Assembly: GCF_004348515.1 (NCBI RefSeq)
Contig: NZ_SMKH01000035.1
Span: 1-39,041 of the forward strand
From: Actinomadura sp. KC345
GTDB lineage: Bacteria > Actinomycetota > Actinomycetes > Streptosporangiales > Streptosporangiaceae
Direction of reading: 5' to 3'
DNA: 39,041 nt
A model generated the notes under the pieces. The model was not told where the DNA came from, made no database searches, and saw only the letters and a program-made list of their open reading frames with translations. The translations under genes were made by a program, and so were the position numbers. Below are positions 1 to 39,041 of this stretch, in pieces; positions within the stretch are counted from its first letter, which is position 1; each line of letters opens with the position of its first letter.

Positions 1-513
<513 letters not shown>

Positions 514-612
514 CGGTGATCCTGAACTGGAAGGCGGGAATCTTTCCGTAGAACCCTAGCGGCCCCCCATAAACCAGGCGGCGGGCTCTGGGTAGTGGGA
601 CGCACGGGGGCG

Positions 613-2001
<1,389 letters not shown>

Positions 2002-2074
2002 GGGGGGCGGCGCTCCTCGGTGATCGTCGGTCGTGGCCCACCCTAAGGGGAGCCGGGGAGCACCGGCGCGCCGA

Positions 2075-3037
2075 TCAGGGGATCAGCAGGAGCTTGCCCG
2101 TGCTCCGCCTCGCCTCCAGGTCGGCGTGCGCCGTCCGGGCTTCGGCGAGGTCGTAGCGGTGCCCGACATGGATCCGCACGGCGCCCGATTCCACCCATCC
2201 GTAGGCGGCTGCGGCACGCTCCAGCAGTTCCTCGCGGACCTCGGTGAAGTGGTTGAGCGACGGGCGCGTGAGGTACACCGAACCGGCCGCGTTGAGGCGC
2301 TGCGGGTCGAAGGGCGGCACCGGCCCGCCGGCCGCCCCGTACAGCGCGAGGGTGCCGCGCCGGCGCAGGCTCGCCAGGCTCCCGTCGAACGTGGGCGCTC
2401 CGACGCCGTCGTACACGGCGGCGACGCCCTCGCCGCCGGTGAGTTCGCGCACCTTCTCGGGGAAGCCGTCGTAGCCCATCGTGACGTCCGCGCCCGCGTC
2501 CTTGGCCAGCTTCTCCTTCTCCGGCGTGGAGGCCGTCCCCAGGACCCTGGCGCCGAGCGACGTGGCCGCCTGGGTGAGCAGCAGGCCCATCCCGCCCGCC
2601 GCCGCGTGCACGAGGACGGTGTCGCCCGCCTGGACCGGATACGTCGACCGCGTCAGGTAGTGGGCGGTCATGCCCTGCAAGAGCGACGCCGCCGCGTCCT
2701 CCAGCGCGACGCCGTCCGGGACAGGGACGACCTTGCCCGCGGGGACGGCGGCCCGCTCCGCGTAGGCGCCCTGCACGTTGGCCCAGGCCACGCGGTCGCC
2801 GACGGAGAAGTCCGTGACGCCTTCGCCCACCGCCGCGACCGTTCCCGCCGCCTCCACACCCGGCGTGTACGGGAGGTCCTGCCGGTAGGCGCCCGTCCGG
2901 AAGTAGACGTCGATGAAGTTGACGCCCGCCGCCGCGACGTCGATCAGCACCTCCCCGGGTCCGGGCCGAGGGTCGGGACGCTCCCCGGCCGCCATGACCT
3001 CGGGGCCGCCGTTCTCGGTGATGACGATCGCGCGCAT
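2075..3037 (-). CDS. NADPH:quinone oxidoreductase family protein (zinc-free MDR)
   Basis: A 320-residue medium-chain dehydrogenase/reductase of the quinone oxidoreductase (QOR/CurA-like) class, expected to reduce quinones or enones with NADPH in the cytoplasm. The N-terminal GroES-like part shows GPGEVLIDVAAAGVNFIDVY and PYTPGVEAAGTV. The nucleotide-binding core shows VLVHAAAGGMGLLLTQAA, and the C-terminus ends in TGKLLLIP, typical of the family. No zinc-ligand cysteines are present. ATG 3037 was chosen because an AGAGAGG ribosome site lies just upstream; longer in-frame starts would read through the 3101-3142 repeat. The gene lies downstream of, and on the same strand as, a TetR regulator, which is its likely controller. 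Confidence 0.93.
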   Translation of the reverse strand: MRAIVITENGGPEVMAAGERPDPRPGPGEVLIDVAAAGVNFIDVYFRTGAYRQDLPYTPGVEAAGTVAAVGEGVTDFSVGDRVAWANVQGAYAERAAVPAGKVVPVPDGVALEDAAASLLQGMTAHYLTRSTYPVQAGDTVLVHAAAGGMGLLLTQAATSLGARVLGTASTPEKEKLAKDAGADVTMGYDGFPEKVRELTGGEGVAAVYDGVGAPTFDGSLASLRRRGTLALYGAAGGPVPPFDPQRLNAAGSVYLTRPSLNHFTEVREELLERAAAAYGWVESGAVRIHVGHRYDLAEARTAHADLEARRSTGKLLLIP

Positions 3038-3100
3038 GTCGTCCTCTCTGCGGTCGGATGCTGATAGGGGAACTTCGGTGCCCTCGCGGGCATTCCACTG

Positions 3101-3142
3101 CGAGCGCTCCACCACGAGCACTCCACCACGAGCACTCCACCA
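3101..3142. repeat. 14-bp tandem repeat, three copies, possible TetR operator array
   Basis: Three head-to-tail copies of CGAGCRCTCCACCA at 3101-3114, 3115-3128 and 3129-3142. The first has the core GAGCGCTC (a perfect 8-bp palindrome); the other two have GAGCACTC. The array sits between the tetR stop (3155) and the oxidoreductase start (3037), where the oxidoreductase promoter should lie. Operator function is inferred. Confidence 0.7.
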
Positions 3143-3154
3143 CCGGCGAGAGGC

Positions 3155-3835
3155 TCAGACCCAGTCGCGCATGGTCCGGGCGACCTGGGCTATGGCCTCG
3201 TCCACGCGGGACGCGACCGTCCCGGCGTCCCAGATGTCCTTCCGGGCGCACTCCTCGAACGCGACCTTGGAGGCCGACAGGAAGAACGCGACCACGATCC
3301 GCGGGCGCAGGTCGTGGTCGAGGTCCACGTCCTCGCGCCGCGCGATCTCGGACGCGAGCGCCTCCGCCGACGCCGAGTGCCGCGCCATCTGCGCCGCCAT
3401 CAGCGACGGCGTCCTCTCGATCACCTTCCGGACGCGGCGGAACCGCACGCTGTCGGCCGGGTCGCCCTCGGCGATCGTCCGCAGCACCGCGCGCATCGAC
3501 TCCAGCAGCGCGGTGAACGGCCGCTCCCCGGACGGGCGCTCCGCCAGCGCCTCCTTCAGGATCGCGTCGTGCTCGGCGAGGAAGCCGGTGACGACGTCCT
3601 CCTTGGTGGCGAAGTAGCGGAAGAACGTCCGCTGCGAAACCTCCACGGCCGCCACGATCTCGTCGATCGTCGTCGCCTCGTACCCCTGGGAGAGGAACAG
3701 GTCCAGCGCCGCGTCGACGAGCGCCGTCCGGGTCCGCTGCTTCTTGCGTTCGCGGAGCCCGGCCAGGGCGCGCGGCGGGGCAGGGGCCCTTTCGTGCGAG
3801 GGGCCTGACGGGTCGCCGGCGGGGACGGCGCTCAT
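3155..3835 (-). CDS. TetR/AcrR-family transcriptional regulator
   Basis: A 226-residue TetR-family repressor. The DNA-binding domain is clear: RKKQRTRTALVDAALDLFL, then TTIDEIVAAVEVSQRTFFRYF and ATKEDVV. The rest is an all-helical ligand-binding domain without a recognisable ligand signature. ATG 3835 has AAGGAG about eight bases upstream. It is followed on the same strand, after 117 bp, by the quinone oxidoreductase gene, so a redox or electrophile-responsive role is plausible but unproven. About 25 residues precede the first helix, slightly long for the family. Confidence 0.93.
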   Translation of the reverse strand: MSAVPAGDPSGPSHERAPAPPRALAGLRERKKQRTRTALVDAALDLFLSQGYEATTIDEIVAAVEVSQRTFFRYFATKEDVVTGFLAEHDAILKEALAERPSGERPFTALLESMRAVLRTIAEGDPADSVRFRRVRKVIERTPSLMAAQMARHSASAEALASEIARREDVDLDHDLRPRIVVAFFLSASKVAFEECARKDIWDAGTVASRVDEAIAQVARTMRDWV

Positions 3836-4156
3836 CGGCTCGCTCCTTCTGTCCGCGTGACGCGGGCGCTGAACGCCCGTCTCATAGAGGCTTTTATCAC
3901 GGACGGGACCTCCGTATGCGCCCCGGACCGCGGAGGCCGGACGGCGATCGGCCGGTGATTGGCGCACATGAGCGCGGCGTGCCGGTCCCGGCTCACCGGA
4001 CCATCCCCGGCGGATCGCCGAACAGTCGTCCCACTCTGTGGATTCTCGCTGCGCCGCCGCGGATATCGGGTCATGCTGAAGGCCGGTCACCAGTTGTCGC
4101 CGGATGATCGCCCAAGGTGGTCGCCGGTGATCCGGACCAGGCTGAAGGCGGCTGTT
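3836..4156. other. Intergenic region between tetR and a small plus-strand gene
   Basis: No convincing gene seen. The tetR-proximal half holds a short A+T-rich patch (3884-3899), probably the tetR promoter on the minus strand. It also holds two inverted repeats: CGGGCG/CGCCCG (3863-3868 and 3874-3879) and ACGGA/TCCGT (3899-3903 and 3911-3915). The second is a reasonable autoregulatory operator candidate. An open frame continues upstream from the gene at 4157 through this region, but its Arg/Ser/Pro-rich translation does not look like protein. Confidence 0.5.
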
Positions 4157-4429
4157 GTGTCTGTAGTGCGTGGGCGGGAGATCGCCGAGGAGCGCCGGCG
4201 TCACCTCGTGGCACTCGCGAACGAGGTCGGGGCGCGGGGCCTCGCGTGGCGGTTCGCCGGTCCCGAGGAGTCCCTGCTGAGCGTGACGGGACCGCGGTCC
4301 GGGCGCCAGATCATGGTGGTCGCGACGCTGACCGGCGAAGGCTGGTTCTACCTCTGGCCGGGGGGCGGCATGGCCGACGTCGCCGAGGCCCCCGGCGTGG
4401 CCGACCGCCTGACCCGGTTGCTGGGGTAG
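4157..4429 (+). CDS. Small hypothetical protein (about 90 residues)
   Basis: Not assigned to a family. The C-terminal 80 residues look like a real folded protein: a charged helix (REIAEERRRHLVALANEVGA), then GLAWRFAG, a beta-strand run (IMVVATLTGEGWFYLWPGG) and a final helix ending in LTRLLG. GTG 4157 was chosen because GAAGGCGG lies five bases upstream; GTG 4127, GTG 4166 or ATG 4073 are alternatives. It ends just before the SOS promoter of the DUF6504-dnaE2 unit, so it is probably a separate transcript. Soluble, no signal peptide. Confidence 0.6.
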   Translation: MSVVRGREIAEERRRHLVALANEVGARGLAWRFAGPEESLLSVTGPRSGRQIMVVATLTGEGWFYLWPGGGMADVAEAPGVADRLTRLLG

Positions 4430-4439
4430 CCGCCCCGCC

Positions 4440-4469
4440 TTGCCCTCCCGTCGGCCTGGTCTCTAGACT
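4440..4469 (+). promoter_or_regulatory. Promoter of the DUF6504-dnaE2 operon
   Basis: TTGCCC (4440-4445) and TAGACT (4464-4469) with an 18-bp spacer fit a primary-sigma promoter. The predicted start point (about 4476) falls on the LexA box, which explains repression. Confidence 0.6.
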
Positions 4470-4474
4470 CGGGT

Positions 4475-4490
4475 GCGAACGTTTGTTCGA
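4475..4490. promoter_or_regulatory. LexA-binding SOS box
   Basis: GCGAACGTTTGTTCGA matches the actinobacterial SOS consensus TCGAAC-N4-GTTCGA at all but the first base; the inner CGAAC-N4-GTTCG is perfect. It overlaps the predicted transcription start and lies about 50 bp before the DUF6504 start codon. LexA repression with induction by DNA damage is the established logic for dnaE2 in mycobacteria. Confidence 0.88.
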
Positions 4491-4537
4491 ACGTCCGCAT
4501 GCTCTTCCCCCGTGCGGTGCGCACGAGGGGGAGGCAG

Positions 4538-4813
4538 ATGACACGCGTGTTCGGCGACCCGGTGGACGTCTGGGTGAGCGATGGACGTCCCGTCCGGTTC
4601 GTCTGGCGTGGCCGGCTCTACAGCGTCCGGCGGGTGCTGGAGCACTGGGTCACGACCCGTGACTGGTGGCGGGAGCAGGAGCCCGACGGCGAGGCCACCG
4701 GCGAGCGGGAGTTCTGGCGGGTCGAGGCGACCCCGGACAGGGAGATCGGCGTCTACGAGCTGCGTTACGACGTGGCCGATGACAGCTGGCTGCTTTCCCG
4801 GGTATGGGACTGA
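4538..4813 (+). CDS. DUF6504 family protein, SOS operon partner of DnaE2
   Basis: A 91-residue protein: DPVDVWVSDGRPVRFVWRGR, YSVRRVLEHWVTTRDWW, REFWRVEA, YELRYDVADDSWLLSRVWD. This is the pattern of DUF6504, small proteins that in actinomycetes lie beside dnaE2 and imuB-type polymerase genes. The function is unknown; an accessory role in the translesion mutasome is inferred from context. ATG 4538 follows a GGGGGAGG ribosome site. The stop codon is one base from the dnaE2 GTG start, so the two are co-translated from the SOS promoter. Confidence 0.85.
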   Translation: MTRVFGDPVDVWVSDGRPVRFVWRGRLYSVRRVLEHWVTTRDWWREQEPDGEATGEREFWRVEATPDREIGVYELRYDVADDSWLLSRVWD

Positions 4814-4814
4814 C

Positions 4815-7800
4815 GTGCATATTCATGTCGCTTCGGGCTTTTCGCTCCGATACGGAGTCTCGCCGCCGGCCGCCCTGGCCGAGCGGGCGGCGGACCTCGG
4901 CATGGAGACGCTCGCGCTGACCGACCGCGACGGCCTGTACGGCGCGGTCCGTCACGTTCGGTCATGTCAGGACGCGGGGATCGGGGCCGTCGTCGGCGCC
5001 GACCTCAGGGTCGCGTCCACGGGCGAGGAACGGATCGTGGTGCTCGCCGAGGGCCGCGCCGGGTGGCGGTCGCTCTGCCGCCTGGTGACGGCGGCGCACG
5101 CGGCGGGCGAGCGCGGGAGCCCGGTCGTGACGCGGCAGATGGTCGGTGCGCACGCCGAGGGCCTCGTCGTGCTGCTGGGGCCGTGGTCGGACGTCGGCCG
5201 GGCCGTCGCCGGGCGGAGGCCGGACGTCGCGGCGCGGCTCCTGGCCGCGTGGCGCGCGACGGCCGAGACCGTGGTCGAGATCGTCGACCACCACGGAAAG
5301 GGCGAGGGCCACCGGGCGGCCCGGCTGCTCGCCCTCGCCCGCGAGGCCGGCGTGCCCGCGGTGCTGGGCAACGCGGTCCGGTACCTGGAGCCGGCCGATC
5401 ACCCCGTCGCGCAGGTGCTGGACGTGACGCGCCGGCTCGTCCCGCTGGACCGGCGGCACCTCGACGATCTGACGGGGCACGCCTACCTGAAGCCCGTCCC
5501 CGAGATGCGCCGGGTCGCGGAGCTGAGCTGCGGCCCGGACGAGGCGGACGCGCTGCTGGCCGCCACCCGGCGGCTCTCCGAACGCTGCGTCCTGGACCCG
5601 GGCCGCGACCTCGGCATGGACGACGTCCACCTGCCGGCCGTCCCGGGCGACCCGTACGCCCGGCTCGTCGCCCGCTGCGCGGCCGGGATGACCCGGCGGG
5701 GGCTGGGCACCTCGTGGCGGGCGGCCGTCCGCCTCGAGGACGAGCTCGGCGTGATCGCCCGCAAGGGGCTGGCCTCCTACTTCCTCACGGTCGCCGACGC
5801 CGCCGCGCTGATCAGGGCGCGCGGCATCCGGTGCGCGATCCGCGGCTCGGGCGCCGGCAGCCTGGTCAACTACCTGCTCGGCATCGGCGACCTCGACCCG
5901 CTGCGGCACGACCTGCTCATGGAGCGCTTCCTGGCCGACAGCCGCGAGGGGCTGCCCGACATCGACCTGGACGTCGAGTCAGCCCGCCGGCTGGAGGCCT
6001 ACGAGGCGCTGTTCGACCGGTTCGGCGCCGACGGCACGGCGTGCGTGTCGATGATGGAGACCTACCGGGCGCGCAGCGCGATCCGCGACGTCGGCAACGC
6101 GGTCGGGCTGCCGCCGCTGGAGATCGACGCGATCGCCAAGGCGTTCCCGCAGATCAGGGCGAGCCAGATCCGCACCGCGCTGCACGACCTGCCCGAGCTG
6201 CGGCAGAGCAACCTGGCCGCCGGGCGGCTGGAGGTGCTGTTCCGCGTCGCCGAGCGGCTGGACGGGCTGCCCCGCCACATCGCCATGCACCCGTGCGGCG
6301 TCCTGCTGTCCAACCCGTCGCTGCGCGACCGGACGCCGGTCGAGCGCGCCGCGACCGGATTTCCGATGAGCCAGTTCGACAAGGACGACGTCGAGGCGAT
6401 GGGGCTGCTCAAGCTCGACGTCATCGGCGTCCGGATGCAGTCGGCGATGGCGCACGCGGTGGCGGAGGTGGCACGGGCGACGGGGGAGCGGATCGCGCTG
6501 GAGGACGTCCCGCGCGACGATCCCGCGACCTACGAGCTGGTCCGCACGTCCCGGACGCTCGGCTGCTTCCAGATCGAGTCGCCGGGCCAGCGGGAGCTGA
6601 TCGGCAGGCTCCAGCCGCGCGACCTGGACGACCTGGTCATCGACATCTCGCTGTTCCGTCCGGGCCCGGTCAACTCCGACATGGTGACGCCGTTCCTGGA
6701 GTCGCGGGCCGGGACGAGGGAGCCCGCCTACCCGCATCCCGACCTCGAACCGGCGCTGCGGGAGAGCCTCGGCGTGATCGTCTTCCACGAGCAGGTGCTG
6801 CGCGTCTTCGACGTGATGACCGGCTGCGGCCTCTCGAAGGCGGAGGCGGCGCGGCGGAGCCTGAACCACGAGCGGGGGCAGGCGGTGGTCGGCGCCTGGT
6901 TCCGCGAGCAGGCCCTGGCCCGGGGCTACGACGAGCCCACCGTCGGGCGGGTCTGGCGGATGCTGACGGCGTTCGGCGCGTTCGGATTCTGCAAGGCGCA
7001 CGCCGCGTCGTTCGCGCTGCCCACCTACCAGTCGGCCTGGCTGAAGCGGCACCACACGGCCGCGTTCTACGCCGGCGTCCTCACCCATGACCCCGGCATG
7101 TATCCCAAGCGGGTCATTCTCGACGACGCGCGGCATTTCGGCGTCCCGATCCTTCCCCTGGACGTCAACCGCTCCGCCGCCGGCTGGCACGCCGAGCCCG
7201 TCTCGGCGGGGGGACCCGCCGGTGTCCGGGTCGCGTTGAGCGAGGTCAGAGGGATCAACGACGCCGAGATCGCCGCGATCGTCGGCGGGCGCCCGTACGT
7301 GTCGCTGACCGACTTCTGGCGCCGCGCCAGGGTCTCCCGGCCGACCACCGAGCGCCTGGTCCTGGCCGGGGCGTTCGACGCCGTCTACGCCCCGGACGGG
7401 GTGCCCCGCCGCGACCTGCTCTGCCGGGTGGGCGCCCTGGACCGTGCCACCGCCCGCGCCCCCGTGGTCGAAGGCCAGCTCCCGCTGACCTTCGACCACG
7501 GGGGCCACGAGGACGGCGACGGCGCCCTGGAACTCGAACTCGCCGACGACATCCCGCCGGGCGAGCTTCCGCCGATGACGCCCGCCGAGGTCGTCGAGGC
7601 GGAGCTGGACATCCTCGGCATGGACGTCAGCCGCCACGTCCTGACCTTCTACGCCGGGATCCTCGCCGTCCTGGGCGTCGTCCGGGCCGCCGACCTCGCG
7701 GGCCGCCCGGACGGAAGCGAGGTCCTGGTCGCCGGCGTGAAGGTCGCCACGCAGACCCCGGCGGTCCGGTCCGGCCAGCGCGTCATCTTCGCCACGCTGG

Positions 7801-8186
7801 ACGACGCGACCGGCCCCGTCGACCTCACGTTCTTCGAGTCGGTCCAGGACAGGTGCGCCGCCACCGTCTTCGGCTCCTGGCTCCTCGTCGCCCGCGGCCG
7901 CGTCCGCCGCGCCGGGTCCCGCGCCGTCTCGATCACCGCGAACGCCTGCTGGGACCTGAACACCCTGCACGAGGAATGGCGCCGAGGCGGCCCGGACGCC
8001 GTCCGCGCCGCGATGGCGGCCCCCGGCCCGCGAGGCGGCCCGGTCGGGCACCGCGTCGTCCACCCCACCGGCTTCGCGATGTCCCCGTACTCGGACATCG
8101 GCCACGCCGGCCCGGCCGTCAAGCGCCCCCCGAGAGCCGCCCTCTGGCACACCGGCCAGGGCAGCTCAGGCCCAGCCCCGGGCTAG
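4815..8186 (+). CDS. dnaE2: Error-prone DNA polymerase DnaE2 (ImuC-type PolIII alpha)
   Basis: A 1,123-residue C-family polymerase. The N-terminal PHP domain begins VHIHVASGFSLRYG. The palm has GSGAGSLVNYLLG and the catalytic aspartates in PDIDLDVE (Asp382, 384 and 386). The fingers end in FGFCKAHAASFALPTYQ, followed by a tandem HhH region and a C-terminal OB fold (about 935-1030), then a tail with MSPYSDIGHAG that I recall from Streptomyces homologues. The family copies damaged templates during SOS mutagenesis with ImuA' and ImuB. GTG 4815 directly follows the DUF6504 stop. No imuA or imuB lies within the flanking genes here. The last 21 bases overlap the end of the convergent gene at 8166. 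Confidence 0.95.
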   Translation: MHIHVASGFSLRYGVSPPAALAERAADLGMETLALTDRDGLYGAVRHVRSCQDAGIGAVVGADLRVASTGEERIVVLAEGRAGWRSLCRLVTAAHAAGERGSPVVTRQMVGAHAEGLVVLLGPWSDVGRAVAGRRPDVAARLLAAWRATAETVVEIVDHHGKGEGHRAARLLALAREAGVPAVLGNAVRYLEPADHPVAQVLDVTRRLVPLDRRHLDDLTGHAYLKPVPEMRRVAELSCGPDEADALLAATRRLSERCVLDPGRDLGMDDVHLPAVPGDPYARLVARCAAGMTRRGLGTSWRAAVRLEDELGVIARKGLASYFLTVADAAALIRARGIRCAIRGSGAGSLVNYLLGIGDLDPLRHDLLMERFLADSREGLPDIDLDVESARRLEAYEALFDRFGADGTACVSMMETYRARSAIRDVGNAVGLPPLEIDAIAKAFPQIRASQIRTALHDLPELRQSNLAAGRLEVLFRVAERLDGLPRHIAMHPCGVLLSNPSLRDRTPVERAATGFPMSQFDKDDVEAMGLLKLDVIGVRMQSAMAHAVAEVARATGERIALEDVPRDDPATYELVRTSRTLGCFQIESPGQRELIGRLQPRDLDDLVIDISLFRPGPVNSDMVTPFLESRAGTREPAYPHPDLEPALRESLGVIVFHEQVLRVFDVMTGCGLSKAEAARRSLNHERGQAVVGAWFREQALARGYDEPTVGRVWRMLTAFGAFGFCKAHAASFALPTYQSAWLKRHHTAAFYAGVLTHDPGMYPKRVILDDARHFGVPILPLDVNRSAAGWHAEPVSAGGPAGVRVALSEVRGINDAEIAAIVGGRPYVSLTDFWRRARVSRPTTERLVLAGAFDAVYAPDGVPRRDLLCRVGALDRATARAPVVEGQLPLTFDHGGHEDGDGALELELADDIPPGELPPMTPAEVVEAELDILGMDVSRHVLTFYAGILAVLGVVRAADLAGRPDGSEVLVAGVKVATQTPAVRSGQRVIFATLDDATGPVDLTFFESVQDRCAATVFGSWLLVARGRVRRAGSRAVSITANACWDLNTLHEEWRRGGPDAVRAAMAAPGPRGGPVGHRVVHPTGFAMSPYSDIGHAGPAVKRPPRAALWHTGQGSSGPAPG

Positions 8187-8864
8187 CTCACCGGGGGCCA
8201 CCTGGAGCCTGGTGATCTGGAAGACGGTCGCCATGCACAGGGTGGCGGCGATGGCCTGGAAGGCCGTGGCGGCGACGCCGACGTGGATGTCGAAGCGGGC
8301 GTCGGCGAGGGTGTCGACGTTGCCGTGGGCGAACGCGTAGGCGAGCAGGACGCCGAGCAGCCCGCAGGCCCACCAGCCGGCGACGACGAGGCCCGCGACC
8401 TGGCGTTCGGCCGTCCGGTACCGGCCGCTGTTCACCCAGATCTCGTAGACCAGCCGCGGTGGGAGCCACAGGTTGACGATCGGGCAGAACCAGCCGAACA
8501 GGACCCAGCCCCGGTGGTACTGGTGCGGGCCCGGCGACTGCGCGAAGGCGCGCCACAGCCACACGAGATACAGCACGCCGGTGACCGCGCCCATGATCAT
8601 GCTGACCGTGAACAGCTCCGTGTAGGGGCCTAGCGCCCTGCCGGTGGCCGCCGCGTCATAGGTGCCGTGCGTCGCGTCGCGGAGCGGGTCGGAGAACCGG
8701 AGCAGGCTGAATCCGGAGCCGAGCGCGACGAACGCGTTGAAGCCGAGGAGCATGAACACCGCGACGCCGACGGCGCGGAAGTCGCGCCGCCTCGCCCAGG
8801 CGCCGCACGCGGGGCACCGGGCGACCTCGGTCGGGATGATGTCGCCGCACAGCGCACACGGCAT
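8166..8864 (-). CDS. DUF4328 membrane protein with N-terminal zinc ribbon
   Basis: A 232-residue protein. The N-terminus carries two CxxC pairs (CALCGDIIP, CPACGAWARR), a likely zinc ribbon. About six membrane segments follow, including VAVFMLLGFNAFVALGSG, a central LYLVWLWRAF and WVLFGWFCPIVNLWLPPRLVYEIW; the last, with its W-F-x-P-x-x-N-x-W-x-P signature, is typical of DUF4328. Function unknown. ATG 8864 has a strong GGAGGTGA ribosome site. A minus-strand -10 element TAGTAT (8902-8907) gives a short leader. The gene end overlaps dnaE2 by 21 bp tail to tail. Confidence 0.88.
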   Translation of the reverse strand: MPCALCGDIIPTEVARCPACGAWARRRDFRAVGVAVFMLLGFNAFVALGSGFSLLRFSDPLRDATHGTYDAAATGRALGPYTELFTVSMIMGAVTGVLYLVWLWRAFAQSPGPHQYHRGWVLFGWFCPIVNLWLPPRLVYEIWVNSGRYRTAERQVAGLVVAGWWACGLLGVLLAYAFAHGNVDTLADARFDIHVGVAATAFQAIAATLCMATVFQITRLQVAPGELARGWA

Positions 8865-8901
8865 GGTTCACCTCCGACGGCTTTGCTGGTCGCTGTCTTG
8901 G

Positions 8902-8907
8902 ATACTA
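8902..8907 (-). promoter_or_regulatory. Probable -10 element of the DUF4328 gene
   Basis: TAGTAT on the minus strand, about 38 bases before the ATG at 8864, in a short A+T-rich patch. No clear -35 hexamer is visible. Confidence 0.4.
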
Positions 8908-8969
8908 CGTACCTTTGACTTGCGCGGCCCAACTCGGGTTCGCGCCCGCCGGGCCCCTCCGCGGCGGGA

Positions 8970-9356
8970 TCAGATCTGGAAGACGAGCCGGGTGGCGGCG
9001 AGCGTCGCGACCGCGGTGACGGCGCCCCAGGCGGCGAGGCGGCCGAGCCCGCCGGTGGACAGCAGCCGCTCCGGCCGGAAACCGGTCACGAGCAGCAGCG
9101 CCCACCATTCGGCGGCCACCGCGATCGTCGCGTGCAGCGACCCGAAGCCGATCAGCGAGAACAGCAGGACGGTGCCCGCGCCCGCCGCGGTGTGCGCGAA
9201 CAGGGACGGGCCGCGGGCCGGGCCGTGGACGCCCCTGCGCAGACCCGCGAGGACGGCGCCCCATCCGATGGCGCACAGCACCCAGACGGCGAGCACCGTG
9301 ACGGGCAGGCCGTTCAGCGACTCCGGTGCCAGTGCCTCGTCCTTCCCCCCGTTCAC
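8970..9356 (-). CDS. Small integral membrane protein, unknown function
   Basis: A 128-residue protein with four hydrophobic segments: VTVLAVWVLCAIGWGAVLAG, a central segment with VLLFSLIGFGS, ATIAVAAEWWALLLVTGF, and WGAVTAVATLAATRLVF. I do not recognise a family. GTG 9356 is the only good start; its ribosome site is weak. It lies between the DUF4328 gene and the sulfonate transporter genes, all on the minus strand, with about 100-bp gaps, so operon membership is uncertain. Confidence 0.72.
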   Translation of the reverse strand: MNGGKDEALAPESLNGLPVTVLAVWVLCAIGWGAVLAGLRRGVHGPARGPSLFAHTAAGAGTVLLFSLIGFGSLHATIAVAAEWWALLLVTGFRPERLLSTGGLGRLAAWGAVTAVATLAATRLVFQI

Positions 9357-9461
9357 CGACGGATGGTCACGAGGTGAATTCTGTCAGCATTCCCGGCCAT
9401 AGATCCCCGCGGGCCCGCTATCGCTGCTCCGGTCCCGCCTCCGCTCGTCCGGGGCGGCGGC

Positions 9462-10187
9462 CTACCGCTCGCCGCGGCCCGCGGGGACGTGGAGCAGCCC
9501 GAGCAGGCGGCGGCGCAGGTCGCCGAAGCCCGGCGCGTCGACGGCGCGCGGACGGCCGAGCCCGACCTCGACGGTCTCGGCGATCCGGCCGCCGTCCAGG
9601 ACGAGCAGCCGGTCGGCGAGCAGGATCGCCTCGTCGACGTCGTGCGTCACCAGCAGCGCCGCGAAGCCGTGCGCGGACCGGAGCCGCCCGAACAGGGCCT
9701 GCATCCGCAGCCGGTTCAGCGCGTCCAGGGCGCCGAACGGCTCGTCCATCAGCAGCAGCTCCGGCTCCCGGATGAGCGCGCGGGCGATCGCCACGCGCTG
9801 CGACTGGCCGCCGGACAGCTCGGCGGGCCACGCGCCGCCGCGGTCGGCCAGGCCGACCTCCGCGAGCGCCTTCGCCGTGCGCTCCGCCGCGTCGGGGGTA
9901 CGCACGCCGAGCGCCACGTTGCCGGCCACCCGCTTCCACGGCAGCAGCCGGTGCTCCTGGAACACGACGGCCTGCGAGGGCGTGGTGGCGAACTCGCCGG
10001 TGGCCTGGTCGTCCAGCCCGGCCAGGATGCGCAGCAGGGTGCTCTTGCCCGAGCCGCTCGCGCCGAGGAGGGCGACCACCTCGCCGCGCTCGATGCTCAG
10101 GTCGACCCCGTCGAGGACGACCGTGTCGCCGAAGGCCCGGTGCACCCCGGACGCCTCCGCTACGTGGCCCGCAGTCCGCGCCGCCAT
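9462..10187 (-). CDS. ssuB: ABC transporter ATP-binding protein, sulfonate/nitrate/taurine type (SsuB-like)
   Basis: A 241-residue ATPase of the SsuB/TauB class that powers uptake of aliphatic sulfonates. It shows Walker A GASGSGKST, the Q-loop (VVFQEHRLLPWK), signature LSGGQSQRVAIARAL, Walker B LLLMDEPFGALD and switch histidine LLVTHDVDEA; FQEHRLLPW and DEPFGALD are characteristic of this class. ATG 10187 has a strong AAGGAGG site and lies 28 bp inside the end of the permease gene, indicating translational coupling. It is the last gene of ssuA-ssuC-ssuB. Confidence 0.92.
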   Translation of the reverse strand: MAARTAGHVAEASGVHRAFGDTVVLDGVDLSIERGEVVALLGASGSGKSTLLRILAGLDDQATGEFATTPSQAVVFQEHRLLPWKRVAGNVALGVRTPDAAERTAKALAEVGLADRGGAWPAELSGGQSQRVAIARALIREPELLLMDEPFGALDALNRLRMQALFGRLRSAHGFAALLVTHDVDEAILLADRLLVLDGGRIAETVEVGLGRPRAVDAPGFGDLRRRLLGLLHVPAGRGER

Positions 10188-10999
10188 GACAGCAGCCTCC
10201 TTTCTCCGGCCCGGAGGGCCAGGTCGGACAGCAGGCCGAGCGCCGCGTACACGACCAGGCCGAGCACCACGACGTCGGTCTGGCTGAACTCCCGCGCCTC
10301 CATCATCATGAATCCGAGCCCGCCGTCGCCGTTGACCTGCTCGCCGACGACGAGGCTGAGCCAGCCGGCGGCGAACGCCAGCCGCACGCCGATGAACACC
10401 GACGGCAGCGCGCCGGGCAGCACGACGTCCCGGATGCGCTCCGGTGCCGTCAGCCCGCACGTCCTGGCGGCCTCGACGAGCCGCTCGTCGATGCCGCGGA
10501 TGCCGGCGTAGGTGTTGAGGTAGATCGGGAAGAACGCGCCGAGCGCGACCAGCGTGATCTTCGTGGACTCGCCGATGCCGAGCCAGATGATGAGCAGCGG
10601 CACGAGCCCGAGGTGCGGCAGCATCCGGGCCATCTGGACGGTCGGGTCGATGAGGTCGTCCCCGCTCCGCAGCAGGCCCGCCAGCGTGCCGAGCGCGAGG
10701 GCGAGCAGGCCGCCGATGAGCAGCCCGGCCACCGCGCGCCGCAGCGAGTCGAGGAGGTAGCCGTCGAGCGTGCCGTCGGCGGCGAGCCGCCATCCCGCCG
10801 CCAGCACGTCGCTGGGCGGCGGCAGCTTGTCCGGGTCGAGGACGCCCGTCTGCGCCAGGACCTGCCCCAGGACCAGCAGCGCGACCGGGGTGATCAGGCG
10901 CCTCGTGCGGAACCGGGCCCGCTTCGCCCTGGCGGCCGGCTTCTTCGCGGAGGGCCTGCCGACGGCCGGGTCCGCGCGCTCCGTCTGCGTCACGCTCAT
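10160..10999 (-). CDS. ssuC: ABC transporter permease, sulfonate type (SsuC-like)
   Basis: A 279-residue inner-membrane permease of the binding-protein-dependent type. After a basic N-terminal tail there are about six membrane segments, and the EAA coupling loop is visible as EAARTCGLTAPERIRDVVLPGALP. RMLPHLGLVPLLIIWLGIGE is a signature of the SsuC/TauC/NrtB group. ATG 10999 overlaps the stop of the binding-protein gene by four bases (ATGA). Confidence 0.92.
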   Translation of the reverse strand: MSVTQTERADPAVGRPSAKKPAARAKRARFRTRRLITPVALLVLGQVLAQTGVLDPDKLPPPSDVLAAGWRLAADGTLDGYLLDSLRRAVAGLLIGGLLALALGTLAGLLRSGDDLIDPTVQMARMLPHLGLVPLLIIWLGIGESTKITLVALGAFFPIYLNTYAGIRGIDERLVEAARTCGLTAPERIRDVVLPGALPSVFIGVRLAFAAGWLSLVVGEQVNGDGGLGFMMMEAREFSQTDVVVLGLVVYAALGLLSDLALRAGERRLLSWRRGLRAT

Positions 11000-11943
11000 C
11001 GGAGGACGTCCGTGAAGCGGTCGTCGACGCGGCCCTTGATGTCGACCTCGCCGGGGATCAGCCCCAGTTCGGTGAACCCGTCGGCGATCTCCTGGAGCTC
11101 GGCGCCGATCTCGGCGTTCACCGGCATGATCGGCTGCGCGCTGCGCTCCTGCGCACGCAGGGTCGTGTCCAGCGGGATCTTCAGCTCGGGCGCGAGGAGT
11201 TCGCCGCGCTCCCGCGGGTGCTCGATGCCCCACTCGGTGGTCGCGCGCAGCGTCTTCAGGAACGCCCTGATCTTCTCGGGCTTGTTCTCCAGCGCCTCCG
11301 GCGAGACCAGCACGTACTCGCGGTTGTCGGCCAGCCCTGTCGCGTCGGCGAGGATCTCGACGCCGGGCCTCTCGGCGAGCGCGAAGTAGGGGTCCCAGAT
11401 GATCCACGCGTCGATCTGGTCGTTGTCGAAGGCCGGGCGGGCCTCGGCGGGCTTGAGGTAGGTGACGTCGATGTCGTCGATCGTCATGCCGTTGGCCTCC
11501 AGCAGCCTGAGCAGGAGCCAATGCACGTTGGAGCCCTTGTTGAGCCCGACCTTCTTGCCTTTGAGGTCCTTGAAGGACGTGAAGCCGCTCTTCTCCTTCA
11601 CCAGGACGGCCTCGCCCTTCGGGACCGGCTTCGAGGTCGCGACGATCCTGAAGTCGATCTTCCCGGCGGCGGCGAAGATCGGCGGTGCCTCGCCGACCTC
11701 GCCGATGTCGACCGCGCCCGCCTTGATCCCCTCCGCCAGGGCCGGTCCGCTCTCGAACAGCGACCAGGTCGTCCCCGGAGCGGCGACCTGCCGGGACTTG
11801 ACCAGGGTCAGCGCGGCGAACCGCTGGTAGCCGACCCGGAGCTCTCCGGTGTCGGCGCCGGCCTCGTCGCCGTCGCCGCAGCCGGCGAGCGCGGCGCCGA
11901 GCAGGAGGAGGGCGCTGATGAGTGCGGCTGCGTAAGGGCGCAT
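10996..11943 (-). CDS. ssuA: Aliphatic sulfonate-binding lipoprotein (SsuA-like)
   Basis: A 315-residue solute-binding lipoprotein. The signal peptide ends in the lipobox LAGC with the lipidated Cys22, so the mature protein is anchored outside the membrane. The mature part resembles SsuA: LRVGYQRFAALTLVKSR, GEVGEAPPIFAAAG, DLKGKKVGLNKGSNVHWLLLR, and DAWIIWDPYFALAE. Sulfonate is the likely ligand, but taurine or related organosulfur compounds cannot be excluded. It is the first gene of the ssuACB unit. No ssuD/tauD oxygenase or dedicated regulator lies nearby. A short A+T-rich element precedes the gene (11987-12016). Confidence 0.9.
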   Translation of the reverse strand: MRPYAAALISALLLLGAALAGCGDGDEAGADTGELRVGYQRFAALTLVKSRQVAAPGTTWSLFESGPALAEGIKAGAVDIGEVGEAPPIFAAAGKIDFRIVATSKPVPKGEAVLVKEKSGFTSFKDLKGKKVGLNKGSNVHWLLLRLLEANGMTIDDIDVTYLKPAEARPAFDNDQIDAWIIWDPYFALAERPGVEILADATGLADNREYVLVSPEALENKPEKIRAFLKTLRATTEWGIEHPRERGELLAPELKIPLDTTLRAQERSAQPIMPVNAEIGAELQEIADGFTELGLIPGEVDIKGRVDDRFTDVLR

Positions 11944-11986
11944 GGGGTCGGTTCTCCGTGATGAATCGGGACAAGACGGACGTCAT

Positions 11987-12016
11987 CTTAGAACTAAACC
12001 TACCTATTAACTAGGG
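11987..12016 (-). promoter_or_regulatory. A+T-rich promoter/operator region of ssuACB
   Basis: A 30-bp A+T-rich patch in very GC-rich DNA. On the minus strand it holds two TAGTT motifs 16 bp apart around TAGGTAGG, and it also reads as an imperfect palindrome CCTA...TAGG. It lies about 45-75 bp before the ssuA start. A sulfur-responsive operator is inferred from position only. Confidence 0.4.
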
Positions 12017-12064
12017 AACATGGTCCAGATCACATGGCGGGGCTTCGCGGCGAGGGCGGCCCGG

Positions 12065-12080
12065 TCGAATAAAGGTTCGA
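12065..12080. promoter_or_regulatory. SOS-box-like palindrome upstream of a small ORF
   Basis: TCGAATAAAGGTTCGA differs from the LexA consensus TCGAAC-N4-GTTCGA by one base (T for C in the left arm). It lies 160-175 bp before the start codon at 12240; a possible -35 TTGACC is at 12105-12110. LexA binding is uncertain. Confidence 0.35.
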
Positions 12081-12239
12081 GAATGTCAGAGGCGCCGCGT
12101 AGCGTTGACCTTGTGATTCGGGCGACACCCGGGAACAGGAGTCGAACCGGGTGGCTTGTTATGACGTACCTAGGGGTATGTGACAGACGGTGGCTTCCGC
12201 GACGGAGCGGCCCACCGGGCTAAGGAAGGGGTGTTGGCA

Positions 12240-12455
12240 GTGAGCGCAGCGACCGGCACGTTCCATCTCTCCCACCCGCGGCTGGACGGGCCCGCCGAGC
12301 GGACCGTCGTCGAGCCGTGGCTCACCGGACTTCCCCATGCGACGCTGAACGCCTACACCGAGACGGCGCCCGCGCTGGCACCGGTCGAGGCCCTGCCACT
12401 GCGGTCGGCCCCGTCCGTCCGGCCCGCGCCCGCCCGGATCGCCGTGGCGGCCTGA
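12240..12455 (+). CDS. Small 71-residue hypothetical protein
   Basis: No family recognised. The ORF has strong GC bias at third codon positions, an AAGGAAGGGG ribosome site nine bases upstream of GTG 12240, and a strong terminator just downstream (12504-12534), so it is probably expressed. The product starts MSAATGTFHLSHPRLDG, has VEPWLTGLPHATLNAY in the middle and ends in an Ala/Pro-rich tail. There is no signal peptide, membrane segment or cysteine. GTG 12231 is an alternative start but sits too close to the ribosome site. It stands alone as its own transcription unit. Confidence 0.6.
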   Translation: MSAATGTFHLSHPRLDGPAERTVVEPWLTGLPHATLNAYTETAPALAPVEALPLRSAPSVRPAPARIAVAA

Positions 12456-12503
12456 CCGGCGACGAGAAGACACCCGGGCGAACACGACGATCTAAACGAA
12501 CTC

Positions 12504-12534
12504 AAGGGGACCGAGAGCCTCGGTCCCCTTTCTC
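12504..12534 (+). terminator. Rho-independent terminator
   Basis: A perfect 12-bp stem (AAGGGGACCGAG at 12504-12515, CTCGGTCCCCTT at 12519-12530) with a three-base loop, followed by TCTC. It closes the transcript of the 71-residue ORF and insulates the pseudogene downstream. Confidence 0.88.
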
Positions 12535-12624
12535 TTGCGACAGCGTCTCAAATACTGATATATGATTCCCGAAATATGAGAAGCGCTCTACGGTCGGGGT
12601 CACCGGACAGAGAGAGGTGATCCG

Positions 12625-13149
12625 ATGGCCCCGGCCTACACCCACGGCCACCACGCCAGCGTCTTGAGCGCCCACCGGTGGCGCACGGTCGACAACTCCG
12701 CCCCGTCCAGGCTCTCCGCGAGATGCGCCGCGTCGCCAGGGCGGGCGGCATCGTCGCCGCACGCGACGCCGACTTCGGCGCCATGATCTGGTACCCGGAG
12801 CCGCCCGGCATGGACGCCTGGCTGCCGATCTACTCCAGGGTCGCCCGCGGCAACGGAGGCGAACCCGACGCCGGCCGCCGCCTGGTCTCCTGGGCCCGCG
12901 CCGCCGGATTCACCGACGTCACCGCCACCTCTTCGACCTGGTGCTTCGCCGCCCCCGGAAGAGCGCGAGTGGTGGAGCGAGTCATGGGGCGGCCGCATGG
13001 TCAGGTCGTCCGTCGCCGACCAGGCCGTGGCGGGCGGCCACGCGACCCGCGAGGAACTCCAGCGCGTCTACGAGGGCTGGAAGCGATGGGCCGCCGCCGA
13101 GGACGGCTGGTACTCGGTCACCCACGGCGAGATCATCTGCCGCGCCTGA
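12625..13149 (+). pseudogene. Degraded SAM-dependent methyltransferase (UbiE-like)
   Basis: The remains of a class I methyltransferase lie in three frames. Frame 1 from ATG 12625 gives MAPAYTHGHHASVLSAHRWR, an N-terminus I recall from intact homologues. Near 12700-12708 the sequence jumps to another frame and continues VQALREMRRVARAGGIVAA through GFTDVTATSSTWCFAAP. Near 12951-12963 a one-base shift leads to a third frame, REWWSESWGGRMVRSS, running to HGEIICRA and the stop at 13149. The segment that should hold the SAM-binding motif I, roughly 90-100 residues, is missing at the first junction. A good ribosome site (GAGAGGTGA) and an A+T-rich promoter-like patch (TATGAT at 12561-12566) survive, suggesting recent decay. 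Confidence 0.85.
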
Positions 13150-13152
13150 GCG

Positions 13153-14253
13153 CTAGGAGCCCGCCGGCGCCGCCGTATCCGCCGCTTCCATCGCCTCCGG
13201 GGGGCCGCGTTCCCCGGCCAGCACGGACGCGACGCGGTACACGACCGCGACGAGGGGAACGGCGACGACGGCCCCGGCGATGCCCGCCGCCAGCGTTCCG
13301 GCGGCGACGGCGACCACGACCACCACCGGGTGCAGGTGCAGCGTCCGGCCCATGATCAGGGGTTGCAGCAGGTGGCTCTCGGCCTGCTGGACGGCGACGA
13401 CCGCCGCCAGCACGAGCAGCGCGTCCGTCAGCCCGCCGCTGACGAACGCGATGAGGATGGCGGCGGCGCCCGCGAGGACCGCCCCGATGATCGGCACGAA
13501 CGCGGCGATGAACGTCAGCAGCGTCAGCGGCAGCGCGAACGGGACCCCGATCAGCACGAGCGCCACCCCGATGCCGATGGCGTCCGCCAGCGCGACCAGG
13601 ACGATCCCGTGCACGTACTGCCCGAGCGCCCGCCAGCCCGCACGCCCCGCGACATCGACCTTCGGGCGGCGCCGCTCGGGCACGAGGCGCAGCACCCACG
13701 CCCACATGCTCCTTCCGTCCTTGAGCATGAAGAACAGCAGGAACAGCGCGATCAGCACCGCGGCGCCCACCCGCGTCGCCATGCTCGCACTCGCCACCGG
13801 GTCGGGCGATCCCCGCCGGAGGGCGCCGAGCAGGCCGTCGATCACGTTGTCGAGCTGCCGATCGCTGATCGGCAGCGTGTTCACGATCTGCTCCTGGGCC
13901 CGCTCCAGCCCCTCGGTCATGCTCTCGCGCATCTCGTCCCACTGGTCGGCCACCTGGTTGCCGACCAGTGCGATCGACCCGCCGACGGCGACGAGGACGG
14001 TCAGCAGCCCGGCGAGCGCGGCCACCCAGGAGGGAGCCCGCAGCCGCCGCACCTGCCGCGCGACCGGCGACACCAGCGCGGTCAGCAGCAGCGCGGAGAT
14101 CACGGCCATCACCAGCGACGCGACCTTCAGGGCGAGGTAGACCAGGACGCCGATGGCCGCCACGATGACGAGGAAGCACGCGGCCACCGCCGCGGTGTTG
14201 CGCAACGCGGTCGGAACGGCGTCGAACCCCTTGCCGGACGTCACGCGCCGCAC
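13153..14253 (-). CDS. AI-2E family transporter (PerM/YdiK-type membrane protein)
   Basis: A 366-residue membrane protein of the AI-2E family exporter group, with about eight hydrophobic segments. Landmarks are the N-terminal pair of helices, a soluble segment with an amphipathic stretch (ESMTEGLERAQEQIVNTLPI), FLLFFMLKDGR, GVPFALPLTLLTFIAAFVP and the C-terminal LLQPLIMGRTLHLHP, all typical. The family includes putative signal exporters and Na+/H+ antiporter-like proteins, so the substrate is unknown. GTG 14253 is used; a second GTG three codons later is possible. It lies 62 bp after the acetolactate-synthase-like gene on the same strand and three bases from the end of the convergent pseudogene. 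Confidence 0.9.
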   Translation of the reverse strand: MRRVTSGKGFDAVPTALRNTAAVAACFLVIVAAIGVLVYLALKVASLVMAVISALLLTALVSPVARQVRRLRAPSWVAALAGLLTVLVAVGGSIALVGNQVADQWDEMRESMTEGLERAQEQIVNTLPISDRQLDNVIDGLLGALRRGSPDPVASASMATRVGAAVLIALFLLFFMLKDGRSMWAWVLRLVPERRRPKVDVAGRAGWRALGQYVHGIVLVALADAIGIGVALVLIGVPFALPLTLLTFIAAFVPIIGAVLAGAAAILIAFVSGGLTDALLVLAAVVAVQQAESHLLQPLIMGRTLHLHPVVVVVAVAAGTLAAGIAGAVVAVPLVAVVYRVASVLAGERGPPEAMEAADTAAPAGS

Positions 14254-14315
14254 CTACCCCCGAGCCCGCCCCCCAACCGCTCGGAGGCGCGGCCCGGGGC
14301 GCGGGGCCGTGGCGC

Positions 14316-15968
14316 TCAGAAGGGGTCGGTCAGCTCGCCCAGCTTGTCGGTCAGTTGGAGGTTGTGGGAGTAGTCGACCGGGACCGTGACGACCGAGACC
14401 GCGTCGTCGGCCAGGGCCTTGCGGAGCGTCGGGAGCAGCTCGCCGGCGGAACCGACGCGGTAGCCGCGGGCGCCGAAGCTCTCCGCGTACTTCACGAAGT
14501 CCGGGTTGCCGAACCTGATGTGGGAGCTTTCGCCGAGATCGAGGTCCATCTTCCACTCGATCAGGCCGTAGGCGGAGTCGTCCCAGATCAGGACGGTGAT
14601 CGGAATGTTCTCGCGGACCGCGGTCTCCAGCTCCTGGGAGTTCATCAGGAACGCGCCGTCGCCGGTCGCGGCCAGGACCTTGCGGTTCGGGTGGGCGAGC
14701 TTCGCGGCGATCGCGCCCGGAACGGAGAAGCCCATGGACGACAGGCCGTTGGAGACCAGCAGCGTGTTCGGCTCGTAGGTCGGGTACATGCGCGCCATCC
14801 ACATCTTCACCGCCCCGGTGTCGGCGAGGACGATGTCGCCGCGTCCCATGGCGGCGCGGATGTCGGCGACGATGCGGCGGGGCGAGAGCGGGTGGCCGTC
14901 CTCGGTGGCGCCTTCGGCCAGCTCCTCCCGGAGCATCTGCCGGATCCGCTCACCGGTGCCGTTGACGTCGAAGCGGCGGTGGACGCTGCCGGCGAGGGTG
15001 TGGAGGGAACTGGATATGTCGCCCTGGATCCCGACTTCGACGGGGTAGTGGTCGTCGACCTCGGCGGGGAACTGGTGGATGTGAATGATCTTCTTGTCGG
15101 CGGTCGGGTTGACCTTGACGGGATCGAACTCCTGGAGCTCGTAGCCCACGGCGATGAGGACGTCCGCCTCGTCGAAGCCGAAGTTGACGTAGTCGTGGCG
15201 CATGAAGCCGACCGCGCCGAGGGCGTTGCGGTGGTCGTCCGGGAACACGCCCTTGCCGTTGAACGTCGTCGCGACCGGCAGGCCGAGATGCTCGGAGAAG
15301 TACCGCAGTGCGGCGCTCGCGCCCGCGCGGGTCGCGCCGTGGCCGGCCAGGACGATCGGCCGCCGGGCGGTGGCGAGGACGTCGGCGGCGCGGGCGATCT
15401 GCGCGGGCGACGGCTCCTGCGCGCGCACCACGTTGACCGGCAGCGGCCCCAGCTCGGAGGAGACCTTGGCGGACTCGACGTCCTCGGGGATCGCCAGGTA
15501 CACCGCGCCCGGACGCTCGGTCTGCGCGGTCTTGAACGCCTTGCGCACCATCTCGGGCAGAGCCTCGGCCCTCGGCGCCAGTTCCGACCACTTGGTGATC
15601 GGGCGGAAGAGGGAGACCAGGTCGACGATCTGGTGCGACTCCTTGTAGATGCGGTCCAGGCCGACCTGCGCGGAGATCGCGACGACGGGCGTGCTGTTGG
15701 TGGTGGCGTCCGCGACGCCGAGCTGCAGGTTGATCGCGCCGGGCCCGAGCGTCGCCGACGCCACGCCGGCCCTGCCGGTGAGGCGTCCGTAGATCTCCGC
15801 CATGAACGCGGCGGCCTGCTCGTGCCGGACGAGGACGTAGCGGATCGAGGAGTCCTTCAGAGCGTGGACGAAATGGATGTTCTCCTCGCCCGGAATGCCG
15901 AAGACGTATTCGACGCCCTCCGCCTCAAGGGTCCTGACGAGCAGCCGGGCGGCGTCCTGCGTGGACAT
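14316..15968 (-). CDS. Acetolactate synthase-like thiamine diphosphate enzyme
   Basis: A 550-residue ThDP-dependent enzyme with the three-domain layout of acetolactate synthase large subunits; these condense two pyruvates to 2-acetolactate. The cofactor-activating glutamate is Glu50 in VLVRHEQAAAFMAE. LGPGAINLQLGVADA follows, and the ThDP/Mg motif starts at GDG 436-438 and ends WDDSAYG, with Asp where Asn is usual. No regulatory small subunit is adjacent, so a catabolic AlsS-type or other decarboxylase role is as likely as branched-chain synthesis. ATG 15968 is preferred because AGGAG touches the alternative ATG at 15980. It lies downstream of the F420-type oxidoreductase, probably in one operon. 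Confidence 0.88.
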   Translation of the reverse strand: MSTQDAARLLVRTLEAEGVEYVFGIPGEENIHFVHALKDSSIRYVLVRHEQAAAFMAEIYGRLTGRAGVASATLGPGAINLQLGVADATTNSTPVVAISAQVGLDRIYKESHQIVDLVSLFRPITKWSELAPRAEALPEMVRKAFKTAQTERPGAVYLAIPEDVESAKVSSELGPLPVNVVRAQEPSPAQIARAADVLATARRPIVLAGHGATRAGASAALRYFSEHLGLPVATTFNGKGVFPDDHRNALGAVGFMRHDYVNFGFDEADVLIAVGYELQEFDPVKVNPTADKKIIHIHQFPAEVDDHYPVEVGIQGDISSSLHTLAGSVHRRFDVNGTGERIRQMLREELAEGATEDGHPLSPRRIVADIRAAMGRGDIVLADTGAVKMWMARMYPTYEPNTLLVSNGLSSMGFSVPGAIAAKLAHPNRKVLAATGDGAFLMNSQELETAVRENIPITVLIWDDSAYGLIEWKMDLDLGESSHIRFGNPDFVKYAESFGARGYRVGSAGELLPTLRKALADDAVSVVTVPVDYSHNLQLTDKLGELTDPF

Positions 15969-16067
15969 CGTGTGTCCCATCTCCTGAATGCGTGGCGCTG
16001 GGTGCTTGTCCGGTGCAGCACCCGGGTCGCGCCTCCCATTCCGCCCGCCGATGTGGAATCGCTCTCG

Positions 16068-17087
16068 TCAGGAGTCGGCCAGATCCTTGATCGCGCGCAG
16101 TGTGGGCTCGTCCTTCACGCCGGCGATCAGCACGGTGCTGACCGGGCTGTCGCGCCACAGCTGGAGCCGCTCCTTGATCCGTCCGATGGGGCCGAGCAGG
16201 GAGATCGAGTCGGCCAGCTCGTCCGGCACCGCCTTGACCGCCTCGTCGCGGCGGCCGTCGAGGAAAAGTTCCTGGACGCGGGCGGCCTGCTCCGCGTAGC
16301 CGAGCCGGCCGATCAGGTCGAGGTGGAAGTTGCGGTCGCGGGCGCCCATCCCGCCGATGTAGAACGCGAGCGGGATCTTGGCGAACTGGAGCGCGGACTC
16401 CAGGTCGTCGGTGACGATCGTGGTGACGGTCGCGGCGATCTCGAAGCCGTCCGGGCGGCCCGCCAGGGATTCGCCGAACACCGCGTCGATCTGCTGCGGG
16501 TCGACGAACAGCGGCAGCCACCCCTGCGCGATCTCGGCCGACATCGCGACGTTCTTCGGCCCCTCGGCGCCCAGGTAGACGGGGATCTCCGGGCGGACGG
16601 GGTGCACGATCGACTTCAGCGGCTTGCCGAGGCCCGCGCCGCCCGGGCAGGGCAGCGGGTAGTGCGGGCCCTCGCTGGTGACGGGCGTGTCGCGGCGCCA
16701 CACCTGCCGGACGATGTCGAGGTACTCGCGGGTGCGGGCGAGCGGTTTCGGGAACGGCTGCCCGTACCACCCCTCGACGACCTGCGGCCCGGACGCGCCG
16801 AGCCCGAGGATCATCCGCCCGCCCGACAGCGCGTCCAGCGTGAGCGCGTGCATCGCGGTCGCCGCGGGCGTGCGCGCGGAGATCTGGACGACGGCCGTAC
16901 CGAGCCTGATCCGAGAGGTACGTGCCGCGTACCAGGCCAGCGGGGTGAACGCGTCCGACCCGTAGGCCTCCGCGGTGAACACCGAGTCGTACCCGCACCG
17001 TTCGGCGGCCAGCACGGTCTCGGTCTGGTCGTCGACGTCGCGCTGCCAGTAGCCGACGTTGATGCCGAGCTTGAGTTCCGCGGTCAC
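16068..17087 (-). CDS. LLM-class F420-dependent oxidoreductase (Rv3520c-like)
   Basis: A 339-residue luciferase-like (TIM-barrel) oxidoreductase expected to use coenzyme F420. Diagnostic stretches are GYDSVFTAEAYGSDAFTPLAW, LGTAVVQISARTPAATAMHA, LSGGRMILGLGASGPQVVEG and KPLARTREYLDIVRQVWRR. From memory these closely resemble M. tuberculosis Rv3520c, a gene of the KstR (cholesterol catabolism) regulon. That comparison could not be run here, but a perfect KstR-type palindrome lies in this gene's promoter (17122-17135). GTG 17087 has GGAGGG upstream. The substrate is unknown. It probably leads an operon with the acetolactate-synthase-like and AI-2E-family genes. Confidence 0.9.
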   Translation of the reverse strand: MTAELKLGINVGYWQRDVDDQTETVLAAERCGYDSVFTAEAYGSDAFTPLAWYAARTSRIRLGTAVVQISARTPAATAMHALTLDALSGGRMILGLGASGPQVVEGWYGQPFPKPLARTREYLDIVRQVWRRDTPVTSEGPHYPLPCPGGAGLGKPLKSIVHPVRPEIPVYLGAEGPKNVAMSAEIAQGWLPLFVDPQQIDAVFGESLAGRPDGFEIAATVTTIVTDDLESALQFAKIPLAFYIGGMGARDRNFHLDLIGRLGYAEQAARVQELFLDGRRDEAVKAVPDELADSISLLGPIGRIKERLQLWRDSPVSTVLIAGVKDEPTLRAIKDLADS

Positions 17088-17121
17088 GTTGCACCCTCCG
17101 GTTGTCGACGCACCGCGATAC

Positions 17122-17135
17122 TAGAACAGGTTCTA
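17122..17135. promoter_or_regulatory. KstR-type operator palindrome
   Basis: TAGAACAGGTTCTA is a perfect inverted repeat and fits the published KstR motif TNNAACNNGTTNNA at every defined base. It partly overlaps a minus-strand -10 element TAGTAT (17118-17123), 35-48 bp before the GTG start of the oxidoreductase at 17087. KstR is a TetR repressor of steroid catabolism released by cholestenoyl-CoA-type ligands. A KstR homologue is not identified in this window. Confidence 0.7.
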
Positions 17136-17195
17136 TTTTCCGGGAAGGCCGGGGCCGCGGCGGGGGGCGCCGCGGCCCCGGACCGGTCGGTCTCG

Positions 17196-17396
17196 CTAGT
17201 CGTTCCTGATCGCGACCAGCAGGGCCCGCCAGGCGCGCGGCGTCAGCACCAGCGCCGGTCCGTCGGGGTCCTTGGAGTCGCGCACCGCGCGAAGGTCGTC
17301 GGACAGTGGCGCCACCTCGACGCACTGGTCGCCGCTCCCGCTGTGGGACGACGTGCGCCAGGGGGCTCCGGTGAGTTCGCGCTGCAGGTTGGTCAC
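17196..17396 (-). CDS. DUF397 small protein
   Basis: A 66-residue DUF397 protein: WRTSSHSGSGDQCVEVAPL, VRDSKDPDGPALVLTPRAWRAL. Such proteins are encoded beside WhiJ-like XRE-DUF5753 regulators in actinomycetes and are thought to bind or modulate them; the mechanism is not settled. GTG 17396 overlaps the stop of the regulator gene by four bases (GTGA), so the two are co-translated. It is the last gene of the pair. Confidence 0.92.
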   Translation of the reverse strand: MTNLQRELTGAPWRTSSHSGSGDQCVEVAPLSDDLRAVRDSKDPDGPALVLTPRAWRALLVAIRND

Positions 17397-18238
17397 GGGC
17401 TGCTCCTTGCTGCCTCGGCGATGAGGTGCGCGGAATCCTCGGGGGACAGTGCGGCCGCCTCGATCCTCTCGAAGCGGTCCCTATGTTTTGCTATTGCCTC
17501 CGCACTCTCAAGGTAAACGTCACCCATGGTGCCCTCTACATAGGCGATATCTGGGTCTGCGGGGTCCGGATACGACAATATGGTGAATCGTCCGTCTAGG
17601 CCCGCATGTTCCTCCGCCGTGTATGGAAGTACTTGAATCGACACGGATGGGCGGGTCGCCGCGGCGGTCGCGAGGGCGTCCAACTGGGCGCGCATCACCT
17701 CCGTGCCGCCGATCTGACGGTGCAGGACCGCCTCGTCGAACACGACCTGCAGGCGCGGCGCGTCCGTCCGGTCGAGCAGGGCCTGGCGGATCTTGCGGGC
17801 GGCGATGCGGCGCTCGATGTCCTCCGGGCCGGGCAGCAGCCGGCCGGCGGTGATCACGGCGCGGGAGTACGGCTCGGTCTGCAGGAGCCCGTGCACGAGC
17901 TGGGGGTCCCAGGTGCGGATGTGCGACGCCTCGTCCTCCAGCGCCACGTAGCTGCCGGCGAAGACGTCCTGGTAGGCCGTCCACCAGCCGCGCTGGCCGG
18001 CCTGCCGGGCGAGGGTGATGAGGGCGTCGCGGGCCGGGCTCGGGACGCCGTAGAGGTCGAGGATGTCGGCGATGTCGCCGGGTTTGGGGCGCGTCTGGCT
18101 GGTTTCGAGGCGGGAGACGGTGGCTCGCGACCAGTCGAGCCGATCCGCCACCTCCTGCAGGGTCAGGCCCTGCTCCTCTCGCAGTTTGCGGAGCTCCCGC
18201 GCCAGACGGCGGCCACGGACGGTGGGGCGGTAGGTCAT
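17393..18238 (-). CDS. WhiJ-like helix-turn-helix regulator (XRE-DUF5753)
   Basis: A 281-residue regulator. The N-terminal XRE helix-turn-helix reads LRKLREEQGLTLQEVADRLDWSRATVSRLE; the remainder is DUF5753 (WDPQLVHGLLQTEPYSRAVI, FDEAVLHRQIGG, SIQVLPY, IAYVEG). Paralogues of this type, with a DUF397 partner and an anti-sigma-like ATPase, form the WhiJ/AbaA-type clusters that influence development and antibiotic production in Streptomyces. ATG 18238 has no ribosome site; a CAGACT sequence eight bases upstream could be a -10 element giving a leaderless mRNA. A perfect inverted repeat (18241-18259) covers that spot and suggests autoregulation. Confidence 0.92.
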   Translation of the reverse strand: MTYRPTVRGRRLARELRKLREEQGLTLQEVADRLDWSRATVSRLETSQTRPKPGDIADILDLYGVPSPARDALITLARQAGQRGWWTAYQDVFAGSYVALEDEASHIRTWDPQLVHGLLQTEPYSRAVITAGRLLPGPEDIERRIAARKIRQALLDRTDAPRLQVVFDEAVLHRQIGGTEVMRAQLDALATAAATRPSVSIQVLPYTAEEHAGLDGRFTILSYPDPADPDIAYVEGTMGDVYLESAEAIAKHRDRFERIEAAALSPEDSAHLIAEAARSSP

Positions 18239-18240
18239 GG

Positions 18241-18259
18241 GAGTGGAGTCTGACCACTC
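18241..18259. promoter_or_regulatory. Inverted repeat over the xre start region
   Basis: GAGTGG (18241-18246) and CCACTC (18254-18259) are perfect inverted arms separated by seven bases, ending two bases before the regulator's ATG. The spacer holds the possible -10 element. Likely autoregulatory operator. Confidence 0.55.
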
Positions 18260-18331
18260 TCGACGCGCGCCACAACGCGATTGACGAACCCGGCAGGAAG
18301 GGGTGAGCAATTCTGCGGAGGCGGTTGCGCT

Positions 18332-18346
18332 CGTGAGAATCTCACG
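18332..18346. promoter_or_regulatory. 15-bp perfect palindrome in the xre/ATPase intergenic region
   Basis: CGTGAGAATCTCACG, a perfect palindrome around one central base, about 88 bp before the ATPase gene start and 94 bp before the divergent regulator start. It is well placed to control either promoter; the binding protein is unknown. Confidence 0.5.
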
Positions 18347-18433
18347 ACACGCTTACTTCCGTGACCGTCCGGGGACCCACCGTGACCATCCGGCCGGTCG
18401 CGTGCCCGGGCACGTAGACCGCGGGAGGAACCC

Positions 18434-18979
18434 GTGCAGACCACTCCAGCCGACCTGTCAGCGCAGACCATGGCCGACGCCATGGACGACGACGCCCCCG
18501 ACGACGCGCGTGCCCCCGCGGGCAGCAGGCCCGGCTGGGTCTGGGCCCTCCCGGGCGGCCCCGGATGCGCGGGCCACGCCCGCGCGGTCCTGCGCGTCGC
18601 GCTCCCCTCGCTGGGCGTGTCGCGCGACGTGATCGCGGACGCGCAGCTCATGGTCAGCGAACTGGCGACGAACGCGCACCAGCATGCCGGCGAGCACGGC
18701 CCCCACGAACTGTGGCTCTACGCGGCGGGGGACGAACCCTGCGCCGGCGGGGGCGACGCCGTCGGCGAGGTCCGGTGCGCCGTCTTCGACGCGCTCGTCG
18801 ACGCGTCCCTTCCCGGCTATTCGTGGACGTCCGGGGACTGCGGTCGCGGGCTCGGCATCGTCCACGAGCTGTCGGAGGGGCAGTGGGGCACGCGGCGGAC
18901 GGTGTCGCGGCTCGGGCCGCCCGTCCGCGGCAAGGCCGTCTGGTTCGCCGTGCCCGGATCGGTCGCGGCCTTCCCCTGA
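18434..18979 (+). CDS. ATP-binding anti-sigma-type regulator (HATPase_c family)
   Basis: A 181-residue protein of the GHKL/RsbW-like family. The N-box is visible as LMVSELATNAHQHAG (with the Mg-binding Asn) and the G-box as CGRGLGIVHELSE. Family members act as anti-sigma kinases or related switches; many actinomycete copies sit beside WhiJ-like regulators, as here. The first 35 residues are acidic and likely disordered. GTG 18434 follows GGGAGGA. Divergent from the xre-DUF397 pair, sharing a 195-bp control region with two palindromes; convergent with the tetR gene at 18999. Confidence 0.88.
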   Translation: MQTTPADLSAQTMADAMDDDAPDDARAPAGSRPGWVWALPGGPGCAGHARAVLRVALPSLGVSRDVIADAQLMVSELATNAHQHAGEHGPHELWLYAAGDEPCAGGGDAVGEVRCAVFDALVDASLPGYSWTSGDCGRGLGIVHELSEGQWGTRRTVSRLGPPVRGKAVWFAVPGSVAAFP

Positions 18980-18998
18980 CGCCTCCCGGCTTCCCCGC

Positions 18999-19595
18999 TC
19001 AGCCCTCTTCGAGGGCCGGGCCTATCTCGCTGACCAGGGTGTGCAGTGACCGTGCGAGCAGGGTGTGCACCTGCTCGCGGTCGAGCGTCTTCTCCTGGAG
19101 CCACTGCCGCGTCGCCGCGTCCGCCAGGCCGGAGTAGGTGCGCAGGACGGCGCGCAGCGTCTCGGTCGGCTCCGGGACCCCCAGGACGGCGAGCATGTGC
19201 TCGACCGTCTGGTCGCGGAACCGGTTGACGATCCGCAGCAGCTCCGGGTCCTGCCCGAACCCCTCGGCGTCGAGCGCCGCGAACCAGGTGGTGGCGTTCC
19301 GCTCCGCCGCGTCGAGGAACAGGTTCACGCACAGCTCCACCGCCTCGGGAAGCGCCATCCGCTCGTCCGGCGGCGGCGCCTTGAGCGCGGCCGACGCCGT
19401 CAGCCCCTGGACGACCTTGAGGAACAGCTCCCGCTTCGTCCCGAAGTAGTAGTGGATCAGGCCGCGCTGGACCCCGGTCTCGCGCGCGATCGCGGCGGTG
19501 GACACCTCGGCGTAGGGCAACTCGGTGAACATCCGCCGCGCGACGTCCAGAATCTGGGCACGCCGCTCGTCCGGGGACAGGCGCTGGTAGCTCAC
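18999..19595 (-). CDS. TetR-family transcriptional regulator
   Basis: A 198-residue TetR repressor: RRAQILDVARRMFTE, then VSTAAIARETGVQRGLIHYYFGTKRELF in the recognition region, and a C-terminal ligand domain without recognised specificity. The GTG at 19595 has no ribosome site; a TAGGCT -10 element ends seven bases upstream, so the mRNA is probably leaderless. The inverted repeat 19599-19614 lies right over that promoter and is the likely autoregulatory operator. The cobalamin genes diverge from it, but there is no evidence that it controls them. Confidence 0.92.
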   Translation of the reverse strand: MSYQRLSPDERRAQILDVARRMFTELPYAEVSTAAIARETGVQRGLIHYYFGTKRELFLKVVQGLTASAALKAPPPDERMALPEAVELCVNLFLDAAERNATTWFAALDAEGFGQDPELLRIVNRFRDQTVEHMLAVLGVPEPTETLRAVLRTYSGLADAATRQWLQEKTLDREQVHTLLARSLHTLVSEIGPALEEG

Positions 19596-19598
19596 CGC

Positions 19599-19614
19599 GA
19601 CAGCCTATGCTGTC
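19599..19614. promoter_or_regulatory. Operator-like inverted repeat over the tetR promoter
   Basis: GACAGC (19599-19604) and GCTGTC (19609-19614) are perfect inverted arms with a four-base spacer. On the minus strand the TAGGCT -10 element (19602-19607) lies inside, three bases from one arm end and seven bases before the GTG start. This is a typical layout for TetR autorepression. Confidence 0.6.
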
Positions 19615-19626
19615 CGGGCGTGCCGA

Positions 19627-19650
19627 TAGTCCCTCGTCTAGTCCCTCGTC
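19627..19650. repeat. 12-bp tandem direct repeat, two copies
   Basis: TAGTCCCTCGTC occurs at 19627-19638 and again at 19639-19650 in the tetR/cobalamin intergenic region. Significance unknown. Confidence 0.6.
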
Positions 19651-19788
19651 TCGGTGGGGAGCGTGCGTGAACGCGACCGATATGCGGCCCGGATCGCGGC
19701 CGACCGGCGTGCCGCGCCGGTGCGGCGGCGGAGCCTCCGGAAGGCTCGTCGCCCAGGACGAGGCCAGGACGGATGGGGGACGGCCCCG

Positions 19789-20289
19789 GTGACCACCGAA
19801 GACAGAACGCTCGTGATGTACGGGGACGGAGTGCGCGACGCCGCCCGCCGGATGCTCCCGAAGCTGCCGGAGGCGTGTTTCGCCCCGGCCGGCGCGGGCA
19901 GGCTGCGCGAGGCGGTCGAGCGCGGGCTGGCGCAGGTCGTCCTGGTCGCCGGCATGGACGAGCAGGTCGACTTCCTGGACGGCGCCGCGGAAGGCACCGC
20001 GGACGGCGCCCGGACCCTGGAGTCGATCACCCTCGACATGGACGGGGGCGCCGCGCTGGCCGCCGAGGTGGCCGCGGCATCGACGCCCCGGGTCGCCTAC
20101 GAGCTGTGGGAGGCCGCCGGGAGGCTCGGGCCCTGCGGCCGGGAGCTGTGCCGCCGGACCGCCGGCGAGCTGGAGCGCCTCGCCGCCGAGGCGGCCGGAT
20201 CGGCCACGAGCCCGGTCGCCGCGCAGGTGGTCCTGGTCGACGCGGCGGGGGAGCGGATGGTCGGCATGTACGGGCGAATGGCCCGGTAG
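19789..20289 (+). CDS. Free-standing CbiD C-terminal-domain-like protein
   Basis: A 166-residue protein that aligns by eye with the C-terminal domain of CbiD (cobalt-precorrin-5B C1-methyltransferase). It shares VVLVAGMDEQVDFLDGAAEG (CbiD has a hydrophobic strand then GKLxKLAxGI), AYELWEAAGRLGPCGRELCR (CbiD: ALxILxEAGLLxPVxxxL) and the closing strand AAQVVLVDAAGERMVGMYG. The N-terminal half of CbiD is absent. There is no room for it upstream, where the divergent tetR begins. GTG 19789 follows GGGGGA. It heads the cobalamin gene run, 17 bp before cobL. Whether it is a functional partner, a remnant or a distinct family is open. Confidence 0.6.
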   Translation: MTTEDRTLVMYGDGVRDAARRMLPKLPEACFAPAGAGRLREAVERGLAQVVLVAGMDEQVDFLDGAAEGTADGARTLESITLDMDGGAALAAEVAAASTPRVAYELWEAAGRLGPCGRELCRRTAGELERLAAEAAGSATSPVAAQVVLVDAAGERMVGMYGRMAR

Positions 20290-20306
20290 GTGACGGGGTC
20301 GAGGCG

Positions 20307-21575
20307 ATGCTGACGCTCGTCGGTCGCGACGGTTCGCCGCTCACGGAGGCGGCCCGCGCCGCTTTGGGACGTGCTTCGCTCGTGGTGGGGGAACCCGGCC
20401 GCCTGGACGACCTCCCATTGGCGCCCGGCACCCGCAAGGTCGCCACCAAGGACGTCGCCGAGGCGCTGAAAGGCGTCGACGTGTCCGGCCAGGACGTCGT
20501 GCTCGTCGTGGACGGAGACCCCGGCTACTTCGGCGTTCTCCGCATGCTCCTCGAACAAGGCCACGCGCCGGAGGCCCTGCCTGCCGCGCCCCTGGTCACG
20601 CGGGCTTTCGCCCATGCGGGGATGCCCTGGGAGGACGCACTGGTCGTCTCGGCCCGGGGCGGGCACCTGAGGCAGGCCGTCAACGCTTGCCGAGCCCACC
20701 CCAAGGTGGCCGTGCTGACCGGGCCCGGCGCGGGACCGGCGGAGCTGGCGCGCGCGCTGTTCCCCGTTACACCGAGGTCGTTCGTGGTCTGCGAGGACCT
20801 GGACGGGCCCAAGGAGCGCGTCGTCTACGTTCGTCCGGCTGAGGCCACCACTCGTCCTTGGAACAACCCGGCTGTGGTGCTCGTGCTGGACAACCGTCAC
20901 GCGCTGGGGGAGTCACGCTGGATTTCAGGGCCCGTCCCCGCCCCCGGCGGCTGGGCGCTCCCCTCCGAGTCCTTCGGTGACGGCCCGGGGCTGAGGCCGG
21001 ATGTCCGCGCCTTCGTCCTGGCCAAGCTCGGTCCGAGGGTCGGCGACATGGTGTGGGACGTGGAGTCCGGCGACGGCTCCGTGGGCATCGAATGCGCACG
21101 CTTCGGCGCCGCCGTCGTCGCCGTCGACCGCGACTACGCGACGTGCGAGCGAATCCGGGAGAGCGTCCGCCTGCACGGCGTCAAGGTCGCGATGGCGTCC
21201 GGGGACGTGCGGTCCACCGCCGCTCACCTGCCCCAGCCCGACGCCGTGTTCCTGGGCCCCGGCTTCGCCGGACGGGGCGGGCCGGAGGCCGTCCGCACCT
21301 GCACCGGCCTCGACCCGGCCCCCGCCCGCCTGGTCGCCGTCGCCTCCGCCGACGACGCCGGGACGATGCTGGACGTCCTGGCCGGACAGGGCTTCACGGC
21401 CGACGCCGTCCAGCTCCAGGCGACGCCGCTGGACGCGCAGGAACCGCCGGAGGACCCCGTGATCGTCGTCTGGGGTGAGCGCGACGCCCAGGTCCCCGGC
21501 CGGCGGCCGTCCCGGACGGCCCGTCCCATCGAGACCATCCCCGGCCTCCCCGGCGGGCCGGACGTGCCCGCATAG
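20307..21575 (+). CDS. cobL: Precorrin-6Y C5,15-methyltransferase (CbiE-CbiT fusion, CobL)
   Basis: A 422-residue fusion that methylates C5 and C15 and decarboxylates the corrin ring precursor. Residues about 1-205 are CbiE-like (LTLVGRDGSPLTEAARAAL, VVDGDPGYFGVLRML, and VLTGPGAGPAELAR). Residues about 225-400 are CbiT-like, with the SAM motif MVWDVESGDGSVGIECA and AVDRDYATCERIRESV. The CbiT motif I is slightly unusual (ESGDGSVGIE in place of GAGSGSVAIE). About 30 Pro/Arg-rich residues are appended at the C-terminus. ATG 20307 is used; GAGG lies very close upstream. Next in the operon is cobH. Confidence 0.88.
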   Translation: MLTLVGRDGSPLTEAARAALGRASLVVGEPGRLDDLPLAPGTRKVATKDVAEALKGVDVSGQDVVLVVDGDPGYFGVLRMLLEQGHAPEALPAAPLVTRAFAHAGMPWEDALVVSARGGHLRQAVNACRAHPKVAVLTGPGAGPAELARALFPVTPRSFVVCEDLDGPKERVVYVRPAEATTRPWNNPAVVLVLDNRHALGESRWISGPVPAPGGWALPSESFGDGPGLRPDVRAFVLAKLGPRVGDMVWDVESGDGSVGIECARFGAAVVAVDRDYATCERIRESVRLHGVKVAMASGDVRSTAAHLPQPDAVFLGPGFAGRGGPEAVRTCTGLDPAPARLVAVASADDAGTMLDVLAGQGFTADAVQLQATPLDAQEPPEDPVIVVWGERDAQVPGRRPSRTARPIETIPGLPGGPDVPA

Positions 21576-21657
21576 GCGATGAGGCCCTGCACGCGCATAA
21601 CCCCCCGAAAGCCATGAAACCCTGGTGCCCTGGCCTGAAGCGAAGCAGGAGGCGCAG

Positions 21658-22257
21658 TTGACCGTCCGTCAGCCCCACCCGATCGAGGTCCGGTCGTACG
21701 AGATCTTGCGGTCCCGCGTCGACCTGTCTCCGATGCCCCCGCTGTGGCGGGCGGTCGCCGAGCGGGTGATCCACGCCACCGCCGACCTGGAGTACGCGGT
21801 GGACCTGGTCACCAGGGAGGAGTTCCTCCGGCGGGGCTGGGCCGCGCTCCGCGACGGCGCGCCGATCGTCACCGACGAGGGGATGGTCGCGGCCGGGATC
21901 ACGGCCCGGGAGACGATCTGCCACGCCGCCGACCCCGCCGCCGCCCGGATGGCGCGTGCCGCGGGCATCACCCGGTCGGCCGCCGCGGTCCGGCTCTCCT
22001 ACGCCGAGGTCGGGCCGGGCGCGGTGTGGGCGGTCGGCTCCTCCCCGGAGGCCATCGCCGAGATCATCGCCCGCGGCGTGGACCCGGCGCTGGTCATCGG
22101 CATGCCGGTCGGCTTCGTCGGTGCCCGCGAGGCGAAGGAGGCGCTGCGCGCCAGCGGGCTGCCGCAGCTCAGCAACGCCTCGGAGAAGGGCGGTTCCGTG
22201 GTCGCCGCCGCGGCCGTCAACGCGCTGCTGTACCAGGACGAGGCGGAGTTCCGGTGA
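21658..22257 (+). CDS. cobH: Precorrin-8X methylmutase (CobH/CbiC)
   Basis: A 199-residue enzyme that moves the C11 methyl of precorrin-8 to C12, giving hydrogenobyrinate or its cobalt form. The catalytic histidine is in RVIHATADLEYA, and the C-terminal signature MPVGFVGAREAKEALRASG and SNASEKGGSVVAAAAVNALL is complete. The start is TTG at 21658, because AGGAGG lies five bases upstream; GTG 21625 would add eleven unlikely residues. The stop overlaps the GTG of the next gene by four bases. Confidence 0.95.
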   Translation: MTVRQPHPIEVRSYEILRSRVDLSPMPPLWRAVAERVIHATADLEYAVDLVTREEFLRRGWAALRDGAPIVTDEGMVAAGITARETICHAADPAAARMARAAGITRSAAAVRLSYAEVGPGAVWAVGSSPEAIAEIIARGVDPALVIGMPVGFVGAREAKEALRASGLPQLSNASEKGGSVVAAAAVNALLYQDEAEFR

Positions 22258-23291
22258 CCCCGGTGCCCCCCGAGCCGAGCGAGGTCGACCTGCGCCACCA
22301 CGGCGACGCGGAGATCGGCGGCGGGCTCGCCGACTTCGCGGTGAACGTCCGGACCGGTACGCCCCCGCGGTGGCTGGCCGAGCGGATCCGGGCGTCCGTC
22401 GCGGACCTCGCCGCCTATCCCGACCCGCGCCCCGCCCGCCGGGCGGTCGCGCGGCGGCACGGCAGGTCCGCGGACGAGGTGCTGCTCACCGCCGGTGCCG
22501 CGGAGGCGTTCGTCCTGCTCGCCCGGGTCCTCGCGCCGCGCCGGGCGGTGGTCGTGCATCCGCAGTTCACCGAGCCCGAGGCCGCGCTGAGGGCGGCCGG
22601 GCACGAGGTGGAACGGGTGGTCCTCACCAAGGACTTCACCCTCGACCCGGGGGCCGTGCCCGCCGACGCCGACCTCGTCGTGATCGGCAACCCGACCAAT
22701 CCGACCTCCGTGCTGCATCCGGCGGGCGCCGTCGCCGCGCTGGCCAGGCCCGGCCGGACGGTCGTGGTCGACGAGGCGTTCATGGACTGCGTCCCCGGCG
22801 AGCCGGAGACCCTGGCCTCCCGGCTGCCCGCCGGGATCGTGGTCGTCCGCTCCCTCACGAAGACGTGGGGCCTGGCAGGGCTGCGCGCCGGATATGTCCT
22901 GGCCGATCCCCACCTGGTCGAACGGCTCGCAGAAGCGCAGCCTCTCTGGGCCGTCTCCACACCCGCGCTCGTCGCCGTCGAAGCGTGCTCCGCACCGGAG
23001 GCCGTCGCCGAAGCCGGGGCGTGGGCCGTCGAACTCGCCGCCGAGCGCGACAGGCTGGCCGCGGAACTGAGCGCGCGCGGCCTCTACGTCGTGCCAGAGG
23101 CGAGGGCGTCCTTCCTGTGCCTGTGCGTGCCCGACGCCCTCGGCCTGCGGGCCCTGCTCCGGCAGCGCGGCTACGCCGTCCGGCGCGGCGACACGTTCCC
23201 AGGGCTCGGCACCGACTGGCTGCGCATCGCCGTGCGCGACCGGTCGTCCAACGACGCATTGCTGGACGTGCTCAGTGACCTGGGCATCTGA
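22254..23291 (+). CDS. cobC: PLP-dependent aminotransferase/decarboxylase of cobalamin synthesis (CobC/Rv2231c-like)
   Basis: A 345-residue fold-type I PLP enzyme of the histidinol-phosphate aminotransferase family. The PLP lysine is Lys203 in RSLTKTWGLAGLRAGY; GNPTNPTSV and VVDEAFMD are further active-site stretches. In cobalamin clusters such genes encode the L-threonine-phosphate decarboxylase type (CobC/CobD) that makes the aminopropanol phosphate linker, and the position between cobH and cobT favours that. A histidinol-phosphate aminotransferase activity cannot be excluded from sequence alone. GTG 22254 overlaps the cobH stop (GTGA). Confidence 0.88.
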   Translation: MTPVPPEPSEVDLRHHGDAEIGGGLADFAVNVRTGTPPRWLAERIRASVADLAAYPDPRPARRAVARRHGRSADEVLLTAGAAEAFVLLARVLAPRRAVVVHPQFTEPEAALRAAGHEVERVVLTKDFTLDPGAVPADADLVVIGNPTNPTSVLHPAGAVAALARPGRTVVVDEAFMDCVPGEPETLASRLPAGIVVVRSLTKTWGLAGLRAGYVLADPHLVERLAEAQPLWAVSTPALVAVEACSAPEAVAEAGAWAVELAAERDRLAAELSARGLYVVPEARASFLCLCVPDALGLRALLRQRGYAVRRGDTFPGLGTDWLRIAVRDRSSNDALLDVLSDLGI

Positions 23292-23319
23292 ACCAGGGCC
23301 ACCAGACGGAGAGGACACC

Positions 23320-24417
23320 GTGAACCTGATCGAGCAGACCATCGCCTCCATCGCGGCGCCGGACGAGGCCGCCATGCGGGACGCCCGCGACCACCAGGCC
23401 CGCCTCACCAAGCCGCCCGGGTCGCTCGGCGTCCTGGAGGAGGTGTCGGTCAAGCTCGCCGGGCTCGCCGGGCAGTGCCCGCCGCCGCTGCCCGAGCCCG
23501 CCGCCGTCGCCGTGTTCGCCGCCGACCACGGCGTCCACGCCCAGGGTGTCACGCCGTGGCCGCAGGAGGTCACCGCGCAGATGGTGGCCAACTTCCTGGC
23601 CGGCGGCGCCGTGGTCAACGCGTTCGCCGCGCAGGTCGGCGCCGCGGTCAGCGTCGTCGACATCGGCGTCGCCGCCGACATGGACCCGGCTCCCGGGCTG
23701 ATCTCGCGCAAGGTCGCGCCCGGCACCGCCGACATGACGCGCGGACCCGCGATGACCGCGGACGAGGCCCGCCGCGCCGTGGCCACCGGCATCGAGGTCG
23801 CCCGCGATCTGGTCGCCTCCGGTCATCGCTGCCTGATCACCGGGGACATGGGGATCGCCAACACCACCGCGTCCGCCGCGCTGGTCGCCGCGTTCACCGG
23901 CCTGCCGCCCGAGCGGGTCACCGGGCGCGGCACCGGCATCGACGACGCCACCCACGCCCGCAAGGTCGAGGTCGTCCGGTCGGCCCTGGCACTGCACGGC
24001 CTGCCCGCCGGGGACGGCGCGGAGCCGCTCGGCGTCCTCGCGGCGGTCGGCGGGCTGGAGCACGCCGCGATCGCGGGGTTCGTCCTCGGGGCGGCCTCGC
24101 TGCGGGTCCCGGTCGTCCTCGACGGGGTGATCGCCGGATCCGCCGCCCTGGCGGCCGCCGCGATGTGCCCGCGGGCCCTCGGCGCGTGCGTCGCGGGACA
24201 CCGCTCCGCCGAGCCGGGCCACGGCGCGGCCCTCGGCGCGCTGGGGCTGCGGCCGCTCGTCGACCTGGAGCTGCGGCTCGGCGAGGGAACCGGGGCGCTT
24301 CTGGCGTTGCCGCTGGTCCAGGGCGCGGTGCGGGTGCTGCACGAGGTCGCCACCTTCGACTCCGCGGGCGTCAGCGAAAAGGACGCCGGTCCCCGTAACC
24401 AAATGATCACGGAATGA
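23320..24417 (+). CDS. cobT: Nicotinate-nucleotide--dimethylbenzimidazole phosphoribosyltransferase (CobT)
   Basis: A 365-residue enzyme that makes alpha-ribazole phosphate, the lower ligand precursor of cobalamin. Signatures are LTKPPGSLGVLEE, FAADHGVHAQGVTPWPQEVTA, ITGDMGIANTTASAAL and HRSAEPGHGAAL, with the catalytic glutamate Glu322 in LRLGEGTGALLAL. GTG 23320 has GGAGAGG upstream and lies 28 bp after cobC. Length and motifs are complete. Confidence 0.96.
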   Translation: MNLIEQTIASIAAPDEAAMRDARDHQARLTKPPGSLGVLEEVSVKLAGLAGQCPPPLPEPAAVAVFAADHGVHAQGVTPWPQEVTAQMVANFLAGGAVVNAFAAQVGAAVSVVDIGVAADMDPAPGLISRKVAPGTADMTRGPAMTADEARRAVATGIEVARDLVASGHRCLITGDMGIANTTASAALVAAFTGLPPERVTGRGTGIDDATHARKVEVVRSALALHGLPAGDGAEPLGVLAAVGGLEHAAIAGFVLGAASLRVPVVLDGVIAGSAALAAAAMCPRALGACVAGHRSAEPGHGAALGALGLRPLVDLELRLGEGTGALLALPLVQGAVRVLHEVATFDSAGVSEKDAGPRNQMITE

Positions 24418-24566
24418 GTCACGCTCGGCTATCGAACGGAGGGAGCCACTCTCCATGCACTCGTGAACCCGAGTACCTTTGTTCAACGAGACACGTGTCC
24501 GTCACCGGTGCCCGCAAGCTACCCGCACGTCAACGAGACAGCACACCCGATCGAGAGAACCACCAC
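24418..24566. promoter_or_regulatory. cobT-cobA intergenic region with a palindrome and direct repeats
   Basis: This 149-bp gap is the only sizeable one in the cobalamin run. It holds GACACGTGTC (24490-24499, perfect palindrome) and an 11-bp direct repeat TCAACGAGACA at 24483-24493 and 24530-24540. A separate promoter for cobA and the following genes may lie here. No cobalamin riboswitch pattern is visible. Confidence 0.35.
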
Positions 24567-25805
24567 GTGCCCCCGTACCTGCTAGGCCTGCGACTCGGCG
24601 GGCGACGCGTCCTCGTCGTCGGCGGGGGGCGGGTCGCCCAGCGCCGCGTGCCCGCGCTCCTGGACGCGGGCGCCTCGGTCGTGCTGGTCTCGCCCGAGGT
24701 CACCCCCTCCCTGGAGGGCCTGGCCGAGCGCGGGAAGATCACCTGGCATCGCCGCCCCTACGAGCCGGGCGACTGCGACGGCGCCTGGCTGGTGCAGGCC
24801 GTCACCGACGACCCCAAGGCCAACGGCGACGTGGTCGCGGAGGCCGACTCCCTGCGGATCTGGGCCGTCCGGGCCGACGACGCCGATTCGTCGCCCGCCT
24901 GGACCCCGGCGAGCGGACACGCGGGCGACGCGACCGTCGGCGTCCTGCTCGGCGGCGACCCCCGGCGGGCCGCGGGCATCCGCGACGCCGTCGTCGAGGG
25001 CCTGCGCGACGGCGCCCTGGAATCGCGGCACTCCCGGCGCAAGCCCGCCGGAGTCGCCCTCGTCGGCGGCGGCCCCGGCGACCCCGGGCTGATCACCGTC
25101 CGCGGGCGGCGGCTCCTCGCCATGGCCGACGTCGTCGTCACCGACCGGCTCGTCCCCGGCGCGCTGCTGGACGAGCTGCCCGCCGACGTCGAGGTGATCG
25201 ACGCCGCCAAGATCCCCTACGGCCGGACGGTCGCGCAGGACCGCATCAACGAGTACCTGGTGGAGCACGCGCGCAAGGGCAGGTTCGTCGTCCGACTCAA
25301 GGGCGGGGACCCGTTCGTGTTCGGGCGCGGCGGCGAGGAGGCCCTGTACTGCGCCCGCCACGGCGTCTCGGTCACGGTCGTCCCCGGCATCACCAGCGCG
25401 GTCGCCGTCCCGTCCGCCGCGGGCATCCCGGTGACCCACCGGGGCGTCGCGCAGGAGTTCCACGTCGTGTCCGCGCACGTCCCCCCGGGGCACGAGGGCT
25501 CGACCGTCGACTGGGAGGCGCTGGGACGCGCGGAAGGCACGCTCGTCCTGCTCATGGCCGTGGAGCGGATGACGCCCATCGCAGCGGCCCTCATGCGCTA
25601 TGGTCGGTCGTCCGACACGCCGGTCGCCGTGATCCAGGACGGCACCCTCCCGGGCCAGCGGTCGCTGACCGCGACGCTGGGGACGGTGGCCGGCGCGATG
25701 GCCGCCGGTGACGTCCGGCCGCCGGCGATCGTGGTCGTGGGCGACGTGGTCAACGTGGCACGAGAGATCGACATGATTCGAGCCGACATGGGACGGGATC
25801 CGTGA
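24567..25805 (+). CDS. cobA: Uroporphyrinogen-III C-methyltransferase / precorrin-2 dehydrogenase fusion (CysG-like, CobA)
   Basis: A 412-residue bifunctional enzyme. The N-terminal 150 residues are a Met8/SirC-type NAD-dependent precorrin-2 dehydrogenase (LGGRRVLVVGGGRVAQRRVPALLDAGASV). Residues about 165-400 are the SUMT methyltransferase: GGGPGDPGLITVRGRRLL, VVRLKGGDPFVFGRGGEE, PGITSAVAVPSAAGIPVTHRG. It makes precorrin-2 and can feed siroheme and, through precorrin-2, cobalamin. GTG 24567 is used; upstream in-frame codons give no plausible protein. The ribosome site (GAGAGAA) is modest. Its stop overlaps the next GTG (GTGA). Confidence 0.92.
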   Translation: MPPYLLGLRLGGRRVLVVGGGRVAQRRVPALLDAGASVVLVSPEVTPSLEGLAERGKITWHRRPYEPGDCDGAWLVQAVTDDPKANGDVVAEADSLRIWAVRADDADSSPAWTPASGHAGDATVGVLLGGDPRRAAGIRDAVVEGLRDGALESRHSRRKPAGVALVGGGPGDPGLITVRGRRLLAMADVVVTDRLVPGALLDELPADVEVIDAAKIPYGRTVAQDRINEYLVEHARKGRFVVRLKGGDPFVFGRGGEEALYCARHGVSVTVVPGITSAVAVPSAAGIPVTHRGVAQEFHVVSAHVPPGHEGSTVDWEALGRAEGTLVLLMAVERMTPIAAALMRYGRSSDTPVAVIQDGTLPGQRSLTATLGTVAGAMAAGDVRPPAIVVVGDVVNVAREIDMIRADMGRDP

Positions 25806-27841
25806 CACCCCCGGCAGAGCGAAGCGCGGTCCACGACGAGGAGGCCGGCTCCGGGCCGGGACGCGGATTCGAGGACTCCGCGACCCCCGGCGAGGACGCC
25901 GCGCCCGGCGGACAAGCGCGCGGACAGGACGCGCGCGAGAAGGACGAGGTGCGCGAGAAGGAGAGCCGGACCGGGGAGGGCACCGGCCCCGAGGGCGCCC
26001 GCGGCGGGGCCGAGCAGGAGTCCGGCGGCGCGAAGCACTCCGGCGGCGTCAAGGACGCCGCCGGAGCCCAGGGCTCCGGCGGCGCGAAGGGCACCAAGGC
26101 CCGGCGAGGGCGCAGGCGGGCCGCGCCCAAGCCCATCGGCGGGACGGCGCGGCAGGGCGAGCTGACCCGGGCGCTGACCACGCTGCGCGAGCAGCTCGGC
26201 GCGTTCGACTTCCTGCTGGACGTCCCCGGCGTGCAGGAGGCCCGCGAGGCCCGCGACGAACTGCGCGGCCAGCTGGAGGACTACGTTCTCCCGCGCATCC
26301 AGGCCGCCGGGGCGCCGATGCTCGTGGTGCTCGGGGGGTCGACCGGCGCGGGCAAGTCCACGCTGGTCAACACGCTCGTCGGCACCCGCGTCAGCGCCAC
26401 CGGGGTGCTGCGGCCCACCACCAGCAGCCCCATCCTGGTGTGCCACCCCGACCACGTGCAGTGGTTCATGGAGGGGCCGCTGCTGCCCGGCATGGGACGG
26501 GTCCGCGGCCCGGCCCCCGACGCCATCGCGGGCGACCAGCTGGTCATCATCGCCAGCGACGTCCTCCCGCCCGGCCTCGCCCTGCTCGACAGCCCCGACT
26601 TCGACTCGGTCTTCGAAGACCACTACGAGTTCGCGACCAAGCTCATGGCCGCCGCCGACCTGTGGCTGTGCGTCACCACCGCGGCCCGCTACGCCGACGC
26701 CCAGGTGTGGCAGATGCTCCAGCGCGCCAAGGAGAACGGCGCCACGATCGGCGTCGTGCTGTCCCGCGTCCCGCAGGGCGCCGGGCCGCAGGGCGCCGAG
26801 ATCGTCGAGCACTTCGGCGAGATGCTGGACGAGCACGAGGTCGGCGACGCCCGCCGCTTCACCGTCCCCGAGACCCGGATCGAGGACAGCCGCCTCCCCG
26901 AGGAGACCGTCGAGGACATCCGCGCCTGGCTGACCGGGGTCGCCGACGACGCCGACGACCGCGAGATCGTCGTCGGCGACACCCTCGCCGCCGTCCTGGA
27001 CAGCTTCCGTACCCGCGTGCCGGAGCTGGCCCGCCAGGTCGAGGCGCAGGTCGAGCAGCGCACCGAGCTGGCCGCGCAAGTCGAGGCCGGCTACGGCACC
27101 GCCCTCGCCGAGCTGGACGAGGCCACCCGCAACGGCTCCCTGCTGCGCGGCGAGGTGCTGGCCCGCTGGCAGGACTTCGCCGGCACCGGCGACCTGCTGC
27201 GCTCCCTGCACACCCAGCGGGGCCGCCGCGGTCGCGCGGCCGGACGGCGCAACCGGCGCAGCCCCGCCCGGGTGCGCGCCCTCAAGGCGGCGCTGCGCGC
27301 CGGCCTCGAATCGCTGATCATGGCGTCGGCCGAGCACGGCGCCGAACAGGTCGTCGCCCGCTGGCGCGACCACCCGTCGGGACGCCAGGTCCTCGCCGGC
27401 ACCGACGCCGACCTCGGGCACGTCTCCCCGGAACTGTCGCGCCGCGTCACCCGGGCCGTCAGCTCGTGGCAGGACCACGTCCAGGAGCTGATCCGCACCG
27501 AGGGCGTCACCAAGCGCTCGGTCGCCAAACTGGTCTCGTTCGACTCCGAGGCGGTGTCCCTCGTCCTGATGATCGGCCTGCTCGGGTACGGCACGTCCGA
27601 CGTCGCCGTCGAGGGCGGCAACAGCGCCGTCCCGCAGCGGCTGCTCAAGGCGCTGTTCGGCGCCGAGTCCCTGCGCGGGATGGGCGCCAAGGCCCGCGCC
27701 GACCTGCGCAGCCGCATCGGGATGCTGTTCGACGAGGAGGCCATCCGGTTCGGGCAGGTTCTCGATTCCGCCGGCATCCCCGACGAGACCGTCCCCGTCC
27801 AGCTCTACCAGGCCACCTACAACCTCGAGGTTGCCCGATGA
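25802..27841 (+). CDS. Dynamin-like GTPase, first of a pair
   Basis: A 679-residue large GTPase. The first 110 residues are charged, Gly/Glu/Lys-rich and probably disordered. The G domain has the P-loop GGSTGAGKST, PTTSSPILV in the switch I region and LLDSPDFDS as G3; the G4 motif is not canonical. The C-terminal half is helical, with one hydrophobic stretch (VSLVLMIGLLGYG). Paired large GTPases followed by a second ssb resemble the dynA/dynB locus that stabilises FtsZ rings during Streptomyces sporulation; that identification is by context and from memory. GTG 25802 overlaps the cobA stop, and the stop overlaps the ATG of the partner gene. Confidence 0.82.
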   Translation: MTPPAERSAVHDEEAGSGPGRGFEDSATPGEDAAPGGQARGQDAREKDEVREKESRTGEGTGPEGARGGAEQESGGAKHSGGVKDAAGAQGSGGAKGTKARRGRRRAAPKPIGGTARQGELTRALTTLREQLGAFDFLLDVPGVQEAREARDELRGQLEDYVLPRIQAAGAPMLVVLGGSTGAGKSTLVNTLVGTRVSATGVLRPTTSSPILVCHPDHVQWFMEGPLLPGMGRVRGPAPDAIAGDQLVIIASDVLPPGLALLDSPDFDSVFEDHYEFATKLMAAADLWLCVTTAARYADAQVWQMLQRAKENGATIGVVLSRVPQGAGPQGAEIVEHFGEMLDEHEVGDARRFTVPETRIEDSRLPEETVEDIRAWLTGVADDADDREIVVGDTLAAVLDSFRTRVPELARQVEAQVEQRTELAAQVEAGYGTALAELDEATRNGSLLRGEVLARWQDFAGTGDLLRSLHTQRGRRGRAAGRRNRRSPARVRALKAALRAGLESLIMASAEHGAEQVVARWRDHPSGRQVLAGTDADLGHVSPELSRRVTRAVSSWQDHVQELIRTEGVTKRSVAKLVSFDSEAVSLVLMIGLLGYGTSDVAVEGGNSAVPQRLLKALFGAESLRGMGAKARADLRSRIGMLFDEEAIRFGQVLDSAGIPDETVPVQLYQATYNLEVAR

Positions 27842-29547
27842 CCACCTCGGCCATCCCCGCGAACTCGCCCGCCGGAACCGGCGGGATCCCGGTCGTCCCC
27901 GCGGGCCTGCCCGACACCGGCGCTCCCGCCGGCCCACCCGGGCTGACCGATCGCCTCAACGGCCTCGACCGGCTCGTCCAGGCGGGCGTCGGCCGGCTCG
28001 ACCAGCCCGTCCTGGACGACGCCGCCGCGCTCCTCGGCCGGGCCGGGCAGCGGCTGCGGCTGTCCGGCGACCACACCGTGGTCACCCTCGCGGGCGGCAC
28101 CGGCAGCGGAAAGTCGTCGCTGTTCAACGCCATCTGCGGCCTCGAACTGTCGCCGACCGGCATGCGCCGGCCGATGACGTCCCAGGCTCACGCGTGCGTC
28201 TGGGGCCTGGACGGCGCGGGCCCCCTGCTCGACTGGCTGGAGGTCGACAAGCGGCACCGCTACGCCCGCGCCAGCGCCCTCGACCTGGAGCGCGCCGACC
28301 ACTCCCTGCAGGGCCTCGTCCTCATCGACCTGCCCGACCACGACTCCATCCAGGCCGTGCACCGCGCCGAGGTCGACCGGTTCGTCGCCATCGCCGACCT
28401 GCTCGTCTGGGTCGTCGACCCGCAGAAGTACGCCGACGCGGCCCTGCACCGCAACTACATCGTCCCGTTCGCCCGGCACGCCGGGGTCACCCTCATCGTC
28501 CTCAACCAGGTCGACCGGCTCGCCCCGCACGAGATCGACGACTGCGTCGCCGACCTGCGCCGGCTGCTGGAGGCCGAGGGCCTCGCCGACCCGCGGATCG
28601 TGACCACCTCCGCCGTCGCCGAGGACGGCACCTACGGCTTCCGCGACGTCCTCGTCGACACCGTCGCCGCGCGCCGCGCCCGCACCGAGCGCCTCTCCGC
28701 CGACGTGGACCGGGTCGCCGAGCGGTTCGCCGACTACCGCTTCGACGCCGAGCCTCCCACCACCGTCGACGACGGCCGCCGCGCCGACCTCGTCCAGGCC
28801 TTCACCGACGCCGCCGGCGCGCCCGCCGTCGCCGAGGCCATGGAGAGCGCCTACGAGCTGCGCGCCGCCGACTTCGTCGGCTGGCCCGTGGCGGCGATCG
28901 CCGCCCGGCTGCGCTCCGACCCGCTGCGCCGGATGCGCCTCACCGAGCTGCGCGAGGAACTCCGCAACGCCTTCACCGGCCCGATCGGCGCCCAGCAGGG
29001 CGATGTGGACAACGCGCTCCAGAGCGTCACCGAGAGCCTGTCCCAGGAACTGCCCACGCACTGGGGACGCTCCGTCCGCACGGCCGCGCGGTCGCACGCC
29101 ACAGAGATCCCGGAGGACCTGGGCGAGTCGCTCAAGGCGGCCCTGCCCTCGTTCAACGTGGTGCCCCGCTGGTGGTGGCTGGTCAAGACCTGGCAGTACT
29201 TCCTCGTCCTGGTCGCCGTCCTCAGCGTCGTGTGGATCGGCTTCCTCGTCGCCTACGGCGTGTTCGAGCTCGGTGGCGACGACCCGGGCCTCATCGGCGA
29301 GGCCGGCCTCATCCCGTACGTCGCCGTACTCGTCGTGTGCACGCTCGGCATGGGCTGGCTCACCGCGTCCGCGTGTCGCAACCTGGTGGCGCTGTCGTCC
29401 GCCAAGCACGGCGACAAGATGGAACACCACATGCGCGTGGGCATCGAGCGCGTCGCCTACCAGAAGGTGATCGAGCCCATCCAGGACGACTTGCAGGTCT
29501 ATGCCCGCTTCCGCGAGAACGTGGACGTGGCCCTGGGCCGCGGCTAG
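27838..29547 (+). CDS. Dynamin-like membrane GTPase, second of the pair
   Basis: A 569-residue GTPase. After a Pro/Gly-rich start come the P-loop AGGTGSGKSS, switch I region RPMTSQAHACVW, G3 DLPDHDS and G4 NQVD, all canonical. A helical middle follows, then two membrane segments (WQYFLVLVAVLSVVWIGFLV and YVAVLVVCTLGMGWLTASA) and a conserved-looking C-terminal helix. Unlike its partner it has a complete G4 and a membrane hairpin, consistent with a heteromeric pair that acts at the membrane. ATG 27838 overlaps the previous stop (ATGA), so the products are made in a fixed ratio. Confidence 0.85.
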   Translation: MTTSAIPANSPAGTGGIPVVPAGLPDTGAPAGPPGLTDRLNGLDRLVQAGVGRLDQPVLDDAAALLGRAGQRLRLSGDHTVVTLAGGTGSGKSSLFNAICGLELSPTGMRRPMTSQAHACVWGLDGAGPLLDWLEVDKRHRYARASALDLERADHSLQGLVLIDLPDHDSIQAVHRAEVDRFVAIADLLVWVVDPQKYADAALHRNYIVPFARHAGVTLIVLNQVDRLAPHEIDDCVADLRRLLEAEGLADPRIVTTSAVAEDGTYGFRDVLVDTVAARRARTERLSADVDRVAERFADYRFDAEPPTTVDDGRRADLVQAFTDAAGAPAVAEAMESAYELRAADFVGWPVAAIAARLRSDPLRRMRLTELREELRNAFTGPIGAQQGDVDNALQSVTESLSQELPTHWGRSVRTAARSHATEIPEDLGESLKAALPSFNVVPRWWWLVKTWQYFLVLVAVLSVVWIGFLVAYGVFELGGDDPGLIGEAGLIPYVAVLVVCTLGMGWLTASACRNLVALSSAKHGDKMEHHMRVGIERVAYQKVIEPIQDDLQVYARFRENVDVALGRG

Positions 29548-29556
29548 TTATCCACA
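29548..29556 (+). promoter_or_regulatory. Consensus DnaA box
   Basis: TTATCCACA, the exact 9-mer DnaA box, begins immediately after the stop codon of the dynamin-like gene and 79 bp before the ssb start. It is a single site, so it is not an origin; a regulatory role on ssb is possible. Confidence 0.5.
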
Positions 29557-29563
29557 ATTGCGC

Positions 29564-29586
29564 GCCCGGCCCCGCCTCCGCCGGGC
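29564..29586 (+). terminator. Hairpin between the dynamin-like gene and ssb
   Basis: GCCCGGC (29564-29570) and GCCGGGC (29580-29586) form a seven-bp GC stem with a nine-base loop and no U-tract. It may be a partial terminator or attenuator. Confidence 0.4.
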
Positions 29587-29634
29587 CCTGCGTCACCGTT
29601 GACCCGTACCGAATACCGGACGACGGAGGACGCA

Positions 29635-30102
29635 GTGAACGAGGCGCACATCACCATCACCGGCTGGGTCGCCGCCGAACCCCGCTACACCGTGACGCCC
29701 AACGGAACCCCGTTCCTGGCTCTGCGGGTCGGCTGCACGCCCCGCCGCTACGACCGGCAGACCGGCCAGTGGCAGGACGTCGAGACGCTGTTCGTGACCG
29801 TCAACTGCTGGCGAAGCCTCGCCGACAACGTCAACGCCTCCGAGTTTCCGCGCGGCACACCGGTCCTGGTCACGGGCCGCCTGCGCGTCCGCCAGTACGA
29901 ACGTGACGGCCACTGGCGCTTCTCCGCCGAGATCGAGGCCACCACCCTCGGCCCCGACCTCCTGCGCGGTACCGCCGACTACCGCCCGGCCCAGCGCGGC
30001 GGCCCGCTGAGCGAGGAGGACCGCCAACTGGCCCGCGACACCGCCGACGAATGGGCCCTGACGGCTCCCGCGGAGGAGGAGAACGAACCCAAGGCCGCCT
30101 GA
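29635..30102 (+). CDS. ssb: Single-stranded DNA-binding protein (SsbB-type paralogue)
   Basis: A 155-residue SSB with the OB fold: ITITGWVAAEPRYTVTPNGTPF, LRVGCTPRRYDRQTGQWQD, FVTVNCWRSLADNVNASEF, and PVLVTGRLRVRQYERDG. The C-terminal tail is short and acidic but lacks the DDDIPF-type tip that recruits partner proteins in the main SSB; it ends NEPKAA. That and its length fit the second, sporulation-associated SSB of Streptomyces (SsbB). GTG 29635 follows CGGAGGA. It is 87 bp downstream of the dynamin-like pair. Confidence 0.9.
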   Translation: MNEAHITITGWVAAEPRYTVTPNGTPFLALRVGCTPRRYDRQTGQWQDVETLFVTVNCWRSLADNVNASEFPRGTPVLVTGRLRVRQYERDGHWRFSAEIEATTLGPDLLRGTADYRPAQRGGPLSEEDRQLARDTADEWALTAPAEEENEPKAA

Positions 30103-30116
30103 CCGGGCTTCGGGCG

Positions 30117-30148
30117 GTGGCTCTGGAGGTCAGTGGCTCTGGAGATCA
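30117..30148. repeat. 16-bp tandem repeat, two copies
   Basis: GTGGCTCTGGAGGTCA at 30117-30132 is followed directly by the same sequence with one change (GAGATCA) at 30133-30148, just after the ssb stop. Function unknown. Confidence 0.7.
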
Positions 30149-30379
30149 AGGGGGCGGGGGGCGTGGCCGGCAGTGGCGTGGCTGCCGGTCGGCGCCCCCG
30201 AACCATCGGGGTCTGCGGCGTCAGATCCAGGAAATGCCGCGCATGGTCGAATCCCCCTCAGGATGTGCCGGGACCGCGAACCCGCGGGCCCTGATGCGTG
30301 GTGTCCGAACGGCCACCCGCATGTGCGTTCCCGAACGTACCTGTTTCACGCCCCTTCCGCACACGTTGCAACTATCGTG

Positions 30380-30392
30380 TTACACAAGGTGA
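30380..30392. promoter_or_regulatory. BldD-like box upstream of the diguanylate cyclase gene
   Basis: TTACACAAGGTGA matches the published BldD core TNACNCWGNGTNA at all defined bases but one (A for G at position 8). It lies 19-31 bp before the cyclase ATG. BldD is the c-di-GMP-binding master repressor of actinomycete development and is known to control several diguanylate cyclase genes in Streptomyces. Confidence 0.6.
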
Positions 30393-30410
30393 TGCACGTA
30401 AGGGGGAAGG

Positions 30411-31700
30411 ATGACGGCAGTGCAGTCGTCCGCCGAGGACCGTGGTGGGGAGCTGGCCCTCCGGCCCAGGCGCCGGGCTCTACTGGGGCGTCCGTCCCTG
30501 CTCGTGATCTATGTACCGGTGGTGGTGGCCGCCCACCTGGGTTTCACCGTCGCGGGGCTGATCGGGACGCCGCTCCGGGTCGGTGATCTGACGACGTTCG
30601 CGGCCCTGCTGGCGTGCGGGGCGGTGTGCATCGAGGCGACGCGGCGCCTCGGGATGCCGGCGGGGGTCGCGCGCGACCTGCTGTCGGCGTGGTGGCTGCC
30701 GGTCGCGCTGCTGCTGCCCCCGGTGTACGCGCTGCTGATCCCGGTGCCGCTGCAGGCGCTGCTCCAGTTCCGGGTGCGCCGGACGCTGATCTACCGGCGG
30801 GCGCTGGTCGCCGCGGCGTTCGGGATCGCCGGGGCGTGCGCGTCCCTGGTGTTCCACCGGGTGGTGCCCGATCCGCTGGAAGGGTCCCCGCAGTGGGTCG
30901 TCCTGGCGTACCCGGGCATCCCGGCGGCCGTGGCGTGCGCGGCACTGTTCACCGTGGTGAACACGGCGATCGTCGCCGTCGCGGCGCACGCGGCCAACCC
31001 CGAGAGTCGCTGGCGGGACGTCCTGTGGACGCGCGAAAGCCTGCTCCTGGACGTGGTGGAGCTGTGCGTCGGCACCATCGTCACGGTCATGAGCGCCCTG
31101 TCGCTGGGTCTGCTGCTCCTGGCGCTGCCGCCCGTGATGCTGCTGCAGCGGAGCCTGATGCACCAGCAGTTGCAGGCGGCCGCGCGCACGGACGCCAAGA
31201 CCGGGCTGCTGAACGCCGCGGCCTGGCAGCGGGAGGCCGACACCGAGCTGTCCCGCGCCCAGCGCACGCACGACGCCGTGGCGCTCCTGCTGATCGACAT
31301 CGACCACTTCAAACGGGTCAACGACACCCACGGGCACCTGATGGGCGACCAGGTGCTGGTCGGGGTGGCCAGCACCCTGTGCCACCAGCTGCGCGACTAC
31401 GACGTGGTGGGAAGGTTCGGCGGCGAGGAGTTCGTGGTGCTCCTGCCGGGCGCCGACACCGTCGAGGCGTGCCGCGTGGCGGAACGCCTGCGCGGCAGGG
31501 TGCGCCGCCTGGCGGTGCCGGCGGAGGAGGGCACGGTGACGGTGACGGTGTCGGTGGGCGTGGCCCTGTACCGCACGCACGGCCAGGACCTCCTGGAACT
31601 CCTGGCGGCCGCCGACCTGGCCCTGTACCGCGCCAAGTCCTCCGGCCGCGACCGAGTCTGCCTCCCCGCGGTGGACGGCCCCAAGCCGTCCGGCGCCTGA
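30411..31700 (+). CDS. Membrane-bound diguanylate cyclase (GGDEF domain)
   Basis: A 429-residue protein. Residues about 28-247 contain six or so membrane segments forming an N-terminal sensor-like domain that I cannot assign. The GGDEF domain (about 258-420) has LLLIDIDHFKRVNDTHGHLMGD, the active-site motif GGEEF at 337-341 and an intact inhibitory site RDYD (328-331) exactly five residues before it, then VSVGVALY. It should make c-di-GMP from two GTP with product inhibition. No EAL domain. ATG 30411 has AAGGGGGAAGG right upstream. The BldD-like box implies feedback between its product and its transcription. Confidence 0.95.
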   Translation: MTAVQSSAEDRGGELALRPRRRALLGRPSLLVIYVPVVVAAHLGFTVAGLIGTPLRVGDLTTFAALLACGAVCIEATRRLGMPAGVARDLLSAWWLPVALLLPPVYALLIPVPLQALLQFRVRRTLIYRRALVAAAFGIAGACASLVFHRVVPDPLEGSPQWVVLAYPGIPAAVACAALFTVVNTAIVAVAAHAANPESRWRDVLWTRESLLLDVVELCVGTIVTVMSALSLGLLLLALPPVMLLQRSLMHQQLQAAARTDAKTGLLNAAAWQREADTELSRAQRTHDAVALLLIDIDHFKRVNDTHGHLMGDQVLVGVASTLCHQLRDYDVVGRFGGEEFVVLLPGADTVEACRVAERLRGRVRRLAVPAEEGTVTVTVSVGVALYRTHGQDLLELLAAADLALYRAKSSGRDRVCLPAVDGPKPSGA

Positions 31701-31752
31701 ACCCCCGCCCGCCAAGGGAAGCGCGGTAAACACACCACACTCCGGAACCCTC

Positions 31753-31758
31753 TAGGCT
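31753..31758 (+). promoter_or_regulatory. -10 element of ettA, probable leaderless transcript
   Basis: TAGGCT ends seven bases before the ATG at 31766, and no ribosome site precedes that ATG. Transcription would start at or next to the start codon. The -35 region is weak. Confidence 0.45.
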
Positions 31759-31765
31759 TGATGGC

Positions 31766-33427
31766 ATGGCCGAGTACATCTACACGATGCAGCGTGTGCG
31801 CAAGGCACATGGCGACAAGGTCGTCCTGGACGACGTCACCCTGCATTTCCTTCCGGGCGCAAAGATCGGGGTCCTGGGGCCGAACGGCACCGGCAAGTCG
31901 ACGCTGCTGCGCATGATGGCCGGTCTGGAACAGCCCTCCAACGGCGACGCGCGGCTGATGCCCGGCTTCACGGTCGGCATGCTCCAGCAGGAGCCGCCTC
32001 TGAACGAGGAGAAGACCGTCCTCGGGAACGTCCAGGAGGGCGTCGCCGAGACCAAGGCGATGGTCGACCGGTTCAACGAGATCGCCGAGAAGATGGCGAC
32101 GGACTACTCCGACGAGCTGATGGAGGAGATGGGCAAGCTCCAGGAGCAGCTCGACCACCGCAACGCGTGGGACCTCGACAGCCAGCTCGAACAGGCGATG
32201 GACGCGCTGCGCTGCCCCCCCGGGGACGCCGAGGTCGCGAACCTGTCGGGTGGTGAGCGGCGGCGCGTCGCGCTGTGCAAGCTCCTGCTCGAAGCGCCCG
32301 ACCTCCTGCTGCTGGACGAGCCCACCAACCACCTGGACGCGGAGAGCGTGCAGTGGCTGGAGCAGTTCCTCGCCAAGTACGAGGGCACCGTCCTGGCCGT
32401 CACCCACGACCGGTACTTCCTCGACAACGTCGCCACCTGGATCCTGGAACTGGACCGGGGCCGCTGCTACCCCTACGAGGGCAACTACTCCGTCTACCTG
32501 GAGAAGAAGGCCGAGCGGCTGAAGGTCGAGGGCAACAAGGACGCCAAGCGCAAGAAGCGCCTCCAGGACGAGCTGGAGTGGGTCCGGTCGAACCCGAAGG
32601 CGCGGCAGACCAAGAGCAAGGCGCGCCTGGAGCGGTACGAGGAGATGGCCGCCGAGGCCGACAAGTACCGCAAGCTCGACTTCGAGGAGATCCAGATCCC
32701 GCCGGGTCCCCGGCTCGGCAACACGGTGATCGTCGCCGAGAACCTGACGAAGGGCTTCGGCGACCGGGTGCTGATGGACGACCTGTCGTTCAACCTGCCC
32801 CCGAACGGCATCGTCGGCGTCATCGGCCCGAACGGCGTCGGCAAGACCACGCTGTTCCGCATGGTCATCGGTGAGGAGGAGCCGGACTCGGGCAAGCTGC
32901 GGGTCGGTGAGACGGTCAAGGTCTCCTACGTCGACCAGGGCCGCGGCGGCATCGACGGGAAGAAGACGGTGTGGCAGGTCGTGTCCGACGGCCTCGACCA
33001 CATCAAGGTCGGGCAGGTCGAGATGCCGTCCCGCGCCTATGTCGCGGCGTTCGGGTTCAAGGGTCCCGACCAGCAGAAGCCGGCGGGCGTCCTGTCCGGT
33101 GGGGAGCGCAACCGCCTCAACCTGGCGCTCACCCTCAAGATGGGCGGCAACGTCCTGCTGCTGGACGAGCCGACCAACGACCTGGACACCGAGACCCTGT
33201 CCAGCCTGGAGAACGCCCTCCTGGAGTTCCCGGGGTGCGCCGTGATCACCTCGCACGACCGGTGGTTCCTGGACCGCATCGCCACGCACATCCTCGCGTG
33301 GGAGGAGGGCTCGAAGTGGTTCTGGTTCGAGGGCAACTTCGCCGACTACGAGAAGAACAAGATCGAGCGGCTGGGCGCCGAGGCTGCCCGCCCGCACCGG
33401 GTGACGCACCGCAAGCTCACCCGCTGA
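31766..33427 (+). CDS. ettA: Energy-dependent translational throttle protein EttA (ABC-F ATPase)
   Basis: A 553-residue soluble ABC-F protein with two ATPase domains and no membrane part, close to the 555 or so of E. coli EttA. Domain 1: GPNGTGKST, LSGGERRRVALCKLLL, LLLDEPTNHLD. The P-site-tRNA interaction linker follows (EKKAERLKVEGNKDAKRKK). Domain 2: GPNGVGKTT, LSGGERNRLNLALTL, LLLDEPTNDLD and SHDRWFLDRIATHILAWE. EttA gates the first elongation steps according to the ADP/ATP ratio. It stands alone between a probable leaderless promoter and a strong hairpin. Confidence 0.96.
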   Translation: MAEYIYTMQRVRKAHGDKVVLDDVTLHFLPGAKIGVLGPNGTGKSTLLRMMAGLEQPSNGDARLMPGFTVGMLQQEPPLNEEKTVLGNVQEGVAETKAMVDRFNEIAEKMATDYSDELMEEMGKLQEQLDHRNAWDLDSQLEQAMDALRCPPGDAEVANLSGGERRRVALCKLLLEAPDLLLLDEPTNHLDAESVQWLEQFLAKYEGTVLAVTHDRYFLDNVATWILELDRGRCYPYEGNYSVYLEKKAERLKVEGNKDAKRKKRLQDELEWVRSNPKARQTKSKARLERYEEMAAEADKYRKLDFEEIQIPPGPRLGNTVIVAENLTKGFGDRVLMDDLSFNLPPNGIVGVIGPNGVGKTTLFRMVIGEEEPDSGKLRVGETVKVSYVDQGRGGIDGKKTVWQVVSDGLDHIKVGQVEMPSRAYVAAFGFKGPDQQKPAGVLSGGERNRLNLALTLKMGGNVLLLDEPTNDLDTETLSSLENALLEFPGCAVITSHDRWFLDRIATHILAWEEGSKWFWFEGNFADYEKNKIERLGAEAARPHRVTHRKLTR

Positions 33428-33444
33428 CCGCCTGACCGGCTCCA

Positions 33445-33475
33445 CGGCCGCGCGATCACCATGATCGCGCGGCCG
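33445..33475 (+). terminator. Strong hairpin after ettA
   Basis: A perfect 14-bp stem (CGGCCGCGCGATCA at 33445-33458, TGATCGCGCGGCCG at 33462-33475) with a three-base loop. There is no U-tract, as is common for actinobacterial terminators. It begins 18 bp after the ettA stop. Confidence 0.75.
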
Positions 33476-33516
33476 TTCGCGTCCCGCCCGGCAGCCGACG
33501 CAGTGATACAAGGCGT

Positions 33517-33530
33517 GCATCGAACGATGC
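33517..33530. promoter_or_regulatory. Palindrome upstream of the glucarate-pathway operon
   Basis: GCATCGAACGATGC, a perfect 14-bp inverted repeat. It lies just upstream of a likely promoter (TTGGAC at 33541-33546 and TATCGT at 33566-33571, 19-bp spacing) for the aldehyde dehydrogenase gene at 33611. Probably the site of a sugar-acid-responsive regulator encoded elsewhere. Confidence 0.5.
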
Positions 33531-33540
33531 GCATTTCGTG

Positions 33541-33571
33541 TTGGACAGGTATCGATCCGGTCTCCTATCGT
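33541..33571 (+). promoter_or_regulatory. Probable promoter of the aldehyde dehydrogenase-gudD operon
   Basis: TTGGAC and TATCGT separated by 19 bp, or CCTATC with 17 bp, 40-70 bp before the start codon. Ribosome site GAGGAGGA follows at about 33598. Confidence 0.4.
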
Positions 33572-33610
33572 CCGGACTGACTCACCCGCCGGACCCGAGG
33601 AGGACGGACG

Positions 33611-35095
33611 ATGGCGCGGCTCACCGGGCACATGGTGATCGGCTTCGAGCGCATCGAAGGGACGGGGACGGCGATCACCGCGGTCGATCCCCGTACCGGT
33701 GAACGCCTCGGCCCCGAGTACCGCTACGGCGGCGAGGCCGAGGTGGAGTGGGCCTGCGCCCTGGCCGACGAGGCGTCCGGCGCCTACCGCGCGGCGTCCC
33801 CCGAGCGGCGGGCCGCGTTCCTTGAGGCCGTCGCGGCCGGGCTGGACGACCTCACCGGCGAGCTCGTCGCCCGTGCCACGTCCGAGACCGGCCTCCCCGC
33901 GGCCCGCGTGACCGGCGAGGTCGCCCGCACGACCGGCCAGCTCCGCCTCTTCGCCGGCGACCTGCGCGCGGCCGGCGGGCCGTTCGCGCGCGTCGATCCC
34001 GCCGACGACGGCGGGCCGGAGATCAGGCAGGGCAGGGTGCCGCTCGGGCCGGTGGCGGTGTTCGGGGCGAGCAACTTCCCGCTGGCGTTCTCGGTGGCGG
34101 GCGGGGACACGGCGGCGGCGCTGGCCGCCGGCTGCCCGGTGATCGTGAAGGCGCACGACGCCCACCCCGGCACGTGCGAACTCGTCGGGCGCGCCGTGTC
34201 GGAGGCCGTCCGGGAGGCGGGCCTGCCCGAAGGCGTGTTCTCGATGCTCTACGGGGACGGCCCGACGCTCGGCATCGCGCTCGTCACCGACCCGCGCGTG
34301 CAGGCGGTCGGGTTCACCGGATCGCGGGCGGCGGGGCTGGCGATCGCGAAGGCGGCGGCGGCCCGGCCGAGGCCGATCCCCGTGTACGCGGAGATGAGCA
34401 GCGTCAACCCCGTCTTCCTGCTGCCGGAGGCCCTGGAGGCGGGCGGCGGCGAGCTGGCGGGCGCCTTCGCCGGCTCCGTGACGCTCGGGGCCGGGCAGTT
34501 CTGCACGAACCCGGGCCTGGTCTTCGCGGTCCGGGGCCCCGCACTGGACACGTTCCTGGACGCGGCCGCCAAGGCGATCGCCGGGGACCCGGGCGCGCCC
34601 ATGCTCACCCCCGGCATCGCCCGTGCCTACGCCGACGGAGTCGCCCGGCTCGAACGGCACCCGGCCGTGGAGATCCTCGCGCGCGGCCGGGAACCCGACG
34701 CGGCGGTGGGAGGCGCGGCCGCTCTCGCCGCCGTGGACGCCGAGCACTTCGGCCCCGGCCTCCAGGAGGAGATCTTCGGCGCGTGCTCGCTGGTCGTCCG
34801 CTGCGAGGACCTCGCGCAGATCGCGGAGCTGGCCCGCGGCCTGGAAGGGCAGCTGACCGCGACGCTCCACGCCGGCCCCGGCGACCGGGAGGCGGCGGAC
34901 CGGCTGCTGCCCGTCCTTGAGCGCCTGGCCGGTCGGATCGTCTGGGACGGCTGGCCCACCGGGGTGAGGGTGGGGCATGCGATGGTCCACGGCGGGCCGT
35001 TCCCAGCGACGTCCGACGCGCGGACGACCTCGGTCGGGAGCCTCGCCGTCGAGCGGTTCCAGCGCCCGGTCGCCTACCAGGGGGCGCGGCGATGA
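33611..35095 (+). CDS. NADP-type aldehyde dehydrogenase, 2,5-dioxovalerate dehydrogenase class
   Basis: A 494-residue aldehyde dehydrogenase. The catalytic cysteine is Cys298 in [11 protein letters not shown], and the general base region reads [55 protein letters not shown] is the nucleotide-binding region. These features mark the alpha-ketoglutarate semialdehyde (2,5-dioxovalerate) dehydrogenase class, which finishes glucarate/galactarate breakdown by making 2-oxoglutarate. ATG 33611 follows GAGGAGGACGGACG. The stop overlaps the ATG of gudD, which strongly supports this role. Confidence 0.9.
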
Positions 35096-36420
35096 ATACC
35101 CCGGTCGTCACCGGGATGCGCGTGATCCCCGTCGCGGGGCACGACAGCATGCTGCTCAACCTCGGCGGGGCGCACGGCCCGTTCTTCACGCGGAACCTGC
35201 TGCTGCTCACCGATTCCGCCGGCGGCACCGGGGTCGGGGAGGTCCCGGGCGGCGAGGGCATCCGCCGCACGCTGGAGGACGCGCGCGACCTGGTCGTCGG
35301 ACGGCCCATCGGGCGGTCCGACGCGATCCTGAACGCCGTCCGCGCGACGTTCGGCCACCTGGACGCCGGCGGGCGCGGCGGGCTGACGCACGACACCAGG
35401 ATCACCGTCCACGCGCTGACCGCGATCGAGTCGGCGCTGCTCGACCTGATGGGGCGGTTCCTCGGCGTCCCCGTGGCCGCGCTGCTCGGCGACGGCGTCC
35501 AGCGGGAGACGGTCCCGATGCTCGGCTACCTGTTCTACATCGGCGACCGCCACAAGACCGGCCTTCCGTACGAGGGGCCGCCAGAGGGAGCGGACGGCTG
35601 GCTCCGCGTCCGGCACGAGGAGACCATGACAGCGGACGCGATCGTCCGGCAGGCGGAGGCGGCGCAGGAGCGGTACGGGTTCGCCGACTTCAAGCTCAAG
35701 GGCGGCGTGCTCAGAGGCGACGACGAGGCCGAGGCCGTCCGGGCGCTGGCCGAGCGGTTCCCCGGCGCCCGCATCAACCTCGACCCGAACGGTGCGTGGT
35801 CGCTGGACGAGGCCGTCCGGCTGGGCGGCGCGCTCAAGGACGTCCTCGCCTACGCGGAGGACCCGTGCGGAGCCGAACTCGGCTACTCGGGACGCGAGAC
35901 GATGGCGGAGTTCCGCCGCGCCACCGGCCTGCGCACCGCCACCAACATGATCGCCGTCGACTGGCGGGAACTCGGCCACGCGATCCGGCTGGACGCGGTG
36001 GACATCCCGCTCGCCGACCCGCACTTCTGGACGATGCGGGGCTCGGTGCGGGTGGCGCAGCTGTGCCAGGCGTGGGGGCTGACGTGGGGGTCGCACTCCA
36101 ACAACCACTTCGACGTGTCGCTCGCCATGTTCACCCACGTCGCCGCCGCCGCGCCCGGGGAGATCACCGCGATCGACACGCACTGGATCTGGCAGGACGG
36201 CCAGCGCCTCACCCGGGACCCCCTCCGCATCGAGGACGGGCGGATCACGCTCCCGGAGGCGCCGGGACTCGGCGTCGACGTCGACGAGGAGCGGATCGAG
36301 GCCGCGCACCGGCTCTATGTCGAGCACGGGCTCGGCGACCGCGACGACGCGGCCGCGATGGAGTACCTGGTTCCCGGCTGGACGTTCGACCCGAAGCGTC
36401 CCTGCCTCGTCCGCGACTGA
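35092..36420 (+). CDS. gudD: Glucarate dehydratase (enolase superfamily)
   Basis: A 442-residue enolase-superfamily enzyme that dehydrates D-glucarate (and usually L-idarate) to 5-keto-4-deoxyglucarate. All catalytic positions of E. coli GudD are found with a constant offset of four: K201/K203 in KLKGG, metal ligands D231 (DPNGAW), E262 and N285, and the base H335 in [11 protein letters not shown]. The constant offset is strong evidence for function. ATG 35092 overlaps the upstream stop (ATGA). The aldolase/dehydratase (kdgD) that would link the two steps, and any transporter, are not in this window. A weak GC hairpin follows the gene. Confidence 0.95.
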
Positions 36421-36514
36421 CCCGCCCGGGAGCGGCCGGGGCGAGAGCCGGCCCCCGGAAGCGCTGCGGGTAACATCGACCGGACCCCGGTTTCCCGTAC
36501 CCCCAGGCGAGGAC

Positions 36515-36952
36515 ATGCAGCAGACCGACATGCCCGAGGCCGAGTACCGGCACATCTACGAGTTCAACATCCGGTTCGGCGACATCGACTCCCAGGGCCA
36601 CGTGAACAACGTGAAGTTCCTCGGCTACCTGGAGGACGCCCGGCTGGAGATGTTCCACGGCGACCCGGTGCGCAAGGGGGAGAAGCCCGTCCGGGGCATG
36701 GTGATCTCGCGGCACGAGATCGACTACCGGACCCCGCTGCTGCCGACCGTGTACCCGATCCGGGTGGAGACGTGGGTGACCGAGGCCCGCGCCGCCTCGT
36801 TCAAGCTGGCCTACGAGGTGCGCGACGACGAGAACGTCTACGCCGCGGCGACCTCGACGCTCGTCGCGTTCGACGTGGAGACGAACCGGCTGCGCCGCTT
36901 CACGCCCGAGGAGCGTGAGTTCATCGGGCGTTACGTGGCGCCCCGGCCATGA
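36515..36952 (+). CDS. Acyl-CoA thioesterase, 4HBT hotdog family
   Basis: A 145-residue single hotdog domain: FNIRFGDIDSQGHVNNVKFL, GYLEDARLEMF, RHEIDYRTPLL, and a C-terminal strand ending LVAFDVETNRLRRF. The D-x-x-G-H-V-N-N motif with the following Glu-Ala-Arg-Leu-Glu is the signature of 4-hydroxybenzoyl-CoA thioesterase-like and YbgC/FadM-type enzymes, which hydrolyse acyl-CoAs. Substrate unknown. ATG 36515 follows GGCGAGGAC. The stop overlaps the ATG of the acetyltransferase gene, so the two are coupled. Confidence 0.9.
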   Translation: MQQTDMPEAEYRHIYEFNIRFGDIDSQGHVNNVKFLGYLEDARLEMFHGDPVRKGEKPVRGMVISRHEIDYRTPLLPTVYPIRVETWVTEARAASFKLAYEVRDDENVYAAATSTLVAFDVETNRLRRFTPEEREFIGRYVAPRP

Positions 36953-37542
36953 CGGCGCTCGCCGGCCAGCCCGTCTCGCTCGACCGTCCCCAGCCCGGCG
37001 TGCGGCTGCGCGTCGTCCAGATGGCGGACGCGGAGGAGCTCGCCGCGCTCTACGAGGCGAACCGCGAGTACCTGCACCCCTGGGAGCCGGAGCGCGACGA
37101 CGCGTACTTCACCGTCGAAGGGCAGCTCGACAATCTGCACGACCTGGTCGAGGCGTACGCGACGGAGGAGATGTGGCCGGGCGTCATCCTGGTCGACGGT
37201 GAGATGGCCGGACGGATCACGCTCAACAACGTCCTGCGCGGCCCCTTGCAGAGCTGCTTCGTCGGGTACTGGGTGGCGAGCGCGCACGCCGGCCGCGGTG
37301 TTGCGACCGAGGCGGTCCGGCAGGCCCTGGACGTGGCGTTCGGCGCCCTGCGCCTCCACCGTGTGGAGGCGTTCACGAGGGTGGACAACATTCCGTCCCA
37401 GCGGGTCCTGGAGCGCAACGGGTTCACGGCGGTGGGCACGGCTCGCCGGCACATCCACCTGGAGGGACGCTGGCACGACGAGCGGCTCTTCGAGCGCCTG
37501 GCCCCCTGGGACGACGGAATCGCCCTGACCCCGCCCGCCTGA
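36949..37542 (+). CDS. GNAT-family N-acetyltransferase (RimJ/RimL-like)
   Basis: A 197-residue GNAT enzyme. The acetyl-CoA-binding motif is GYWVASAHAGRGVATEAVRQAL, and FGALRLHRVEAFTRVDNIPSQRVLERNGF is the typical RimJ/RimL C-terminal signature. Such proteins acetylate ribosomal-protein N-termini or other amines; the substrate here is unknown. ATG 36949 overlaps the thioesterase stop (ATGA). Confidence 0.92.
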   Translation: MTALAGQPVSLDRPQPGVRLRVVQMADAEELAALYEANREYLHPWEPERDDAYFTVEGQLDNLHDLVEAYATEEMWPGVILVDGEMAGRITLNNVLRGPLQSCFVGYWVASAHAGRGVATEAVRQALDVAFGALRLHRVEAFTRVDNIPSQRVLERNGFTAVGTARRHIHLEGRWHDERLFERLAPWDDGIALTPPA

Positions 37543-37652
37543 GTTCCGCGGCCGTCACGGATGGATAACAAGCAACACAGGAATCCGTTTTCGGCCTACT
37601 TCTCCTCTAGTGTCGCGACGCGATTGTGGAGAACCCACGTGAAAGGGGCACA

Positions 37653-39041
37653 ATGCGGCGCGTCTCACAAGGAGCGACGGCACTGCTGCTCGCCGCGGCA
37701 CTGACCGGAACGGGCGCCACGGCGGCGCAGGCGGTCACCCTCCAGGCGGGCACGAACAAGTCCGGCACGGGCCAGCCGGGCGACGTCCTCGACCGGCTCA
37801 AGGCGATCCCCGGCATGCAGGTGACGGAGAAGACCTCGACGCTGCCGGGCTACCGCTGGTTCTGGCTGGAGTACAGGCAGCCGGTCGACCACCGCGACCC
37901 GCGCGGGCAGTGGTTCGAGCAGCGGATCATGCTGCAGCACAAGACCGCGGACGGACCCATGGTCCTGTACACCAGCGGCTACGACACGCCCGAGGTGATG
38001 TTCACCTCCGAGCCGACCGCGCTGGTCGACGGCAACCAGATCTCGGTCGAGTACCGCTACTTCACCCCGTCCCGCCCCGTCCCGACGGATTGGACCAAGG
38101 ACACGATCTGGCAGGCCGCCACCGACGAGCACCGGATCATCCGCGCGCTCAAGACGATCTACAAGGGCAAGTGGATCTCGACGGGCGGCAGCAAGGGCGG
38201 CATGACCGCCGTCTACCACAAGCGCTTCTACCCGCGTGACGTCGACGGAAGCGTCGTCTACGTGGCGCCGAACGACCACCGCAACAACGACGACCGCGCC
38301 TACGACGAGTTCTTCGAGACGGTCGGCACCGACCCCGAATGCCGCGCCCACCTCCAGGCGCTCGCCCGTGAGTTCCTCAAGCGGCGCCCCGCCATGCTCA
38401 CGCGCTTCACGGCCGCCGCCGAGGAGAACGGCTGGACGTTCGACATCCTCCGGAGCCCGGACCGGGCGTTCGAGAACTCGGTCATGGACTACGAGTGGGG
38501 GTTCTGGCAGTACAGCCTGCAGTCCGACTGCGCGGACCTGCCACCGGTGGACGCCTCCGACGACGACCTCTACACGTCGCTCGACAGCATCGCCGGGCTC
38601 TCCTTCTACACCGACCAGGGCCTGGAGCCCTACATCCCGTACTACTACCAGGCGGGTACGCAGCTGGGCTGGCCCTCACCGAAGTTCAAGCACATGCGCA
38701 AGCTGCTGCGGCACGAGGACAGCTACCACCCGCGCACCTACGTCCCGCGCGACATCCGGATGCGGTTCGACAACGGCCGCGCCATGCGCGACATCGACCG
38801 CTGGGTGCGCGGCAACGCCAGCCAGATGATGTTCGTGTACGGGGAGAACGACCCGTGGGGGTCCAAGCCGTTCCGCCTCGGGCACGGCAGCCGCGACTCC
38901 GCCGTCTACGTCGCCCCGGGCATGAACCACAGCGGCCGTCTCATCACGGAGCTGCCCGCCGAGCAGCAGGCCACGGCGATCGCCGACCTCAAGCGGTGGG
39001 CCGGCGTCGACCCCGCCGCCCAGACGCTCAAGTCCACCCCC
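37653..39041 (+). CDS. Secreted S37-family (PS-10-type) peptidase, 3' end cut by window
   Basis: 463 codons are visible and the frame is open to the window edge. A Sec signal peptide (MRRVSQGATALLLAAALTGT, cleavage near ATAAQA at about 27) starts the protein. The mature part resembles the Streptomyces tripeptidyl aminopeptidase-type S37 family: WFWLEYRQPVDH, TSGYDTPE, the nucleophile Ser180 in TGGSKGGMT, the Asp in FVYGENDPWG and the His in PGMNHSG, giving a full Ser-Asp-His triad in an alpha/beta-hydrolase fold. It should act outside the cell on peptides. ATG 37653 has GAAAGGGG four bases upstream. It stands alone, with a TAGTGT -10 candidate at 37608-37613. Confidence 0.9.
   Translation, partial: MRRVSQGATALLLAAALTGTGATAAQAVTLQAGTNKSGTGQPGDVLDRLKAIPGMQVTEKTSTLPGYRWFWLEYRQPVDHRDPRGQWFEQRIMLQHKTADGPMVLYTSGYDTPEVMFTSEPTALVDGNQISVEYRYFTPSRPVPTDWTKDTIWQAATDEHRIIRALKTIYKGKWISTGGSKGGMTAVYHKRFYPRDVDGSVVYVAPNDHRNNDDRAYDEFFETVGTDPECRAHLQALAREFLKRRPAMLTRFTAAAEENGWTFDILRSPDRAFENSVMDYEWGFWQYSLQSDCADLPPVDASDDDLYTSLDSIAGLSFYTDQGLEPYIPYYYQAGTQLGWPSPKFKHMRKLLRHEDSYHPRTYVPRDIRMRFDNGRAMRDIDRWVRGNASQMMFVYGENDPWGSKPFRLGHGSRDSAVYVAPGMNHSGRLITELPAEQQATAIADLKRWAGVDPAAQTLKSTP

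Follow-up and report, generated by a model that had tools for sequence, protein, structure and literature searches.

The stretch of Actinomadura sp. KC345 DNA considered here (39,041 bases, hereafter the window) carries a KstR-type palindrome in front of an F420-type oxidoreductase gene. This raises the question of whether the site is a functional operator, which repressor reads it and how far the controlled unit extends. The best explanation, to which a probability of about 0.88 is assigned, is that the palindrome is a genuine KstR operator and the oxidoreductase gene an outlying member of a KstR side-chain regulon, with the downstream acetolactate synthase (ALS) and AI-2E-family genes lying outside the unit. 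The following features are involved.

16038..16042, minus strand: GGAAT element, conserved, 5' of the ALS gene; proposed boundary of the KstR-controlled unit, itself outside it
16068..17087, minus strand: gene of a putatively F420-dependent LLM-class oxidoreductase of the Rv3520c family (GTG start, 339 aa; TIGR03559, PF00296)
17118..17123, minus strand: putative -10 element TAGTAT, by its sequence; largely conserved past the operator, with which it shares two bases
17122..17135, no strand assigned: KstR-type operator TAGAACAGGTTCTA, by perfect motif, known EMSA probe 14-mer and conservation
17141..17146, minus strand: putative -35 element TTCCCG, by its position and a CTTCC block conserved in 29 aligned upstream regions

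The 14-mer TAGAACAGGTTCTA at 17122–17135 matches the 14-bp KstR palindrome TnnAACnnGTTnnA exactly and is its sole perfect occurrence in the whole window. Dinucleotide shuffles give a mean expectation of 0.01 per window, and a match was present in 1 of 100 shuffles; the perfect KstR-type operator described in an earlier note on this DNA is thus borne out. The same 14-mer is contained in probe tgtcgagtagaacaggttctaacaacggt from the Rv3520c/Rv3521 region of M. tuberculosis, for which the available text of Kendall 2007 (PMC1995591) reports positive KstR binding by EMSA. Across the genome of the window (8.27 Mb, 600 contigs), TnnAACnnGTTnnA occurs 41 times, compared to 5 times for the pattern read backwards, and the strict palindrome TAGAACnnGTTCTA 6 times compared to 0. 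Many of the 41 sites are intragenic according to a rough ORF call, the scripted gene calls being a heuristic that uses G+C content by codon position.

The operator ends 34 bp from the GTG start of the oxidoreductase gene and occupies the spacer of a TTCCCG-17 bp-TAGTAT arrangement (17146–17141 and 17123–17118). Position and conservation among relatives make this pair a putative promoter, which agrees with the proposed overlap of operator and promoter, whereas a sigma-70 consensus scan detected no promoter around the operator. In mycobacteria, the kstR motif is likewise described as partly overlapping the -10 region (PMC1995591, text available).

The protein encoded at 16068–17087 matches NCBIfam TIGR03559 (F420_Rv3520c) over its full length with 450.7 bits (cut-off 335) as well as Pfam PF00296, confirming the assignment as an F420-type, Rv3520c-like oxidoreductase, and is the only match to its own sequence in the genome at E ≤ 1e-90. 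It is 57% identical to the TIGR03559 member of Mycobacterium terramassiliense. A predicted model, built from 23 aligned sequences, has a mean pLDDT of 82.9, with four short segments under 50, the longest comprising residues 144–157. Foldseek ranks 1–9 in the PDB are F420-dependent enzymes with 16–26% identity, and rank 10 is a luciferase; the nearest solved folds, despite low sequence identity, are those of Mer and the F420-dependent secondary alcohol dehydrogenase Adf. F420 is therefore a putative cofactor, by resemblance of fold and family. The available portions of the literature on Rv3520c state no function for this family; in one report, Rv3520c served as negative control in a Baeyer-Villiger assay (PMC9044951, text available). 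Two further F420 LLM genes of the genome, both of the Rv2161c family (TIGR03619), have KstR-type sites just 5' (L009:5626 and L014:3528).

Comparison within the genus revealed strong conservation of the operator. In a set of 36 genomes, own genome included, the oxidoreductase gene was found in 31 (E ≤ 1e-90), and 29 of these 31 carry the strict palindrome TAGAACnnGTTCTA 5' of the gene, conserved amid diverging flanks. Only exact-palindrome loci entered the column profile of the aligned upstream regions, so that its 100% columns exist by construction and the count of 29/31 is the one unbiased figure for operator conservation. G007 keeps repressor and oxidoreductase gene with zero palindromes genome-wide, and G020 displays a decayed site, AAGAACGTGTTCTC, 5' of the gene.

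A wider survey covered the best 80 of 579 relatives of the oxidoreductase, the closest named ones being four Actinomadura with 87–93% identity. A perfect motif lies within 300 bp upstream in nine of these 80: the four Actinomadura, Microtetraspora, Thermoactinospora, Microbispora, Mycobacterium terramassiliense and Catenulispora. The site of Catenulispora is TGTAACGTGTTCTA, a TnnAACnnGTTnnA match, while the orthologues of Microtetraspora, Thermoactinospora, Microbispora and M. terramassiliense have the strict palindrome, which in the last species is identical to the 14-mer of the window. One-mismatch motifs precede six more of the 80, from two Streptosporangium, Herbidospora, a Frankia (at -101) and two gammaproteobacterial loci; the latter two sites (8/12 letters) look like chance matches. 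The remaining 65, which include two Nonomuraea, Nocardiopsis, all eight Amycolatopsis and all eight Streptomyces, have neither form within 300 bp upstream. Relatives of about 54–63% identity in Gammaproteobacteria, Myxococcota and other MAGs (part of L180–L243, again among the best 80 of 579) are nearly all devoid of an upstream KstR-type site. Seven more distant relatives were examined as well: directly upstream, G042 has the identical 14-mer, again a strict palindrome, and G036 a one-mismatch site; in G050 and G052 a perfect motif lies one gene further upstream; and the relatives in G040, G056 and G057 have no upstream motif, nor has a paralogue in G021.

A candidate for the cognate repressor is encoded elsewhere in the genome. 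With a stretch of M. tuberculosis KstR taken from a PDB alignment as query, the best match is G000:C66:49764-50315 (106.6 bits, 36% identity), followed by three paralogues with 84.4, 83.9 and 72.5 bits and by weaker TetR matches. The profile NF033703 ranks the four proteins in the same order, with 138.9 bits for the C66 type and 111.5 (a copy entered seven profile positions short), 109.5 and 90.4 bits for the others, all below the equivalog cut-off of 280 bits. NF033703 is the best family reported for the C66-type protein, which, because of its score under the cut-off, is termed KstR-like here rather than a KstR equivalog.

Upstream of the repressor gene (G000:C66:49686-50321), the site TAGAACnnATTCTA is found in 30 of 30 loci, a copy in G013 that came in two pieces in the search output being left out; it agrees with the motif in 11 of 12 letters, i.e. 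with one mismatch, a value that no shuffle attained. One half of this site contains a fixed A in 30/30 loci (L117–L146), at which the oxidoreductase site differs. In the own genome, the repressor gene adjoins a gene resembling most closely the steroid-22-oyl-CoA synthetase CasI as well as FadD1 and FadD17 (all below cut-offs), and an acyl-CoA dehydrogenase gene pair. One of these two dehydrogenases has Tcur3481 as its closest PDB match, followed by 4x28. The C66-type repressor thus combines a motif in its own promoter with lipid-degradation neighbours, as known for KstR. The search for a KstR homologue suggested by the earlier note was accordingly positive, with the repressor's own site one mismatch off, and this repressor is most likely the protein that binds the palindrome. 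A second KstR-like paralogue, the C255 type (L005, L115), has 3bjb as best PDB match and lies near KshA-, KstD- and FadA5-like genes; the motif is found upstream in 0 of its 20 loci, the best site reaching 8/12 letters. A separate regulon, for ring or cholate genes, may be under its control.

Repressor and oxidoreductase occur together. The C66-type repressor (at least 76% identity) is present in 31 of the 36 genomes, exactly those that possess the oxidoreductase, and both are missing in the remaining five (G011, G012, G017, G029 and G035); Fisher's test gives p = 2.7e-6 for this co-occurrence, ignoring kinship. An rpoB tree comprises 33 genomes, without G019 and G032, in which rpoB gave no match at the threshold used, and without G005, represented by a second, divergent rpoB copy. 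On this tree the absences correspond to four changes, a number forced by well-supported branches, and hence to four separate joint absences. In independent pairs repressor and gene agree in 4/4 cases, with a sign-test p of 0.125, the minimum attainable with four.

Palindromes number zero in G007, G011, G012, G017 and G029, one in G020 and G035, and two to nine in the other 29 genomes; four of the repressor-less genomes thus have none and G035 has one. In G011, G012, G017 and G029, oxidoreductase and operator are gone and a DUF397-type gene stands directly 5' of ALS (L278, L280, L283, L284). G035, an assembly of 1050 contigs, has ALS in another setting and keeps FadA5 and one palindrome; its joint absence may reflect an assembly gap.

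Scanning the genome for the motif at steroid genes, as the earlier note had proposed, placed operators 5' of a CYP125-like gene (L033:1375), whose best PDB matches are CYP125 enzymes, and of a FadA5-like gene (L033:5660), best matched by FadA5. Other motif-fronted genes encode the two Rv2161c-family oxidoreductases, an SDR, a nitronate-monooxygenase-like protein and a distant relative of cholesterol oxidase that scores far under its cut-off, while some targets seem non-steroidal (peptidase M14, MBL-fold, phosphotransferase). A perfect TAGAACnnGTTCTA lies beside MBL-fold and phosphotransferase-like genes at L031:4684 of the own genome, assigned there by Pfam, and a similar-looking layout is seen in G018 and G035 (L160:7374, L162:1561). 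Methyltransf_24 genes are situated near KstR-type sites in two genomes (L013:6091, L157:16309).

KshA-like and KstD-like genes are also present in the own genome, the latter below the cut-off of its model. The distance to steroid genes could be measured in G021, which is a single contig: the oxidoreductase gene lies at 1.69 Mb, the repressor at 4.85, FadA5 at 4.87 and 5.16 and KshA at 5.17 Mb, in line with the original description of the gene as remote from any steroid cluster.

Across the genus, 20 of the 36 genomes possess KshA (PF19298, E ≤ 1e-40). These 20 and G034, 21 in all, have a KstD-like gene (NF005882, 1e-120); a single KstD-like gene, in G024, exceeds the NF005882 cut-off. Repressor and oxidoreductase are retained in 11 genomes that have no full KshA (G003, G007, G008, G016, G018, G019, G023, G027, G028, G030 and G034; weaker KshA matches in G016, G007, G008 and G027), ten of which also have no KstD-like gene. 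FadA5 is kept in ten of the 11, G007 being the exception, and in G003 FadA5 and a CYP125-like gene, both with operators, reside on the contig of the repressor. Since these 11 genomes keep repressor and gene without full KshA, the oxidoreductase tracks side-chain genes and not KshA or KstD, and a tie to ring degradation, as judged by these two enzymes, was rejected. The proposed steroid-linked function consequently narrows to side-chain genes (repressor, FadA5, CYP125) and does not extend to the ring enzymes KshA and KstD.

The extent of the controlled unit is a separate matter. It was originally proposed that the operator drives an operon of oxidoreductase, ALS and AI-2E-family gene, and indeed the three genes share one strand, and 25 of the 30 genus loci that could be tested (with 1.5 kb on the downstream side in 29, 3 kb in one) have ALS close behind the oxidoreductase. 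However, the gap between oxidoreductase and ALS, 87 bp in the window and longer in several relatives, contains a conserved GGAAT. This element turns up in the 150 bp preceding ALS at 36 of 42 loci, with some genomes counting twice, compared to 8% of shuffles, at positions -54 to -87 and mostly near -62; the scan did not find it in G012 and G035 (two loci each) or in L071 and L073. Of the four genomes cleanly devoid of the oxidoreductase, three have GGAAT by scan and the fourth (G012) by eye. Moreover, ALS is retained in 5/5 genomes without oxidoreductase and is missing (E ≤ 1e-150) in G023, which has the oxidoreductase, and in all nine other genomes with sufficient sequence, ALS has no AI-2E relative (E ≤ 1e-3) at its side. 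On these grounds ALS and the AI-2E gene were both removed from the unit, and the complete operon is considered improbable, although transcription may read through from the oxidoreductase into ALS. On the far side of the operator, the interval 17196–18979 holds a DUF397 gene (Pfam), a gene with a HATPase_c_2 match just under the cut-off and a third gene without Pfam hit in the given frame, by eye a putative XRE-type regulator; similar genes are found there in most genus loci.

With respect to the identity of the repressor, the nearest TetR gene to the operator lies within the window itself (18999–19595) and could own the motif and control the oxidoreductase locally. Of the 29 genus genomes with the operator, 17 have a gene of this type near the oxidoreductase, compared to 0 of 6 operator-less loci examined (Fisher p = 0.019, uncorrected for kinship). 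However, 12 of the 29 perfect-operator genomes have none within about 5 kb, the promoter region of the window gene contains no motif even with one mismatch, even its best NCBIfam matches score low (BetI at 36.5 bits), none reaching its cut-off and none being KstR, and the motif also recurs at sterol genes elsewhere in the genome. Local ownership is very unlikely in view of the missing neighbours and the motif-free promoter. A similarly small chance is given to control by another KstR-like paralogue (C255, C111 or C571 type), for instance the one beside KshA and KstD. All three score on NF033703 and the C255 type belongs to a steroid-ring cluster. However, its 20 loci are free of the motif, G029 has it but not the oxidoreductase, and a PF17925 hit of its score (at least 98 bits) occurs in none of the 11 genomes that retain gene and C66-type repressor in the absence of a full KshA; on these grounds the C255 type is judged an unlikely owner. 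As for the C111 type, PF17925 hits of 60–75 bits occur in just two other genus genomes, and neither the C111 nor the C571 locus of the own genome has a perfect motif. Least probable of all is that the palindrome is functionless, a product of chance or a fossil. Other motif matches do lie inside likely genes of this genome, and the gene persists in G007 and G020 although the site does not, but conservation in 29/31 genomes amid diverging flanks, joint absence with the repressor and the EMSA-positive identical 14-mer in another genus (PMC1995591, text available) argue against it.

For control by the C66-type repressor, the following sequence of events can be envisaged; binding, repression, inducer and enzyme reaction are what we infer here. 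The KstR-like TetR repressor, encoded elsewhere, would bind the palindrome as a dimer, occluding the spacer together with the first bases of the -10 element, and thereby shut off the oxidoreductase gene. Upon entry of sterol, leaky side-chain oxidation by CYP125- and FadD-type enzymes of the regulon would yield a CoA thioester, which would release the repressor and allow the oxidoreductase to be made. KstR itself is released by 3-hydroxy-cholest-5-en-26-oyl-CoA (PMC6678751, text available).

Gene order in other genera offers hints at the substrate. In G052 the oxidoreductase gene directly follows a gene for a 702-residue acyl-CoA dehydrogenase (Pfam), whose promoter region contains the perfect motif, and the layout is the same in G050 by ORF call. 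A ChsH2-type OB-fold gene is the divergent neighbour of the oxidoreductase gene in G042, with its perfect site, and in G036, with its one-mismatch site. Judged by gene names (PMC1995591, text available), Rv3520c and Rv3521 are likewise divergent, and the accessible part of PMC6429209 lists Rv3521 and ltp4 (Rv3522) after Rv3520c; its cholesterol-gene table also lists IlvX (Rv3509c), which the available main text of Kendall 2007 (PMC1995591) does not mention. In PMC6593523 and PMC8708139 (text available), ltp3 and ltp4 are presented as aldol lyases that act on side chains with a C24 branch. From the acyl-CoA dehydrogenase and ChsH2-type neighbours together with the ltp3/ltp4 context, a side-chain intermediate was guessed as substrate, and the best guess for the reaction is an F420-linked reduction or oxidation of such an intermediate. 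A thiolase-like neighbour in L150, without PDB match at E ≤ 1e-25, might by analogy of gene order be likened to Ltp4.

These observations lend themselves to a wider, tentative reading, according to which some Actinomadura possess a side-chain-only module without KshA and KstD, in which the F420 enzyme reduces or oxidises an intermediate of side-chain breakdown, possibly one from plant sterols branched at C24. The module would be an old one and consist of repressor, FadD17-like enzyme, acyl-CoA dehydrogenase pair, FadA5, CYP125 and F420 enzyme; KstR control of the Rv3520c-family enzyme would form part of it, not of steroid ring degradation, and would extend far beyond mycobacteria and rhodococci.

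In comparison with the KstR regulon of Mycobacterium, the Actinomadura system shares the 14-mer, the gene family, the position of the operator over the (here putative) -10 element and the presence of operators at sterol side-chain genes. In contrast, the repressor is only 36% identical to M. tuberculosis KstR, its own site has one fixed change (TAGAACnnATTCTA), and the oxidoreductase gene is detached from steroid genes and lies beside an ALS gene. A literature search found no work treating KstR together with Actinomadura.

That the oxidoreductase is a new member of the known KstR regulon, detached from its cluster, is well supported. A published view, in the text available, traces KstR back to an ancestor shared by mycobacteria and rhodococci (PMC3388012); the presence of a KstR-like repressor, operator and targets in Actinomadura, and of the operator in other Streptosporangiales, calls this view into question, and horizontal transfer may lie behind the distribution. 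The joint presence and absence of gene and repressor and the separation from ring degradation emerge as by-products. For the uncharacterised Rv3520c family, the locus provides an independent evolutionary argument for a role in sterol side-chain catabolism, and the gene order in other genera, with acyl-CoA dehydrogenase or ChsH2-type neighbours, points to candidate substrates.
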